The translations under genes and the position numbers were made by a program. From the IMG/VR virus record IMGVR_UViG_3300023174_000190, positions 1 through 58,594 of that record: 58,594 nucleotides of DNA; one strand, given 5' to 3'. Under the pieces are notes generated by a model. It was given only the letters and a program-made list of their open reading frames with translations, was not told where the DNA came from and ran no database searches. Positions 1 to 58,594 of the stretch are shown here, in pieces. This DNA is from a virus. Each line of letters opens with the position of its first letter. Within the stretch, counting starts at the first letter, position 1.

Positions 1-833
1 TAATAGCGATCCAGACCTTTGCTATAAGTTAATCGAATCTCTACTGCAGAATGCTCTTTGGTGAATCGACTCTTCTGCATTCTCGCTCTAATGATATTGC
101 CTACAACTTCAGTACCATCTTTGTCTTTCTTCTTCGAAAGGAAAACAATTGTTGAAGCCGTATACTTTAGACCAGAACCACCAGACATTTCTTTTGTTGG
201 AACATATGCACCAACAACATCGTAAACGTGATTAGTCACAAGTAAAGGAACATTGATCTTTGCAAGTTTCAAATTCAAAACTCTAAAGGTTGCTTTTAGA
301 ATTGATGATTTGGTCATGTCTTTGGTTTCTTTGCCTTCTGCTGTGTCTTCCATTTCTTTCGTAGAAGATAGCTGACCCATAGAATCGAGAACCATCATCA
401 TTGGCTTACGCTTCGCTAATGGTTGCGCTGAATACTTTTCAATGATCTGTAATGCAGTATGGCGAAACTTTTGAATCGTATCTGGTTCAGAGATAACAAC
501 TCGTTTAGTGTCAACGCCGCGAGATTCCATCATGTGCTTAGTGACTGCAGCTTCGGTATCAAAGTAAATCACACCACCTTCTGGATTGTCATCTAGGAAT
601 TGCTTTACAACACCAAGGACGAAAAACGTTTTACCTGTTGCAGATTCACCTGCAAATGCTGTGACTTTGTTGTTGGGCACTCCCCCGTATATACTTCCAC
701 TAAGGGCTGCGTTAAGAGCATATGAACCAGTGTCAATAGTACCATTAAATTCAGCACTAGCATTGCCATCAGCAAGTATTTTAGTGTCTTCATCTTTTAA
801 TTGCTCCACTAAATCAGAAAAGAAATTTCCCAT
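1..833 (-). CDS. uvsX: UvsX, RecA-like recombinase (3' part missing)
   Basis: Strand-exchange recombinase that forms filaments on ssDNA during recombination-dependent replication. Reading from ATG at 833, about 277 codons are present before the window edge, so the C-terminus lies outside. Visible motifs are Walker A GESATGKT, an FDTE segment, the Walker B-like MMMVLDSMGQLSS, and NHVYDVVGAYVP leading into a GGSGLKY segment, all typical of T4 UvsX/RecA. It lies directly downstream of gene 43 with a 21-base gap, and GGAG precedes the ATG. Its partners UvsY and UvsW are encoded near 22-23 kb. Identification is secure; only the C-terminal filament-contact region is unseen. Confidence 0.95.
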   Translation of the reverse strand, partial: MGNFFSDLVEQLKDEDTKILADGNASAEFNGTIDTGSYALNAALSGSIYGGVPNNKVTAFAGESATGKTFFVLGVVKQFLDDNPEGGVIYFDTEAAVTKHMMESRGVDTKRVVISEPDTIQKFRHTALQIIEKYSAQPLAKRKPMMMVLDSMGQLSSTKEMEDTAEGKETKDMTKSSILKATFRVLNLKLAKINVPLLVTNHVYDVVGAYVPTKEMSGGSGLKYTASTIVFLSKKKDKDGTEVVGNIIRARMQKSRFTKEHSAVEIRLTYSKGLDRY

Positions 834-854
834 ATTTAATTCTCCATAAAATAA

Positions 855-3377
855 TTAATCGTCACTAAAGAAACTCTTTAGCGAAGAGACTTTCTCGACA
901 TTCCAACCAATTGTATTGACGATGGTTCTAATCGGATCCAGATATGCTTTCTCAAATTGAGTTTCATAGTCAATGTACTTCTCTAGTTTAAACTCTTTTG
1001 GTAGAATTGTCAAGATTGCAAAAACGTTCTCTTGTACTGGATTTGGAACTTTCATGTAGCAGAATTTAATCTTCTCGCCATCTTTGATTGATTGATACTT
1101 CTTTGTTAGTTTCTCTTTCTCCAAAAGATGATTGTAAAGAATAGCACCACGAACATGAATTGGTGTACCCTTTGTGTAAATATCTTTTGAAGACTTGTAC
1201 TTCTTCAGATCATTAACTCCTCGAGGAAAAGCAATGTCCTCAAATGCTAGTGTTGTAAAAGTTTTTCTGAAATCTGCAACGAATTCTTGAAACTCTAATT
1301 CGTTACCATTCATAACAATCTTCAGAGATTCTTTAATCTTATCTCTGCATGACATTGGCGTCGAAGATTTAACCGCTTCAATACCCATCATCTTTAACTT
1401 CGGCTCTGCAAAACGCACACCTTCGGAATCATATACGTTTAGAATGTATCGTTTCTTTGCTGTCCAGATACCTTTGTCTGCAATCACTTCACGCTTCATC
1501 TGCATCTTCTGATCAAATGCATTCATGTATTCTGCTAATTCTTGATATGCTTTATCAATGAACGGTTCAATTTTCTCTGTGCAAGCCTTGTCGATAAAGT
1601 CAACAATTTTTTCTTTTTCAATATTCTTAGATCCGTAGACCATATGTACCAACGGACCAAGATTGACGTATACAGAATCCGTATCTGATGCGATGACATA
1701 ATCCACACTCTTCGTCTTTAATAGTTTATTGAAGAAGCCGTTTAGCTTGTCTTCAATCCAACGAATACTCAATTGCCCAGATAGTGTGATGGCTTCTGCT
1801 TGGCGAATGTCGAAGAATCGAAACCATTCATTACCAAGTGCGCCATAAGCTGAATTTAATTGAACTTTTTTTGCGAGCTGAAGATTCTTGTATTTAGATA
1901 TTTGATTGGATAAAATGCGCTTTTCTTCTGCAGTATTTGCATTCTCATATTGCTTCTGCGATTCAATCATTTTCTTTTTATACATCGAACGATCATCATA
2001 CATTCGCTGCATCATTGCAGGTAGAAAGCCTTGCTTGTCACGTTTAAAGTAATGACCATTTGCAGCCATACAATATTCGCTTGACGCTTGATATTCTTTG
2101 TTCAATAAATCATCAATAGAAATATTTGTCTTTATGCCTGGAACAATAGTCTCTGGTGAAACATTGTACTGCATGATCAGATGTGGATAAAGAGAATTTA
2201 AGTCAAAAGAAACAACCCACTGATGCATACCTACGATAGGATCTTTAACATATGCACCAGCATACTGTTCGCTTTTGATTGTCTTGACCTTTTGTGGAAC
2301 AACGATACCACGATCCATTAATTCATTATGAATAAGAACATCCCACATACGAACTTGAGAGAATACATCTTCATAATTAACCTTCGCATCATATGCAAGT
2401 GCGAGAGCCATGTCAATCAATTTCATCTTAGCATCAATACGATCAACCAATTCAACGTCATGAATATTATACTCAATAAACTTTTGAAAGTTGGTTCTAT
2501 ACAATTGATGTAGACTTTCTACTTCGGAATAATCTAGTTTCTTTTCGCCTAGTTCAACAAATGAAATATGATTAAGAGAAAAACTTTCATGCTGTGCATA
2601 TGTAAACTTCTTATAAAGTTCAAGATAGTCTAGCGTAGCAATACCAGTCAATTCATAAATTGTTTCTTTTTTGAAGTTTGAAACTGTTGTTCCCCCTGGA
2701 GTTTTACCAGACGTTCTTTCTCCAATCTTTCTCCAAGGCGACAATCGTTTAACTGTGTTCTCTCCCATCAATCGATTAATTCGATTAACAAGATAAGGAA
2801 TATCGAAAAACTTGATATTCCAACCAGTCACAATGTCAGGCGAAGTCTCTTCCCACTTTTCTAGGAAAAACATGATTAATTGATTTTCATCGCGGCATTG
2901 TGTATACGTTACATCATTCCGATCATTATTGAATTGATCGCAGCCGAACACATAAAACATTCCATCAATCTTAAATGTGATTGCTGTGATTGGTTCAGAC
3001 GCAGATGCTGGTTCTGGAAAACCATTCTCAGAACCAACCTCAATGTCAATGTTAGCGATTCGAATTACAGAAGTATCGTAATCTACTTTACCTGGATACG
3101 CTTCATTCACATAAACGTATTGATAGTTTGTCAATCCGTAAATGAAAAAGTTTTCTACATCTTCATACTTCTTGACAAACTCTGTCGCATTTGACATTGA
3201 TCCTTGGCGAACTGGTGAAACGAATTCGCCAGACAGAGTTTTGAACTCTGTCTTTTCTTTTGATGGTATGTATAGTGTCGGATCATATTCTACTTTGTCA
3301 ATGTATCGTTTGCCATTGTTGTAGCCACGAACTAGAATCTGATTGCCATATCGCGAAAAATTTGTGTAGAATTTCAT
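855..3377 (-). CDS. 43: DNA polymerase, family B (gp43)
   Basis: Replicative DNA polymerase with 3'-5' proofreading, 840 residues (T4 gp43 is 898). The exonuclease motifs are intact: ANIDIEVGSE (Exo I), GWNIKFFDIPYL (Exo II) and YNIHDVELVD (Exo III). Polymerase motif A is FDLNSLYPHLI, motif B lies in KKVQLNSAYGALGN, and motif C is ASDTDSVYV, so both catalytic metal sites are complete. It works with clamp gp45 and loader gp44/62 encoded further right. Its ATG overlaps the TAA of the Sm-like gene upstream by one base (TAATG), suggesting coupled translation. No intein or split is seen. Confidence 0.97.
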   Translation of the reverse strand: MKFYTNFSRYGNQILVRGYNNGKRYIDKVEYDPTLYIPSKEKTEFKTLSGEFVSPVRQGSMSNATEFVKKYEDVENFFIYGLTNYQYVYVNEAYPGKVDYDTSVIRIANIDIEVGSENGFPEPASASEPITAITFKIDGMFYVFGCDQFNNDRNDVTYTQCRDENQLIMFFLEKWEETSPDIVTGWNIKFFDIPYLVNRINRLMGENTVKRLSPWRKIGERTSGKTPGGTTVSNFKKETIYELTGIATLDYLELYKKFTYAQHESFSLNHISFVELGEKKLDYSEVESLHQLYRTNFQKFIEYNIHDVELVDRIDAKMKLIDMALALAYDAKVNYEDVFSQVRMWDVLIHNELMDRGIVVPQKVKTIKSEQYAGAYVKDPIVGMHQWVVSFDLNSLYPHLIMQYNVSPETIVPGIKTNISIDDLLNKEYQASSEYCMAANGHYFKRDKQGFLPAMMQRMYDDRSMYKKKMIESQKQYENANTAEEKRILSNQISKYKNLQLAKKVQLNSAYGALGNEWFRFFDIRQAEAITLSGQLSIRWIEDKLNGFFNKLLKTKSVDYVIASDTDSVYVNLGPLVHMVYGSKNIEKEKIVDFIDKACTEKIEPFIDKAYQELAEYMNAFDQKMQMKREVIADKGIWTAKKRYILNVYDSEGVRFAEPKLKMMGIEAVKSSTPMSCRDKIKESLKIVMNGNELEFQEFVADFRKTFTTLAFEDIAFPRGVNDLKKYKSSKDIYTKGTPIHVRGAILYNHLLEKEKLTKKYQSIKDGEKIKFCYMKVPNPVQENVFAILTILPKEFKLEKYIDYETQFEKAYLDPIRTIVNTIGWNVEKVSSLKSFFSDD

Positions 3378-3682
3378 TAAATAAGAATAGATGATTTCGG
3401 AGGAACAACGATTCCTGCACCGTAGATTTCATTATACTTGTTTTTGATCTCTGGTGCAACCGACACATTGTAGATAATGTGACTGAGGTTAAATTCCACA
3501 ACCTTCTGCTCAGAGAACATTAGCATGGGCATCATGTTCAATCCAGCTTTACCACTTTGGGTATATGTCAATCCTAGCAAGCAGGGATTTTCCATTCTTA
3601 CGATCTGATCGTTATCACTTGCGATAATATCACCAACAACCTCTTCACTGGTTGTTAGTTTCAAAATTCTCAAATTTGCCAT
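3377..3682 (-). CDS. Sm-like small protein of T4-type phages
   Basis: Protein of 101 residues with an N-terminal beta-strand pattern (LRILKLTTSEEVVGDI) like the Sm1 motif of Sm/Hfq-like folds. A second gene at 21045-21419 has the same pattern (KMSNGDTIIGNV), so the two are probably distant paralogues. Function is unknown; an RNA- or protein-binding role is only inferred from the fold guess. I chose ATG at 3682 because GGAG sits six bases upstream, over an in-frame TTG four codons earlier. It ends by sharing one base with the polymerase start, so it is probably co-translated with gene 43. Confidence 0.65.
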   Translation of the reverse strand: MANLRILKLTTSEEVVGDIIASDNDQIVRMENPCLLGLTYTQSGKAGLNMMPMLMFSEQKVVEFNLSHIIYNVSVAPEIKNKYNEIYGAGIVVPPKSSILI

Positions 3683-3703
3683 TTTAATCTCCAAAATTAA
3701 ATG

Positions 3704-3723
3704 GGGGCAATTAAGCCCCCACG
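3704..3723 (-). terminator. Possible intrinsic terminator
   Basis: A G/C hairpin with arms GGGC (3707-3710) and GCCC (3717-3720) and a six-base AATTAA loop. On the minus strand it is followed by a T-rich stretch (ATTTAATTTT). It lies after the DUF3563-like gene and before the Sm-like gene, where it could end transcripts from the late Hsp20 promoter. The stem is short and imperfect outside the core. Confidence 0.4.
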
Positions 3724-3748
3724 ATTAATCTATCACTTCACAAATATT

Positions 3749-3916
3749 TTAAAGTAGACCTCTAGCTTTTAATGCTTTAGTTCTAGATTCAAGATCAGCA
3801 TGATCTATTGATTGTGATAGATAAAAATCAACATATCCCTTTGCACGATACATTTGACTGGCTTGAATGCCTTCAAAGATTGAACAAAAGACTTTTTTGA
3901 TTGTATTATAAACCAT
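3749..3916 (-). CDS. DUF3563-like small protein, 55 aa
   Basis: Small gene read from ATG at 3916 to TAA at 3749. The C-terminal half, FYLSQSIDHADLESRTKAL, matches the pattern of DUF3563 proteins (YLSQ-x-x-D-x-x-x-LE-x-R), short proteins of unknown function common in proteobacteria. The start overlaps the last 11 bases of the Hsp20 gene, so both are read from one message. Function unknown. The resemblance is by eye over about 20 residues, so the family assignment is moderate; that the gene is real is supported by the overlap and the sensible residue pattern. Confidence 0.6.
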   Translation of the reverse strand: MVYNTIKKVFCSIFEGIQASQMYRAKGYVDFYLSQSIDHADLESRTKALKARGLL

Positions 3917-4406
3917 GATTGCTATTCTCCGTTAGATACTGTTTCGAATTAGACTTTGAAGCAGAATCATTAACAGCAATTTTCTTTGGCTTGCGATGTT
4001 CTGGAATAATTCTTTCCAAGAACACTTTCAACATGCCATTAAACATCTCTGCATTCTTCACCTCAATCTGATCATTGAGTGCAAATGTGCGAGAGAATGC
4101 ACGATTAGCAATTCCTTTAAACAAGAAACCGTCAGATTCATCTGACTTTGAATTTCCACTAACAATTAATTTGCCATCATTTAGTTCAATTTCAATATCT
4201 TGCGTTCCGAAACCAGCAACAGCAATTTCAATAAGATAGGTATTCTCACCTGTCTTTTTGATATTGTATGGAGGATAGTTTGGTACATTTTTTGTAATAT
4301 CGTCATGCATTTTTGCTAAACGATTATACTGATCATCGAATCCGACATAAAACTTGTCGAAGTCTTTAAACATTTCAAATGGCGAGCGAAGGGACAAATG
4401 TGTCAT
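3906..4406 (-). CDS. Small heat-shock protein, Hsp20/IbpA family
   Basis: Alpha-crystallin-type holdase chaperone, 166 residues. The N-terminal part (SPFEMFKDFDKFYVGFDDQYNRL) and the crystallin domain (YPPYNIKKTGENTYLIEIAVAGF, then the IEIELNDGKLIVSG strand) match the IbpA subgroup. T4-like phages of aquatic bacteria often carry this gene, where it is thought to help virion-protein folding; that role is inferred. AAGGAG precedes ATG 4406. A late-promoter box (TATAAATA) lies about 90 bases upstream, so expression is probably late, unlike the surrounding replication genes. The DUF3563-like gene overlaps its end. Confidence 0.93.
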   Translation of the reverse strand: MTHLSLRSPFEMFKDFDKFYVGFDDQYNRLAKMHDDITKNVPNYPPYNIKKTGENTYLIEIAVAGFGTQDIEIELNDGKLIVSGNSKSDESDGFLFKGIANRAFSRTFALNDQIEVKNAEMFNGMLKVFLERIIPEHRKPKKIAVNDSASKSNSKQYLTENSNHGL

Positions 4407-4470
4407 AGTAGTTCTCCTTAAATAAGCGAGTTTAATTTCGTTGTCCTAAAAAGGCACAACTAATTGAAAA

Positions 4471-4493
4471 AGTGTCAGCAACGTGCTGACACT
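4471..4493 (-). terminator. Intrinsic terminator, 10-bp stem
   Basis: Perfect inverted repeat AGTGTCAGCA / TGCTGACACT with a three-base loop, followed on the minus strand by TTTTTC. It ends transcription of the winged-helix gene. The stem is also followed by TTTTATTT on the plus strand, but no plus-strand gene is present to use it. Confidence 0.8.
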
Positions 4494-4495
4494 TT

Positions 4496-4503
4496 TATTT
4501 ATA
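4496..4503 (-). promoter_or_regulatory. T4-type late promoter (TATAAATA) for Hsp20
   Basis: Exact TATAAATA on the minus strand, the -10 element used by gp55-RNA polymerase. Transcription would start roughly at 4489-4490, inside the 5' arm of the terminator stem at 4471-4493, so new transcripts would carry a shortened stem while readthrough transcripts carry the full one. Confidence 0.75.
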
Positions 4504-4507
4504 CAGA

Positions 4508-4735
4508 TTAGACCTGTCCAACCTTACGGCGTGACACAAAATATACAGTATTACCAACCGTATTAATGTCGCGGCGAACTTTAAATCCAGCTTTACGAAG
4601 GTCGCTAATTCGTGCGCTTAGATTTTTGATTCCAAAGATTGCCATTGCTTGTGCTGCAGAGATTCCGCGCTTGGTGCCGCGAAGATACTTGACAAGCAAC
4701 TGAACTTGGGTTTTGGTTGAATTTACGAATGCCAT
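4508..4735 (-). CDS. Winged-helix DNA-binding protein, 75 aa
   Basis: Small basic protein. Residues about 9-60 have the helix-turn-helix pattern seen in phage winged-helix proteins (QLLVKYLRGTKRGISAAQAMAIF, then LSARISDLRKAGF as recognition helix), ending in a beta-wing (KVRRDINTVGNTVYFVSRR). It likely binds DNA, perhaps as a transcription regulator, though no target is evident. GAGG precedes ATG 4735. Its transcript stands alone, bounded by a terminator on each side (4759-4781 and 4471-4493). Confidence 0.75.
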   Translation of the reverse strand: MAFVNSTKTQVQLLVKYLRGTKRGISAAQAMAIFGIKNLSARISDLRKAGFKVRRDINTVGNTVYFVSRRKVGQV

Positions 4736-4758
4736 AATATTACCTCATAGTTAAAAAA

Positions 4759-4781
4759 TGTGCCTTTAATTCCTAGGCACA
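4759..4781 (-). terminator. Intrinsic terminator after the Dps gene
   Basis: Inverted repeat TGTGCCT / AGGCACA with a nine-base loop, followed on the minus strand by TTTTTT. It lies between the Dps stop (4816) and the winged-helix start (4735), the right place to end the regA-dps transcript. Confidence 0.75.
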
Positions 4782-4815
4782 AAGGATCATATCACGAAGG
4801 ATATTCTTTGTCAAA

Positions 4816-5250
4816 TCAACGTAGCGTGGATCTAATCATCCAGGCATGTTTTCTGAATGCGTCTTGACGTTCTGCCATGAAATTGCTAAGACCATGCTCT
4901 CCTTGCTGTTCAGCCAAGTTATAAACTCTATCAATACTTGCTTGCATTGTATCGATATCGTTTAGTAATCTTCTTAGCATGTCTTCTGACATTGGAATGG
5001 AATCATCACCTTGAATCTGTGATAGCTGAATGAATCTCTGGAAACTTCCAGGAGCATATGCATCCATTGCACGGATTTCTTCAGCAATCTTATCAACTAC
5101 ACCATATACTTCTGTATAGATGTTTTCTAAAAATTCATGATATTGAGGAAAGTTTGGACCAGTAATGTTCCAATGATAGTAGTGGGCTTTTAAATAAAAT
5201 GAATAATGATTAGCTAACAAAATTTTAGTTGCTTGAATTAACTCTTCCAT
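4816..5250 (-). CDS. dps: Dps-like ferritin (starvation DNA-protection protein)
   Basis: Ferritin-like protein of 144 residues. In Dps, twelve subunits form a shell that oxidises and stores iron and can coat DNA. The Dps signature is clear: HWN at 26-28, His38, Glu42, Asp53 and Glu57, with the spacing of the E. coli ferroxidase ligands (His51, His63, Asp67, Asp78, Glu82), so one Asp is replaced by Glu. There is no long basic N-terminal tail, so DNA binding is doubtful. ATG 5250 lies one base after the RegA stop codon. A likely role is shielding phage DNA or host from iron-driven oxidative damage (inference). Confidence 0.88.
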   Translation of the reverse strand: MEELIQATKILLANHYSFYLKAHYYHWNITGPNFPQYHEFLENIYTEVYGVVDKIAEEIRAMDAYAPGSFQRFIQLSQIQGDDSIPMSEDMLRRLLNDIDTMQASIDRVYNLAEQQGEHGLSNFMAERQDAFRKHAWMIRSTLR

Positions 5251-5251
5251 T

Positions 5252-5662
5252 TTAGTTTGCTTCCCTCTTTTTTCCGATATTGTATTTAGCTGTGAGAGTC
5301 CATTCAGATTTTTCTTTGTAAGAGATTATTTTGATTTGAGATAGTGGTGCAATTGGTTGTTGTTCATGATCTGCTTTGTTTACAATCTCAATCAATCCCC
5401 ATTCAACTAGAAGTTTAGCAATTGCATTTCTTCTGCCTAAATCATTCTCTTCAAAGTCTGTTGGCTTTCCGTCTAGTGCGAATAATTCTTTAAAGTGGAC
5501 GATATAATATTTGCCTTTCTTGTGTAGAATATGGCAAGACTGATATAGAGTTTTATCTTTCCTAGAAGCAACGCCGATTCTAGTCAATGTCTCTTTAACC
5601 TTTAGGAAATCGTCTTCTTGCTTTAATCTGACTTCCAATAAATCATCAATGTTCACCGCCAT
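5252..5662 (-). CDS. regA: RegA translational repressor
   Basis: RNA-binding protein that represses translation of early phage messages by binding near their start codons. The 136 residues align closely with T4 RegA: DFLKVKETLTRIGVASRKDKTLYQSCHIL, KKGKYYIVHFKELF and the C-terminal ISYKEKSEWTLTAKY are near-identical landmarks. An AAGGAGAAAAAG ribosome site precedes ATG 5662, and its start overlaps the end of gene 62. T4 has the order 43-regA-62-44; here five genes separate regA from gene 43. Confidence 0.96.
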   Translation of the reverse strand: MAVNIDDLLEVRLKQEDDFLKVKETLTRIGVASRKDKTLYQSCHILHKKGKYYIVHFKELFALDGKPTDFEENDLGRRNAIAKLLVEWGLIEIVNKADHEQQPIAPLSQIKIISYKEKSEWTLTAKYNIGKKREAN

Positions 5663-6056
5663 TCTTTTTCTCCTTGGTTGTTTTCACACCACCTTTTTCT
5701 AATTTAGTCTTCATGATTTTTAATTGATCCGGAGTAATGATATTCTGAATTTGTTTCGCTTTAGAATAGCTGTATCCGAAGTATTCGCTAATTACGCGAA
5801 TGTCTTCAATTACTTCATTTTTAAACCACTTGCTATAACGCTTTCGTGGTCTGACAATATTTAGTAAATAGAGAAATTGTGGTTTATTATCAAGAAGATG
5901 TTTACTATTCATTTCATTTGCATAGAAGACGGTATCACTAAAGTATGATAAGCCTTTGTTTACAATGAAAGGAACGTATTCTTTTTCTGAAAGATCGTCA
6001 ACAATCAAGTTTTCTTTTGATTGATTGATTGCGTTTATGTAATCAAATGGATTCAT
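5646..6056 (-). CDS. 62: Sliding-clamp loader small subunit (gp62)
   Basis: Small subunit that joins four gp44 ATPases to load the gp45 clamp. The 136 residues start MNPFDYINAINQSKENL, the usual beginning of gp62 in T4-like phages. LYLLNIVRPRKRYSKWFK and the YFGYSYSKAKQIQNIIT helix are further family features. T4 gp62 is 187 residues, so this is a compact version. A lysine-rich tail (KKEKKNGGEH) overlaps the regA start. The gene follows the nuclease gene by one base. Confidence 0.88.
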   Translation of the reverse strand: MNPFDYINAINQSKENLIVDDLSEKEYVPFIVNKGLSYFSDTVFYANEMNSKHLLDNKPQFLYLLNIVRPRKRYSKWFKNEVIEDIRVISEYFGYSYSKAKQIQNIITPDQLKIMKTKLEKGGVKTTKEKKNGGEH

Positions 6057-6057
6057 A

Positions 6058-6534
6058 TTAATATTTAGAAGTATTATACTTCATCATCTCGTTTATTGCA
6101 TAGTCATCAATCTTATGTATTCGGGTGACTGCATCTTGTTCAATTGGAATTAAAAGCATTTCGCGAAATGTTCCGTCACCTCGAGGAACTTTCTTTGTTT
6201 TGCATTTAAATGTTTTTGGCTCTACGCTATAAAGCCAACCAGTCAAATCTGATTTAAACTTGAATGCTGGAATAGTAACGAAATACAATTCATCAACATA
6301 CCTACATTTATCCAATTGAGCCCTATGAACCGAGAATGCTCGCTCTGAGATAAATGGGACTCCAGTCTTTACTTCGACAGTTTTTGTGCCATCGACAAGT
6401 AAATCTTTTCTGGAGTCAAACTTATCCAATGAATGTTTCACTACACGATTATTTTCTGCAAGATAGTTAGCAACATATTTTTCACCAATCAATCCTAATG
6501 CTTCAATCTTCTGCTCTGTTGTCATGTGTTGCAT
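6058..6534 (-). CDS. PD-(D/E)XK-type nuclease
   Basis: Protein of 158 residues with the restriction-endonuclease fold core: helix GEKYVANYLAENN, Asp44 in SRKDLLVDG, then Glu54-x-Lys56 in TVEVKTGVP. Metal-dependent DNA cleavage is therefore likely; whether it acts on host DNA, Holliday junctions or invading DNA is unknown. It sits inside the clamp-loader operon between gene 44 (stop 6547) and gene 62, which suggests a replication or recombination role. GAAGG lies upstream of ATG 6534. A second ATG three codons on is possible but lacks a ribosome site. Confidence 0.75.
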   Translation of the reverse strand: MQHMTTEQKIEALGLIGEKYVANYLAENNRVVKHSLDKFDSRKDLLVDGTKTVEVKTGVPFISERAFSVHRAQLDKCRYVDELYFVTIPAFKFKSDLTGWLYSVEPKTFKCKTKKVPRGDGTFREMLLIPIEQDAVTRIHKIDDYAINEMMKYNTSKY

Positions 6535-6546
6535 GATATACTACCT

Positions 6547-7485
6547 TCACTTAAATTCACAGTCAGCCATAGCTTCTGCAAGAAATGCTACGAAATTGAC
6601 TTCTTGATCAGCAACAAATGCGGATTTATATTGATACTCTGCAAGCAGAACAACCATTCGAGGAATGGATCTCGGCTGCATATGCTCATTGGTTGCATCG
6701 AAAATCTTTCGAAACAATGACGTTGGATCATTGTCTAAATTCTCTGCAACCCATTTACGCATGGCAGTGAAGTCTTTTTCTTTAAGAGTTTCTACAAGTT
6801 TCTTAAAGTTGTCTGATGACATGTTTGAAAGAATGCCAGTATCAATTTTACCAGTTGCAGCATAACGCTGCAGTTCATTTAGAACCCTACGCCAATCTGG
6901 AAAGTATTTTGTAATTAACTCTGCAACAACCCGTTCTTCATATTCTACTTTTTCTTGCTGTAGAATACCAAGAACTCGCTTTAGAAACTTTGTTGCGAGT
7001 TTAGCACGATTACCATTTACAATCTTGAATTGGACAACTGAGCACCGACTGTGTAGTGGTGCAATAATTCTGTTGAGAAAATTACAAGTGAGGATAAAAC
7101 CGCAATTAGCAGAAAACTCTTCCATAAAGTTTCGCAATGCTGGTTGAGTAGAATTTGGATTAAGGTAATCTGCTTCATCAAGAATGACATACTTTCTTCC
7201 GCCAGTAAACGAAACTGACGAAGCAAAGTTCTGAATCTGATTTCGAAGAGTGTCAATATTTCCATTCATCGATCCGTTAATTACAATGTAGGTGCATCCA
7301 ATTTCTTCAAGCATTGCCTTTGCTACAGTAGTCTTACCTACACCCGGACCACCAGCAAGAATTAGATTAGGAACGCTCTTATCGTCAACAAATTTCTGAA
7401 ATGCAGTTTTAAGGTCTGGAGGAAGAATTGTATCTTCAACAGTCTTTGGTCGATACTTCTCGACCCAGAGAAAATCTTCTAACAT
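6547..7485 (-). CDS. 44: Sliding-clamp loader large subunit (gp44)
   Basis: AAA+ ATPase that opens and loads the gp45 clamp. Its 312 residues begin with the loader signature VEKYRPKTVEDTILP. Walker A is GGPGVGKT (45-52), Walker B is YVILDEADYLN, sensor 1 lies in FILTCNF, and the SRC motif with the trans-acting arginine is present (HSRCSVVQF). The C-terminal collar domain contains YFPDWRRVLNELQRY as in T4 gp44. The gene is followed closely by the nuclease and gp62, so the loader subunits share one transcript. Confidence 0.97.
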   Translation of the reverse strand: MLEDFLWVEKYRPKTVEDTILPPDLKTAFQKFVDDKSVPNLILAGGPGVGKTTVAKAMLEEIGCTYIVINGSMNGNIDTLRNQIQNFASSVSFTGGRKYVILDEADYLNPNSTQPALRNFMEEFSANCGFILTCNFLNRIIAPLHSRCSVVQFKIVNGNRAKLATKFLKRVLGILQQEKVEYEERVVAELITKYFPDWRRVLNELQRYAATGKIDTGILSNMSSDNFKKLVETLKEKDFTAMRKWVAENLDNDPTSLFRKIFDATNEHMQPRSIPRMVVLLAEYQYKSAFVADQEVNFVAFLAEAMADCEFK

Positions 7486-7512
7486 AGTTCGCCTTATTCA
7501 TAATATGAAGAA

Positions 7513-7541
7513 GCATGATAGCACAACCGATGTTATCATGC
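7513..7541 (-). promoter_or_regulatory. Hairpin in the leader of gene 44
   Basis: Inverted repeat GCATGATA / TATCATGC with a 13-base loop between the DsbA-like stop (7552) and the gp44 start (7485). No T-run follows on the minus strand, so it is more likely a leader structure or weak attenuator than a terminator. Confidence 0.35.
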
Positions 7542-7551
7542 AAGAACGGCA

Positions 7552-7827
7552 TCACTTACCAGTCACGGTTTCATATAGAGATTCAACATCATCTTGCTCT
7601 TTTTGAAATTGTGCAAAGTTTTGTTTGTGAAAAAACTTTGCAACTTTCCGAGTATACTTTTTAGGAATCTCGTAATTGTCTTCCACGGTTTGTAGAATGT
7701 CTTTAATCAAATCACGCTCGGCTTCCATGCGAGTTAGTGAAGATGAAATCTCATTCAATGCATCATTGATTTTTTTCAAATCAGCAGGCGAAGTTGGAAG
7801 TGCCCAGTTTTGATTCTTATTGCTCAT
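7552..7827 (-). CDS. DsbA-like dsDNA-binding protein
   Basis: A 91-residue helical protein. Its C-terminal half (KKYTRKVAKFFHKQNF, then DDVESLYETVTGK) follows the pattern of T4 DsbA (FNRLLALYHKDN, then EEVVELYDTVFSK), a double-stranded-DNA-binding protein that stimulates late transcription. The N-terminal half (PADLKKINDALNEISSSLTRMEAERDLIKDIL) has a coiled-coil-like heptad pattern. It lies between clamp gp45 and loader gp44, and the clamp is itself the late-transcription activator, a fitting place. Similarity is by eye over about 40 residues. Confidence 0.72.
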   Translation of the reverse strand: MSNKNQNWALPTSPADLKKINDALNEISSSLTRMEAERDLIKDILQTVEDNYEIPKKYTRKVAKFFHKQNFAQFQKEQDDVESLYETVTGK

Positions 7828-7833
7828 AATATA

Positions 7834-8505
7834 TTAACCCTCGTATTTAGAACCAGCTTCAGTTGCAAGCCAATATTCAATTGGACTTGTTGTATTTTTA
7901 AAATGGGAGATACCCTTTGATGAAATTTGAACATCATATGATCCAGAAGTCATTTTAAGATTCTCTGTATTAAAGATGATTTTAAACTTTGCTTTAGTGT
8001 CGCCAACCTTAATTGAGAATAGATCGGAGTCGCCATTCTTTGCATCGGTTGTGCAAACTACAATCTCTGATCCATCACCAACAACAGCAATGTTTGGAAG
8101 TGCGAGCATACCTGCCAGCTTTAGAACCTTTGCATAGTTGTCTGCAGACAATTGAAATTTAATTTCAGCATTCTCTACTTTCAATTCTTTTGACGGAGGA
8201 GCAACAATCAATGATTCATCAGAAAGACCATAAACGCATTTCGAAGTTCCAGAATTGATTTGAACTTTTTTCGTTTCAGCATTGAAAACGATATCTGGAT
8301 TGTCTAGAGCAGACACTACAGATAGGAATCGATTCATATCATAGATTACGAAATCGGAATCAAATGTCTCAGAGACAGTTGCTTTACCCAAAACGTTTTG
8401 TTGTTTCGATACCGTTCGAACAATGTTTCCAGCTTTGAATTGCATACCAGGATTAATGTTTGCAAAATTTCGCAAAATATTAATCGTATTTTCACTTAGT
8501 TTCAT
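7834..8505 (-). CDS. 45: Sliding clamp (gp45)
   Basis: Processivity clamp that forms a trimeric ring for gp43 and also activates late promoters with gp55 and gp33. The 223 residues begin MKLSENTINILRNFANINPGMQFKAG, closely matching the T4 gp45 start. FVIYDMNRFLSVVSAL, IIFNTENLKMTSGSYDVQISSKG and YWLATEAGSKYEG are other landmarks. I chose ATG 8505, with AGAGGA upstream, over an in-frame ATG at 8550 that would add 15 unrelated residues. It overlaps the end of the DUF3310-like gene by 14 bases. Confidence 0.95.
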   Translation of the reverse strand: MKLSENTINILRNFANINPGMQFKAGNIVRTVSKQQNVLGKATVSETFDSDFVIYDMNRFLSVVSALDNPDIVFNAETKKVQINSGTSKCVYGLSDESLIVAPPSKELKVENAEIKFQLSADNYAKVLKLAGMLALPNIAVVGDGSEIVVCTTDAKNGDSDLFSIKVGDTKAKFKIIFNTENLKMTSGSYDVQISSKGISHFKNTTSPIEYWLATEAGSKYEG

Positions 8506-8863
8506 TTTGTAGTTCCTCTTTAAATTTAATCGCCATCTGTCCATTACCACCAGGGTATTCTATTGGTTTGTTTAGTGTGGAAAAAGTAGACTTTTTCTTT
8601 TCTTCCTGCTCATGGACATGAAGCATCATAATAGCATAGTGAATGATTTTCATCAAGTCTTTCTTGTTCCGTCCATCTTTCTTGCCATATCGCTGTGCAT
8701 ACTTGAAAATATTTCCAATACAGAATCCTTCACCGTGACCAGCATCAATGATGAATTCTGTAGCCTGGAATTTATTTTGCGAATAGTGCTGACCGTATGT
8801 CGCATCAATATAAGACTTCAGATCCTCCAAAGTCTTATCTTCATTATATCGATATTGAATCAT
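8492..8863 (-). CDS. DUF3310-like protein (nucleotide-kinase-type small phage protein)
   Basis: Protein of 123 residues whose core, GFCIGNIFKYAQRYGKKDGRNKKDLMKIIHYAIMML, follows the DUF3310 pattern (FCLGNAIKYI-x-R-x-G-KKDG-x-x-x-DL-x-K-x-x-x-YL). This family is widespread in phages and often labelled as nucleotide-kinase-related, without firm biochemistry. The start ATG shares ATGA with the stop of the glycosyltransferase gene, and the end overlaps the gp45 gene. Placement in the replisome operon suggests a role in nucleotide supply or replication, unproven. Confidence 0.72.
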   Translation of the reverse strand: MIQYRYNEDKTLEDLKSYIDATYGQHYSQNKFQATEFIIDAGHGEGFCIGNIFKYAQRYGKKDGRNKKDLMKIIHYAIMMLHVHEQEEKKKSTFSTLNKPIEYPGGNGQMAIKFKEELQNETK

Positions 8864-9732
8864 AGCGCCTTACGTTTTCCTTTCGATCCGATTTCTTTCT
8901 TGACCACATCTTCACCTGCGGTTGGCGAAGCACCAATTGCTGCAATTGCTTGCAATGAACCACCGAAGATATAGGTACCAGCATGTTTGAGTTTGATCCA
9001 AGGCAATAGCCAAACTTTAGCACCAGCTTTACGCGCCCATTGACAGAACATATAATCTTCCGACAAATAACGCTTGGACTCTGGATCAATAACGCAATCA
9101 AAGTATGCCATGATTTCGCGTGAGCCATCAAAGTTTACTGTACGAACATGGTCTGGTTTATAACTCTGCTCTGGGAAAGCTACATCATACTTTTCCAATG
9201 CTTTGCGAGTCACTAGCATAAAGCCAGTACCACCTTCTTTAACTTCGACTGGTTCATCAATTCTGAACTGATGTGATCCGTCTGCTGGATTGAAAACGTA
9301 GTCACCAACGAATTCTTCCAATTGATTTGGATTCTCATCAGCAAAGCCTTTGTCAACAGCCATTTTGATTTTCTCCCAAGAAATTGCTTTCTTAGGATAT
9401 GGTCCGCAAATAACATCCATTTCATCATTGGTGATTGCAAAATGCATCATTACCAAAATGTCTTGGGCTTCGAAATGAATATCCGAGTCAATGAACATCA
9501 TATAATCGAATCCACTGCGAACGAATTCATCTGCAAGATAATTTCTTGCTCGCTGTACAAGTGATTCATTAAAGATAAAAAACAATTTAGCCTCGATTCC
9601 ATACTTGGTGCATAGAATCATAAGGTCAGCAATTGCTTTAGTGTATGAACCGTGACATTGACCACCATACATGGGTGTTGCAATGAATAGTTTTTTGGTT
9701 CTTAGTTTTTGTAGGTCAAGTTCAAACTGCAT
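8860..9732 (-). CDS. Glycosyltransferase, GT-A fold
   Basis: Transferase of 290 residues with a nucleotide-sugar fold: N-terminal LFIATPMYGGQCHGSYTKAI, then Asp82-x-Asp84 in YMMFIDSDIHF, the metal-binding DxD that holds the sugar nucleotide. SEDYMFCQWARKAGAKVWL supplies the likely acceptor-side acidic residues and WIKLKHAGTY the C-terminal His. No signal peptide or membrane segment is seen, so it acts in the cytoplasm. The acceptor is unknown; lying in the replication operon it might act on modified DNA bases, a phage protein or a host surface precursor. GGAG precedes ATG 9732. Confidence 0.85.
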   Translation of the reverse strand: MQFELDLQKLRTKKLFIATPMYGGQCHGSYTKAIADLMILCTKYGIEAKLFFIFNESLVQRARNYLADEFVRSGFDYMMFIDSDIHFEAQDILVMMHFAITNDEMDVICGPYPKKAISWEKIKMAVDKGFADENPNQLEEFVGDYVFNPADGSHQFRIDEPVEVKEGGTGFMLVTRKALEKYDVAFPEQSYKPDHVRTVNFDGSREIMAYFDCVIDPESKRYLSEDYMFCQWARKAGAKVWLLPWIKLKHAGTYIFGGSLQAIAAIGASPTAGEDVVKKEIGSKGKRKAL

Positions 9733-9782
9733 AGTATCTCCATGATATTGTAAAAGTGAATCATATTATATGTATAAAAAAA

Positions 9783-9803
9783 GAGGCTACTTTTCGTAGC
9801 CTC
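9783..9803 (-). terminator. Intrinsic terminator after cobS
   Basis: Perfect eight-base stem GAGGCTAC / GTAGCCTC with a five-base loop, followed on the minus strand by seven T residues. It lies 25 bases past the CobS-like stop codon and separates that transcript from the glycosyltransferase-clamp operon. Confidence 0.88.
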
Positions 9804-9827
9804 AAAGGCATTACTGCCAGGAGAAAA

Positions 9828-11039
9828 TTAACTCTGTTCTGTTACTTCAGCTGGAGCTGCTGGAGCAACTTCGACCTTAGCATCAATTTTGCTATACAGG
9901 TCAAGGAATGCAGTCTTGGATTCTGCATCAAAGCGGTTCACGCAATACTTGATCGCCTCGAGTTTATCACCGAAGATAGTGTACGCTTCTGCGATATGCA
10001 CCAGACGGCGAGTGGAAATCAATTCATCAATTGCACCTTCTTCGAAGGTCTTGCGAATGATATCAGCCCACTTGACTAGGTTGTCTGCAAACTCTTTGTC
10101 TGCAATACCAAGACTGTCGAACACTTTCATTAGAATGCGAGTCTCGACCTTAGTGTCTGCGTACTCTTGCTCGACGGTGATTGGGAACCGCTCTAGGAAT
10201 GCATCATCAAGAATCGTCGCTGCCATGTAGCGACCAGTTTCATCACCTTTACCTTTTGTGTTGGCAGTGGCGATCACATTGAAACCAGCAACTGGTTCGA
10301 CAAATTCACCAGTCTTTTTAACGAAGATACCTTTACCTTCAAGGACTGCTTGCAGACACATCAGTTTGTTGGAACCACGATCAATTTCATCAAGGATGAG
10401 AATCGCACCAGACTTCATAGCCTGCAGGACAGGACCATCAAACCAGCGAGTCTCGCCGTCAATCAAACGGAAGCCACCGATCAGATCATCTTCATCGGTC
10501 TCTGGAGAGATATTGACTCGCAAGCATTCGGTCCGAGTAGCAGCACAAGCCTGTTCGACCATCAATGTCTTACCGTTACCAGACAAGCCAGAAACGAAGA
10601 CTGGGTAGAACCGCTTCGAAGAAACAATTTTCTTCATATGGTCGAAGAACCCGAACGGAACGAACAGTGGATTCACTTTGGGCACAATTGCGCCGTCTTG
10701 AATCCGAGCGACGGTAGAAATTTTAACTGGTGCTTTTTGAGCCACTGGCATCACCGCTGGTGCATGTGGTTCATACACAACCACGGATTCTGGGACTGAA
10801 ACAACTTTAGGAGCTGGCATCGGCACAACGTTGGAGACACCAGCAAGGCTTACACCGTACTCTTCAAGCGGAAGACGGTAGGTGCCGCGATCGACCCGAT
10901 ACTCGTCGGATTTAACCCAGTTATTACGCGCCCAGCCTTCTTCGGCCATGGACACTAACTGCTGTCGGGTTACAACAGCACCGAAACGGCGAGCAGCTTC
11001 AGTAAGAAAAGCAACCTTGTCGTTTTTCGAAATGGTCAT
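9828..11039 (-). CDS. cobS: CobS-like AAA+ ATPase (MoxR/CobS group)
   Basis: Protein of 403 residues. An N-terminal module (about 1-70) resembles a small DNA-binding-like fold. A Pro/Val-rich linker follows, then an AAA+ domain with Walker A GLSGNGKTL (151-159), Walker B AILILDEIDRG, sensor region FNVIATANT, and an arginine-containing FLERFPITV. In bacteria CobS powers cobalt insertion into cobalamin together with CobT and CobN; no CobN is visible here, so the phage pair may remodel some other complex. The DNA is visibly richer in G+C than its neighbours. GAGG precedes the ATG, and a strong terminator follows. Confidence 0.88.
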   Translation of the reverse strand: MTISKNDKVAFLTEAARRFGAVVTRQQLVSMAEEGWARNNWVKSDEYRVDRGTYRLPLEEYGVSLAGVSNVVPMPAPKVVSVPESVVVYEPHAPAVMPVAQKAPVKISTVARIQDGAIVPKVNPLFVPFGFFDHMKKIVSSKRFYPVFVSGLSGNGKTLMVEQACAATRTECLRVNISPETDEDDLIGGFRLIDGETRWFDGPVLQAMKSGAILILDEIDRGSNKLMCLQAVLEGKGIFVKKTGEFVEPVAGFNVIATANTKGKGDETGRYMAATILDDAFLERFPITVEQEYADTKVETRILMKVFDSLGIADKEFADNLVKWADIIRKTFEEGAIDELISTRRLVHIAEAYTIFGDKLEAIKYCVNRFDAESKTAFLDLYSKIDAKVEVAPAAPAEVTEQS

Positions 11040-11109
11040 GATATAGAAACCTCAAAAAAATCAGAAAAATCAATCAACACAATCAGTCTACTCTGGTTCT
11101 GGTAGGCTG

Positions 11110-13299
11110 TCAAGCAATTTCCTCGATTACCTTGGAAAGCAACACTCGGTTGGTCAAGCGCCCACGGTTCATGGCTAGGAACGCTGTCTTGAGTTTGCGA
11201 GCAGAGACCACACCTTCACCCAGAATATCTTCCAATGAATCATCATCCGTATTCAAATCACTTCCACCAGGAATTAAAAAGTATTGATCATATCCGTAAT
11301 TGGAAACTTGATAAAACTTTTGTGTACGGAACACTTTCAATTCGGTATCAATTTTGAAAGAAGGGATTCCAAAACGTTGGGCTGCACTACTAAAAACACT
11401 TTTACTCTTACCAAGAATGTAGAATCCAATCAAATTACATCCAGTCTTTTCTTTAAGAATCTGGAGCAATGCAGGAGTAACGCCGTTAACTCCAACTTTG
11501 TAATTCCTTTTAGTATCTTCATCTTGAATATATGATGAATCATATCGAGTCGGTGCTCCAATTCGCTCTATCGTTCCATCTGGAGTTATTGCAGTATAAA
11601 GTGTACTAGAATCTTCACCGTCAGTAATAAACGAAACGTTTACGATTTCGGTACGGGTACGCTTGCGAAAATCATTAATAACCGACGGAGCAACTTTAAT
11701 TGTAGAGTTTAAAGGAGTACCACCTAATCGCATATCATGGGCAATATTCACATAGTGAAAACGCCGAGCATACGAATAAGTTCGACTATTCGTTGGATTG
11801 TAACACCGAACATAATTCAATAGGTCATTCGCGAATTTGCGATATGAAGCATTCTTCATACTGCTTGAAAGAATATTCAGAAGACTAAAGTTTTCATAAA
11901 AAGCCAATTCGCCTGCCATTTCGGAATGGCGATCTCCTTGCGACTCATGGATATACTGAGTGGTAAATGCATAAACATCAAAAGGAATATTCACTTTACG
12001 GCAAAATGTCGTAAGAGTAAGCAATTGCTCAATTGTTCCTTCAATGTTATCTGTCATTGAACCAGACCAATCTACGAAAATTACAATACCGTGATTCTTA
12101 CCAGCTGCAACAGAACCAATCTTGCGGAAGATATCGTCATTGAATTTGTAGGTATGCAGTTTGTTAGTATCTAACTTGCCGCTATCTGCAACTGTAATGC
12201 GACGATTCTCGGTTGCTTTTTTACGCATTTCAAATTCTTTTACAAGATAATTGATTGCGTTTTTATTGCGCTGCTCAAAAGCATTCAGAAGAGTATTGTC
12301 ATAACCGCCTTTGTCGGTATAATAGTCATTCTCAAAGAATTTATTCTGCAATTCTTTCCAATGAACAATGTAATTCTTTGCTTGGAACTTAGTTTGACTT
12401 GGAAGAACACCAATAGCAATTTTGCGATCTTCGACCAATTGGCTTAAAGACTTTGCTAGACTTTCATCGGTAAGAGACTTTACTGTTCCACGATAATCCG
12501 ACAATTCTTCATCATCCGAATCATCATATGAACTATTAGAGAATCCACTACTTGAATTTTCACCATCTGTTTCTGGTTCAAAATCTTCTGGATTCTGATC
12601 CTCTACATCACCCGATTCATCTGAGTAATCATCAAAATCATCTTCATCAAAACCGCCAAGGTCTTCCTCTTCATCAATGTCACCGCGTTGGCGCTGAGCA
12701 TCAGCATTTTGTTCAGCTTCTTGCTTACGCTGCTCTAATTCACCTTTGCAATAATCGTAAAGGCGAGTGGCAATGTCTTTCACTTCACCAAAAGTCTGTG
12801 CATTCTCAATTTCTTGAACAAATGCATTCTCTTCTGCATTATTGAATCGAACATTAGCAAAAGCACCAATCTTGAAATGCAAATTGATTCGATCAATCAG
12901 CAATAGTTTGTTTACGTCTTTGCCTTTAATCTCGAAAAAATCACGCTCGACAAATTGGCGATAACCTAGAGCAAAGGATTTGCGCAGACCTGGATAACGA
13001 TCTTTAATCATCCGTTCAATTCGGGCATCTTCAACAACGTTTAAGAATGTACCGAATTCTGCACCACCAGCCTTATGACATTCAATGTATTCGACTGGCG
13101 TATCAATTGCATGGCCAATCTCATGGCCATAAAGCAATTCTTGAATCTCTGGAGTAATGTCTTGCCACATTGGCAATGTGATCTTACGATTTTTAAGATC
13201 AAACGAAGCAGTCGGAACCTTGCGGTGCTCCACAATCAGATTCTCTGTTGCGAGCAATCGAACTAAGGTAGACTTGGTAAATTGTACGTTCTCAGTCAT
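11110..13299 (-). CDS. cobT: CobT-like VWA protein with HEIGH motif
   Basis: Protein of 729 residues, partner of the CobS-like ATPase. The N-terminal part carries HEIGH (59-63) with Glu90 in NVVEDARIER, the ligand pattern of a zinc peptidase; a matching EDAR stretch also occurs in bacterial CobT. The middle is a long acidic linker rich in Asp, Glu and Ser. The C-terminal von Willebrand A domain has an intact MIDAS (DWSGSM, then GGTPL and TDGED). ATG 13299 is chosen because AAGGGAGAA lies upstream; an earlier in-frame start at 13332 adds 11 odd residues. No chelatase large subunit is present in the window. Confidence 0.86.
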   Translation of the reverse strand: MTENVQFTKSTLVRLLATENLIVEHRKVPTASFDLKNRKITLPMWQDITPEIQELLYGHEIGHAIDTPVEYIECHKAGGAEFGTFLNVVEDARIERMIKDRYPGLRKSFALGYRQFVERDFFEIKGKDVNKLLLIDRINLHFKIGAFANVRFNNAEENAFVQEIENAQTFGEVKDIATRLYDYCKGELEQRKQEAEQNADAQRQRGDIDEEEDLGGFDEDDFDDYSDESGDVEDQNPEDFEPETDGENSSSGFSNSSYDDSDDEELSDYRGTVKSLTDESLAKSLSQLVEDRKIAIGVLPSQTKFQAKNYIVHWKELQNKFFENDYYTDKGGYDNTLLNAFEQRNKNAINYLVKEFEMRKKATENRRITVADSGKLDTNKLHTYKFNDDIFRKIGSVAAGKNHGIVIFVDWSGSMTDNIEGTIEQLLTLTTFCRKVNIPFDVYAFTTQYIHESQGDRHSEMAGELAFYENFSLLNILSSSMKNASYRKFANDLLNYVRCYNPTNSRTYSYARRFHYVNIAHDMRLGGTPLNSTIKVAPSVINDFRKRTRTEIVNVSFITDGEDSSTLYTAITPDGTIERIGAPTRYDSSYIQDEDTKRNYKVGVNGVTPALLQILKEKTGCNLIGFYILGKSKSVFSSAAQRFGIPSFKIDTELKVFRTQKFYQVSNYGYDQYFLIPGGSDLNTDDDSLEDILGEGVVSARKLKTAFLAMNRGRLTNRVLLSKVIEEIA

Positions 13300-13347
13300 A
13301 TGAATTTCTCCCTTACCCACCCATAGTAGCAAACCACCAACGCTATG

Positions 13348-13953
13348 TCAAGCAGCAACTGCTTCTTCCTCGACCTGTTGCGGCTGGACAACAGAGAGAA
13401 TCTTCGGACGGCTGATCACCGTCTGAGGAGCACCACGATACTCGCGGTGGGTCTTCACCGTCGCAACCACTTGAGCCGTCTGACCCTTCGAAGGGAACTC
13501 AGCAGTGCCGCTATAAACGACAGCGTTACCGTTCTCATCCTCACAGATGCGGAGGAGGGACATTCCCGAATCGTACCAGTGATAGCGAGCCCGCTCAACT
13601 TCAATTTCTGCCTTGACCGTCAAGGTCATGGTTACTTTTTTACCTGGCTGACCGACGTGGGTCATAGTAGCAATCTTAGCAACACGTTCAGCTTCGAACT
13701 TTGCTTTACGCTCTGCTTGGGTTGCAATAGAATTCCGAAGAGCAATCACCTGCTTTTCGGTCAGCTTGCCATACTTGTCAAGAGCAGTCAACAGGCTTTG
13801 GTAGAACGAATTCTTACCAGCATTAGCCCACAGGAAATCGAACATCTCCTGCGCGTCGGGATATGTACGATTGAACGTAGTCCGAGCATTCATTACGATG
13901 TTACGCTTAATACCAGCCTCATACGCGGACGGATTGTGAATCTGTGAATGCAT
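13348..13953 (-). CDS. Unknown conserved phage protein, 201 aa
   Basis: Not recognised with certainty. The N-terminal half is helical (FDFLWANAGKNSFYQSLLTALDKYGKLTEKQVIALR, then a charged helix rich in Ala, Glu and Lys). The C-terminal half is beta-rich and ends RGAPQTVISRPKIL before an acidic tail, which could be an OB- or barrel-type fold. ATG 13953 has AAGGGAG upstream and begins MHSQIHNPSAYEAG; the longer reading frame up to 14052 starts in the intergenic hairpins and is rejected. G+C content and codon use are clearly higher than in the neighbouring methyltransferase genes. It may precede CobT-CobS in one transcript. Confidence 0.7.
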   Translation of the reverse strand: MHSQIHNPSAYEAGIKRNIVMNARTTFNRTYPDAQEMFDFLWANAGKNSFYQSLLTALDKYGKLTEKQVIALRNSIATQAERKAKFEAERVAKIATMTHVGQPGKKVTMTLTVKAEIEVERARYHWYDSGMSLLRICEDENGNAVVYSGTAEFPSKGQTAQVVATVKTHREYRGAPQTVISRPKILSVVQPQQVEEEAVAA

Positions 13954-14025
13954 TTTCGAACTCCCTTGTTTCTGTCTCACCACAAGATCAATTCTACTCT
14001 GATCACCACGAAAGTCAAGGCTTTT

Positions 14026-14062
14026 CTTGGTGTTGCACAAAAACAACACCAAGTTTGTTGTT
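14026..14062. promoter_or_regulatory. Two overlapping, mutually exclusive hairpins
   Basis: Hairpin A pairs CTTGGTGTTG (14026-14035) with CAACACCAAG (14044-14053). Hairpin B pairs AAAAACAACA with TGTTGTTTTT just to the right. They share the CAACA segment near 14044-14048, so only one can form. On the minus strand B ends in a T-run, giving a terminator-like shape, and lies between the CmoA-like stop (14069) and the gene starting at 13953. Confidence 0.5.
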
Positions 14063-14068
14063 TTTTTG

Positions 14069-14767
14069 CTACTTTATTGCAATAAATGCTGTGAATCCAT
14101 GATTTTGCCAGAATGTATCCATGCGTTTAAAGTCAAATCCAGCACCAGCGCAAATACTCAATAATTCATTTCGAGTATTTAATTTCATCATATGTCGCAA
14201 TTCTCGCTCTTTATTTAGAATGTCATCTGATGTAAAATGCTCTCTTTTGTAATCATAATATGTAAATGTGCGAATATCTTGGATCTTTGAGCATTCGGAA
14301 ATAGTTTTCTCTGCAAAAATGAATGCACCACCATGACGCAATCCACTATAGATTTGTTTTACAATATCGCGTCTTTGATTTTCTGGAATGAATTGTAAAG
14401 TAAAGATAGAAGTAATCAATGTTGAATCTTGAAATTTAAAATCGCGAACATCACCACGATGATATTTCAAATGAAATCCAGATTCAGCATATAGTTCTTC
14501 ATCTTTGTCGAAGCCTGGAAAGAAGTCTTCTTCAATTTCAATTCCAAAGTATTTTGCGTTTGGTGCAAATGCAATGTTTTGCTCATGCATTGCTTTAAGT
14601 AGTTTACCAGTAGAGCAACCAACATCAACAACTGATGCATCATTCTCTACGAAATACTCTGAGTATTTCAATACGTCATTCCAAAGATTTGTGTATCCGC
14701 GAATAGAATGCTCAATGTGTGCATCGAAACCTTCTTCTCTTTGTGCGAATGTAAATTTTTGTGCCAT
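14069..14767 (-). CDS. cmoA: CmoA-like carboxy-S-adenosylmethionine synthase
   Basis: SAM-binding enzyme of 232 residues (E. coli CmoA is 247). CmoA converts SAM plus prephenate into carboxy-SAM. It matches CmoA along its length: FDAHIEHSIRGYTNL, SAM loop VVDVGCSTG (47-55), GDVRDF, IFTLQFIPENQR (121-132), YSGLRHGGAFIFAEK, YYDYKREHFTSDDILNKERE and the ending DTFWQNHGFTAFIAIK. In bacteria the product feeds tRNA wobble-uridine modification through CmoB; no CmoB is visible here. It starts one base after the stop of a cytosine-C5 DNA methyltransferase, with AAGGAA upstream, which strongly suggests that enzyme is the consumer. A general methyltransferase is the alternative. Confidence 0.85.
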   Translation of the reverse strand: MAQKFTFAQREEGFDAHIEHSIRGYTNLWNDVLKYSEYFVENDASVVDVGCSTGKLLKAMHEQNIAFAPNAKYFGIEIEEDFFPGFDKDEELYAESGFHLKYHRGDVRDFKFQDSTLITSIFTLQFIPENQRRDIVKQIYSGLRHGGAFIFAEKTISECSKIQDIRTFTYYDYKREHFTSDDILNKERELRHMMKLNTRNELLSICAGAGFDFKRMDTFWQNHGFTAFIAIK

Positions 14768-14768
14768 T

Positions 14769-16004
14769 TTATAATTCCTTGTACGGTTTCAATATTTTCT
14801 CATATACATTGGATGCAAGTGCAGCCATCATTTTGGGCGCAACCATTCTACCAATTCGTTCAGCCTTTTTATCGAAGTTACCAGTAAGAATAAAATCGTC
14901 AGGCATACCCATTATAATCTTTAATTCTTTGATTGTAAACTTCCGATTCTTTTCGTAGTGGAAAACACCAGACACAGACTTTTGATTACCGCGTTGTGTA
15001 ATCGTTGGAGATGGCAAATCTGGGCATGGGCGAATCATATTAAACAATGATCGTTTAGGATTGATAGAGATAAACTCTTTGTCACTAGGTTTCATATGTC
15101 TTGGCGGATTGAATGGAAGCATTTCAATCCATTTCTTTTGAAAACCATTCTGAACATAGTCATACAATTCTTTCTCTTCTTCAGGATCATTCACTACATC
15201 ACCAATTGCTGATTTAAGACTAATGTGCTTAGGAGTAGTCTTATCTGGACAAGTCATGGTATTGATGTTTAGAAAATTGATTCCAACTTTTTCTGCAACA
15301 TCAGATCGAACACAAACAAAAAACAAACGTTCTCTAGTTTGTGGAACACCATAGTCTGCAGCACTCAATACATGATATGTTGTAACATATCCAGGTTCAA
15401 TATTTTCAAATGCGTTTTTGAACTCAATCAGTTTCTTTGCAGCTTCACCCATTGTGATGCCTTTCACGTTCTCTGCAATGATAACTTTTGGCTTAATCTC
15501 TTTTGCAATTCGAATGTATTCAAAAAACAAGTCTTCAATTGCTTCTACAACTTTACCATCAGAATAGACTTTGACACCAGAACTTACTGTAGACTCAGTA
15601 ACATGTACAACTTCATCTAATTCAAAATCAAAATAGCTTTCTGCAAAATGTTTCTCTGAACCTTTCCAATTCTTTTCACGCTTACCTGCAACAGAGAATG
15701 CAGAGCACGGAGGCGAACCATCAAGAATATCTAACTCGCCTGGTTCTAAATTTGCAACTTCAAGAAAAGTTTTACCAGTCAATGTTTTAATGTCACCAGG
15801 AATAATCTTTGTGTCTGGAAAATTCATTGAATAAGTTTTGATTGCTTCTTCAACGAATTCATTGATTGCAATAACTTTACCACCAGCCAATCGATATCCA
15901 GTCGAACTTCCACCACCACCAGCAAAGGTACTAACTACCGTAAATAAATTTCTGTCTGATGATGCTTTTACATCAGCAATCGTATAGTGTTCGTATTTCG
16001 CCAT
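14769..16004 (-). CDS. Cytosine-C5 DNA methyltransferase homologue, Arg in motif X (candidate DNA carboxymethyltransferase)
   Basis: Protein of 411 residues with the C5-cytosine methyltransferase motifs in order: I STFAGGGGSSTGYRLAGG (25-42), IV SPPCSAFS with catalytic Cys100, VI AENVKG (Glu178), VIII PQTRERLFF (221-229), IX TITQRGN, X ERIGRMVAPKMM. Motif X normally reads G-N-(A/S)-V; here Asn is Arg386 (codon 14847-14849). About 40 extra residues lie between motifs IV and VI. ATG 16004 is preceded by AGGGA; an in-frame TTG at 16031 is the alternative. It overlaps the asparagine-synthase-like gene and abuts cmoA. Chemistry at C5 of cytosine is near certain; use of carboxy-SAM is inferred. Confidence 0.9.
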   Translation of the reverse strand: MAKYEHYTIADVKASSDRNLFTVVSTFAGGGGSSTGYRLAGGKVIAINEFVEEAIKTYSMNFPDTKIIPGDIKTLTGKTFLEVANLEPGELDILDGSPPCSAFSVAGKREKNWKGSEKHFAESYFDFELDEVVHVTESTVSSGVKVYSDGKVVEAIEDLFFEYIRIAKEIKPKVIIAENVKGITMGEAAKKLIEFKNAFENIEPGYVTTYHVLSAADYGVPQTRERLFFVCVRSDVAEKVGINFLNINTMTCPDKTTPKHISLKSAIGDVVNDPEEEKELYDYVQNGFQKKWIEMLPFNPPRHMKPSDKEFISINPKRSLFNMIRPCPDLPSPTITQRGNQKSVSGVFHYEKNRKFTIKELKIIMGMPDDFILTGNFDKKAERIGRMVAPKMMAALASNVYEKILKPYKEL

Positions 16005-16788
16005 AATTTTTCCAGTCCCTATAAACGTCAAGCATACGCTTGCGGTTTTTAATATTGATATCCTTACATTCTAACAGAACTTCGAATGCTTTGTCAATCC
16101 CTGCACCAAGCTGAAGGTTAATATGCGGTTTCGGTTTTCCTATCTTTTGGAACTCCGGGAACGCTTCTACAACATGATGTTTCTGGTAAGGTTTATTTAG
16201 CTGATACCAATCGTACTGCATGAAAAAATCTTTAATGGTACTATCTAAGTAAGGCGCAATGAAATCTTTTTTATATTTTAAAGAAAGGTATTGTTGTTGC
16301 ATGTAAGCAACAGGATTACTATTGCCGAAGTATTCAATACGAAACTGATCAAATAATTCTTTTGGTTCTTTGTAATGAATACATGCTTTCTTTGAAACAC
16401 CATAGTGACCGTCTGCTGCCCAGCCAGAGATAACTTCTTTCTCTTCTATTTTTGGATAGACATACAAGAATGGAAACGTACACTCATAATGTGTTTTCTT
16501 AATGCAAGCAAACTTAGTTCTTAAAGTATGAAAGTCTTCAATTAAATTATTAATTGGAACTTCAACTTTAGTGCATCTCCAACCCATTATGTTTGATGCA
16601 TCAATAGCTTTCTGAGAATCATATGTTGGATTGTTTTCTAAACAAAATGTGTATGCATGAACTTTTTTACCAAGTCTATGTGCAGTAAATGCTACAGATA
16701 AAGAATCAACTCCGCCAGAGAGTAGAACAGCAACTTCATTCTCTCTGGAAGAATCTTTTATTTTATTCTCTAGTAGTTTATCAATCAT
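15973..16788 (-). CDS. Asparagine-synthase-like ATP-pyrophosphatase (carboxyl-activating amidase type)
   Basis: Protein of 271 residues. The PP-loop SGGVDS lies at 24-29, and the second motif VISGWAADGHYG (119-130) corresponds to the SGEGADELFGGY region of asparagine synthetase. Such domains adenylate a carboxylate with ATP, and ammonia or an amine then forms an amide. There is no glutaminase domain, so the nitrogen must come from elsewhere. QueC-type 7-deazaguanine enzymes share the PP-loop but not the second motif as read here. Overlaps of 8 bases with the deaminase and 32 with the methyltransferase place it in the same translation unit. Its substrate could be 5-carboxymethylcytosine or its nucleotide (inference). 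Confidence 0.75.
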   Translation of the reverse strand: MIDKLLENKIKDSSRENEVAVLLSGGVDSLSVAFTAHRLGKKVHAYTFCLENNPTYDSQKAIDASNIMGWRCTKVEVPINNLIEDFHTLRTKFACIKKTHYECTFPFLYVYPKIEEKEVISGWAADGHYGVSKKACIHYKEPKELFDQFRIEYFGNSNPVAYMQQQYLSLKYKKDFIAPYLDSTIKDFFMQYDWYQLNKPYQKHHVVEAFPEFQKIGKPKPHINLQLGAGIDKAFEVLLECKDINIKNRKRMLDVYRDWKNYGEIRTLYDC

Positions 16789-17230
16789 GAAGCAATCTTA
16801 CTGAAATAATGCAACGCATAAGAAATTCCAATCCAGACTGATCGCGATAGTCTTCAGCATAAAAGACTTCTTTAATACCAGAAGCATATATCATTTTAGC
16901 ACAGTCCATGCATGGCGCACAAGTGACAAACATTGTAGCGCCTTCACCAGATTCATTGGATCGCGCAAGTTTACCAATTGCATTTAGTTCTGCATGAAGA
17001 ACTTCTGGTTTAGTTTTTAACATAATACGAATAAAACCTTGCGCGTCAACTTGTTGTATCTCATCTTCGCAATTATTATCCCAACCAGCAGGCATACCAT
17101 TGTAACCAATAGAAATGATTCTATCATCTTTTACAATGATTGCTCCAACTTTCTTTCTTTTTGCACTACTCAACTCTGCAAAGAGTTTTGCAGTTTTCAT
17201 GTACGAACCAAGATACTTTTCTTTAATCAT
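16781..17230 (-). CDS. dCMP deaminase-type zinc deaminase
   Basis: Zinc-dependent deaminase of 149 residues, most like phage dCMP deaminase, which turns dCMP into dUMP for thymidylate synthesis. Ligands are His79-Ala-Glu81 (LHAELNAI) and CAPC107-x-x-C110 (CAPCMDCAKM). GYNGMPAGWDN is the usual dCMP-binding segment. I chose ATG 17230, which overlaps the stop of the upstream zinc-motif gene (ATGATTAA); an upstream frame extension to 17326 is unrelated in sequence. The last 17 residues are unlike the family. Its product ammonia could in principle serve the overlapping amide-forming gene, but supply of thymidylate is the simple role. Confidence 0.88.
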   Translation of the reverse strand: MIKEKYLGSYMKTAKLFAELSSAKRKKVGAIIVKDDRIISIGYNGMPAGWDNNCEDEIQQVDAQGFIRIMLKTKPEVLHAELNAIGKLARSNESGEGATMFVTCAPCMDCAKMIYASGIKEVFYAEDYRDQSGLEFLMRCIISVRLLHD

Positions 17231-17471
17231 CAATAAACTCTTTTTGAAACAGGCGACGTTCTTGTATAGTTGGGATTTCAAATGTCTTTCTAGGATTAGC
17301 ACACATAACGCATTTTGGATTTCCACAACTCATTGGAGATTGTTTTGCTAACTTATGTGGTTGCTTAACTGGAACATGATTTTCTTTTGCAATTGCAACT
17401 TGTCGATTGATATGATTCTCTTTTTGTTGCAAACGGCGAGAGTGTTTGATTTTATGATCTTCATTACTCAT
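17223..17471 (-). CDS. Small cysteine-rich protein, 82 aa
   Basis: Conserved small protein type found in phages and bacteria, of unknown function. A basic N-terminal part (HKIKHSRRLQQKENHINRQ) is followed by CGNPKCVMCANPRKTF and then IPTIQERRLFQKEF. The three cysteines (C-x4-C-x2-C) could bind a metal. It starts across the end of gene 46 and its stop overlaps the deaminase start, so it belongs to the same translation chain. The NPRK-x-F-x-x-x-TIQE pattern is characteristic of this uncharacterised family as I recall it. Confidence 0.7.
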   Translation of the reverse strand: MSNEDHKIKHSRRLQQKENHINRQVAIAKENHVPVKQPHKLAKQSPMSCGNPKCVMCANPRKTFEIPTIQERRLFQKEFIDD

Positions 17472-19180
17472 TTTGTTATCCTCGAAAAATTGTTGACCTT
17501 TTCGAACTTTATTACATTCATGAACTTATCTTGTAGCATATCTCCTTTATGTGATATTACGAATAGATTAGAACCTTCAAGCATTCCAAGAATCTTCATC
17601 AGATCTTCGGTTCCATTAGTATCTAGTGAAGAATCAAATATCTCATCAAGAATTAATATGTTTGTGCTTGCAGAATTTTTTAATTTAGCAACTGCTCTCC
17701 ACGTTAACATTAATGCCATATCGATTCGCTGTTTCTCGCCTTCACTAAATGATGCATAAGTAAAATCATCACGATGCCTGGATTTGATTGTCTCTTTGAA
17801 CGATTCATCCAAATTGAAATTCACAAAGAAGTCTAATGATGCAAGATATTTGTTTACTAACTTATTAATGATTGGAATGTATTGTCGAATGATTTTCGTT
17901 TTGATTCCAGTATCTTTAAGTAAAGTAGTCGCAACTTCATAGTATGCACGTTCTTCTGTGATTGATTTTATCTCTGTTTCAATTTGTAGTAAATTATCAT
18001 TAAGCCCAGACAGTTTCGTATTCTCTGTTTGTAAGTCACTCTTGTTTTCTTTGAGTCTTTCGATTTCCTTTTCTAATGTTTTGCTATATCTTTGATTGAC
18101 AATAATCTCACTCTGCTCTGATGTAAGATTTGAATTCACATCTTGAATCTGATCATCAATCAACTCAATATCTTTCTGTCGATTGAATAATGTATTGATT
18201 TCATTTTCAATCTCACCAATAGCTTTTTCAACTTCATTTAGTTTTTTGTTTCTCTCTTCTACAATATGTAGTTTGTGGTCTTCTGCAATTCCTTGCTTGC
18301 ATGTTGGACAATCATGATTATCATTATAAAAAGAAATATCTGTAGAAACTTTGTTGACAGTCTTTTGTAGATTGCTTCGTATACCAGTTAGTTTAATTAT
18401 TCTATCTGTGACTTTCTTTTTATCGGAAATCTTATCTCGTAATGTATTCAATTCAGTTTCGTATGAAGTACATTTGATTTGGCTTTCAGCAATCATATTA
18501 ATTGTGTTAGCTAAATCTTGTTCTTTTAGAGAAACTTGAGTAGCAGTATTCTTTTTGATGTTGTCGATCAATTGAATTTGATATTGAATCTGTTCTTTCT
18601 TCAAGTCTGATTGATACTTTGCTTGATGATGACGTTCTTTCAATAAAGCAAACTTATCTTTTAGAACTCCATTCATTCGCGAGAATATCTGAATGTCCAA
18701 CAAGTCTTCAATGATTGAGCGCCTATCGGATGCAGACAATTGCATGAACGGAACGAATGATGCAGATCCCAACAACACAATCTGAGTAAATGATTTGTAG
18801 TTAAGTTTAAGAATAAACTTTTCCAAATACTCTTGATAGTCTTTTGCTGCAGCGTCTTGATTGATTAGTTCGCCATTGCTATAAATTTCAAACACGTTCG
18901 GCTTGATACCACGAACAACTTTGAAAGACTTATTACCAATGACGAATTCAATCTCGACAACGCAATCTTTTTGATTGATTGCGTTTACAAGCTGACCCTT
19001 GTTTATGTTTCGAAATGATTTGCCAAACAATACGAAACACAATGCATCAAGCATTGTAGATTTACCAGAACCATTTGCACCTACAATTAGTGTAGTACCA
19101 TTCTCTGATAAATTAATTTCTGTATTGAAGTTGCCAGTCGAAAGAAAGTTTTTGAATCTAAGTTTATTAAAAGTAATCAT
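17468..19180 (-). CDS. 46: Recombination nuclease subunit gp46 (SbcC/Rad50-like)
   Basis: ATPase subunit of the gp46-gp47 complex that resects DNA ends for recombination and host DNA breakdown. The 570 residues have Walker A VGANGSGKST (33-42), a long coiled coil with a zinc hook CPTC near the middle (HDCPTCKQGI), the signature YASFSEGEKQRIDMAL, and Walker B ILILDEIFDSSLD, with a final ISHK. This is the complete Rad50/SbcC layout. Its start shares ATGA with the gp47 stop. In T4 the order is the same, 47 upstream of 46. Confidence 0.96.
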   Translation of the reverse strand: MITFNKLRFKNFLSTGNFNTEINLSENGTTLIVGANGSGKSTMLDALCFVLFGKSFRNINKGQLVNAINQKDCVVEIEFVIGNKSFKVVRGIKPNVFEIYSNGELINQDAAAKDYQEYLEKFILKLNYKSFTQIVLLGSASFVPFMQLSASDRRSIIEDLLDIQIFSRMNGVLKDKFALLKERHHQAKYQSDLKKEQIQYQIQLIDNIKKNTATQVSLKEQDLANTINMIAESQIKCTSYETELNTLRDKISDKKKVTDRIIKLTGIRSNLQKTVNKVSTDISFYNDNHDCPTCKQGIAEDHKLHIVEERNKKLNEVEKAIGEIENEINTLFNRQKDIELIDDQIQDVNSNLTSEQSEIIVNQRYSKTLEKEIERLKENKSDLQTENTKLSGLNDNLLQIETEIKSITEERAYYEVATTLLKDTGIKTKIIRQYIPIINKLVNKYLASLDFFVNFNLDESFKETIKSRHRDDFTYASFSEGEKQRIDMALMLTWRAVAKLKNSASTNILILDEIFDSSLDTNGTEDLMKILGMLEGSNLFVISHKGDMLQDKFMNVIKFEKVNNFSRITK

Positions 19181-20256
19181 TCTGTATTTTCAGTTGAAAG
19201 TGCTTCGACATATAATTCGCGCATTAGCATCTTTAATTTATTAGCATCGACTGGTCCAGTCAATGATTGATTCTCAATAAACTTTGAAAGAATCGTCATT
19301 GTATCTTCTGCTTGATTTACAATGTCATCATTATCTTCTGTCATTTGTGGTTCCGTAAAGTCTTCTACGATGTTAACATCTGTTGGATTTACTTTGTAGA
19401 TTTCATCTATTAGTTTTTCAAACACATAAGGATTCTGTTTGTTTAGCACTACAACTTTCACATAAGCATTTGCATATCTAGAGTAGTCTGCACCTTTTAA
19501 ATCTTCAATCTTTAATTTTGAATCGTCGTAATTGACTCTATAAAACATTCGATTTGGATTCTCGATGTAATCAACTTCCGATGTTGTTGTATCTAGAATT
19601 GCAAAATACTTTTTGTCTCGATAGTCAGACCAGAACAATTCATATGGAACTCCAAGATAAACAACGTTATCTTTTTTGGAATGTGTATGAAAGTGTCCGC
19701 TAAACACTTGATTATACTCGCTTAGAAACGAATGGTCAAGTCCTTCGTGACTTTTGATTTCTCCAATGAACGGAAAGTTTGCTAGTTCAAAGTGACCAAC
19801 ACATAGAGGAGAATTACTATTCTTGATGAATTCGAAGATTTCTTTCTCATTGCTTTTGCATATCCATGGAATCATATCAACTTTGACGCCATCTAATTCA
19901 AGTGTACCATGAGTTTGCCAAACATGAATATTGTCGTAATCTTTCAATAAAAGTCCAGGAGAATTAATATCCAGACTTTCTTTCCAAAAGATATCATGAT
20001 TGCCAACTAGTGTGTGAAGAGTGAGTCCTTCTTCAACGCAGCGATCAAAAAAGTATCTGCGACTCTCTGTCAATGATAGAAAATTGATATACTTGCGACG
20101 ATCAAACAGATCACCCAACTGAATGATCGTCTTTACATTTCGACGTTCTAGTTCTGGGAAAAATACCTCATTATAGAATTTTTCATAGAATGCATGGAAA
20201 ACTTTAGAGTCATTTCTGATTCCGAAATGCGTGTCGCCCAGTAGACATACCTTCAT
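19177..20256 (-). CDS. 47: Recombination nuclease subunit gp47 (SbcD/Mre11-like)
   Basis: Metallophosphoesterase nuclease of 359 residues, partner of gp46. The five phosphoesterase motifs are visible: GDTHFG, LGDLFDRR, VGNHDIFW, and GHFHTHS with the preceding VGHFE. The C-terminal region contains an Asp/Glu-rich stretch and helices that should contact gp46. The ATG at 20256 lies inside the end of the small gene upstream, whose stop is at 20210, so the two overlap by 47 bases. Confidence 0.95.
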   Translation of the reverse strand: MKVCLLGDTHFGIRNDSKVFHAFYEKFYNEVFFPELERRNVKTIIQLGDLFDRRKYINFLSLTESRRYFFDRCVEEGLTLHTLVGNHDIFWKESLDINSPGLLLKDYDNIHVWQTHGTLELDGVKVDMIPWICKSNEKEIFEFIKNSNSPLCVGHFELANFPFIGEIKSHEGLDHSFLSEYNQVFSGHFHTHSKKDNVVYLGVPYELFWSDYRDKKYFAILDTTTSEVDYIENPNRMFYRVNYDDSKLKIEDLKGADYSRYANAYVKVVVLNKQNPYVFEKLIDEIYKVNPTDVNIVEDFTEPQMTEDNDDIVNQAEDTMTILSKFIENQSLTGPVDANKLKMLMRELYVEALSTENTE

Positions 20257-20413
20257 TATTCTTCGCCCTCATGTTTCCATTGATAGATTTATTGATTATA
20301 TCACGGACATTCGTAAGATGCAATAGCGCATGATCTTTCAAATCTTGTGGAGACTTTTTGTTTTCTAAAATCTTGATCCAATGTTCAAGCTGTACGGGCA
20401 ATGGCGTCTGCAT
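20210..20413 (-). CDS. Small conserved protein between genes 55 and 47, 67 aa
   Basis: Unrecognised small helical protein beginning MQTPLPVQLEHWIKILENKK and containing DLKDHALLHLTNVRDIINKSI. ATG 20413 has GGAGGA upstream, which fixes the start; a longer frame to 20500 would lie wholly inside gene 55 and has a meaningless Arg/Lys-rich start. It overlaps gene 55 by 29 bases and gene 47 by 47 bases, and the T4 recombination-nuclease region has similar small unknown genes. No function can be given. Confidence 0.65.
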   Translation of the reverse strand: MQTPLPVQLEHWIKILENKKSPQDLKDHALLHLTNVRDIINKSINGNMRAKNNEGMSTGRHAFRNQK

Positions 20414-20984
20414 TTTGTTCTTCCTCCATAAATGAATCAAATACGGTATCTTCTTTTTTCTTCTTAGTCTTAGGCGCTTTCTTTTGCCTATTGTCTTCAA
20501 ACGTTACAATGAAGTCACGAATGAATTGTTCCGAATAAGAATCATGAAGAACATCATTCAAGTTTGAGGTAACGTATTCTTCTCCGTTATTCTCAATCAA
20601 CGAATTGATGACTTCATTCTCCATACTCTTATACTTTATGTATAAATGTTTTTTCTCTTTTTGTATCCTACGAAGAAAAGCATAATAAATTATTTGAGTG
20701 AAATATGCAAATGGGTTCTTTGATTTTTCTGGATCAAAGTTATCAATGTAAAGTAAACAATTTTCAACACCGTCAGATACCATGTCTTCTTTAAATGTGT
20801 AATTCGCGAAGTTTGGCTTTCGCGCTAAGTGCGTAGCAATCTTAAAAAGACAATCTCCAATGTATTCTGGAACTCTTGGTCTCTCGGTTTCATTTCCTTT
20901 TGATAGAGTGACTGCATTTTTGAATTTTACCATTTCAGATAAAAACTGTTCGTTGTTTACATAGTGTTTTTGTTTAGTGGTCAT
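20385..20984 (-). CDS. 55: Late-promoter sigma factor gp55
   Basis: Sigma factor that directs host RNA polymerase to TATAAATA late promoters, acting with the gp45 clamp. The 199 residues contain the sigma region-2 stretch MVSDGVENCLLYIDNFDPEKSKNPFAYFTQIIYYAFLRRIQKEKK, split here from the family pattern only by normal variation. ATG 20984 follows GAGG with five bases between; an ATG eight codons earlier (21008) lacks a ribosome site. Many late-promoter boxes in this window are presumably its targets. Confidence 0.93.
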   Translation of the reverse strand: MTTKQKHYVNNEQFLSEMVKFKNAVTLSKGNETERPRVPEYIGDCLFKIATHLARKPNFANYTFKEDMVSDGVENCLLYIDNFDPEKSKNPFAYFTQIIYYAFLRRIQKEKKHLYIKYKSMENEVINSLIENNGEEYVTSNLNDVLHDSYSEQFIRDFIVTFEDNRQKKAPKTKKKKEDTVFDSFMEEEQNADAIARTA

Positions 20985-21044
20985 TTTCGCCTCATTGGTA
21001 CTTGACATTTACTTGACAGGGGTGTAGAATCAGCGTGTTGGGTT

Positions 21045-21419
21045 TCAATGAAATACTTTATTAATTACTTTCTCCTCTGTTGATTCTCTAGATGTTTCAT
21101 ATTCATCCTCATCTTCTTCATTGCTAAGACTTGCTAGATGCTCTTCGTAAAGTTCTTGATATGATGATACAACAACTGATGTTGGTTCTGCAACGGCGGA
21201 GATTCCGTGTTTAAATATTCTTAATGGAAGAGAATAATTCATCATTGGATCCCACTTCGTAAGTGTCAATCGATATGACGTATCGTCATTATCTGCAGAT
21301 CTAAAAGTAATTATGACTTTCATTGGAAAGTCAACTTCAACATATCCTCTGCTCTCCTGAGCAACATTGCCGATGATTGTGTCGCCATTCGACATTTTAA
21401 TTAATTTACAAATCATCAT
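21045..21419 (-). CDS. Sm-like small protein, second copy, 124 aa
   Basis: Begins MMICKLIKMSNGDTIIGNV, the same Sm-like strand-turn-strand pattern as the protein at 3377-3682, followed by VEVDFPMKVII and a longer acidic C-terminal tail (LSNEEDEDEYETSRESTEE). The tail is absent from the first copy and could mimic nucleic acid or bind a protein. The start shares ATGA with the UvsW stop. Function unknown; an RNA-binding or assembly role would be a guess. Confidence 0.65.
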   Translation of the reverse strand: MMICKLIKMSNGDTIIGNVAQESRGYVEVDFPMKVIITFRSADNDDTSYRLTLTKWDPMMNYSLPLRIFKHGISAVAEPTSVVVSSYQELYEEHLASLSNEEDEDEYETSRESTEEKVINKVFH

Positions 21420-22879
21420 TTTTCCTTTAAATTTATATTATAAATTTTATATTCAAACTTTTCGTCATTGTAAATTTTTATGCGCTCAGAGAAATGATCT
21501 AGAGTGAAGTTGTTTTTACCATTATAGGATAAATCGTCGGCAATGTCAAATAATATAGCTTGCTCTTTATTTTCTCCTAAACGCAATCCTCTACCAATTG
21601 ATTGAAGAGTTCTAATCTTACTCTTGCTTGGTGAAGCAAAAACAACATTGTGCAAATTTCGTATATTTATGCCTGTCGAAAACGTTCCATAAGAAGCGAC
21701 GATGATTGCATTATTTTCTGTTTCTGTTAGTCTTCTAACTTCTTCTCTTTCTTCTGCATCAACATTACCATGTATGAAAAAGACTGGGCGAGAATCTTCA
21801 TCAAGTGTGCTTTTAATTAATTCATGCAGAACTTTACCATGCTTTTCTACGAATTGATAGAGTAGTAGAGTATTACCTTTTAAATCCATAACAAGATTTC
21901 TTATGAATCTATTTCTGGACTCTTTACTAATTATGTAATCGATTTCATCTTGATATCGATAGCCTTTGCATTGTTCGCATGATTCTTTATCGTGCTTTAG
22001 TATAAGTGCTTTAATCTTAAACTTTGCTAGTTTACCATCATCAATTAGTTTCTTTGTTGTTGTAATTTGCTTTACTCTACCAAACAATCCTTCAAGAACT
22101 AATTTATGAGTTTGTGTACCATCAAGTGTTCCAGTCAAACCAAAACGATATGCACATGTAGTCATGTTTGTTAATATTGTAGTGAGAGATTTTGCTTTAA
22201 ATAAATGCGCTTCATCACCCACAATCAAATCAAACTTATTAAACCATTCTTTTGGCATCTTGTATACAGATTGCCATGTCGATATAATGATTGGCAGATT
22301 TGTATCTTTTTTTGATCCAGCAGTGATTTGATGTACGTTAGCATTGCTATCGTATCCATAAGATTCAAAGTCTTTATATAATTGAGCAACAAGAGAGATT
22401 GTTGGAACAATGATTAATGTTTTACAATTTAAATATCTCGTAATGAGATATATGATTAGAGACTTGCCAGAAGCTGTTGGAGATATTAATAGCCCTCTTC
22501 TTGCTCTTATTGCATAGATGAATGCGTCTAATTGATAGTCTCTGACTTCAAATGGTAATCCAAGAGTGTCAATAAATTCTTTAGCATCATTAGTAGAGAA
22601 TTCATCATATAGATCGACAGACTTATCAAATACTAATTCATAATCTCTTTCTTTAGCAAAACTAATAAGATATGGTATAAGTCCATAGTATAGTTGTCTT
22701 GTTGCTAAAGTAAATAGGCGAATCTTACCATCCCATATCTTATTACGATATGCTGGCATGAATTTGTATCCTGGAACATAAAACGTAAAATATTCGTTTA
22801 GATCCATTGCGCTAGAACCTTCGCATTCGATTCTAGCGTATACTTCATTTAATTTAGAGACTACGAGTTTATTATACAC
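21416..22879 (-). CDS. uvsW: UvsW helicase
   Basis: Superfamily 2 helicase that unwinds branched DNA and R-loops and resolves stalled forks, 487 residues. The N-terminal domain (YFTFYVPGYKFMPAYRNKIWDG) is the UvsW-specific DNA-binding part. Helicase motifs follow: PTASGKSL (I), GDEAHLF (II), FGLTGTLDG (III), and the C-terminal QSIGRGLRLG (VI). The start is GTG at 22879, inside the end of uvsY. A good Shine-Dalgarno is not seen, so translation probably depends on coupling to uvsY. Confidence 0.95.
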   Translation of the reverse strand: MYNKLVVSKLNEVYARIECEGSSAMDLNEYFTFYVPGYKFMPAYRNKIWDGKIRLFTLATRQLYYGLIPYLISFAKERDYELVFDKSVDLYDEFSTNDAKEFIDTLGLPFEVRDYQLDAFIYAIRARRGLLISPTASGKSLIIYLITRYLNCKTLIIVPTISLVAQLYKDFESYGYDSNANVHQITAGSKKDTNLPIIISTWQSVYKMPKEWFNKFDLIVGDEAHLFKAKSLTTILTNMTTCAYRFGLTGTLDGTQTHKLVLEGLFGRVKQITTTKKLIDDGKLAKFKIKALILKHDKESCEQCKGYRYQDEIDYIISKESRNRFIRNLVMDLKGNTLLLYQFVEKHGKVLHELIKSTLDEDSRPVFFIHGNVDAEEREEVRRLTETENNAIIVASYGTFSTGINIRNLHNVVFASPSKSKIRTLQSIGRGLRLGENKEQAILFDIADDLSYNGKNNFTLDHFSERIKIYNDEKFEYKIYNINLKEK

Positions 22880-23306
22880 CTTGTGTGAACTTCTTCCATT
22901 CTATAGCATTTTTAATTTGAAAATTTCTTTGATTGATGTTTTTAATAACTTCTTCAAGAAAGAATATTTTCTCTTTTTGATTAGTCTGGCGAACGTTTGA
23001 TTGTATAATCTCTTTGTCAGAGTCTAGATACATATCAACTTCATTCTTCATTAGACGTTTCATAAAAGGTTCCCAATTCAATTCGTCCAACTCTTCTTGT
23101 GACATTTTACCATTATAATATTCGTACTTCTTTAGTCCTAACTCTTTACTTTGAAATTCAAGAGCCTTTAATTTTCTACGCTCATCAAAATAAATTTTAA
23201 GATACTTGCTATGTAGTTCTGGAATTTTGAGTGATTCTAAACCAAGTTCTGTAGAATCTACTGTAGAATCTTCTCGCCACGCATCCATAATTTGATCTAA
23301 AGTCAT
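22872..23306 (-). CDS. uvsY: UvsY recombination mediator
   Basis: Loads UvsX on gp32-coated ssDNA. The 144 residues follow T4 UvsY (137): MTLDQIMDAWREDSTVDSTELGLESLKIPELHSKYL, a KKYEYYNGKM stretch matching the T4 LDYYSGR region, DLDSDKEI-type acidic helix and the C-terminal RNFQIKNAIEWKKF, like T4 RGFAIKHIQDMRAF. It overlaps uvsW at the end. A T4-like order uvsW-uvsY near gene 55 is kept. Confidence 0.88.
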   Translation of the reverse strand: MTLDQIMDAWREDSTVDSTELGLESLKIPELHSKYLKIYFDERRKLKALEFQSKELGLKKYEYYNGKMSQEELDELNWEPFMKRLMKNEVDMYLDSDKEIIQSNVRQTNQKEKIFFLEEVIKNINQRNFQIKNAIEWKKFTQGV

Positions 23307-23349
23307 GCATCACCCTTTCAATGAAATGATCTAACATCATATCATAGTT

Positions 23350-23856
23350 TTAAACAGGTGTCAATTCGTAGTATGTGTAATTGAATGTGGCAGTTGAAGT
23401 AACGAATTCTTGCGAATCTGTTGTTGTAAAATCAATCCCACCAAGATCTGTTGGATAGACTTCATTAAATGTAATCTTCCACATAGGATTGTTTGCATTA
23501 GATTTTATGAATAAAATAGCATCAGATGTAATGCTATTATTTGTTCCTGGTTTTTGAGTTAGAGTTCCCAACTTATCGTATGATTTTGGGTTACCCAATT
23601 GAAATATCCAATTATAGATTTCATACCACGATTGCATATCTTCATCAACAATGAATGATAGACTTAATGTTCCGAATGTTATGATATCGCCAGGAATACT
23701 TACTGCAGCAAACGGAGTATTTACTTGTGTTGATTGTAATGTGAGTCCTGGTAAATTTACACTCTGAACAAAAAATGTAAAATTTGGAATTCTTGCTAAC
23801 GAAAAGTCAAACTTATTGTTAGAAAGAAAACTCTTATTAATCGGTGGAATGTCCAT
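23350..23856 (-). CDS. Tail-tube-fold structural protein, 168 aa
   Basis: Begins MDIPPINKSFLSNNKFDFSLARIPNFTFFVQSVNLPG and then has the run of strands and a helix (MQSWYEIYNWIFQL) seen in T4 gp19-type tail tube proteins; compare the two gp19 genes at 37135 and 37749. It could be a tube-initiator or completion protein, or a third tube subunit; this cannot be decided here. It has its own late promoter 18 bases upstream of the ATG and is separated from gene 23 by a strong terminator. Confidence 0.65.
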   Translation of the reverse strand: MDIPPINKSFLSNNKFDFSLARIPNFTFFVQSVNLPGLTLQSTQVNTPFAAVSIPGDIITFGTLSLSFIVDEDMQSWYEIYNWIFQLGNPKSYDKLGTLTQKPGTNNSITSDAILFIKSNANNPMWKITFNEVYPTDLGGIDFTTTDSQEFVTSTATFNYTYYELTPV

Positions 23857-23873
23857 AATTATCTCCTTTCACA

Positions 23874-23881
23874 TATTTATA
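23874..23881 (-). promoter_or_regulatory. T4-type late promoter (TATAAATA)
   Basis: Exact TATAAATA on the minus strand directly after the gp23 terminator and 18 bases before the ATG at 23856. The leader would be only about ten bases long but still covers the AGGAG ribosome site. Confidence 0.8.
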
Positions 23882-23891
23882 GGAAATAAAA

Positions 23892-23913
23892 AAGGGAGCA
23901 TTTCTGCTCCCTT
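23892..23913 (-). terminator. Intrinsic terminator after gene 23
   Basis: Perfect nine-base stem AAGGGAGCA / TGCTCCCTT with a four-base loop, followed on the minus strand by TTTTTTATTT. It ends the major-capsid transcript. A second small AT-rich hairpin (AATCAC / GTGATT) lies just before it. Confidence 0.92.
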
Positions 23914-23942
23914 CAAAATCACTCTATGGTGATTTAATCAAA

Positions 23943-25283
23943 TTACATTAGATTTGTAATTGAAATTCTACGGTAGTAGATGTTCTTATTAGCAAATGCC
24001 AATGTTCCGTCAGCTGCAGATGTTGCGAATGGGTTTGCAACCATTCCGTAACGTGTCTTGAAACCGATCTTTGGCTGGAATGTATCCTGGCCAACTGCAC
24101 GAACCATTTGTAGAGGAACGTATGGGCAGTAGAACAAGCCAGCGTCAAAAGCTGATGTGCCTTTGTAGCCGATTGTTGCATAGTGAGTTCCAGATGTAGC
24201 TGCGAAGTATGGATCGATATAAACTTTGAAACGTCCATTTAGAACACCAGCAAATGTGTTGCCAGTATCGTCAACTTGTAGGCTATTTGCTAGAGCAGGT
24301 GTATAGTCAAGAACACCAGCCATTTGCAATGCAGAAGCAACGTCTGAAGAGCAAATTAGGATGTTACCTTTACCACGGCGTGTTGCTTTAGCAATTGCGT
24401 TAGCTTCGCGCTCTAGTTGGAACATTAAGCCCTTGAACTTCTCAACTGACCAACGACCGTTTGAGTCAACGTCTAGGTTGAAAGTACCAGCTGTTGTAAC
24501 GTTCTCTTGTGCACCAACTGTTGCTGTCAAGTTAATTGTACGAACGACTTCACGATTGATCTCAGCTAGGATCTCTGTCGAAAGAATGTTCGCCAACTCT
24601 TGCTCTGCGTCAAGACCGTGAACTGCTTTCAAGTCCTGTGCTAGTTCCATTGTGTACTCAGCTTTTAGCGCACGGCTACGAGCTGTTACAGCAATCTTTT
24701 CAATTGAGAAAGCCATTTCTTGGAACTGGTTACCAGCTGCATCGCCAAGTGCTTCAGCTTGTGCAGTTGTCATACCTGTACCGCGTGTGTACTCAGTACC
24801 AGCAGATAGATCAGCAGGAGAAGCACCAGACTGTGTAACTGCGTTTGTTGCATTAACAGACGAGAATGCTGTATTAGCTTCGTTAAACAACGCTTCTGTT
24901 TGTGCCTGACCTGTGTAACGTGAACGCATTGCGAAGATCAAGCCTGTTGGGCCTGTCATTGGCTGGACACCACAAATGTCATAAGCAATTAGATTAGGAG
25001 CAGCGCGGCGAACTAATGAAATTAGAACTGGATCGTAAATGTCGATGTTACCATCACTAGCTGTAGAAGAAGATGCGCCCATTGCGTTAGCTGGGGATGC
25101 TTCTGTTAGTAGTGATGTTTGATTACGATAACCACCAGAACCAGCTGCGTCTTCGCGACATGCACGTTCTTGGTTCTCAAGAAGTTGTGCTGTAACTGAA
25201 CGCTTGTGTGCGTCTTTGATTGAACTTAGATCAGGATGATCTAAGACTGGTGACCATTTTTTAATAAGATTTTCGATAGCCAT
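23943..25283 (-). CDS. 23: Major capsid protein gp23
   Basis: HK97-fold capsid hexamer protein of 446 residues. LVRRAAPNLIAYDICGVQPM and TGLIFAMRSRYTG are hallmark gp23 segments, and FQPKIGFKTRYGMVANPF is the conserved C-terminal part. The N-terminal propeptide ends with SLLTE61-ASP, fitting the prohead-protease rule (L/I-x-E then A/G), so the mature protein should start at Ala62. Codon use is strong and G+C higher than in neighbours, as expected of the most abundant protein. It has its own late promoter and a strong terminator. Confidence 0.97.
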   Translation of the reverse strand: MAIENLIKKWSPVLDHPDLSSIKDAHKRSVTAQLLENQERACREDAAGSGGYRNQTSLLTEASPANAMGASSSTASDGNIDIYDPVLISLVRRAAPNLIAYDICGVQPMTGPTGLIFAMRSRYTGQAQTEALFNEANTAFSSVNATNAVTQSGASPADLSAGTEYTRGTGMTTAQAEALGDAAGNQFQEMAFSIEKIAVTARSRALKAEYTMELAQDLKAVHGLDAEQELANILSTEILAEINREVVRTINLTATVGAQENVTTAGTFNLDVDSNGRWSVEKFKGLMFQLEREANAIAKATRRGKGNILICSSDVASALQMAGVLDYTPALANSLQVDDTGNTFAGVLNGRFKVYIDPYFAATSGTHYATIGYKGTSAFDAGLFYCPYVPLQMVRAVGQDTFQPKIGFKTRYGMVANPFATSAADGTLAFANKNIYYRRISITNLM

Positions 25284-25313
25284 TTTATTCTCCTTTGAGA
25301 TTTATGTTTAATT

Positions 25314-25321
25314 TATTTATA
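25314..25321 (-). promoter_or_regulatory. T4-type late promoter for gene 23
   Basis: TATAAATA on the minus strand, about 30 bases upstream of the gp23 ATG (25283), with AAGGAG between. Confidence 0.85.
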
Positions 25322-25326
25322 AAAAA

Positions 25327-26070
25327 TTATTTTTTGAGTGTTCTAGAAATATTCTGAACATAGTGACTCATTACTGGAGAGAATGACTCCTCTAGTGTAG
25401 ATGTTTCTTCATCCATTTGATTAGATTTTGTTACAACTTCATTGCTGTCAGACTCATCAAAATATTTCTTTTTTGTCAAAAGAAGTTTCTGCTTATAATC
25501 ATTTTCTGTGATGAACTCAATGTTCTCAGACAATGATTTAAGTTTCGCCAATTGAACTTCAGTCAATCCTTCTGAAATGTCAGCTACGATTTTTTCTTTC
25601 TTGTAGCCATTAATTTCTTCTGTTAGAGAGACATTATCTGTAATAGCTTTGTCTAATTCAGATTCTAAAATTTCAACTTGTTGTGCAAACTCTTCAACAA
25701 TTTCAACTTTGTCTTCTGGAATATCAACATAATGCTCAACAAATAAATTCTTTAGTCCAACCATAAAGTCTTCAGCTAATTCAGCTTTAATGCCTGTCTC
25801 GATAGCTAGTTGGTTCTCTTCCATCCACTCTGTAACAACGTACTCTAAATACTCATCAATTTTTGTAACTAGATTTTCGTTGATGGATTGAACTTCTTCA
25901 ACTAGTTTCGCTTCGAATTCTTCTTCTAGTCTTGCTGTTTCTTCTGAAACTTTTGCAAGAATTGCTGCTTCAAAGATTGATTTAGCATTGCTTTTGAATT
26001 CTTCAGAAAGCCCTTCGCCAGAAAAAATAGCAGCGATATCAGCATTCGTGTCTTTTAATTGTTCTGTCAT
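25327..26070 (-). CDS. 22: Prohead core scaffolding protein gp22
   Basis: Highly charged, almost entirely helical scaffolding protein of 247 residues that fills the prohead and is degraded by gp21. It is rich in Glu and Lys, with coiled-coil stretches (SEETARLEEEFEAKLVEEVQ; VEEFAQQVEILESELDKAI). The C-terminus SFSPVMSHYVQNISRTLKK matches the conserved gp22 end. It lies between genes 21 and 23 as in T4, with a late promoter just upstream. Confidence 0.93.
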   Translation of the reverse strand: MTEQLKDTNADIAAIFSGEGLSEEFKSNAKSIFEAAILAKVSEETARLEEEFEAKLVEEVQSINENLVTKIDEYLEYVVTEWMEENQLAIETGIKAELAEDFMVGLKNLFVEHYVDIPEDKVEIVEEFAQQVEILESELDKAITDNVSLTEEINGYKKEKIVADISEGLTEVQLAKLKSLSENIEFITENDYKQKLLLTKKKYFDESDSNEVVTKSNQMDEETSTLEESFSPVMSHYVQNISRTLKK

Positions 26071-26109
26071 GACAGTCTCCTTGTAAAATGCTTTAATTTA
26101 TTGATAATG

Positions 26110-26117
26110 TATTTATA
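26110..26117 (-). promoter_or_regulatory. T4-type late promoter for gene 22
   Basis: TATAAATA on the minus strand about 40 bases upstream of the gp22 start, beginning just after the gene 21 stop codon. Confidence 0.8.
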
Positions 26118-26122
26118 AAATA

Positions 26123-26773
26123 TTATAGTTTTGAAATGAAATCTTTGAAAACTTGGATCATATTTTCTTCTAAGTTCTTCTTAGAAGATTCTTTAATGAT
26201 CTCTTGATGTTTTGCAATTTCAACTTCTTTTAGAATTCCATTATCCCAAATCCATTGTTTGTTTTCCATAACCGCTCTAACGTATGCATCAGGAGCAGAA
26301 GGATCTGCAACAATATCAGCAGCAGTAGCAAGATAGAAATCGTCCATGACTACATTGATTCCATCTTTTCTCTTTTCCATTGATCCAAGACCGCGAGTGG
26401 AGACACCTACAGTAGCACCTTCACTTAGTAGATTCTTTACAATGTTTCCATATGGTGTGTCCATGATTTTTGCTTTACCAATGAAATCATTTCCATCTTG
26501 GCGCAACTCTTTAATCATGTGAGAAACACGTTCTAAATTAATTGTTGGTCCTTCTGGATGACCTAATTCACCATATGCACGATTCTTATCAATGTATTCT
26601 GTTTTGTATCTTGTGCTTTCTTTTTGTAGAATTGAAAGTGGATACATTCTATTGTTTCTATTCTGGCGTTCAGCTTGCATGAAAACGCCTTCGATATAAT
26701 ATTGTTTACCGCCAGCTTCTGCTTGTTCGGTAAAGAATTTAATCTCTTCGTTAATTTCTTGAATTAGTTTCAT
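26123..26773 (-). CDS. 21: Prohead core protease gp21
   Basis: Serine protease that matures the T4-type head, 216 residues. The catalytic histidine and serine are visible as His72 in GELGHPEG and Ser125 in GVSTRGLG, and QAERQNRNNRMYP is the conserved N-terminal segment. Its likely targets in this window include gp23 (after Glu61), gp22, the gp67-like protein and proteins with SFKDFLSE-type N-termini. The start overlaps the stop of the upstream basic protein (ATGA). Confidence 0.95.
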   Translation of the reverse strand: MKLIQEINEEIKFFTEQAEAGGKQYYIEGVFMQAERQNRNNRMYPLSILQKESTRYKTEYIDKNRAYGELGHPEGPTINLERVSHMIKELRQDGNDFIGKAKIMDTPYGNIVKNLLSEGATVGVSTRGLGSMEKRKDGINVVMDDFYLATAADIVADPSAPDAYVRAVMENKQWIWDNGILKEVEIAKHQEIIKESSKKNLEENMIQVFKDFISKL

Positions 26774-27039
26774 TTGATCCCCGCAGACTTTCGTTTTTTG
26801 ATTGACATTGCTCTTTTTCTCAACATAGTCGCAATTTTCGAAACTCTTTTTCTTGCGCCTGATACTTGACCATGTTTACGATGCATCTTTTCTTGCGAAG
26901 ACATTTTCACAAGTTTCCCATTAATAACTTTATATCCAGCCATTCTTGTCACAGCAACTCTTCTTTGAACTTTACCGCCACGAACTCTATTTACCCTAGA
27001 GATTCCAGCTTCACTCAAAAAATCCTTAAAACTTAACAT
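26770..27039 (-). CDS. Basic internal head protein with capsid-targeting N-terminus, 89 aa
   Basis: Very basic protein. Its start, MLSFKDFLSE followed by AG, matches the capsid-targeting peptides of T4 internal head proteins (MKTYQEFIAE followed by A), which gp21 cuts after the Glu. The remainder (VNRVRGGKVQRRVAVTRMAG, then HRKHGQ and clustered Lys/Arg) would bind DNA inside the head. By position it replaces T4 gp68. I infer a cleaved, packaged protein; no close family is recognised. Confidence 0.7.
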   Translation of the reverse strand: MLSFKDFLSEAGISRVNRVRGGKVQRRVAVTRMAGYKVINGKLVKMSSQEKMHRKHGQVSGARKRVSKIATMLRKRAMSIKKRKSAGIK

Positions 27040-27041
27040 TT

Positions 27042-27491
27042 TTAAGGGCTAATTCCATCATCAGTAGTTTCACGACTTGTATAACCAGTCGATTTTTTGC
27101 CTTCCATAATGATTGTATATGCACAACCACTAGTGAATCCAGCCGTTGATAAAAGAATATCGCCGTTAGCACCAGCGCCAGCATTGTTTGTCAATGGCAT
27201 ACTACCTTCACCAACTAGATTCCAATAGCCAGTCCCACTCAATGTTGTAATTAGAGTGTTTGTAGTTCCACGCCAAAGCAAATTAACTCTAGTATTTGCT
27301 GCTGAAACGTTCCAAAATAACTTAGTGATTGACAATCTTTGTGTAGATGAATCGCCATTCGATGCAACTAATGTATTAGCAGAGATTTTAACTACGTTAG
27401 ACTCTCCAGTTCCATCAGAAATGTTTGTTAATTTAACTGCCCATGCAGAAGCATGGTCTTTCAATACTTGTGTGCTTACTGCATCAGCCAT
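27042..27491 (-). CDS. Virion structural protein, 149 aa (unassigned)
   Basis: Beta-rich protein, Asn/Thr/Gly-heavy, starting MADAVSTQVLKDHASAWAVKLTN. DGTGESNVVKISANTLV and LFWNVSAANTRVNLLWRGT are like small structural proteins of aquatic T4-like phages. It lies between the basic internal protein and the 307-residue head gene, so a capsid decoration or core role is plausible. GGAAG lies upstream of the ATG, overlapping the end of the previous gene. Function not known. Confidence 0.6.
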   Translation of the reverse strand: MADAVSTQVLKDHASAWAVKLTNISDGTGESNVVKISANTLVASNGDSSTQRLSITKLFWNVSAANTRVNLLWRGTTNTLITTLSGTGYWNLVGEGSMPLTNNAGAGANGDILLSTAGFTSGCAYTIIMEGKKSTGYTSRETTDDGISP

Positions 27492-27494
27492 TTT

Positions 27495-28418
27495 TTAGTC
27501 TTCCATATGTTTAGCGAATTGTAAAAGATCGTCTGCATCTTCTTCTAATCTATTCATGAACACAATTCTATTTTGCTCATTTAAATCATTATAAACTTTA
27601 TATAGAAGATCAGCATCTGCGCTTTCTTTCATTTTTGCTTTGATTGTGTTATATGCTTTTTGAGCAGCTTCTGGCTTGTTCTTTACCATTGCCGATGCAA
27701 CTGCGTATGGACCGCCTTTGTAAGTGTCGCCAACTTTTTTCTTAGCAAATTCTTTGCCAATTGTATGTGCCATCTTAGTTTGTTGTGGTGTGAAATCTTC
27801 TTCATCTAATTCATTTTGTTCTGGAAGATTTGGCTTAGGATGTCTACCTAACTGTCTTTTAATATCAGCTTTCAATTCAGGAACATTTTTCTTTGCTCTA
27901 TTCTCTTTTCCTTTCTGTGTGCTCAAAAATCTGCCTGCTTTTTTTGGATCAGTTGAGACCAATCCACGCAATGCTAAATTGTCTCCTTCACTAACTTCTT
28001 CAACTTCTTCATTTTGTTTCTTTAGATCCATTTTCAAATGACCAGCATCATGTGCAGCTTTAAGAACTGCATGACGATCTTTATAGCTTCCATTAAATGT
28101 GTCTTTTGTTAGATGGGCTTTGTATTTATTGTGATGCTCAGGTTTAATGTGCTTCAATAAAGCTGCACCTGCAGGATGTAGATTATCTTCAATCGCTTCG
28201 CCGAACGGTTGTTTATTGTCTAAACGATCCGCTGGACGCTTACCAGATGCAGTTTTAATTCCTTTCGGACCCATTTCTTCTGGACCAACATGCTCCAAAT
28301 CGCCCGGATCTTTAGTCTGTGCTAGATATGAAACACCAGAAAGTTTGTTTGCAATACCTTCTTTATATTTCGCACGTTCAACTTCATCTAATTGAATAAA
28401 AGATTTAAAGGTCTTCAT
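27495..28418 (-). CDS. Putative prohead core or internal head protein, 307 aa
   Basis: Starts MKTFKSFIQLDE, close to the capsid-targeting peptide of T4 internal proteins (MKTYQEFIAE). The rest is hydrophilic and rich in Lys, Glu and Gln, with segments such as HLTKDTFNGSYKDRHAVLKAA and GRFLSTQKGKENRAKKN, and ends in an acidic helix. No enzyme motif is seen. It overlaps the gp67-like gene by 14 bases. A packaged or core component is inferred from start motif and place. Confidence 0.6.
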   Translation of the reverse strand: MKTFKSFIQLDEVERAKYKEGIANKLSGVSYLAQTKDPGDLEHVGPEEMGPKGIKTASGKRPADRLDNKQPFGEAIEDNLHPAGAALLKHIKPEHHNKYKAHLTKDTFNGSYKDRHAVLKAAHDAGHLKMDLKKQNEEVEEVSEGDNLALRGLVSTDPKKAGRFLSTQKGKENRAKKNVPELKADIKRQLGRHPKPNLPEQNELDEEDFTPQQTKMAHTIGKEFAKKKVGDTYKGGPYAVASAMVKNKPEAAQKAYNTIKAKMKESADADLLYKVYNDLNEQNRIVFMNRLEEDADDLLQFAKHMED

Positions 28419-28629
28419 CTACGTTTCCTTCTGAACTAAATTGAAACTCTTGTTGTTGGTCATCTTCGTTTTGTTGTTCTTCATTACCGAAAACTGAACC
28501 TGCTAATTCCATCTTTTTAACTGCTAAAAAATTTGCAACCTTATCAGCTAAAATATCTTCAATGTAACCCTTGAATTCATGAGGCTTTCCCTCTAATGCA
28601 CTATTAATTGCAGATTGAATGTTTTCCAT
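28405..28629 (-). CDS. 67: Prohead core protein gp67-like, 74 aa
   Basis: Short protein with an N-terminal amphipathic part (MENIQSAINSALEGKPHEFKGYIEDIL) and an acidic, Gln-rich C-terminal half. This is the layout of T4 gp67, a minor prohead core protein cut by gp21, and the position between 20 and 21 matches. GGAG precedes the ATG, and a late promoter lies about 30 bases further upstream. Confidence 0.72.
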   Translation of the reverse strand: MENIQSAINSALEGKPHEFKGYIEDILADKVANFLAVKKMELAGSVFGNEEQQNEDDQQQEFQFSSEGNVDEDL

Positions 28630-28656
28630 AGTATAGCTCCTTTATAGATTTGTTAT

Positions 28657-28664
28657 TATTTATA
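28657..28664 (-). promoter_or_regulatory. T4-type late promoter for the gp67-gp21 operon
   Basis: TATAAATA on the minus strand 28 bases upstream of the gp67-like ATG. It could drive the set 67-like, 307-aa gene, 149-aa gene, basic protein and gp21. Confidence 0.8.
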
Positions 28665-28675
28665 CATTACAAGAT

Positions 28676-29635
28676 TTATGGATTGAAGTATGGCATCAAG
28701 AAATTGGATCCATTGATGTTTATAGAAATAAATCCTGCTGGACCAGACGGCATTACATATGGTCCACTATTAGCGCTGACTGCAATGTGTCCTGACGGAT
28801 TGATTCGAATTCCACCAGCAACAACGACCGCATCATTAGGTCCAACTTTAGAGATGTTATCATCTTTAAATATTAATGTTCTGTGATATTGTTTTAGTTC
28901 TGGAAGTCCAAATGATGCAGTAGAATCAATTGTGGTCGGCTTCATCGACCTTCTAACATTTGGATTCGGTACTACTGCAGTTGTCGTAATGCTTGTCGGC
29001 TGGTCAATCTTTTGATTGAGTTGTGCAGTACCAAACGTGACTGTCGATAGAATACTCGTATCTTCAATCTTTTCATTTAGTTTTGGTAGACCAAACGAAT
29101 TTGTTGTTCCATCAGTAATACTATCTGGATTAATCGTTTGCTTGAACGTATATCCAAAAGTTGTGTATCCAAAACTATTTGTAGAAACAAGACCATCAAA
29201 CTGATCGCTTAAATCTTGAATTGATGTTGTTGCATACGCTTGTAGTGGAGAGTTTTGAACTCTCCAAATTTGTATGTCTTGTGCAAGATTAATCGATAGT
29301 TTTAGAATTGTGGTGCCAAACGTAGCACCAGAATCTAAACTGACTGGCTTGATGCTTAAATTAAGAACATTAGTTCCGAACGAATTTGTTGTTCCAGCAC
29401 TTGTCGGATTGATTGTTAAATTAAGTGCTGTTGTTCCAAATTGATTATTAGAAAATACTCCACTACCAATAGTGACTGCTGGAGCAACACTATTCTGTCC
29501 AACTACAAAAGTTGAAGTTATGGAGTATGCATCAGCACTTATTAAATCTAATAGAGTGGTAGATGAATACGTCTGTATCGTATTACTAGCATATCTCGAT
29601 AAATCTGGATCGAGATATATCACCTGACTAGGCAT
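28676..29635 (-). CDS. Repetitive structural protein with FG-strand repeats, 319 aa
   Basis: Built from repeated units of about 25-30 residues of the form T-x-x-FG-x-x-x-L-x-x-x-I-x-P-x-S-I: FGTTALNLTINP, FGTNVLNLSIKP, FGTTILKLSINL, FGLPKLNEKIED, FGTAQLNQKIDQ, FGLPELKQYHR. This would give a beta-solenoid or fibre-like rod. The C-terminal part (GGIRINPSGHIAVSANSGPYVMPSGPAG) is Gly/Pro-rich. The start lacks a clear ribosome site, suggesting coupling to the gene upstream. A virion fibre or head decoration is plausible. Confidence 0.6.
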   Translation of the reverse strand: MPSQVIYLDPDLSRYASNTIQTYSSTTLLDLISADAYSITSTFVVGQNSVAPAVTIGSGVFSNNQFGTTALNLTINPTSAGTTNSFGTNVLNLSIKPVSLDSGATFGTTILKLSINLAQDIQIWRVQNSPLQAYATTSIQDLSDQFDGLVSTNSFGYTTFGYTFKQTINPDSITDGTTNSFGLPKLNEKIEDTSILSTVTFGTAQLNQKIDQPTSITTTAVVPNPNVRRSMKPTTIDSTASFGLPELKQYHRTLIFKDDNISKVGPNDAVVVAGGIRINPSGHIAVSANSGPYVMPSGPAGFISININGSNFLMPYFNP

Positions 29636-29656
29636 AGTTTATAAAACCAAGTAAAA

Positions 29657-30058
29657 TTACAATGAGAAGATTCTACTTGTTCCGCTAGAAAAGATAACAG
29701 AGATATCACTACCGTTTGGTGTGATTGGTAATCCAGTTGCAGTATCAACATAAGCAATCAATCTTGAAGTAGATTGAACACCAGTGTCTTGGAAGAAAAT
29801 CAATGCTTCACAATTTGATCCAGATACGCTTGTGAATACAGCATCGTCTGCATCAAATACACCGTTAGCAATTGTTTTATTTGCTAATGTTGCTGTAGAA
29901 ACTACTGCAGTATTTGATACTTCGCTTCTATACTGATGTGTATTCGCAAAAGAATAATAAGCAGTATCAACAAGTGCTACAGTAATAGTGTTAGCAAGCA
30001 TGTTGATGCTACCATTTAAAAATGCTTCTTTGCCTTTTAAATAAAGTGCGTTTGACAT
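29657..30058 (-). CDS. Small virion structural protein, 133 aa
   Basis: Begins MSNALYLKGKEAFLNGSINMLANTITVALVDTAYYSF, a start shared by a widespread family of small phage structural proteins (YKKGREAFL-x-G-x-I-x-W-x-x-D-x-I-x-VALVD type) of unknown exact place in the virion. Residues 80-133 form a beta-sandwich-like sequence (CEALIFFQDTGVQSTSRLIAYVD). GGAG lies before the ATG at 30058. Confidence 0.68.
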   Translation of the reverse strand: MSNALYLKGKEAFLNGSINMLANTITVALVDTAYYSFANTHQYRSEVSNTAVVSTATLANKTIANGVFDADDAVFTSVSGSNCEALIFFQDTGVQSTSRLIAYVDTATGLPITPNGSDISVIFSSGTSRIFSL

Positions 30059-30076
30059 AATAGACTCCGTTTGTAG

Positions 30077-30529
30077 TTATAAAATAATTGGTGAACCGAT
30101 TTGTACTAACATTTTTGTTGAAGTCAATGCGACTCCAATTTTCATTGAAAATGTGGCTTTGTCGATGGTTGATGTTGTTACCAAATCGCCATCCGAACCT
30201 AGATATAAAATTTGATTTGGTGTCCAAGCCCAGTCAGCATTTGATAGTGTTCCAAACGTGACAGTTTTACCAGTAGCATCAATAATGCCTGCAACTTTAT
30301 TTACATGAGATATATTCGTGGCAGACGCTAATGTTGTTTCGGAGTTAGTATTCAATGAAACGACTTTAAACGAATTTACACTATTCGTTATAGTAGTTGT
30401 TAGTGATTCTGATGATCCACCGCCACCCCCGCTACCAGAGTTTGCAGTCGATTGCGTGGTTCCATCTGGGAATGTGATGAACCCATTTCGACCTAATCGT
30501 AGGCCTTGCTTTAACTTAAAATCCGACAT
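30077..30529 (-). CDS. Fibre-associated structural protein, 150 aa
   Basis: Starts with a fibre-type motif (LKQGLRLGRNGFITFPDGTTQSTA), then a Gly/Ser hinge (SGSGGGGGSS) and a beta-rich domain (NSVNSFKVVSLNTNSETTLASA, then KIGVALTSTKMLVQIG). FPDGTTQ is common in phage tail fibres that trimerise. It lies downstream of the GGTGA-repeat fibre gene and is probably part of the same appendage. Confidence 0.6.
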   Translation of the reverse strand: MSDFKLKQGLRLGRNGFITFPDGTTQSTANSGSGGGGGSSESLTTTITNSVNSFKVVSLNTNSETTLASATNISHVNKVAGIIDATGKTVTFGTLSNADWAWTPNQILYLGSDGDLVTTSTIDKATFSMKIGVALTSTKMLVQIGSPIIL

Positions 30530-30568
30530 TAACCAACTACCCCGTCCCGTTAGAAACTAACTCAGAGG

Positions 30569-30594
30569 TTGGTCATGCTTTTACACATGACCAA
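30569..30594 (-). other. Inverted repeat between fibre genes
   Basis: Nine-base stem TTGGTCATG / CATGACCAA with an eight-base loop, between the stop of the 820-residue fibre gene and the 150-residue gene. No T-run follows on the minus strand, so termination is doubtful; it may protect the 3' end or tune readthrough. Confidence 0.4.
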
Positions 30595-30604
30595 TCTTTA
30601 CGCT

Positions 30605-33067
30605 TTACACCGTGCTATATGTAGCTCCAGTGATTTTCACCTTTACAGTATTTCCAGCTGTTGCTTGTGCAAGCAATCTAACATTATTTCCACTAACATC
30701 AGTTGTAAAGTCTACCAAGTCATCATTTGAATTTGTAGAAATAATTGCGAACTGAGTATTGTAAGCGGAACTTCCGTTGTGAATAACAAGAATTCTTCCT
30801 GTAACATAATGTGTTGTTCCAGATGTTACTGTTGCTGTGTATGTATATTCAGCAGAACGATAAACTAATCTAGAGAATGAATCGATTAGAACTGATGATG
30901 CGCTTGTTACACCAGTGATTTCAGTTTCTGTACTTCCTGCACCAGTAATTGTAATCGTGTTTGCATCAGTTTGAGTAACAGAAACTGTACCAGCACCAAC
31001 GAATGTGATATCATCGGTAGGTCCAAGACTATCAGTTAGTCTAATCTTTGCGCTTGTTGAAGAAACTGCAACTGCGCTAATATCATATGTGTTGACATTA
31101 TATTCTGATGGAATTGGAATATTGTAATATGTTGTTCCATCATTAGTGAATGTCCATCTATCTGTGGACTCTTTCCATATTAATCTAACGTTTTGTGCAG
31201 TTCCGCGCTCAACTTCAAGACCAGAATCTTGTGTTGGGGTGCCTGTCTCATTAGCATTAAGAATTAGAATCGTATTGCCAATGTTTACGTTAGCTGTTTG
31301 TACAGAAGTTGTAGTACCAGTAACATATAGATTTCCACTAACAATCGCATTACCATTAATTGCAATGTTTGCAGATGTAATATCATTGGAGTTTAGAGTT
31401 CCATTAATAGTTACATCATTAAATGTGACGTTAGCAGTATTCGAAACGTTCTGTCCAATAGAGATTATCGTATTGCCGGAAACCCCATTACCATTTGTAA
31501 CGGTGACACCAGTCCCAGCAGTAAACGTTCTATTTGCAACAGTTGTCGCTGAAGTCTTTACAAGATAACCATTTGCTGATAATGTGATTGCATTTAGTGA
31601 ACCATCATAGCCTTGAACGTCAGTTCCAATTGTTAATCCAAGATTTGTTCTTGCATCAAACGGAGTGTCTGCACCAGTACCACCATCAGCAACTGCTAGA
31701 TTTGTGATACCAGTAATCGAACCGCCAGTAATTGTTACTGAGTTGGAGTTTTGTGTAGAAAGTGTTCCTAGACCAAATGAGGATCTTGCAACTGTAGCAT
31801 TAGCTGACGCTATGAAATCTCTACCAAATGATGTAATTGTTGTTACATCAGCAGTGTTTGATGATGTAAAGTATGGTAGCTTATTAGTATCAGCAGCAAC
31901 AGTAGCAAGTGCGCTTAGTTGTTCGTCGTATGCTTGAACATCAGTTCCAATAACTAGACCAAGATTTGTTCTTGCTCCAGCCGCTGTAGAAGCACCAGTA
32001 CCACCATCAGCAATTGCTAGATCGGTGATTCCTGTAATTGATCCACCAGTAATGTTGACGTTATTATTAGCTTGAGTCGCCATTCCTCCAAGACCAAGAG
32101 CTGTTCTAGCAGCTGTTGAACTTGCGGTAGCAACTAATGAACGACCATATGTGGTGAATGTAGTAACAGCAAGCGTGTTTGCTGAACTAAAGTATGGTAA
32201 TTGATCTGTTCCAGATGATAGATTTGAAACGGAATCGAGTGTTGGACTATACGCTTGAACATCTGTACCAATTACAAGACCTAGATTTGTTCTTGCTTGC
32301 GCTGCAGTAGAAGCACCAGTACCACCATCTGCTACCGCTAAGTCAACGATACCTGTGATAGAACCACCAGTGATGTTAACGTCAGTATTTGACTGAGTAG
32401 CAATAGTTCCAAGTGCTAGTACGGTTCTAGCTGCGCTTGCTGTTGAAGCGCCAACTAAGTTTCTACCAAATCCAGTAAATGTTGTTACTGTTAGAGTATT
32501 AGCACCATTGAAGTATGGCAATCTATCAGCAGCGGTAGATAGACCAGAAGCTGATGTTAGAATTGGATGATATGCTTGAACATCGGTTCCAATAGCAACA
32601 CCGAGATTTGTTCTTGCATCGGATGCGTTTGATGCTCCAGTACCACCGTCTACAACTGCAAGATCGGTGATTCCAGAAATCGAACCACCAGTGATATAAA
32701 CGTTAGAAGATTCTTGTGTAGAAATCGACCCAAGACCTAATGTCGTTCTTGCATTTGATGCGCTTGTTTGTGCTAGAAGAGTTCTTGCATATGACGTTAC
32801 AGTCGAAGTTGTTACTGTATTCGCACTATTAAAGTAAATAAATTTATCGGCACCAGCAGACCCAAGAGTCGCAATCGAAGTTAGCGTATCATCATAGGGC
32901 TGAACATCAGTACCAATTGCAAGACCTAGGTTTGTTCTTGCTTGAGAGGCAGTTGTTGCACCAGTACCACCATAAGCAATCGTAATGGTATTACCTGTCC
33001 AACTACCAGACGAGTTAACAACGTCAACGCTATTAACCTTTAAACCACCTTTGACTTTAAATGTCAT
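30605..33067 (-). CDS. Tail-fibre-like protein with GGTGA repeats, 820 aa
   Basis: Fibrous virion protein. Residues 33 to about 500 hold five copies of a unit beginning DGGTGASTAAQARTNLG and followed by IGTDVQAY, spaced by about 108 residues and separated by NITGGSITGI-type strands. The rest has VSGNLYVTGTTTSVQTANV and RLIWKESTDRWTF segments, typical of phage fibres and S74-type fibres but without an S74 domain. Beginning MTFKVKGGLKV, it has AGGAGAG upstream. It lies between gp20 and the head core genes, an unusual place for a fibre. Confidence 0.82.
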   Translation of the reverse strand: MTFKVKGGLKVNSVDVVNSSGSWTGNTITIAYGGTGATTASQARTNLGLAIGTDVQPYDDTLTSIATLGSAGADKFIYFNSANTVTTSTVTSYARTLLAQTSASNARTTLGLGSISTQESSNVYITGGSISGITDLAVVDGGTGASNASDARTNLGVAIGTDVQAYHPILTSASGLSTAADRLPYFNGANTLTVTTFTGFGRNLVGASTASAARTVLALGTIATQSNTDVNITGGSITGIVDLAVADGGTGASTAAQARTNLGLVIGTDVQAYSPTLDSVSNLSSGTDQLPYFSSANTLAVTTFTTYGRSLVATASSTAARTALGLGGMATQANNNVNITGGSITGITDLAIADGGTGASTAAGARTNLGLVIGTDVQAYDEQLSALATVAADTNKLPYFTSSNTADVTTITSFGRDFIASANATVARSSFGLGTLSTQNSNSVTITGGSITGITNLAVADGGTGADTPFDARTNLGLTIGTDVQGYDGSLNAITLSANGYLVKTSATTVANRTFTAGTGVTVTNGNGVSGNTIISIGQNVSNTANVTFNDVTINGTLNSNDITSANIAINGNAIVSGNLYVTGTTTSVQTANVNIGNTILILNANETGTPTQDSGLEVERGTAQNVRLIWKESTDRWTFTNDGTTYYNIPIPSEYNVNTYDISAVAVSSTSAKIRLTDSLGPTDDITFVGAGTVSVTQTDANTITITGAGSTETEITGVTSASSVLIDSFSRLVYRSAEYTYTATVTSGTTHYVTGRILVIHNGSSAYNTQFAIISTNSNDDLVDFTTDVSGNNVRLLAQATAGNTVKVKITGATYSTV
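31568..32971 (-). repeat. Five tandem GGTGA-ARTNLG repeats (about 324 bp each)
   Basis: In-frame coding repeats of about 108 codons, each opening with GGTGA and containing ARTNLG and IGTDVQ. Third and fourth copies are nearest in sequence. They may expand or shrink by recombination. Confidence 0.8.
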
Positions 33068-33115
33068 ATTAATCTCTCCTAATTATTTGATTTTTTAAAT
33101 CTCTGACTATTTAGC

Positions 33116-35386
33116 TTAAATCATTCTTCTAAACTTAAAACTGTATAAAACTGCTGCCGTACAATTTACTGTGCCGGCAATTTGAAGTTTTAAATCATTT
33201 GTATCAGCGTGAAGGGTTCTTTGTACTCTAAGGAACAATGCACCAGATCCTGGGCCTTGTCCAGCTCTATGTAAAACAATCTCATCAAAAATTGTAGAAT
33301 TAGTATCTGATGAATACCAAGACATTAATCCAGTATAGTATTCGTTAATGTGCCCACCGCCGACTATGTTATCATTTGCTTTAATTTGTACAAGATAAGA
33401 TCCAGTTGGTAATGCTGTAGAATGAATTGGAGTATCTTGCCAATCGTCTGTGATTTGGAGAATTGCATTCAATTCATAAATCTGGTCAACGTTTGTACCA
33501 GAAGTCATTACTAATCCACCATGAGTAATGGTATTGAAAGTAACGTCTGCAGTTGTATTTAGATCCTGATCGTATGTGGCTCCTCCACCACCTCCACCAG
33601 TATTGACAAAGGTAATAGACTTTGGATTTGTATTTGCATTAGTTAAAATTGATATACCAGATCCAGCAACGAATCGAATTGTGTCTAATCCATTAGCAAC
33701 AAGATCATTTTGACCATTAACTTTCCATGTTTTGAAAGTTGAATTCATCTTAATACTTGCAAGTCCATTACCTAGACCAACAACATCAAATCCAGAATTT
33801 GTGTCAAATCTTAAAGCTGTTACATTGTTTACTGTGTTTGAAATGTTTCCGTCATCATCAATTAGACCAGTAGTGATACCAACCCATGCTGTATTTTGTA
33901 GAGTTCCGTTTGGAAATACAATGCTATTTGATGTATTGAAAGACCAAATACTATTCGCACTCTTTAATCTTATTGCATCAGTATTTGAAACAAGTGTTGT
34001 GCTATCAAAAGCAATGTTTCCTGTAGTAGAAACATTATTTCCAGAAATTGTAATTGGCTGAGAAAAATTAAGTTCGCCAGATTCATTGACAGATATCTGA
34101 ACATTACCAACATTTAAAGATGGTATGACTAAAGAGTTATTGCTACTAGATAACTGTACTCCGCCAAGATTTAATGTATTTCCGCTTAAATATAAATCTC
34201 TAAATCTTAATGATGGTGAACCTAGATCGTATGCTACGTTAGCAGTTGGGATTATGTGTCTAGTATTTGTATTTCCAGTTAATGTTATACCAGCAAATGT
34301 GACTGTATTTGATGTGTTAAGATTTTGATTATATGTTACTGAAGTATTTGCTTTAGCGAATGCTGAGTTAGCTGTAGAGAATGCGCTGTTGGCTTGTGAG
34401 TATGCTAAGTTTGCTGTGTACCATGCAGAGTTTGCTCTTGCTCTTGCTAGAGTATCTACTGTACCGCCACCACCGCCAGTCTGTTCTACGAATACAAATT
34501 TTTGTGTTGCTTCATCATACGATAAAACATAAGCATCTTGAATGCTATCTCTATCAACGTCATCTAAGTAACGTAGATTGACTTCACCACCACCATGAGA
34601 TCCGCCACCGAATCCTTGACCAATGATTGCATTGACTTTATTTTTGTATTGATTTACATCTTGTAGTAAAAACTCTTTAAACTTGTTGACTTGCTCTTCT
34701 ACTACTCTTACATCAGCATCTTGACCTGGATCGCCTTTCTCACCTTGTGGACCTTGTTCTCCTTGAGGCCCTGGCGCACCTGCTGGTCCAATGTCACCCT
34801 TTTCACCCTTTGCTCCTTGTGCGCCAGGCTTTCCATCTTTACCATCTAAACCATTTCGACCGTCAATTCCATCTCGACCATCTATACCGTCACGACCTGG
34901 AAGACCATTGATGCCGTCAATACCATCTTTACCTGCTTGACCTTCTTTGCCATCTACTCCAGCAGGACCTTGAATACCTTGCTCACCTTGTATTCCTTGC
35001 TCGCCACGATCACCTTTGTCGCCCTTGTCGCCTTTCTCACCGCGCTCGCCTTTAGGACCAGTCGCGCCCATGTATCCTTGAGGACCAACTTCACCAGTGT
35101 CGCCCTTTTCACCTTGTGGACCTTGTTCGCCAGTGTCGCCCTTTGGACCAACTGGACCTTGAGCACCAGTCTGACCAATGAATCCACGAGGACCAACGAT
35201 ACCTCGTTCTCCTTGTGGGCCTTCGACATATTCAACGAGAGTTTTCTGTTCGCTACTTTGTTCTTTAATGAAATTAAAAAGTTCTTTCTTTAATTTCTCA
35301 ATTTCTTTTTTAGTATAGGCAACTGATGTTGCAACAGAAAGTGCTTCGCTAATAATATCTTTTTGCGAATTACTCTTTGTTGTCAC
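33116..35386 (-). CDS. Collagen-like fibre protein, 756 aa
   Basis: Starts with a coiled coil (KKEIEKLKKELFNFIKEQSSEQK), then 56 uninterrupted Gly-x-y triplets (residues 56-223), then a trimeric fibre-type region (NSAWYTANLAYSQANSAFSTANSAF, VAYDLGSPSLRFRDLYLSGNTL) and a globular C-terminal domain. The start is GTG at 35386, inside the end of gene 20, with GAGG upstream. Collagen-like triple helices of this kind form phage fibres. Most prolines are in the x position; the y position holds Pro in only four triplets (GLP, GKP, GAP, GDP). Confidence 0.88.
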   Translation of the reverse strand: MTTKSNSQKDIISEALSVATSVAYTKKEIEKLKKELFNFIKEQSSEQKTLVEYVEGPQGERGIVGPRGFIGQTGAQGPVGPKGDTGEQGPQGEKGDTGEVGPQGYMGATGPKGERGEKGDKGDKGDRGEQGIQGEQGIQGPAGVDGKEGQAGKDGIDGINGLPGRDGIDGRDGIDGRNGLDGKDGKPGAQGAKGEKGDIGPAGAPGPQGEQGPQGEKGDPGQDADVRVVEEQVNKFKEFLLQDVNQYKNKVNAIIGQGFGGGSHGGGEVNLRYLDDVDRDSIQDAYVLSYDEATQKFVFVEQTGGGGGTVDTLARARANSAWYTANLAYSQANSAFSTANSAFAKANTSVTYNQNLNTSNTVTFAGITLTGNTNTRHIIPTANVAYDLGSPSLRFRDLYLSGNTLNLGGVQLSSSNNSLVIPSLNVGNVQISVNESGELNFSQPITISGNNVSTTGNIAFDSTTLVSNTDAIRLKSANSIWSFNTSNSIVFPNGTLQNTAWVGITTGLIDDDGNISNTVNNVTALRFDTNSGFDVVGLGNGLASIKMNSTFKTWKVNGQNDLVANGLDTIRFVAGSGISILTNANTNPKSITFVNTGGGGGGATYDQDLNTTADVTFNTITHGGLVMTSGTNVDQIYELNAILQITDDWQDTPIHSTALPTGSYLVQIKANDNIVGGGHINEYYTGLMSWYSSDTNSTIFDEIVLHRAGQGPGSGALFLRVQRTLHADTNDLKLQIAGTVNCTAAVLYSFKFRRMI
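34718..35221 (-). repeat. Collagen-like Gly-x-y repeat (56 triplets)
   Basis: Unbroken in-frame triplet repeat in which every third codon is glycine, from GPQ to GQD. Charged pairs (GEK, GDK, GER) dominate and would stabilise a bacterial-style triple helix without hydroxyproline. Confidence 0.95.
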
Positions 35387-37037
35387 CCTTTGCCTCTTCG
35401 ACTAAAGTATCAAAAAATCTTGTCATTGATTTTGATAGTTCTTTTTGATCAGAATCATCAAAATCTCTTTCATACTCTTCGCCTTTTACTTTAATATTGA
35501 CTTGATGTGATGTTGGTGCTGGAGGTGGCGCTTCTTGTTGTGCTTGCTCTTCTTCTGGAGGAGCATTCTCTTCTTGTTGCGCAGCTTCTTCTTCCATCTC
35601 TTTATCTAGTTCTTTAATATCTTCTTCGCTCTGTTGTAGAACTTTATTACGAATATGACGAACAGAGAAATACTTTCCAACAAATGGATCGATTGCTTCT
35701 AACAAGCCAAGTCTTTCTTTTAGAATCTCAGCATCTTTAAGTTCTGCAAAATGCAAATCAGATTGATAATCATAAGAAATTTCTTCTTTCATTTGTTGCC
35801 ACTCTTTACGAGTACAAATACCTTTTAGCAACAATTGAGTTTCTAATAACTTGTCAAATAAATGTGAAAATCTTAAACGTAGACGATTGACGAATTTTGA
35901 AAACTTTAATTCATCTCTAGTGATTTCCGATGCTCTACCCAAAGAGAATCCATTCTCAGAATCCAGTCTTGTGATTGGAACGTTTAATGACTTGAATACT
36001 TTCTTTTGAAAATATAAAACATCATCAATCTCTCCTAGATTTTGACCACCCTGAAGAGTTGTGATTTCAGTTCCTTTGCCACCTTCTCTTCTTGGCAACC
36101 AGAAGTCTTCAAGCATAGTTTGGAATCTTCTATCGTCGCGAATCTCTCCAGTCTGTGCATCATATACAATCTTGTTCTTATATCTTTGCATAATATCGCG
36201 AAGATATTGTTCAGCTTTCATCTTTGGTAAATTACCAACGTCAATATAGAAAATTCTACGTTCTGGGGCTCTTGAAATTCTATAGATGACTGTTGCATCT
36301 TCAAGCATACGCAATTGATTTAGTGGCTTGATTGCTTTATGCAAATGTGAAATAATCACTTTGCCATCTTTGTCTGTGATTCCAGAGTTTATGTAACAGA
36401 TAGCGTCTGCAGCAATCTTAATGCCTTGAGATCCATCTCTAGCAAAACCTTTGTCTGAGTAAATAAAGTAATCGACATAGTTTTGTGAAGGAAGTGCATT
36501 TGCATTTATTTGAGTTTTATCTCTCTTCTGTTCTCTAACTTTACGAATCTTTCTTGGATCCACATAGCGAACTTCCTTTAATCCACTTCTTGGATTCTTT
36601 TCATCAATGACCATGTGATAGTAAAGTCTACCATCAACATACCATCTACGAAAAATATCATAGCCTTGATTATTAAAATCTAAAAGTTTCATAATGAAAT
36701 GATATTCATCACGAATTTTCTTTTTAATCGATTCTGGTTGTTCAAGTTTATCTAGTACAATTTGAACTGGATAATCACCATCTTCAAAAACTAAAGATTC
36801 GTTTACAATGTCTTCAATCGCAGCATCGCATTCTGGCTGAAGTGCCATTTCACGATATTTTTTAATTAAATCAGCATCAGATCTAATCTGACCTTCTAAA
36901 TCAATGTATGTACCGTATACTCCACCGCCAGCTATCGATACTGATGCATCATCATCATTAGCTGGAACGAATGATTTTAATTTCTCTGATTCGGCTTCTT
37001 CTTTGCCGATCTTATACCCGAAAAGTTTTATGGCCAT
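35370..37037 (-). CDS. 20: Portal vertex protein gp20
   Basis: Twelve-fold portal through which DNA is packaged, 555 residues. Hallmarks are the N-terminal MAIKLFGYKIG, RSDADLIKKYREMALQPECDAAIEDIVNE, the wing region ERRIFYIDVGNLPKMKAEQYLRDIM, and LPRREGGKGTEITTLQGGQNLGEIDDVLYF with RASEITRDELKFSKF after it. The C-terminal part is Glu/Gln-rich and ends with a Pro-rich stretch (EEAPPPAPTSHQ-type). It has a terminator directly upstream that isolates it from the tail tube genes. Confidence 0.97.
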   Translation of the reverse strand: MAIKLFGYKIGKEEAESEKLKSFVPANDDDASVSIAGGGVYGTYIDLEGQIRSDADLIKKYREMALQPECDAAIEDIVNESLVFEDGDYPVQIVLDKLEQPESIKKKIRDEYHFIMKLLDFNNQGYDIFRRWYVDGRLYYHMVIDEKNPRSGLKEVRYVDPRKIRKVREQKRDKTQINANALPSQNYVDYFIYSDKGFARDGSQGIKIAADAICYINSGITDKDGKVIISHLHKAIKPLNQLRMLEDATVIYRISRAPERRIFYIDVGNLPKMKAEQYLRDIMQRYKNKIVYDAQTGEIRDDRRFQTMLEDFWLPRREGGKGTEITTLQGGQNLGEIDDVLYFQKKVFKSLNVPITRLDSENGFSLGRASEITRDELKFSKFVNRLRLRFSHLFDKLLETQLLLKGICTRKEWQQMKEEISYDYQSDLHFAELKDAEILKERLGLLEAIDPFVGKYFSVRHIRNKVLQQSEEDIKELDKEMEEEAAQQEENAPPEEEQAQQEAPPPAPTSHQVNIKVKGEEYERDFDDSDQKELSKSMTRFFDTLVEEAKGDNKE

Positions 37038-37058
37038 TTTTTATTCCTAAAAAACGAA

Positions 37059-37078
37059 TGGGGGCATAATAGCCCCCA
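37059..37078 (-). terminator. Intrinsic terminator after the tail tube genes
   Basis: Perfect seven-base stem TGGGGGC / GCCCCCA with a six-base loop, followed on the minus strand by TTCGTTTTTT. It separates the gp18-gp19 transcript from gene 20. Confidence 0.92.
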
Positions 37079-37134
37079 CCCTGACACTATTACGCATCTA
37101 TTTATGTATGCGTATAATTCATATTGGAATGATA

Positions 37135-37722
37135 TTAGGTTGTTGCTGACACCGCTGGTGCATCAGCATCAATATTTGCTGCAGTATCACCAAATAAAAC
37201 GTGATTATACATGAATGTTACGCTAAACTCTTGAATTGCATCAGTTGTGTCATATGATAAATCAATTGCAGAAACATCTGTGGGAAATGCATCAATTAAT
37301 TTATATCTACGACTTGCAAGACCATTAATCTTTAAGTGTGCAATGTCAATAGAAACTTTATAGTCAATATTTTGTGTAGTACGAATATCTGCAGTAGCGT
37401 CTGGATTATTGATATACTTTAACCATCTATCAAATGCTTTACGCATTAATTGTTTGTTATCGTTAACAATTGTAATTGTCCAGTCGCCATAAGTTCTATC
37501 TCCAGGAAGTTTAATTCTTCTTCCTCTATATGGAACTTCAATAACTCCAACAGATAATGCTGGAATTGCTGCAGATTTACATAATACAGTAAAATTACTT
37601 GCAATAGCATTTCCAGTATCTGCAACGCCAGTAGGCAATCTCAAATCTACTGAAAATAGATTTGGTTTTGCTCCAGCACTAAGTGCAGCTCTAAAATTTG
37701 AGATATTAAAAAATCCGGCCAT
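37135..37722 (-). CDS. 19: Tail tube protein gp19 (second copy)
   Basis: Tube subunit of 195 residues: MAGFFNISNFRAALSAGAKPNLFSVDLRLP, then IPYRGRRIKLPGDRTYGDWTITIVND, a helix MRKAFDRWLKYINN and VSAIDLSYDTTDAIQEFSVTFMYNHV. The same set of landmarks occurs in the gene just upstream (37749-38294), so these are paralogues. One may form the tube and the other a terminal or minor ring. The terminator at 37059-37078 follows. Confidence 0.9.
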   Translation of the reverse strand: MAGFFNISNFRAALSAGAKPNLFSVDLRLPTGVADTGNAIASNFTVLCKSAAIPALSVGVIEVPYRGRRIKLPGDRTYGDWTITIVNDNKQLMRKAFDRWLKYINNPDATADIRTTQNIDYKVSIDIAHLKINGLASRRYKLIDAFPTDVSAIDLSYDTTDAIQEFSVTFMYNHVLFGDTAANIDADAPAVSATT

Positions 37723-37748
37723 GATTATTCCTTATTTTGATATTTTTA

Positions 37749-38294
37749 TTATAGTTCAGTATAAACAAAATAATCGTATGACCAAGTACATGTAAATTCT
37801 TCAAGTGTATCTGTAGAGTCATATGATAAATCAATTGTCGAAATATCACTTGGCCATGCATTTCTTAGTTCACATTTATATACTGCAGTTCCACTTAAAT
37901 CGTATTGAGTTACTGTGATAGTTCCAAAGTCAGCATCAGTAGCACCAGTTCTTTTTGCATAAGCATTTACGTCACCAAGGTTAGTTGGTGCATATAGTCT
38001 TTGCAAATCTTCTAGCGACTTTCTGATTTTCTGATTCTGATCGGACATGATTGTAGTTGTCCAATCAGAGAATGTTCTATCTCCAGCAATTTTGTAGCGG
38101 CGACCAGCAATGAATGGAATTTCAATTGATCCCAGGGTTGATCCTGGAAGCTGCGCCGCTTTACACAAATATTGGAACTTTTCTATCAAACCATTGTCAT
38201 TTAAATCTGGGATTGCTAAAGTAACTGTAAATAGATTTGATCTAGCTCCAGTAGCAATCGCTGATTTTAATCTTTCTAAACTGGTGAATGCCAT
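37749..38294 (-). CDS. 19: Tail tube protein gp19 (first copy)
   Basis: Tube subunit of 181 residues: MAFTSLERLKSAIATGARSNLFTVTLAIP, LPGSTLGSIEIPFIAGRRYKIAGDRTFSDWTTTIMSD and STIDLSYDSTDTLEEFTCTWSYDYF. It follows gp18 (sheath) as in T4 and has GGAG before ATG 38294. The sister gene at 37135 shares the PGDRT/AGDRT-x-DWT strand and the IDLSYD ending. Confidence 0.92.
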   Translation of the reverse strand: MAFTSLERLKSAIATGARSNLFTVTLAIPDLNDNGLIEKFQYLCKAAQLPGSTLGSIEIPFIAGRRYKIAGDRTFSDWTTTIMSDQNQKIRKSLEDLQRLYAPTNLGDVNAYAKRTGATDADFGTITVTQYDLSGTAVYKCELRNAWPSDISTIDLSYDSTDTLEEFTCTWSYDYFVYTEL

Positions 38295-38321
38295 TTTATT
38301 CTCCGTTGTGTTTATATGCTA

Positions 38322-38329
38322 TATTTATC
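38322..38329 (-). promoter_or_regulatory. Possible late promoter (GATAAATA)
   Basis: One mismatch to TATAAATA, about 30 bases upstream of the first gp19 start and overlapping the gp18 stop. Placement fits the other late promoters, but the first base differs. Confidence 0.4.
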
Positions 38330-40229
38330 CGCCAGTTACTTCGGTAAACGACACAGATCCTGCAACGGAGACAAAATTAAGCTGAACAAAGTTAACAGAG
38401 CGAATTGGTTGAACGTAGATATCACAAACAAATTCATTGTTATTTACAACTGAATCTGGATTGTTTCTTTCGTCGCAAACTACGCTAAATGCCGTAATAC
38501 CTCTTCTAGCTTGTACGCTTCTTAGATATGGAACAATCAAGTTGACGAATCCACTTCTTGTTGTAGCATCGTTTTGATCAAACAATACTGCATTAGCTGC
38601 ATCAGAAATTGTTCTCTGTAATTCAATGAACAATTTACGGACGTTGATTCTATTTGTTGAAACGGGCTTTGTTGTGAAAGTCTTGTCGCCGAATAGAACT
38701 GTACCACGACCAACTTGTGTAAATACTGGATTTACTGCAGTCTTGTAAAGAGTGTCACGCTCATCTTGATTTGGATTGAATGCTAGTTTGACGATGTTTT
38801 GAACACCACCATTTGCATATCCAGCAGGCGATAACCATGGATCTCTTGTTGAATCATTTCTAGCAATGATACCAGCAGTGTCGCCATTCAATGGAACATA
38901 AACATATGTGTCATTGTATTTGTCGTACTGATACTTCCATCCACTATCTGCAACAACATATGTAGAACGTGTGATTGTATCTGCCCATGTTGCAATTGCA
39001 CTTGCTTCTGAACCAGCATTGTTAACAACGTTTGCTCTTAGTGGAGAGATACACGCAACAACGTCTTTTCTTAATTCAGCGACGTCAGAGATGATTCTAT
39101 TAACAACTGTTGCATTTGATTGACCAGCAATGATAATTGTCGCTGGAACTTCTTGCTTGTTTGCAAGTTTTCCATAAGAAGTAATGCGATCACCGTCTTG
39201 AATTGTGTTGCTATCAGCACCACCAGCTAAAGAATATGTCTTTGGCTTAGATACTGCTGTGTATGTTACTGCAGCACCAGATGTGATGAATGCGTTACCC
39301 CAGTTTGTTCCAGCATTGTCATGCGCTGCCCACCAAACATAATTTGAGCGATCATTGATAACTGTCTTATAATAGTTTGTACCACCATTGTCCGATCTAG
39401 CATTTGAACCTTTTGATAAGTATCCAAACTTTTCTAGAACGTATCCAGCTGTACCAGTAATGTCTCCTTCTTCGTCAACAATTGCAACGTGTAGTTCATC
39501 ATTAGAAGCGCCTTGTGCAGCAGCCGATGTTGATGTTCCTGGAGCTGAGTCAAACTCGCTAAAGTATTCCCATCTACGAGTTGCTGTTGCTGATGTTGCG
39601 CCAGTCAAGTGTGCTGTTGACAAGCTGAAAGCATTTGCATTGATTGTGTTGGAAACTCTAATTGTGCGTCCATTTAGAGTAACATAGTCGCCAATTGTTA
39701 GTTCTGTGTTAGCTGCAGAACCAGAACCGATAACTAATGTTCCACCAGCAGCAACTGTAAATGTTCCAGTTAGTGAAGAAGACCATGCATTTGCGCTTGG
39801 ACAAATAGAAACTTTAATTGAATTTCCTAATGAACCAGCATACTTTGCTAGCCATGGTCCAACGTTAAATGATGCTGTGTTCAAATAAACGTCTTTATTT
39901 TTAATTAGAAGTCCAGTACCAGATGTACCAGATCCTGTTGTTGCTTCCGCAGTAGCATTTAGAGGTGTGTTTGCTGTTCTAACAACGAATAGTTGATTAG
40001 AATATCCTAGAAAGTTAGCTGCTGAAAGAAAATCAACAATGTTAGTAGCATTTGGCTTTCCAAATTGAGCGACTAGATCAGTTTCAGAAGTTACTAGTGT
40101 TGGATATTCAATTGGTCCCCAACGGAACTGACCAGCAAATCCGCCAGCAGTAGAAGCAGTTACGGTTTGCGAAGTCACCAAATCTTGTTCAGTAACTTTG
40201 ATTCCTGGTGAAATTAAACTAATAGCCAT
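38325..40229 (-). CDS. 18: Tail sheath protein gp18
   Basis: Contractile sheath subunit of 634 residues. The start MAISLISPGIKVTEQDL, AGFAGQFRWGPIEYPTLVTSETDLVAQFG and the C-terminal INVRKLFIELQRTISDAANAVLFDQND with ITAFSVVCDERNNP and VCDIYVQPIRSVNFVQLNF are the conserved sheath segments. The middle (about 90-260) is the variable outer domain. AAGGAG lies before the ATG, and a late promoter about 55 bases upstream. Confidence 0.97.
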   Translation of the reverse strand: MAISLISPGIKVTEQDLVTSQTVTASTAGGFAGQFRWGPIEYPTLVTSETDLVAQFGKPNATNIVDFLSAANFLGYSNQLFVVRTANTPLNATAEATTGSGTSGTGLLIKNKDVYLNTASFNVGPWLAKYAGSLGNSIKVSICPSANAWSSSLTGTFTVAAGGTLVIGSGSAANTELTIGDYVTLNGRTIRVSNTINANAFSLSTAHLTGATSATATRRWEYFSEFDSAPGTSTSAAAQGASNDELHVAIVDEEGDITGTAGYVLEKFGYLSKGSNARSDNGGTNYYKTVINDRSNYVWWAAHDNAGTNWGNAFITSGAAVTYTAVSKPKTYSLAGGADSNTIQDGDRITSYGKLANKQEVPATIIIAGQSNATVVNRIISDVAELRKDVVACISPLRANVVNNAGSEASAIATWADTITRSTYVVADSGWKYQYDKYNDTYVYVPLNGDTAGIIARNDSTRDPWLSPAGYANGGVQNIVKLAFNPNQDERDTLYKTAVNPVFTQVGRGTVLFGDKTFTTKPVSTNRINVRKLFIELQRTISDAANAVLFDQNDATTRSGFVNLIVPYLRSVQARRGITAFSVVCDERNNPDSVVNNNEFVCDIYVQPIRSVNFVQLNFVSVAGSVSFTEVTGG

Positions 40230-40280
40230 TGAATTCTCCTTGTTATAATAATTTTATTATTTTTTGAGTTTACTTCAATT

Positions 40281-40288
40281 TATTTATA
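40281..40288 (-). promoter_or_regulatory. T4-type late promoter for gene 18
   Basis: TATAAATA on the minus strand at the very end of gene 17, about 50 bases upstream of the gp18 ATG. Another TATAAATA at 40367-40374 lies within the gene 17 coding region and may add to it. Confidence 0.8.
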
Positions 40289-41918
40289 AAAAATCGCTTT
40301 TGTGTGTGCTTACGGTGTCCCAAACTTGCCCACCAGAATCAACAAATTGTGTTTCGTCTTTTCCGGTATTTATAAAGCCAAAAGGTGTGATTTCATCTTC
40401 AATCATCTTAATGCGAGCATCGTATAATTCTTTTCTGATGTTTATGTTTGTTAGTTCTTTGAAGTATGAGTTTGTTGTGAGCCATGAAAATAGCACTAGA
40501 GGCATTACTAAATCGTCGTGATATCCTTCATCAGCAGCAAAACTATCACGCTTTTGAATGAATGTTGAGATTTCTGAGATTGTGTCTGCGTCATGAATTA
40601 GAAGTTTCTTTTCTTCAAGCATTGATTTAAAGTTTGAGCATCCAATGCGTTTTACTTTTTTATCTGTGATAACACCAAGTTGTGTTTTTCCGTTACCAAA
40701 GCCACCATTAACGACTTGTCCTTGAGTTGTTCTGGAAACTGATATGATGTTTTCGTATTCGTATTCGCTATAAAGAATTTCTGCGACTTGTTCTGATGTG
40801 TTGATTTCAATTAGAACGTATGCTTCGTTGTATTCTTTTCCAACTTTGTTTATAATTGACGGATATAATAGTGGACTAATCTCATTGTTTCTATACTTAC
40901 CAACCATTACATAAGGCATTTTTGTAATGTCTAGAATAACGAATGCTGAGTAGTCTGCACCAACACCTTTTGCTGTATCTGCAACAATAACATAAGAATG
41001 ATCTTTTTCTACTTTTTCGTATATATCTAAACCATCCTTTGAATGAATGATTTGATTAGCTGACATTTGACCAATTGTACCAGAAGATATCAGAGTCATG
41101 CTTGAACCTAAGAAGTTGCATAGAACTTCTTGATTAAATTTAATTTCTCCTAATAGTTTTCTTTGTGTCTCTGCCCATGCATCATCTCGACCAGGAATCT
41201 CCCAATACGGAATGAATAGATTAACAAATCCATTTCTATTATTTTCAGCATCATTCCAGAATTTCCAGAAATGATTGTAACCTAGAGGAGTAGATGACAA
41301 TAGAATCTTTGTAGTTTCACCAGCAGAAATTGTAGGATAGACTGAAGTGAAAAATTGTTCTGCAATGTTGTTTGGTATGATTGCTGCTTCATCAACATAA
41401 AGTAAGTTTACTGACTTACCACGAATACCAGATGCACTTGTTGCTGCAGTAAATACGATTGATCCGTTCTCTAATGCAATGTCGCCCTTGTTCCAAGTAG
41501 TGACACCTTGCTGCAACCACTTAGGAAGATTTTCATACATGATTTGATAACGATATAAAACTTCTCTTGCTGCACTTGCTTTGTTTGCAAGAATCGCTAC
41601 AGTCTTGCTTGATTGAAATAATGTATACCAAAGAATGTATGCAGCAGATGTTGTTGTCTTGCCTTGCTGACGTCCTTCCATGAGAATAACTTTTCTATTC
41701 TCATGAATAATCTTTACTTTTTTCTTTTGACACTCATATAGTTTGAATGATTGAAGACCATGATCAAGTGTGACAATTTTACAATATGTTTCTATAAAAT
41801 ATACTGGATCATTGATACATTTCAAATACTCTTCAACTTCTTCTCTACTAAAGTTAATCTTTACATTAGATGCTTTTAGTAGAGCATTCCCTAGATACGA
41901 CTTTGGTGCATCATTCAT
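40284..41918 (-). CDS. 17: Terminase large subunit gp17
   Basis: DNA-packaging motor and nuclease, 544 residues. ATPase motifs are Walker A MEGRQQGKTT (80-89), Walker B NLLYVDEAAII and coupling motif LLSSTPLG. Nuclease motifs are VIVADTAKGVGADYSAFVI with the first Asp, an acidic VLIEINTSEQ and the C-terminal DEGYHDDLVMPLVLFSW. No intein or intron is seen. The start overlaps gene 16 (41915). Confidence 0.97.
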   Translation of the reverse strand: MNDAPKSYLGNALLKASNVKINFSREEVEEYLKCINDPVYFIETYCKIVTLDHGLQSFKLYECQKKKVKIIHENRKVILMEGRQQGKTTTSAAYILWYTLFQSSKTVAILANKASAAREVLYRYQIMYENLPKWLQQGVTTWNKGDIALENGSIVFTAATSASGIRGKSVNLLYVDEAAIIPNNIAEQFFTSVYPTISAGETTKILLSSTPLGYNHFWKFWNDAENNRNGFVNLFIPYWEIPGRDDAWAETQRKLLGEIKFNQEVLCNFLGSSMTLISSGTIGQMSANQIIHSKDGLDIYEKVEKDHSYVIVADTAKGVGADYSAFVILDITKMPYVMVGKYRNNEISPLLYPSIINKVGKEYNEAYVLIEINTSEQVAEILYSEYEYENIISVSRTTQGQVVNGGFGNGKTQLGVITDKKVKRIGCSNFKSMLEEKKLLIHDADTISEISTFIQKRDSFAADEGYHDDLVMPLVLFSWLTTNSYFKELTNINIRKELYDARIKMIEDEITPFGFINTGKDETQFVDSGGQVWDTVSTHKSDFL

Positions 41919-42328
41919 TTAGAGTTAATTAATTTTTGTAATTCTGCTGTGCTACCAACAAATAACGAATTGTTTGTTACATTCTGTGGTTGTTGCTGTT
42001 GCACATCTTTGCCTTTAGCTTCTCTCACTTTCTTGCTCAATTCAATCAAATCTTTGTTTGTGTCAGAAAGAGTTTTAATCAATTGACCGATGACTTCATA
42101 TGCTCTTGGCGACTCACCTTCTTTAGCAAGAAAGATAATGTTTTCCATTGCAACTTTACCATTCTCAATTAGACCACGAAGATTGTCTCTTGCGTATTCA
42201 TAATCAGAATCGACAGTATGGTTTTCTTCATCTTTGACTGGTACTACATCAATGATTGCATCTTGTGCAACTGCTGTTGATGGAATTTCAAAAATGCTAT
42301 TCAATTTTTCATCTATAGTTTTTTTCAT
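41915..42328 (-). CDS. 16: Terminase small subunit gp16
   Basis: DNA-recognition subunit of the packaging motor, 137 residues. DSDYEYARDNLRGLIENGKVAMENIIFLAKEGESPRAYEVIGQLIKTLSDTNKDLIEL is the central helical-hairpin oligomerisation domain of T4 gp16, split from the C-terminal NNSLFVGSTAELQKLI motif shared by T4-like phages. It overlaps gp17 and gp15 by four bases each. Confidence 0.93.
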   Translation of the reverse strand: MKKTIDEKLNSIFEIPSTAVAQDAIIDVVPVKDEENHTVDSDYEYARDNLRGLIENGKVAMENIIFLAKEGESPRAYEVIGQLIKTLSDTNKDLIELSKKVREAKGKDVQQQQPQNVTNNSLFVGSTAELQKLINSK

Positions 42329-43056
42329 ATGCCAGTAGTAGTTTCAGTAATAGTAAAAGATTCATCTCCACTAAATGTTTGAGTGGTTACAATTGCATTT
42401 TCAATCAAAAATCCAGTATTAATTTCAGCATTAGCAATGTATTTGAATTTGTTGAGTGGTCCGAATAGATAACCCTTGACTGTGAAATTTAAATCCCATG
42501 TTTGTACTCTACGAGATTCGAAATCACCTTCATAAGAGTCTTCTGAATTTACACTTGTCAATTCAATTGGAACGTCCATTGTTATACCAAGTTCTGGAAG
42601 AACTTTCATTGTCACAGTAAAATCTGGTGTAAAGAATGGAATAATTTGCTCTACGATTTGATGACCATCTTCGGTATTCTTTACGAAAATGTTTAGCGTA
42701 AAATCCATATCATAAGGAACTGGAGTGTATGTATAATCAAAGTCAGTACCACCAGTATTGATACCTTTTACAATTCTATGTGCGCTATTTAATTTTCTTT
42801 GTCCAGCATAAGATAAATTTGTGAATTCAAATCCAAGTCTTGGAAGTGTGATTGAAATTTCTCTATTCAAAGTTGGATCAGTTAGAACTCTTGTGATAAA
42901 CTTTTGTTTTGGACCATACTCAATTGGAACATTAATGCTTTGTATCTTTGCTCCATTAGCATCATCCCGTTCAACTTGAATTTCATTGAATAGATTACCG
43001 AACATTAAAATGTATCGTCTTAATGTGCCGTGATAAAAATCGTGTCCGAACATCAT
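42325..43056 (-). CDS. 15: Tail sheath stabiliser and completion protein gp15
   Basis: Hexameric terminator of the tail that joins it to the neck, 243 residues. MMFGHDFYHGTLRRYILMFGNLFNEIQVER is the family's N-terminal landmark. IPFFTPDFTVTMKVLPELGITMDVPIELTSV and FKYIANAEINTGF are conserved strands later on. A start one codon in is equally possible. It follows gene 14 by two bases. Confidence 0.95.
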   Translation of the reverse strand: MMFGHDFYHGTLRRYILMFGNLFNEIQVERDDANGAKIQSINVPIEYGPKQKFITRVLTDPTLNREISITLPRLGFEFTNLSYAGQRKLNSAHRIVKGINTGGTDFDYTYTPVPYDMDFTLNIFVKNTEDGHQIVEQIIPFFTPDFTVTMKVLPELGITMDVPIELTSVNSEDSYEGDFESRRVQTWDLNFTVKGYLFGPLNKFKYIANAEINTGFLIENAIVTTQTFSGDESFTITETTTGI

Positions 43057-43058
43057 GA

Positions 43059-43871
43059 TTAGAAAGTCCTTGAATCTGCGAAAGTGTTTTTCTCTGAGAA
43101 ATCTAATATATCATCTGTAATGATTTTCTGTCCAATGAATACGTTATCTGCAGAAACTTCAGAAGCGAGAACAACGTTAGATTCGTCGATAACGTAATCT
43201 CCGTCTTCTAACAATAGCAATGTATCATCTTCAAGTAGAGATTTTTCTATGTTTGTTGTAGATAGACTATACTGATCTTCAATTGCATCAATTGCAGGAA
43301 CATCAGTATCGATTCTTTCACTAGAGTATTCAAATCTATCACATCTCATTTCAAATGTGTAAAGATCGCCTAATTGAAAGAAGTTTTCAATGTTTTCTGT
43401 GAACTTGATTTCGTACATGTAGCCAAGCAAAGGAACCCAAATTAAATCGCCTTCTCGAGGTCTTAGAATTCCCGAGTAATCGTATCCTTGCTCTGCAAGA
43501 AAATAATCACCATCTTCTAAGAGAACATTATATCCATATTCATTCATCATTAAAGGCTTCAATGATTCAATGAATCTTTTTTGTGCAACTACGAAAGTGA
43601 TTGACTCATCGATTTGCAAACCAAATTTAGAAATGAAATCTTCTTGTCCCATAAAGCCATCATAGCTTTTGATATACATTTCCATTTCGAGTGCGTCATC
43701 ATAAATGATAGACCCATCTTCATTGTAAAGTTTATCTAAATTTACATGTGTTCTTGGAATGTAATATGCATCGACACCATAAATCTTTATTGACTCTACA
43801 ACTAATGATCTAATTAGTGACTGCTCCGATTTAATTGGAGAGTATTGATTAAAGAATCTATTGCGAGCCAT
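43059..43871 (-). CDS. 14: Neck protein gp14
   Basis: Head-completion and neck protein of 270 residues. It starts MARNRFFNQYSPIKSEQSLIRSLVVESIKIYG, with DAYYIPRTHVNLDKLYNEDGSIIYDDALEMEMYIKSYDGF conserved in gp14. IWVPLLGYMYEIKFTENIENFFQLGDLYTFEMRCDRFEYSSERIDT is another landmark. Two internal LLEDGDY segments (near 119 and 219) look like a small duplication in loops. TAATG overlaps gene 13. Confidence 0.94.
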   Translation of the reverse strand: MARNRFFNQYSPIKSEQSLIRSLVVESIKIYGVDAYYIPRTHVNLDKLYNEDGSIIYDDALEMEMYIKSYDGFMGQEDFISKFGLQIDESITFVVAQKRFIESLKPLMMNEYGYNVLLEDGDYFLAEQGYDYSGILRPREGDLIWVPLLGYMYEIKFTENIENFFQLGDLYTFEMRCDRFEYSSERIDTDVPAIDAIEDQYSLSTTNIEKSLLEDDTLLLLEDGDYVIDESNVVLASEVSADNVFIGQKIITDDILDFSEKNTFADSRTF

Positions 43872-44620
43872 TATCCAACCATGTCTAGAACTGGTAGCGA
43901 ATAAGAAGAAATCATTTCTGTTTCTAATTGATTTAATTCGTCTAGTGCTTCATCCCAAATCTTTTGCCCATTGAATGTGATGCCGCCAGGCATTGAAATG
44001 CCTTCGAACTTTTTAAGGTTCTCACCCCATTGCTTTTTGATTTGAGCTGTGCAATATCGCTGAAGCCAACGATCATTATACATGTCTGTATATGTGTCTG
44101 GATCAATTCTCTTATAGCCTTCAATGATAATGTATTCACCAGTTTTGACTTTAGTATCCCAGGACATATCAATATAAAGTTTATTAATATGACGATTGAA
44201 TCTAAGGGACTGTTTACCAACGAATAGTTCTTCAGCAAGTGCAACGTTTTGAAACGCCATGTAGTAAGGCGCAAACGGACCTGTGTTGAATGAATACAAA
44301 TCATTCAAAGAGATTTGATATCTTAGATTGAAAAGATTGTTTGTAGAATAACTATCGCCAACGTCAAGTATGCTTGTAACTCCAATGATTTCATCTGGAA
44401 TTTGAATATACTTGTTTATTTTGTCTTGGTCTGTGACTTGATGCGCTAGATAGATTTTCTCTGTTGCATCGTAATGATAATCATAATAATATGAAAACGC
44501 AATTTCAATACAATCTTCTATTTGCTCATCTGCGACGTTAATTTCTAATAGAGGTGCGCCCAATCGTCTAAGACAGAATTGCTTGAATTCTTCTCTTGAT
44601 GCTGGTTTGCTGGTACTCAT
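43871..44620 (-). CDS. 13: Neck protein gp13
   Basis: Head-completion protein of 249 residues that caps the portal after packaging. Conserved landmarks are REEFKQFCLRRLGAPLLEINVADEQIEDCIEIAFSYYYDYH at the N-terminus and the C-terminal YTDMYNDRWLQRYCTAQIKKQWGENLKKFEGISMPGGITFNGQKIWDEA. A late promoter lies about 30 bases upstream of the ATG, and gp13-14-15-16-17 are tightly packed behind it. Confidence 0.95.
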   Translation of the reverse strand: MSTSKPASREEFKQFCLRRLGAPLLEINVADEQIEDCIEIAFSYYYDYHYDATEKIYLAHQVTDQDKINKYIQIPDEIIGVTSILDVGDSYSTNNLFNLRYQISLNDLYSFNTGPFAPYYMAFQNVALAEELFVGKQSLRFNRHINKLYIDMSWDTKVKTGEYIIIEGYKRIDPDTYTDMYNDRWLQRYCTAQIKKQWGENLKKFEGISMPGGITFNGQKIWDEALDELNQLETEMISSYSLPVLDMVG

Positions 44621-44645
44621 TTCTTCCCCTTATAAATTTCATGTT

Positions 44646-44876
44646 CTATTTATAAAATTCGGAGACTATGAATGCTACGCTATCTTTCCAAATGAGATTA
44701 CCAAAACAAGCAATGTTCCATTTAGTTTCTCCATGTTCTTCTGTACGCTCGGTGAAAGTTTCTCCACCAAGAATACGAACGTCAGATGCTAAATGTTCGA
44801 CACCATTTTCAAACACTCTCCATACTAAATTTGATCCGTTATTTTTTGTATTAAATCTGATATGATATTTGTTCAC
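44646..44876 (-). CDS. Conserved small phage protein, 76 aa
   Basis: Starts with GTG at 44876, sharing bases with the stop of the kinase/nucleotidyltransferase gene. The sequence MNKYHIRFNTKNNGSNLVWRVFENGVEHLASDVRI, then WNIACFGNLIWKDSVAFI, resembles small uncharacterised proteins found beside neck genes in aquatic T4-like phages. Beta-rich, no enzyme motif. The function is unknown. Confidence 0.65.
   Translation of the reverse strand: MNKYHIRFNTKNNGSNLVWRVFENGVEHLASDVRILGGETFTERTEEHGETKWNIACFGNLIWKDSVAFIVSEFYK
44647..44654 (-). promoter_or_regulatory. T4-type late promoter for genes 13-17
   Basis: TATAAATA on the minus strand overlapping the end of the 76-residue gene, 27 bases upstream of the gp13 ATG, with AAGGGGAAG between. 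Confidence 0.82.
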
Positions 44877-45730
44877 GCAATTCCCAATTCTTTTCGAATC
44901 TTAGTTGCTGAGATTGAATGGATTGATTCATCAAATGTTTCTTGTTCAATTTTATATCCAACGTCGCGTCCATATGTGATGTTCACAATGTTTGGAACGA
45001 CTTGAATTTCGTATTGACCTTGAAAGATTGGATCTAAATCACGCTTGATGAAATTCTTTACTTGTTCAATTGCAAATGGATTGCTTCCTTGCCAGCCTTG
45101 ACAATCGCGAATTTGAATTACGACTTGACCAGTCTTTGCAATCGCACGTTCGAATAATGCTCTATGACCAGCATGCCACGGTTGCCATCTTCCGAGCATT
45201 TGAACTGTTTCTTTTTGCCAATCAAATGTTGGTCTACGTTTCTTTTCTAGAATGTGAGATCCAACGAAGTCCACCCACTTGTCAGCATTCTTTTCATTGA
45301 TACGAAAATCATAAACTTCTGGATCAATGAATGCTTTGTTTGTGTCTTCGTAGCGACCAGAATCAATCGTGTCCATCCAGATTGTCCAGTCAGCTTTAAA
45401 GTTATTTCGCATTTCTGGTAATGGTGCAACAAAATCGCAAATGACATAATCGCCAGATGCTCTAATTGCAAATTCAAACATGCGAAGTGACTGACGAATG
45501 CGACCTTCTTTTGAAAAGTCCCAATCGTTATATCGTTTTCGGATTTCGTCTGCGTTGAACCAATCGACTTCAGCGCTCCAGTATTGAGGAGCAACTTCAT
45601 ACTTCATCATTGTAGAATCTGGCATGTTTGAAATATTAGAATTGTTTTCTAAGTATTTCTTGAGTCTCTCTGCGAAGTATGTCTTACCAGATCCGGGAAG
45701 TCCCATGATCAAAATTCTTTGTGCTGCCAT
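44873..45730 (-). CDS. APS-kinase-like and HxGH nucleotidyltransferase fusion
   Basis: Fusion of 285 residues. The N-terminal domain has P-loop GLPGSGKT (10-17) and a DFSKEGRIRQSLRM-FEFAIRASGDYVICDFVAP stretch, close to adenylylsulfate kinase (CysC), which makes PAPS. The C-terminal domain has GRWQPWHAGH (180-189) and ISATKIRKEL near the end, the HxGH and S-x-T-x-IR motifs of NMN/ATP-sulfurylase-type nucleotidyltransferases. One gene could thus make PAPS from sulfate, as in animal PAPS synthase (inference), though an NMN adenylyltransferase or sugar-nucleotide role is possible. GGAG precedes ATG 45730. Its natural partner is the sulfotransferase at 52435. Confidence 0.78.
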   Translation of the reverse strand: MAAQRILIMGLPGSGKTYFAERLKKYLENNSNISNMPDSTMMKYEVAPQYWSAEVDWFNADEIRKRYNDWDFSKEGRIRQSLRMFEFAIRASGDYVICDFVAPLPEMRNNFKADWTIWMDTIDSGRYEDTNKAFIDPEVYDFRINEKNADKWVDFVGSHILEKKRRPTFDWQKETVQMLGRWQPWHAGHRALFERAIAKTGQVVIQIRDCQGWQGSNPFAIEQVKNFIKRDLDPIFQGQYEIQVVPNIVNITYGRDVGYKIEQETFDESIHSISATKIRKELGIA

Positions 45731-45759
45731 AATATAACTCCATCATGATATAAAAAATT

Positions 45760-45767
45760 ATTTATGT
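45760..45767 (-). promoter_or_regulatory. Possible late promoter (CATAAATA)
   Basis: One mismatch to TATAAATA, about 30 bases upstream of the kinase/nucleotidyltransferase start. It overlaps the end of the upstream beta-propeller gene. Confidence 0.4.
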
Positions 45768-46835
45768 TTGAACGCTACAGAAATTTGAAAGATATACATC
45801 ATCAAACCCAGTTGGAGATGAAGCTGCTTCAGCTGAACCACCAACATCCCAAGTAGCAAAAGGAAATCTTGTAAGAGACCATGGAGCATATCCTGCAGGA
45901 GAACTTCTCGTAGTGTATCCGTGAGTTTGACTCTCATTTGTTGATGCTGGTATGTCACCAATTGGTGGTGCATTATTCAGCGATCCGACAGCAATAGAAG
46001 TTGAAAGATTTGTGAAAGGAAATCTTTCAGCAAGCTGAACAGGTGAATATCCTGGAGTTGGTGTGTTTGAAGTATAAGATGCACCACCAAAAATAAATGC
46101 GTGAGTTTGACCAGAAACTCCCTTTCCAGCATATCTATAATAAATCATATCAGAAACTTGAGTTGTTGGATTATTATTTGCAAATGGAAATCTCGTCGCG
46201 GTTTTACCTCCAGAGTATTGACCAGAACTATATCCATGCGTCATTGAATTTACTTCTGAAGAAATAGACGAAGGACCCACCTTTAAGTCATTAGACTGAA
46301 TAACTGAACCAAAATCTGTTGCATATAACCATTTATAATAACTCGCTCCGGACGGTGTTGGTGAAGGTGCCGAATAGTAAGTTGCTTCTGCAGATTGATG
46401 ATGTTTTGGAGTGGATCCTGCAGCTGGAAGATTGCCACACAAAGATGCAGTTACAGAACTTGAACTTGATTCTGCAAATGGAAACTTTTTAATATTTGAT
46501 GAAAACAATGGATTGGCGGGCGGACCGCCATCACCAAATGAATATCCATGAGTTTCAGAAGAAGATCCTCCACTTCCTCTTGAGTATGCTGGATTGCCTG
46601 GACCTGACCCATAAACATATCCAACATCAACTTGATTTGAACCATTGGAAAAAATAAATCTCTTTATTCTATTAGAGACATATCCACCATAGGTATATCC
46701 AGCAACTCTACCTTGTTTGCCAGATTTATAGAATCTATCAGCTTCAACTTGACCATCGAAAACAATTCCGCTACCTGTTTCAGATAATGTGAAAGATCCA
46801 ATTTCAATGCGATCTGGATAAAGTTTGATTGTCAT
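45762..46835 (-). CDS. Kelch-like beta-propeller tail protein, type A, 357 aa
   Basis: One of six paralogues. A short N-terminal adaptor (MTIKLYPDRIEIGSFTLSETGSGIVFDG) is followed by five to six blades of about 50-55 residues, each with a -GY-x-x-GG- turn and an RFPFA- strand (HGYSFGD, RFPFANNN, HGYSSGQ, AERFPFTN, HGYTTRS, LTRFPFAT). These are the strands of a beta-propeller. Probably a surface-exposed virion protein that binds receptors or shields the tail. Its type A N-terminus is shared with the next two genes. Confidence 0.75.
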   Translation of the reverse strand: MTIKLYPDRIEIGSFTLSETGSGIVFDGQVEADRFYKSGKQGRVAGYTYGGYVSNRIKRFIFSNGSNQVDVGYVYGSGPGNPAYSRGSGGSSSETHGYSFGDGGPPANPLFSSNIKKFPFAESSSSSVTASLCGNLPAAGSTPKHHQSAEATYYSAPSPTPSGASYYKWLYATDFGSVIQSNDLKVGPSSISSEVNSMTHGYSSGQYSGGKTATRFPFANNNPTTQVSDMIYYRYAGKGVSGQTHAFIFGGASYTSNTPTPGYSPVQLAERFPFTNLSTSIAVGSLNNAPPIGDIPASTNESQTHGYTTRSSPAGYAPWSLTRFPFATWDVGGSAEAASSPTGFDDVYLSNFCSVQT

Positions 46836-46836
46836 T

Positions 46837-47943
46837 TTAGTATTGTGCTCCTGCCGCAGATCTTCTCGATTTAACTAATGCTCCAACAGTTGTAAATGTA
46901 GTATCAGTAGCAAATTGAAATTTAAGTATTCTTGTACTATTTGTAGCTCCCCCCGGAGATGGATCTATTTGTCCACCTGCAATATATCCAGAAACTATAG
47001 AACTTATACCAGCACCATATACACCAGTTGTAGGCATTGTTCCTACATTTGATATTGCTTCTGTAGCAAATGGATATTTGTAAATATAGTCCATTCTATC
47101 TGGATTAGTTCCGCCACCACGAAGTCCGCCAAGATGATATCCACTTGTAGTTGAACTATGCCCAGTAGAATTTCGAGTACCTACTGGAACTGTTGTGAGC
47201 AATATCGTATTTCCAAATTCAGAAGCAAATGCAAATCTTTCAAAATTATTAAATCCTGCAGGAGTTGATCCGCCATAACTATATGCTCTAATTCCACTTG
47301 AAGAAGAAGAATTACTTGCAGTTATAGCAGACAAGTTTCCAATTAAAGTAGCATTTGTTGTTTCTGCTGTCAATGGGAATCTATCAATGTTTGAAATATT
47401 TTGTCCACCACCAGGCAATCTATTACTAAATCCTCCAAAGTTATACCCATAACTTTGATTCTGAGATGTTGCTTGATTATTTTCTTTATATGTGCTTAGT
47501 ACCCCAACGTTACTACCTACAGACCAAGGATTTGCAAATGGAAATCTTCCAATAGTGTCATATGTTGTATTGTCTGGCTGACTGTTTCCGCCAAGATTAT
47601 ATCCGTGTGTAGAAGATGATACTGCTGCGTTAATAATACGATATGCACCAATACCAGTATTGTCTGGATATAAAACTCCAGGTAATTGAGTAGCGTTTGT
47701 GTCTGTTGCAAATGGAAATCTTTCTACTGTTTGCGCTCCTGTTGCTAATGGAGAATTTGGTGTCGCACTTCCACCAAATGCATATCCAGCAACACTTCCT
47801 TGAGTACCAATAGTTCCTCTTCCCTGACCAGCAGAAATTTCTGGCGCATAAAAAGTTCCATGTTCAATCATGATTCCATTAGGAACAATTACGATATTCT
47901 TCGAACCTATCGTAATTCTATCTGAATTTATTGTTATTGCCAT
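46837..47943 (-). CDS. Kelch-like beta-propeller tail protein, type A, 368 aa
   Basis: Paralogue of its neighbours. Adaptor MAITINSDRITIGSKNIVIVPNGIMIEHG, then blades marked by VAGYAFGGSA, VERFPFATDTNATQLPG, HGYNLGGNS, GRFPFAN, YGYNFGGFS, IDRFPLTAETTNATLIG, RAYSYGGST, SGYHLGGLR, YKYPFATEA and SGYIAGGQI. The PFATDTNAT strand recurs in type B proteins as well. Blade number is six to seven by eye. The start is weak in ribosome-site terms, following the upstream gene after 14 bases. Confidence 0.75.
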   Translation of the reverse strand: MAITINSDRITIGSKNIVIVPNGIMIEHGTFYAPEISAGQGRGTIGTQGSVAGYAFGGSATPNSPLATGAQTVERFPFATDTNATQLPGVLYPDNTGIGAYRIINAAVSSSTHGYNLGGNSQPDNTTYDTIGRFPFANPWSVGSNVGVLSTYKENNQATSQNQSYGYNFGGFSNRLPGGGQNISNIDRFPLTAETTNATLIGNLSAITASNSSSSSGIRAYSYGGSTPAGFNNFERFAFASEFGNTILLTTVPVGTRNSTGHSSTTSGYHLGGLRGGGTNPDRMDYIYKYPFATEAISNVGTMPTTGVYGAGISSIVSGYIAGGQIDPSPGGATNSTRILKFQFATDTTFTTVGALVKSRRSAAGAQY

Positions 47944-47957
47944 GATTCTTTTTCTTT

Positions 47958-49112
47958 TTAGAAGTGATGACCAGAACCGTTTTGATGACTTGCTGTAGTA
48001 TCACCAATATATTGATGAGCAAGTTCTGCTGCAAATGGGAATTTCATGATCCAAGTTTGTGTAACTGGAGATGGACCACCTTCAGTTGCACCAGTAGCAT
48101 ATCCATATTCTGTAGATTGAAATGGTGATGCTGGTGTCCCTCTACCAAGAATTCCAGTAACTGGGTTTGATATATCTACATCTCCAACGAAATTATGAGT
48201 TGTGTCTGCAGCCCAAGTAAATTTGTATACAGATTTTTGCCACGGTGATCCTGAAGTGGAATATCCAGATGCAATAATTCCTGCAGTTGCAGTTTGATAT
48301 CCACTTCTTCCAAAATTACCGGATGCTGGAACATCTGTCCACGGATATGCCGACCAACTACCGCCACCACCAGTAAATGTTTGTGTTAAAGATATTCCAT
48401 TAAGTCCTTGACCAGAAAATGGAAATCTTAAAGTTGCGCCGGTAGTATAACTTGGTTGAGGAGAACCTGTCGTTCCTGCAATAAAATACCCATGAACTTG
48501 AGAACTAACCGCCCCACAATCTGCTCTTCCAGTGCTCATATACCCCACGGTAAATGCTGGTTGTTCAGTTACGAATTGAATTCTTTCCATTTCAGTTCTA
48601 GCCACTGAACCGGGCGGTCCAACATTAAACCCGGTACTATTAAATCCAATTTGTGAAGATGCATATACATGACTAGTTGTACTGACAGAGACCCCTCGTG
48701 ATAAATTTCCTATGTCAGACGCGCCAGCACTAGTGGTGAATGGAAATCTTTCAATTTTTGCAGAGCCTCCGATTGATCCATGATATCCGCCAAATGCATA
48801 TCCATGAGTTTTTGAAGACATTCCAGAATTGCGTCGTTGACTAATAGCTTGAACCATGTTACCAACTGACGTACTATTTTGTCCTCCAGCGGCAAATGGA
48901 ATTCTATCTATTACAGAAGTTGCATTTCCTGCTGTATTTGTTCCACCAGTTGTAAAACCAGCAATTGAACCTTGATTCAGCAAGTCTTCTGGTCTAAATG
49001 ATGTAATCGCACCATCAAAAGTAAATCCAGTAGTAGTTTCTTTTAATGTAAAAGTAGTTCCATTGTTGTCATCGACAAATTCAATGGAATCTTTTTTGAT
49101 TCTTATTGTCAT
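47958..49112 (-). CDS. Kelch-like beta-propeller tail protein, type A, 384 aa
   Basis: Third type A paralogue and the longest. Adaptor MTIRIKKDSIEFVDDNNGTTFTLKETTTGFTFDG, then blades marked by AGFTTGG, IDRIPFAAGGQNSTSVG, HGYAFGGYH, IERFPFTTSAGASDIG, HGYFIAGTT, ASGYSTSGS and YGYATGATE. RPEDLLNQGS is a short linker between adaptor and propeller. The start TAAATG overlaps the small gene upstream. Confidence 0.75.
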   Translation of the reverse strand: MTIRIKKDSIEFVDDNNGTTFTLKETTTGFTFDGAITSFRPEDLLNQGSIAGFTTGGTNTAGNATSVIDRIPFAAGGQNSTSVGNMVQAISQRRNSGMSSKTHGYAFGGYHGSIGGSAKIERFPFTTSAGASDIGNLSRGVSVSTTSHVYASSQIGFNSTGFNVGPPGSVARTEMERIQFVTEQPAFTVGYMSTGRADCGAVSSQVHGYFIAGTTGSPQPSYTTGATLRFPFSGQGLNGISLTQTFTGGGGSWSAYPWTDVPASGNFGRSGYQTATAGIIASGYSTSGSPWQKSVYKFTWAADTTHNFVGDVDISNPVTGILGRGTPASPFQSTEYGYATGATEGGPSPVTQTWIMKFPFAAELAHQYIGDTTASHQNGSGHHF

Positions 49113-49244
49113 TTAAAGTTCTTCTAGTTTTTCTAAAAAGAGTTCGAATGCATATCTATCTTCCATTGCGACTTTTTTCAAAGCAATTGCTAGTTCATCT
49201 TCCGACAATTCTAAAATTCTTTTAGCAAGCATGATTTCTGGCAT
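49113..49244 (-). CDS. Very small helical protein, 43 aa
   Basis: Reads MPEIMLAKRILELSEDELAIALKKVAMEDRYAFELFLEKLEEL, quoted here in parts: a charged amphipathic helix from LSEDELAIALKK to FLEKLEEL. ATG 49244 has AAAGGCGAT upstream; a longer frame to 49316 adds an unlikely hydrophobic start. Its stop overlaps the propeller gene start (TAAATG). Function unknown; it could be a small regulator or chaperone-like peptide. Confidence 0.5.
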   Translation of the reverse strand: MPEIMLAKRILELSEDELAIALKKVAMEDRYAFELFLEKLEEL

Positions 49245-49260
49245 AATATTATCGCCTTTA

Positions 49261-49608
49261 TTATGGATTATGCTGAGTATTAAAGCTAACAAAGTGGTCA
49301 TACCACTCTTCAGCATTAGTTACTACTTCAGCTTCAGTTAAATCTGGAGCAACAACGCCGTTAATTTGATCCATAATGTTTAATGGTCCTTTGATTGGAC
49401 TAACTGCATGAATTGCCAATTGTCTTGCAACAAATTGTTCTTTTGTCAAATAAACAATGGTGTCTGGAACATAGTAATCGCGAGTATCAGCAACCCAGCC
49501 AACCCATGAGTTATCTGATGGATTAAACCAATGTCCACGATCACCAACAAACTCTGGAACTTTTCTTCCAGCACCTTCTTTGACTAGCATGTATTCGATT
49601 ACTGCCAT
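49261..49608 (-). CDS. Unknown protein of aquatic T4-like phages, 115 aa
   Basis: Starts MAVIEYMLVKEGAGRKVPEFVGDRGHWFNP and has RQLAIHAVSPIKGPLN and acidic ends (LTEAEVVTNAEEWYDHFVSFN). No motif is recognised. AAGGAAG is present upstream and a TATAAATA box lies about 40 bases away, so late expression and a virion or assembly role are plausible. Confidence 0.6.
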   Translation of the reverse strand: MAVIEYMLVKEGAGRKVPEFVGDRGHWFNPSDNSWVGWVADTRDYYVPDTIVYLTKEQFVARQLAIHAVSPIKGPLNIMDQINGVVAPDLTEAEVVTNAEEWYDHFVSFNTQHNP

Positions 49609-49610
49609 TT

Positions 49611-50561
49611 TTATTCTTCCTTATTGTTGTTAGATAACAGTGCTACTTTATTTATATAAGAGTAATCCGCAACTGGTTCAGGATTGAATCCTTGCAGCTC
49701 CATTCTCTTATGGTCAACTTTATAAACGTCAGCCAACTCATCAGTAAGTTTATCAACGAATTCATATAATCCACTAACACTCCAATTGTCTTCTTCAGCT
49801 TCTGATGCAACATACTTCTGCAACAAGCCTTGAAGTTTCATTGGATTTACACCAATCTGTTCAATGTATTCTTGTTCACCTTTAGAGATTGCACCACGCT
49901 CTCTTACGTCACGAATACATTGAACTAATGATCTTTGAAGATGTGATTTAGTTTCCTCTTTTTCAACATCATGCTCAGAAAATCCTGTAACTTTTGCTTT
50001 TAATTGTTCGTATAAGTCATTGAGTGCTAGAACGTCTTTCATTGCACCTTCAATGTATAAAGTTCCAGTTGATGCACCTTCTTTCATCTTTGCAAGTTTG
50101 ATTTTCAAATCAACTTCGCGCCAATAATCAATAGTACCTTCTTCTAAACCTCTATTGAGTTCTTCTTCAATCTTACGCATCTTCATTTCACTTTCTACTT
50201 GACGCCATTTAGCTTCGCTAAGAGCAGCTTTCTTTGAAGCCATTTCTGCAGCGACTTGACGCATGTTTCGAATTGGTGAATGATACGAAAGATTTAAGTG
50301 TCTCCAAGTCCACTGAGTGTGACTATGGTTCCAAATGCTTTGTAGTTCTTCTACGTTAGCTAATGCTTGATCGACTTTAGCACTATTTTCATTCAATGTG
50401 CTTCCGCCAAAACTATCTTTATCGCCAATCAATCCTCTACCAAAAACGTAGCTTAGAGGAACATTAATTTTTGTAGCGCCAGTCGTTAAATCTCTACGAA
50501 TAGATTCGTAAATTGCAACTTCACCACCTGTTGACGATTTTTCAATTGAGTTCTTTTCCAT
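49611..50561 (-). CDS. Unknown helical protein, 316 aa
   Basis: Long helical protein beginning MEKNSIEKSSTGGEVAIYESIRRDL. The middle has a coiled-coil stretch (MRQVAAEMASKKAALSEAKWRQVESEMKMRKIEEELNRGLEEG, in which heptads are obvious), and the C-terminal part is helical with KLTDELADVYKVDHKRM. ATG 50561 is chosen with AGGAG upstream; a frame from 50585 would overlap the oxygenase more. Function unknown; position suggests virion assembly or modification. Confidence 0.6.
   Translation of the reverse strand: MEKNSIEKSSTGGEVAIYESIRRDLTTGATKINVPLSYVFGRGLIGDKDSFGGSTLNENSAKVDQALANVEELQSIWNHSHTQWTWRHLNLSYHSPIRNMRQVAAEMASKKAALSEAKWRQVESEMKMRKIEEELNRGLEEGTIDYWREVDLKIKLAKMKEGASTGTLYIEGAMKDVLALNDLYEQLKAKVTGFSEHDVEKEETKSHLQRSLVQCIRDVRERGAISKGEQEYIEQIGVNPMKLQGLLQKYVASEAEEDNWSVSGLYEFVDKLTDELADVYKVDHKRMELQGFNPEPVADYSYINKVALLSNNNKEE
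49649..49656 (-). promoter_or_regulatory. T4-type late promoter
   Basis: TATAAATA on the minus strand inside the end of the 316-residue gene, about 40 bases upstream of ATG 49608. Confidence 0.7.
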
Positions 50562-50562
50562 A

Positions 50563-51837
50563 TTATTTAAATCTCCTGTATCCATGAATCCATATCACTA
50601 ATGCAAATCTATCACCTTTTGTGATAGGCGTAACTTTGTGTAACATAAAACTCGGAAACAAATGAACAGATCCCTGTTCTTTAGTTCCCGTTACTTGTAC
50701 TCCATGATTATTTATAATCAATTCGCAGCCTTCATAGTCATTTTCGTCACTCAGTTGTGCAGTAAATGAAATTTTTCTTGTAGCAGCATTGCCTGGACCA
50801 GCATCAACGTGCCAATCATAGTGTCCTGGAATTTCATCTTTTGATTTATAATGAATCAATTGAATACCATGTAAAATACCACTAATATCAAAATCAAAAT
50901 GAATCGTATTTGCAATAGAAACAATTCTTGCAATCTTATCATGAATCCACGCATTTTGTTCACTATACTCTACATTATAAATTTCTGCAGAACGAACTTT
51001 TGCGTTAACTGCAGATTCTACAGTTCCAATAGAAGCATCATTTCCATAAGATTTTCTAGACAATGAAATGATTTTTTCACATTCTTCTTTTGTAAATCTC
51101 AATTCTGGGAAAATACCTTTATCAATGCACATATATCCTGGATAATGTTCGTCCGGATTTGGAATGATTACGCCGTGATGAATTGGACGACCAAAACGTC
51201 TATTTGGATCTAAACGAATCACACCATCTTCATGTCGAATTACGCCAGAATCTTGAGTGTTGTTTTGAACGTTTCCGCCCTTTAAAGTTCCAAAATTATC
51301 ACGACCATCTTTATAATGATCTTTGTATGGACCATTTGCATCTACATAATGCATGAACAATTGAACGTGCCATTGACCTTTGAATTCATTTCTCCAATGT
51401 TCAATATCACATCCTTTGTAAACAGCAAGTTCGCCGACATCCAATTCGACAACTCTGCGCTTTTCATCGTCAAAAAGAATTGGCCAAATCGGAGGCGAAT
51501 CAAATCCTAATGTCATTGTAGCACTAATTTCGCAAGCTGGTCGATCCTTATGCTTCTTTAAAACTTCTCCTGGTCTATAAATTCTTGCGTATGTATAAGT
51601 TGGAAGCAATTGTTTGCCAACTTGCTTACCAATTGGTGTAGCAAATTTTTGAAGAAGATCATCAAAAATAGGATCACCGTAAACAGCGTCAGAAAGTGGA
51701 CATTGTTCATCTTTAGTCGTTTTGCCTTGTTTTTGCAAATCGAACATGTGATCGGTTAATTTTTTACACTCTTCTTTTGATAATGCGCCACTTAAAACAA
51801 CATAACCATTTTTTTCAAAAAACTCAATAGTATCCAT
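50563..51837 (-). CDS. Double-domain 2OG-Fe(II) oxygenase, 424 aa
   Basis: Two oxygenase domains in one chain. The N-terminal one (about 1-165) begins FFEKNGYVVLSGALSKEECKKL and carries H96-K-D98 in KKHKDRP plus His147. The C-terminal one (about 240-424) has H343-V-D345 in YDWHVDAG, His400 in FMLHKV and Arg410, the complete iron and 2-oxoglutarate site of the prolyl-4-hydroxylase group. Such enzymes hydroxylate proteins or small molecules using O2. It abuts another oxygenase and a sulfotransferase. Substrate unknown; virion proteins or host surface precursors are plausible. AGAGG lies upstream of the ATG. Confidence 0.88.
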   Translation of the reverse strand: MDTIEFFEKNGYVVLSGALSKEECKKLTDHMFDLQKQGKTTKDEQCPLSDAVYGDPIFDDLLQKFATPIGKQVGKQLLPTYTYARIYRPGEVLKKHKDRPACEISATMTLGFDSPPIWPILFDDEKRRVVELDVGELAVYKGCDIEHWRNEFKGQWHVQLFMHYVDANGPYKDHYKDGRDNFGTLKGGNVQNNTQDSGVIRHEDGVIRLDPNRRFGRPIHHGVIIPNPDEHYPGYMCIDKGIFPELRFTKEECEKIISLSRKSYGNDASIGTVESAVNAKVRSAEIYNVEYSEQNAWIHDKIARIVSIANTIHFDFDISGILHGIQLIHYKSKDEIPGHYDWHVDAGPGNAATRKISFTAQLSDENDYEGCELIINNHGVQVTGTKEQGSVHLFPSFMLHKVTPITKGDRFALVIWIHGYRRFK

Positions 51838-51854
51838 TTTTTAACCTCTTTTCA

Positions 51855-52454
51855 TTATAATTTAAAAGCGTTAGGAATAAAGTTTACTACAGTCAATGGA
51901 GTAAACCATCCAGTAGCAATCATTTTTTCAGTAGTAGGTGACGGAAGTCCACGATGTAGATGAGTCCATCCAGCAGGCCATACTAAAGTCAATCCTTTTT
52001 CTGGCTTGATCTTTAATTTATAAAACATAAATTCAGTCTCTCCGCCAGTGTGAACATCATTTAGAAATGTCATCCAAACGAGTTCGCGAAATGCATTTCT
52101 ATCTTCATACCCGCGATCAGCATGAATTAAATGATATGCACCTTTTAATGGATACTTCTGAATGTTCATATGTTCAATCATAGCTAATTCGGGAACGAAA
52201 GATTCTAAATTATAATATGCAAAATAGTCTGAAACTATTTGCATAATTTCATCTTGCAATAGTAGACAATGATTTGGTGGCAATGAAATATCTAAAGAAT
52301 CTTTTTTAGTTTTATCGACACCAGTACCAGTTGTTCCTGGTCTAGGACGTAAAGTTTTAAAAGTTTGTATAGCTTGCTCCACAGCAAGATCAGAAACTTT
52401 GCTTTGTGTAATGAAGGTTGTTAGACCTTGATATTCAATTGGATGTAAGTTCAT
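51855..52454 (-). CDS. 2OG-Fe(II) oxygenase, prolyl-4-hydroxylase type, 199 aa
   Basis: Single-domain oxygenase. Iron ligands appear as H111-A-D113 in LIHADRGY and His167 in LHRGLPSP, with Lys177 as the likely 2-oxoglutarate ligand; ELVWMTFLNDVHTGGETEF is the usual core strand. ATG 52454 is chosen; an upstream TTG at 52484 would extend into the sulfotransferase gene. It overlaps that gene by 20 bases, indicating coupled synthesis. Probable protein or small-molecule hydroxylation. Confidence 0.85.
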   Translation of the reverse strand: MNLHPIEYQGLTTFITQSKVSDLAVEQAIQTFKTLRPRPGTTGTGVDKTKKDSLDISLPPNHCLLLQDEIMQIVSDYFAYYNLESFVPELAMIEHMNIQKYPLKGAYHLIHADRGYEDRNAFRELVWMTFLNDVHTGGETEFMFYKLKIKPEKGLTLVWPAGWTHLHRGLPSPTTEKMIATGWFTPLTVVNFIPNAFKL

Positions 52455-53271
52455 TTGGATAAAATCCTCTATAAAACCACTCAAAATTTTTCATAACATT
52501 AGTATGAAAATCTTCAGGTAAAGTTCTTTTTGGTTTAGAATAAGTTTGAAAAACTGGGTTTGTCACATGATCAGTTTTCTCTCTAAAGTATGCATGATCA
52601 TGTTCTACAATAAATGATTGTTGAATGTTGTCTAAATCGTGTTCGAACCAATCTTGTTCTAAGAAATTATATAGTTGCTTCAACATATAGATTGGTTCCA
52701 TTGTGAAATCTTCGTATCTAAGAAAAAACACTTTACTTCTATCTTTTTTAAAGACTTCCATCAATCTAGGAATTTCGCTTTGAATCGCAATAGAGACTGA
52801 GTTTGTTTCTTGAAAATAATATTTATATTTTTCAGCATCATGCATTGCTGTGGTCATACTCATATCATCACTAAATGAATGTAATGCTAAAGTTTTTTCA
52901 CCAACTCTTTCAAAACTTTCAACAACATCTCTTAAATCTCTAACCATGCATATGTATTTTGATTTTGGAAATAGATGAAATAGATTAGACCATGCTCTAT
53001 TTTTTGAAATTACAAAAGGTTTATCTGTGAGACCTTCAAACCATCCTTTAGCTGCTCCATGTATTGCTCCATACATTGCTTTATCAGCTTGCTCTACAGA
53101 CATTGCTTGAAATTGTTCTCTATATCTAGACTTGATAAGCATATGCTCATGCAAAAGCCCATACAACGCACATGTGGATGTTGTGAAGATTTTGGGATTT
53201 TGTTGTAGAATATTCATTAACACGGTGCTTCCTGATCTTGGAAGCCCGCCACAAAAATGTAATTGATTCAT
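52435..53271 (-). CDS. PAPS-dependent sulfotransferase, 278 aa
   Basis: Moves sulfate from PAPS to an acceptor. The 5'-phosphosulfate loop is GLPRSGSTVLM (9-19) and the 3'-phosphate motif MVRDLRDVVESFERV. FFLRYEDFTMEP and YNFLEQDWFEHDLDNI are also family features, and KPKRTLPEDFHTNVMKNFEWFYRGFYP forms the C-terminal part. No signal peptide, so it is cytoplasmic. The substrate is unknown; the fused APS kinase/nucleotidyltransferase gene at 44873 could supply PAPS. GAGG precedes ATG 53271. Confidence 0.9.
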   Translation of the reverse strand: MNQLHFCGGLPRSGSTVLMNILQQNPKIFTTSTCALYGLLHEHMLIKSRYREQFQAMSVEQADKAMYGAIHGAAKGWFEGLTDKPFVISKNRAWSNLFHLFPKSKYICMVRDLRDVVESFERVGEKTLALHSFSDDMSMTTAMHDAEKYKYYFQETNSVSIAIQSEIPRLMEVFKKDRSKVFFLRYEDFTMEPIYMLKQLYNFLEQDWFEHDLDNIQQSFIVEHDHAYFREKTDHVTNPVFQTYSKPKRTLPEDFHTNVMKNFEWFYRGFYPNELTSN

Positions 53272-53326
53272 ACCACCTCATTTTATATTCATCAGATATA
53301 CATTATATATGAAAGAATTTTAAATG

Positions 53327-54427
53327 TCAATCTTGAGTATTTGTATGTCCGTAAGTCGGAGTTGTCAAATTCCCAACAGAGAATGCTGAAGTCTCAGATG
53401 AGAATGGATACTTTGTAATTGTTGAAACATAAACCGCTGGTGGTGCGTATGTTGTTGCTCCACCAGCAATGTAAAAATGAGATGATGATGTTGATGAAGT
53501 CGGTCCAAGTTCTGATATAGCTGTAGCTAAATTTCCCAAACTTGTTGCATTGGTATCTGTCGCAAATGGAAATCTTTCAACTGAAGATGCCACTGTTCCA
53601 GGAATTGTAGTAACACCACCAAAAACATATCCACTAACTGTACTTCCGCCGCCACTAACACTTGTTCTTCCTGTTGCTAAGTATCCACCCAATGTTGCAT
53701 TTGCATTTGATGCAAAAGGAGCATTGCGTATTTGACCATTCGCATATGTAGAATTATCGCTTGTAGAATAAGTCCCTCCAGCAACATATCCTTTTGCTGG
53801 ACTACTTATTGCTGCGCCTTTTACTCTATTTGCCATTCCATACCCAATGTCATAAGCACTGGTACTTCCGTATGTATGAGAAAAAGCAAATCTATGTAGT
53901 CCACTATACTTTTGCGAAAACAAAGGAGATGCTGTTGCCGAATTACTTCTCCATCCACCAGAAATGAATCCATATGTTGGAGATGATAATCCAGCACTAT
54001 CTGAAAAATATGCCCTATTAAACGTTGGATTCCCAAAATTTGAAAGTGTAATACCAACGTTAAAAGAAGTTGCTGGTAAAGCAGTTGCAAATGGAAATTG
54101 CTCAATGACTTCAAATTGAGATGGGCCGTTATATCCGTTAGCTGTAAATGATGCCGTTGCTGATGAATGTCCTGACATATCGCGACGAGCATAATTTAAA
54201 TTTCCAATACTTGTTGCGTTAGTGTCTGTTGCAAATGGATACTTTTCAACTTTAGAGGTATATGATGGTACAGTTTGTCCGCCACTTGTATATGCAGCTA
54301 CGGTCCCAACTGCTGGAGGAGCAGTCAAAACTTCAATAACTCCTGTGTCTTGTGTCACATTGAATTGTGCCAAAGACATAGTTCTGGTAGCTGAAATAAG
54401 TGTATTACCTGATCTTTGAAATGCCAT
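53327..54427 (-). CDS. Kelch-like beta-propeller tail protein, type B, 366 aa
   Basis: Type B adaptor MAFQRSGNTLISATRTMSLAQFNVTQ, then blades marked by VAAYTSGGQT, VEKYPFATDTNATSIGNL, IEQFPFATA, YGFISGGWR, KGYVAGGTY, SGYVFGGVT, VERFPFATDTNATSLGNL and FYIAGGAT. The adaptor is shared with the two genes to the right (MAFL-x-x-GNT) and differs from type A. Ribosome site weak. It is the last of the type B set. Confidence 0.75.
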   Translation of the reverse strand: MAFQRSGNTLISATRTMSLAQFNVTQDTGVIEVLTAPPAVGTVAAYTSGGQTVPSYTSKVEKYPFATDTNATSIGNLNYARRDMSGHSSATASFTANGYNGPSQFEVIEQFPFATALPATSFNVGITLSNFGNPTFNRAYFSDSAGLSSPTYGFISGGWRSNSATASPLFSQKYSGLHRFAFSHTYGSTSAYDIGYGMANRVKGAAISSPAKGYVAGGTYSTSDNSTYANGQIRNAPFASNANATLGGYLATGRTSVSGGGSTVSGYVFGGVTTIPGTVASSVERFPFATDTNATSLGNLATAISELGPTSSTSSSHFYIAGGATTYAPPAVYVSTITKYPFSSETSAFSVGNLTTPTYGHTNTQD

Positions 54428-54452
54428 TTTTAGTCTTTATATTTTAAAAAGG

Positions 54453-55520
54453 TTAATCCATGAAACATGCAGAGCCGTAACCACCAATAGTCTGATTTCC
54501 AACGTTAGTTGCGTTTCCATCGGAAGCAAAAGAAAATTTAGAATATCTTCTTTCGTGAGGAAAAGCTGCTGGGCTTGGGACTGGTGTTGCTCCACCATAA
54601 CCAGAACATCTATATCCGTATGTTGTACCACTATGACAATTGTTTGTTACAAATCCTGGAGTAAAGTCTAAATCTCCAACAAGTGTTCCAGTTGTTCCGG
54701 GTGTTGCAGCGAATGGAAATTTAGTTATTTTAGTTGTAGCGACTCCTGGAGTACCAGTATTATAACCAGCAACATATCCATGTGTTACCGATGATATTCC
54801 GTGTGGATTTCCGTTTGATGTTTGAAATAAATTTCCAATAGTAGTTGTTGGAGTTGTGCTTGCAAATGGAAATTTATCAACAGTACTAACTGCTGTGTAA
54901 CTAGTTTGTATAGCAGATCCACCCATAACAAATCCATTTCCTCCAGACTGATCACTAGCACCACAAGCGAATTCTTTAGCACTACCTAAAGATCCAGTGT
55001 TGATTCCGTTCGTATCGGACAAAAGTGAAAATCTAGTCATATCAGTTACTGTAGCTGCATTACCAGGATCTCTTCCTCCAGACATATATCCATGATCTTT
55101 AGAATTTCCTTGTGCAGCATAATGCTGTGTATTTGGTGCATTGAGTCTATAATTATCAGCTAGAGACCAAATAGAATCACTTGCAAATGAAACTTTAGCA
55201 ATTGCCGCACCATATTGCGGAACATGAAATCCATTAGTTGTTGACGAATACCCCGAGGATCGTCCAGAAAAAGATTCAAGTGACGCTCCAGCAGTTACAA
55301 AATTACTATCTGTAGCAAATGGGAATTTTTCATAAACCTGTGTTTGACCATAATTTGGACCAGGATTTCCTGAAGAGTATCCAGAAATAGTTCCACCATA
55401 ACCGTCTAGTGCAGCTGTGAAAACTAATGCGCCGCCTTGAATGCTAATGTTACTAAAAACCGTATTAGCATCAGTAGTGTCATCTGCAATAACTGTATTT
55501 CCTGATTGTAAGAATGCCAT
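54453..55520 (-). CDS. Kelch-like beta-propeller tail protein, type B, 355 aa
   Basis: Adaptor MAFLQSGNTVIADDTTDANTVFSNISIQGG, then blades marked by ISGYSSGNPG, YEKFPFATDSNFVTAGA, HGYMSGGRD, VDKFPFASTTPTTTIGNL, HGYVAGYNT, ITKFPFAAT and YGYRCSGYG, ending with YSKFSFASDGNATNVGNQ. FPFASDGNAT-type strands match those of the other propellers. Confidence 0.75.
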   Translation of the reverse strand: MAFLQSGNTVIADDTTDANTVFSNISIQGGALVFTAALDGYGGTISGYSSGNPGPNYGQTQVYEKFPFATDSNFVTAGASLESFSGRSSGYSSTTNGFHVPQYGAAIAKVSFASDSIWSLADNYRLNAPNTQHYAAQGNSKDHGYMSGGRDPGNAATVTDMTRFSLLSDTNGINTGSLGSAKEFACGASDQSGGNGFVMGGSAIQTSYTAVSTVDKFPFASTTPTTTIGNLFQTSNGNPHGISSVTHGYVAGYNTGTPGVATTKITKFPFAATPGTTGTLVGDLDFTPGFVTNNCHSGTTYGYRCSGYGGATPVPSPAAFPHERRYSKFSFASDGNATNVGNQTIGGYGSACFMD

Positions 55521-55558
55521 GGTTCTATTACTTTATAGATTGAATGTTAAATGAGATT

Positions 55559-56662
55559 TCATATTTGATGGCCGCCAGTCAAATTGTTTCTTGGAATTAC
55601 TAAATTTCCAATATTAGAAGAATTTGTATCATTTACAAATGAATATTTGTCGATAATTCCAACTGAAGTTACTGCTGGGAATGCTTTTCCTCCAGCAGTA
55701 TATCCATTCGTAGTAGAAGAAGCATCACCTCCACCATATCTACCAGACGTTAAAACTGCGCTTTGTACTGTTGCATTGGTGTCTGATGCAAATGGAAACT
55801 TTGAAATCCCTGTTGTAGATGTCGACCAACTATTTGTTGTCGAACCTGCAACAACATATCCAGAAGTTGGAGAAGATCCTCCAAATGGTCTTGATCTAAC
55901 TGCAGCTAAATTTCCAATTGTGGTTGCATTAGTATCAGTTGCAAATGGGAATTTATCAATTTTAGTTTTATAATATGGAGCTGGATTTGAATCGAACGGA
56001 GTTGGCGCTAGTGCATATCCACCAGAGACATAACCACTTGTAGTAGATGATTGTCCAGATGCTGCATATACTGGAGCAGTTAGATTTCCTACTGGGAGTG
56101 AGTCTGCATCAGATGAGAACGCATATTTGTAAATTCTATTTACTGATTGATGCCAAGCACCACCAGAACTATATCCATATCCATAAGGAATTGAAGATTG
56201 TCCAACACCAACGTGTAAGTTTGGTTGACCAGTTATAGGAGATGTGTTTGGATAAGTAGCAAATCTTCCGACTGTTGTCGCTTTAACACCATAATCAACT
56301 GCAAACGGAAACTTTTGAATTGTCGCAACATATTGAGTAAATCCACCAGCCTGATATCCATTAGTAGCAGATGAACTCAATTGTCCATCTCTACTTCTCA
56401 TTTGCATATCGCCGATGATTGATGCATTCCCATCATTTACGAATGAAAATCTTTCAATAGTTGATACAGTTCCTCCAGGTATAGGATCTGAATATCCTAC
56501 GCCAATATACCCATAGCGTGTGCCTTGAAATATATTCCCGGCAGCAGTCGTATAGAAGTTTTGACCAATGTAGATTCTACTATTAGCAGTAACGGTTAAT
56601 GATGTAAATGCTCCGTTGCCAGAATCATTGATAATTGTATTGCCGTTTTCTAAAAATGCCAT
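55559..56662 (-). CDS. Kelch-like beta-propeller tail protein, type B, 367 aa
   Basis: Adaptor MAFLENGNTIINDSGNGAFTSLTVTANSRIYIGQ, then blades marked by YGYIGVGYS, IERFSFVNDGNASIIGDM, NGYQAGGFT, IQKFPFAVD, YGYSSGGAW, SGYVSGGYA, IDKFPFATDTNATTIGNL, SGYVVAGST, ISKFPFASDTNATVQSA and NGYTAGGKA. Seven blades by eye. It follows the S74 fibre gene. Confidence 0.75.
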   Translation of the reverse strand: MAFLENGNTIINDSGNGAFTSLTVTANSRIYIGQNFYTTAAGNIFQGTRYGYIGVGYSDPIPGGTVSTIERFSFVNDGNASIIGDMQMRSRDGQLSSSATNGYQAGGFTQYVATIQKFPFAVDYGVKATTVGRFATYPNTSPITGQPNLHVGVGQSSIPYGYGYSSGGAWHQSVNRIYKYAFSSDADSLPVGNLTAPVYAASGQSSTTSGYVSGGYALAPTPFDSNPAPYYKTKIDKFPFATDTNATTIGNLAAVRSRPFGGSSPTSGYVVAGSTTNSWSTSTTGISKFPFASDTNATVQSAVLTSGRYGGGDASSTTNGYTAGGKAFPAVTSVGIIDKYSFVNDTNSSNIGNLVIPRNNLTGGHQI

Positions 56663-56680
56663 TTTAGTTTTCTTCTAAAA

Positions 56681-58225
56681 TTAATTCTTTTTACTACGCT
56701 TTGGCTTTGATTCTAAAGAACTAATTCTTTCATTCAATTCTTTAATCGTTTCGATTAGATATGGAATGATACCAAGATAGTTAACTGTCTTATGATTCTC
56801 GCCAGTAGAAACTAGATGAGGAAGAACTTTTTCAATATCTTGAGCGATCACACCAGAACTCTTCAATCCGTTGTCTTTCCATGTGAATTGAACACCAGTA
56901 AGCTGTTCTAGAATGTTCATTGGATTTTCAAGCGTCATAATGTTATCTTTCAACGCCATGTCAGAGAGTGAGTTGAAGTTTGTTGCACTTAATGTTCCTG
57001 TGCTTGGAACATAATACAACGCATTGCCCGTAACATACGCTGTAGTTAAACTTCCTGTAGTAGCAGAAGACATTGTTGGATAGAATGTGCTACTTGAACT
57101 TGTATTGCTTACTGTTGCACCAGCGGCTGCGAATGAAAGTGTTCCAGTTCCGTTTGTGACTAGTGCTTGACCAGATGTTCCGTCTGCTGTTGGAAGAGTC
57201 CAAGTAACGTTAGCACCAACTGCTGATCCTGATCTAACTGCAACATAGTTAGCATTTGAAGATGCTAGTCTTAATGAACCAGTCGAACCGATTGTTACGT
57301 TTGCGCCGTCATAAATTAGATTTGCACTTCCACTAAATGTCGAAGATCCAGAGTTGTACTGAATCGAATTCGCAACGCCTGATGGAGGAGTTAGAACAGT
57401 AGCAAAAGAAAGTACACCAGATCCGTTAGTGACAAGACCTTGGTTTACACTTCCGTCTGTAGCTGGTAATGTCCATGTAACGTTTGCGCCAACTGCTGAA
57501 CTTGATTTCAATCCAACATAGTTTGCGTTTGCAGATGATCCAAGTCTTAGTACGTTTTGATTATTCAAGTAAACATAACTATTTGCAGTTAGAGCATTGA
57601 CTGCGAAGTCAGCATATGCAAAGTTATTTGATGCCGGGAAAATCTTTGTAGTTGGTTCTACAGAATACGCTCTAAACAGTTTCCAAACACCGTCTGTAGA
57701 ATCTCTAAAGATACCAGAGTGAACGTTTCCTGATCCAGCATTATATTGTCCAAAAACACCAATGTCAACTAGATCAGAAGTATTGTTATTAGCTAATTGT
57801 ATTAATGGGTCATTGACGTTAATTTGTGTTGTACTGATTTCTGTGTTTCCACCTAAAACAGTCAAGTTTCCAGTAATAAATGTGTTACCAGAAACATAAA
57901 GATTCTTTCCAATTCCAACACCACCAGAAACTACTAATGTTCCTGTTATAGAATTTGATGCATCAGTTCCGCCAGAAAGTGTCAATACGTCCGTTGTCGA
58001 ATTGTATGTCATTCCAGAATCGTCTTGAATTAGACCAGCAGTTCCAACTAAAGCAACGCGACCAGATGTTAAATTGTTTGCTGTAATCGTATTCGCGGTT
58101 ACTGCATTTGTAATTATACTTCCGCTTCCACCATCCGTAAGTGCCGTGATAGTGTTTGCAGCAGTATTAAATGCTGTTCTAAAATCGTTAAACGTATTGT
58201 TTAACTGTATATTTGAAATTGCCAT
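56681..58225 (-). CDS. Tail fibre with C-terminal S74 chaperone, 514 aa
   Basis: Fibre protein beginning MAISNIQLNNTFNDFRTAFNTAANTI, with a beta-helical middle (SGGVGIGKNLYVSGNTFITGNLTV) and a duplicated stretch AVGANVTWTLP. The last about 95 residues are an S74 intramolecular chaperone: Ser421 and Lys426 in LSDMALKDNI are the self-cleavage dyad, then FTWKDNGLKSSGVIAQDIEKVLPHLV and KTVNYLGIIPYLIETIKEL. The chaperone helps trimerisation and is cut off. A coiled-coil end (ERISSLESKPKRSKKN) follows. Confidence 0.92.
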   Translation of the reverse strand: MAISNIQLNNTFNDFRTAFNTAANTITALTDGGSGSIITNAVTANTITANNLTSGRVALVGTAGLIQDDSGMTYNSTTDVLTLSGGTDASNSITGTLVVSGGVGIGKNLYVSGNTFITGNLTVLGGNTEISTTQINVNDPLIQLANNNTSDLVDIGVFGQYNAGSGNVHSGIFRDSTDGVWKLFRAYSVEPTTKIFPASNNFAYADFAVNALTANSYVYLNNQNVLRLGSSANANYVGLKSSSAVGANVTWTLPATDGSVNQGLVTNGSGVLSFATVLTPPSGVANSIQYNSGSSTFSGSANLIYDGANVTIGSTGSLRLASSNANYVAVRSGSAVGANVTWTLPTADGTSGQALVTNGTGTLSFAAAGATVSNTSSSSTFYPTMSSATTGSLTTAYVTGNALYYVPSTGTLSATNFNSLSDMALKDNIMTLENPMNILEQLTGVQFTWKDNGLKSSGVIAQDIEKVLPHLVSTGENHKTVNYLGIIPYLIETIKELNERISSLESKPKRSKKN

Positions 58226-58229
58226 CTTT

Positions 58230-58475
58230 TTATTTTCCAGTTATGGTTAACAATAGATTCTTGATCTCGCGAATATCGTTTCTGATTTGATCGACTTCAG
58301 CGTGAATTTCGTTAATCTCTTCTCTACTCTTATTTATATCAGAAAGTTTTCTCTTTTGAATTTTATATTTTAAAAGAGAATCCACATCTGTGTTCAACAA
58401 TGCTTTCGAACTTGCATCTCTTTCTGTAAACCCGTTACTGGGTTCAATGATAGCAATTTTTTCTAATATCATCAT
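58230..58475 (-). CDS. Small coiled-coil protein upstream of the fibre gene, 81 aa
   Basis: Reads MMILEKIAIIEPSNGFTERD near the start, with a coiled-coil second half (SREEINEIHAEVDQIRNDIREIKNLLL). Its ATG overlaps the stop of the truncated upstream gene (ATGA), with AGAGGA upstream, so it is translated in tandem. It could be a fibre assembly helper or attach the fibre; function unknown. A TATAAATA in its middle (58331-58338) may serve the fibre gene. Confidence 0.6.
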   Translation of the reverse strand: MMILEKIAIIEPSNGFTERDASSKALLNTDVDSLLKYKIQKRKLSDINKSREEINEIHAEVDQIRNDIREIKNLLLTITGK

Positions 58476-58594
58476 GCTAATGCAATTCCTCTTAAATCTT
58501 TCACTTTTGCAGAGTAACTTGCTGAACTAGAAAGGAATACAATCTTAATTGCAAAATATTTAAAGCCCTGGAAAGTTCTTGCATCTGGTGTAGT
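58472..58594 (-). CDS. C-terminal end of a large structural protein (truncated)
   Basis: Forty codons run in from the right edge to TGA at 58472. They read TTPDARTFQGFKYFAIKIVF, then LSSSASYSAKVKDLRGIALA, resembling the C-terminal end (FKYFAIKIV, K-x-KDLR-x-IAL) of a large virion protein type in aquatic T4-like phages, probably a baseplate or tail protein. Only 40 residues are visible, so the family is uncertain. The gene starts beyond the window. Confidence 0.55.
   Translation of the reverse strand, partial: TTPDARTFQGFKYFAIKIVFLSSSASYSAKVKDLRGIALA

Follow-up and report, generated by a model that had tools for sequence, protein, structure and literature searches.

Kelch-type propeller proteins as probable exchangeable host-recognition heads of a T4-like myovirus

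In pelagi- and cyanomyophages a hypervariable host recognition cluster (HRC) located between the baseplate and neck genes encodes tail fibres and putative receptor-binding proteins (PMC7029224). The phage vB_PcaM_CBB encodes three kelch proteins, CBB_550, CBB_552 and CBB_554, one of which has been detected in the virion (PMC5259590), and oxygenases are among the genes of marine metaviromic islands (PMC3909814). Phage kelch proteins, fibres that combine a conserved N terminus with a variable C terminus, and the host recognition cluster are each already known; we found no description in the searchable literature of exchangeable kelch propellers carried on slot-specific adaptors around an oxygenase and sulfotransferase core. 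How abundant aquatic phages switch hosts has still to be worked out, and most of their recognition proteins lack annotation. Here we analyse six paralogous proteins that, in our judgement, are likely to serve a T4-like myovirus as interchangeable heads for host recognition, mounted on fixed slots of the virion.

The window, meaning the whole stretch of DNA that was analysed, is a virus contig of 58,594 bases whose late genes lie on the minus strand in T4 order. From 44.6 down to 35.4 kb (-) it carries the genes for the neck proteins Ad2 and Hc2, the sheath stabiliser, the small and large terminase subunits, sheath, tube and portal; the gene for the major capsid protein lies at 23.9-25.3 kb. 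This protein shares 64-68% identity with its homologues in a Stenotrophomonas phage and in T4-like phages of Pelagibacter, Methylophilales and cyanobacteria; because these matches spread over several host groups, they do not resolve the host. All six propeller ORFs picked out in an earlier note on this DNA are present on the minus strand, in one array at 45762-49112 (B) and another at 53327-56662 (C) (Table 1). We note that the S74 fibre protein at the upstream border is 45 residues shorter than its counterpart in the sister contig, through an in-frame indel in its N-terminal part.

Table 1. Features of the propeller cassette and of its two borders
Feature	Position	Strand	Basis and remarks
Tail/baseplate fibre protein, C-terminal S74 chaperone domain	56681-58225	-	PF13884 E 6e-12; PHROG baseplate wedge/tail fibre; upstream cassette border
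C3 propeller gene, 367 aa	55559-56662	-	adaptor 56528-56662, then six blades; six blade HMM matches, AF2, Foldseek
C2 propeller gene, 355 aa	54453-55520	-	adaptor 55401-55520; homology and six blade matches
C1 propeller gene, 366 aa	53327-54427	-	adaptor 54308-54427; homology and six blade matches
Sigma70-like promoter TTGACA-17-TATAAT	53302-53330	-	12/12 consensus match, just upstream of the sulfotransferase gene
Sulfotransferase (Sulfotransfer_3)	52435-53271	-	PF13469 E 1.7e-16
2OG-Fe(II) oxygenase ox2	51855-52484	-	PF13640
Oxygenase ox1	50563-51837	-	C-terminal 2OG-Fe(II) domain; N-terminal half phrog_2954, weakly PhyH
X324, conserved cassette protein of unknown function	49611-50585	-	adjoins ox1/X115 in relatives
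X115, conserved cassette protein of unknown function	49261-49608	-	kept in the cassette of relatives
B3 propeller gene, 384 aa	47958-49112	-	adaptor 48975-49112; homology and six blade matches
B2 propeller gene, 368 aa	46837-47943	-	adaptor 47800-47943; homology and six blade matches; propeller apparently replaced relative to sister
B1 propeller gene, 357 aa, most divergent copy	45762-46835	-	adaptor 46716-46835; AF2 and Foldseek
Neck protein, head-tail adaptor Ad2 (T4 gp13 position by gene order)	43871-44620	-	phrog_211 E 1e-42; downstream cassette border

Each of the six proteins is built from a 40-48-residue N-terminal segment and a six-bladed kelch-type β-propeller. That they are paralogues, as had been proposed, is confirmed by their mutual homology in blastp searches (E down to 4e-26, with B1 and C1 the weakest pair at about 1e-4); propeller identity within this contig is 30%, and we found no members of the family in the record besides these six. 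The signature that they had been said to share holds as a degenerate blade repeat of about 45-55 residues, GQSSxTxGYxSGG-loop-NxIDKFPFASDxNATDVGDLTxxR, which is common to all six; the exact string FPFATDTNAT is confined to B2, C1 and C3, and a strict count of GYxxGG gives between 1 and 5 per protein. With a blade HMM we count six matches in B2, B3, C1, C2 and C3, and five plus one degenerate unit in B1. Exactly six blades are found in 199 members of our homologue set, which comprises 221 distinct proteins.

The predicted structures of C3 and B1 both lead to kelch structures; a fold other than a propeller, one of the outcomes that the earlier note had named as telling against its reading, did not appear. 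The AlphaFold2 model of C3 (pLDDT 84.6, pTM 0.84) is aligned by Foldseek with six-bladed kelch structures at a TM to target of about 0.91-0.92 and an rmsd of 2.5, and that of B1, which is of moderate confidence (pLDDT 71), with kelch domains at a TMt of about 0.74. A profile of 84 relatives also matches the kelch domain of KLHL12 (E 2.4e-4), with the blade registers in agreement. None of the six reaches the curated cut-off of the Pfam kelch models, and only C1 touches Kelch_1/Kelch_6 (E 0.12-0.4); a kelch fold without a Pfam kelch match indicates a divergent sequence family and not a member of the Pfam kelch group. Searches of Pfam, PHROGs and NCBIfam with the propellers gave almost no matches. 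C3 matches PHROG 19111 (unknown function) at E 1.2e-10, as do several relatives, and the other five copies do not match it at E 0.1. A tblastn search of cultured phages with C3 found nothing, and a consensus-like relative used as the query finds Synechococcus phage S-SKS1; a single-protein scan of bacterial genomes matched three MAG contigs, which are probably phage carry-over. Across homologues blade 1 shows index memory and blades 2-6 show none, and the absence of such memory fits shuffling and strong convergence alike.

The division into two N-terminal classes made in the earlier note is real. The first 40-48 residues read MTIxxxxDxIxIG...GIxFDG in class B and MAFxxxGNTxIxx... in class C, and the class resides in this adaptor and not in the propeller: the propeller of B2 is nearer to that of C3 (E 2e-17) than to those of B1 or B3. 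In the AlphaFold2 models the adaptor of B1 forms a confident small β unit (residues 1-30, mean pLDDT 85-91), and that of C3 is poorly predicted (pLDDT 43-62). Among relatives, C adaptors lie mostly upstream and B adaptors mostly downstream of the X324 landmark (29/8 versus 11/45; Fisher p 3e-8, a value inflated by related contigs). Other N termini, neither B nor C, are present in 123 of the 221 relatives, and with about half of the relatives so equipped the propeller appears as a head used with many adaptors. One ORF of a relative (L112:12426-13199) joins a B adaptor through a poly-proline linker to a non-propeller head; a further candidate of this kind (L083:11249-12682) was rejected, as it reads as a divergent propeller. 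N termini like adaptor C are found on S74/tail-fibre proteins in a weak match (E 2e-5 to 8e-4) with a profile built in this analysis, and adaptor-only tblastn searches in phages gave no useful match.

Comparison of related phages, one of the checks suggested beforehand, reveals that propellers are exchanged between relatives while the adaptors keep their order. In the sister contig (L001/L070), B1, B3, C1 and C2 are 92-97% identical to ours, against 64% for B2 and 75% for C3. Over their first 40 codons B2 and C3 retain 93-100% DNA identity and diverge thereafter, such that the C3 adaptor is 100% and its propeller 71% identical, and the B2 adaptor 90% and its propeller 61%. Propeller dS relative to the sister is 0.74 for B2 and 0.62 for C3, compared with 0.06-0.28 for the other genes of the block. 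Values so far above those of their neighbours argue for replacement and not only faster change, and thus point to recombination just after the adaptor as the probable source of both propellers. The same separation is apparent over greater distances: among seven phages that carry three downstream propellers, gene order is the best of the six possible ways to match up the B adaptors in 18 of 21 phage pairs, and to match up the propellers in 3 of 21, where 3.5 would be expected by chance (1/6), although these pairs share phages and are not independent, so that we claim no p value. The B adaptors therefore resolve into at least three ordered slots. The earlier note had envisaged two attachment points on the virion; such physical sites may exist, but with at least three slots for the B adaptors that number may be too small. 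Several phages, this contig not among them, have propellers that are more alike within the genome than between genomes (for example 71% versus 51% in L076), suggesting that propellers are homogenised within those genomes.

Judged from sequence, these proteins have the conserved N terminus and exchangeable C-terminal domain expected of a receptor-binding protein. We propose that each short N-terminal adaptor would dock its propeller at one ordered position on the baseplate or fibre, or possibly at the neck, and that diversifying BC and DA loops of the propeller would bind host surface molecules. Lineages would keep the ordered set of adaptors and swap propellers by recombination just after the adaptor, which would change specificity and preserve assembly. 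That the proteins are present in the virion, dock there and bind such molecules is what we infer from the computed features of the locus. In eukaryotic kelch domains such as that of Keap1 the ligand face is formed by the BC and DA loops. Over 3188 homologue pairs, which are not independent, the share of differing sites is 60-63% in the BC and DA loops, with many indels in BC, as against 33% in the CD loop and 7-21% in the strands; the short AB turns, at 66%, are as variable as BC and DA. The variability of BC and DA supports a role in recognition, but that of AB means that variation is not confined to one face. Ratios of dN/dS are 0.17-0.49 for the propeller genes versus 0.02-0.11 for the sulfotransferase, oxygenase, X324, kinase and neck genes; all lie below 1, and we thus saw no positive selection on whole genes (dN/dS > 1).

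The two arrays flank oxygenase and sulfotransferase genes, as the earlier note had stated (PF13640 E 2e-11 and 3e-9; PF13469 E 2e-16), and this arrangement is conserved. Relatives have their genes arranged as S74 fibre, propellers, sulfotransferase, one or more oxygenases, X324, X115, propellers, sometimes a kinase/nucleotidyltransferase, and neck genes, an order seen both in loci retrieved by the propeller and, independently, in those retrieved by X324. X324 itself has no match in Pfam, PHROG or NCBIfam, and no homologue was found in cultured phages. Among the 18 distinct X324 loci whose flanks are long enough, propellers are present in 17, ox1 in 18, X115 in 17 and the sulfotransferase in 13. 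Propellers also lie beside sulfotransferase and oxygenase genes in S-SKS1 and in the single-cell virus AG-345-L05. Three contigs (L093, L094 and L095) have X324, ox1 and X115 without a propeller in the available stretch, and contain matches to the collagen-like fibre of this contig in or near the region. In two others, 119-aa ORFs (L021:1395-1754 and L030:634-993) align along most of their length with the S74-chaperone ends of fibre proteins and sit directly before arrays of nine propellers. The promoter before the sulfotransferase gene is identical in the sister contig and occurs in a version with a different spacer in L008/L018; as a perfect σ70-type sequence it raises the possibility that expression of the enzymes is separate from that of the structural genes. 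Exact copies of TTGACA-17-TATAAT lie also at 57740-57768 and 21521-21549 (-), making three in the contig. The late-promoter motif WATAAATA is uninformative, with 13 found versus 11.8 expected by chance.

Two other roles for the propellers have to be weighed against that of recognition heads. They could decorate or shield the head, neck or sheath of the virion and diversify to escape unwanted interactions, a role that would account for as many as 11 paralogues in one locus of a relative, a number above what is usual for receptor-binding proteins, and that would suit both the adjacency of the second array to the neck genes and the variation of AB positions along with BC and DA. We nevertheless regard it as improbable: the genomic place appears to be that of the host recognition cluster, adaptor C resembles the N termini of tail fibres, and Pfam and PHROG searches with the propellers revealed no similarity to known head decoration families. 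Exchange of propellers and changes in BC-loop length fit recognition better than shielding, whereas the variability of the AB turns does not discriminate between the two. The propellers might instead act inside the infected cell as protein-protein scaffolds. Their nearest folds are the kelch domains of poxviruses and eukaryotes, which are intracellular, and the cassette contains, ahead of the sulfotransferase gene, a promoter of early type; that promoter, however, stands downstream of the C array and ahead of the enzyme genes, the propeller genes sit within the structural region, their products have N-terminal types in common with fibre proteins, and other phage kelch proteins have been annotated as virion structural proteins or found in virions. 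A scaffolding role within the cell thus strikes us as the least probable of the three, and recognition heads remain the reading that we favour.

In the PDB the sulfotransferase matches only tyrosylprotein sulfotransferases (E 7e-5), ox2 matches prolyl 4-hydroxylases (E 3e-4) and ox1 matches PKHD-type hydroxylases (E 5e-8 to 1e-7), similarities that are weak and, by themselves, do not fix a substrate. Proline is enriched in the BC loops (14.9% versus 5.1% overall), and tyrosine enrichment in the loops, looked for as a sign of sulfation, was not seen (5.0% versus 4.3%). The pairing of oxygenase and sulfotransferase suggests a possible modification of the propeller proteins. It is conceivable, if rather doubtful, that the propeller loops, or the linkers and fibres that carry them, are substrates which the prolyl-hydroxylase-like oxygenases and the sulfotransferase hydroxylate and/or sulfate, in which case a chemical layer of variation would be added to exchangeable recognition heads; the enzymes may also modify host glycans. 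A gene at 44873-45730 (-), whose counterparts in several relatives separate the last propeller from the neck genes, encodes a P-loop kinase (PF01583 APS_kinase, 24.2 bits, cut-off 21.1) joined in one protein to an NMN-adenylyltransferase-like domain. Its assignment as an APS kinase supplying the sulfate donor is ambiguous because of this second domain, and the product could take part in NAD metabolism or in activating sulfate.

All our examples of the six-slot architecture come from metagenomic contigs. The family offers a recognisable and widely distributed head domain, a clear split between a conserved dock and an exchangeable head, and a conserved enzyme set at the same place, and propeller types could be linked to hosts in metagenomes. 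The cassette is variable in content, has an S74 baseplate/fibre gene on one side and Ad2, Hc2 and the sheath stabiliser on the other, and may correspond to the HRC. The resemblance is one of position, the upstream HRC landmark VrlC lying, if present, beyond the contig end; the text of the HRC paper makes no mention of kelch or sulfotransferase, and neither slot-specific adaptors with exchangeable propellers nor a core of oxygenase, sulfotransferase, X324 and X115 is described there (PMC7029224). Phage CBB, a large myophage, likewise has its kelch-propeller paralogues in a small cluster, but its proteins resemble our six propellers only at the level of the fold (Foldseek TMt 0.65). The propellers of S-SKS1 (NC_020851) are homologous to ours (E down to 9e-77 with the A2 profile) and lie beside sulfotransferase and 2OG oxygenase genes, although the N termini differ and some of its propeller ORFs are truncated. 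KLHL12, Keap1 and the designed protein SAKe6 share the six-bladed kelch fold (TMt up to 0.92), with a blade register that agrees in KLHL12, yet identity is 13-18%, the phage repeat has its own signature (FPFASDxNATDVGDL), and a Pfam search detected no BTB or BACK domains in the six phage proteins. Modular tail fibres (e.g. PMC3909814) also pair a conserved attachment end with an exchangeable recognition end; here, in contrast, the head is a kelch propeller on an adaptor of 40-48 residues, with up to eleven paralogues per locus.
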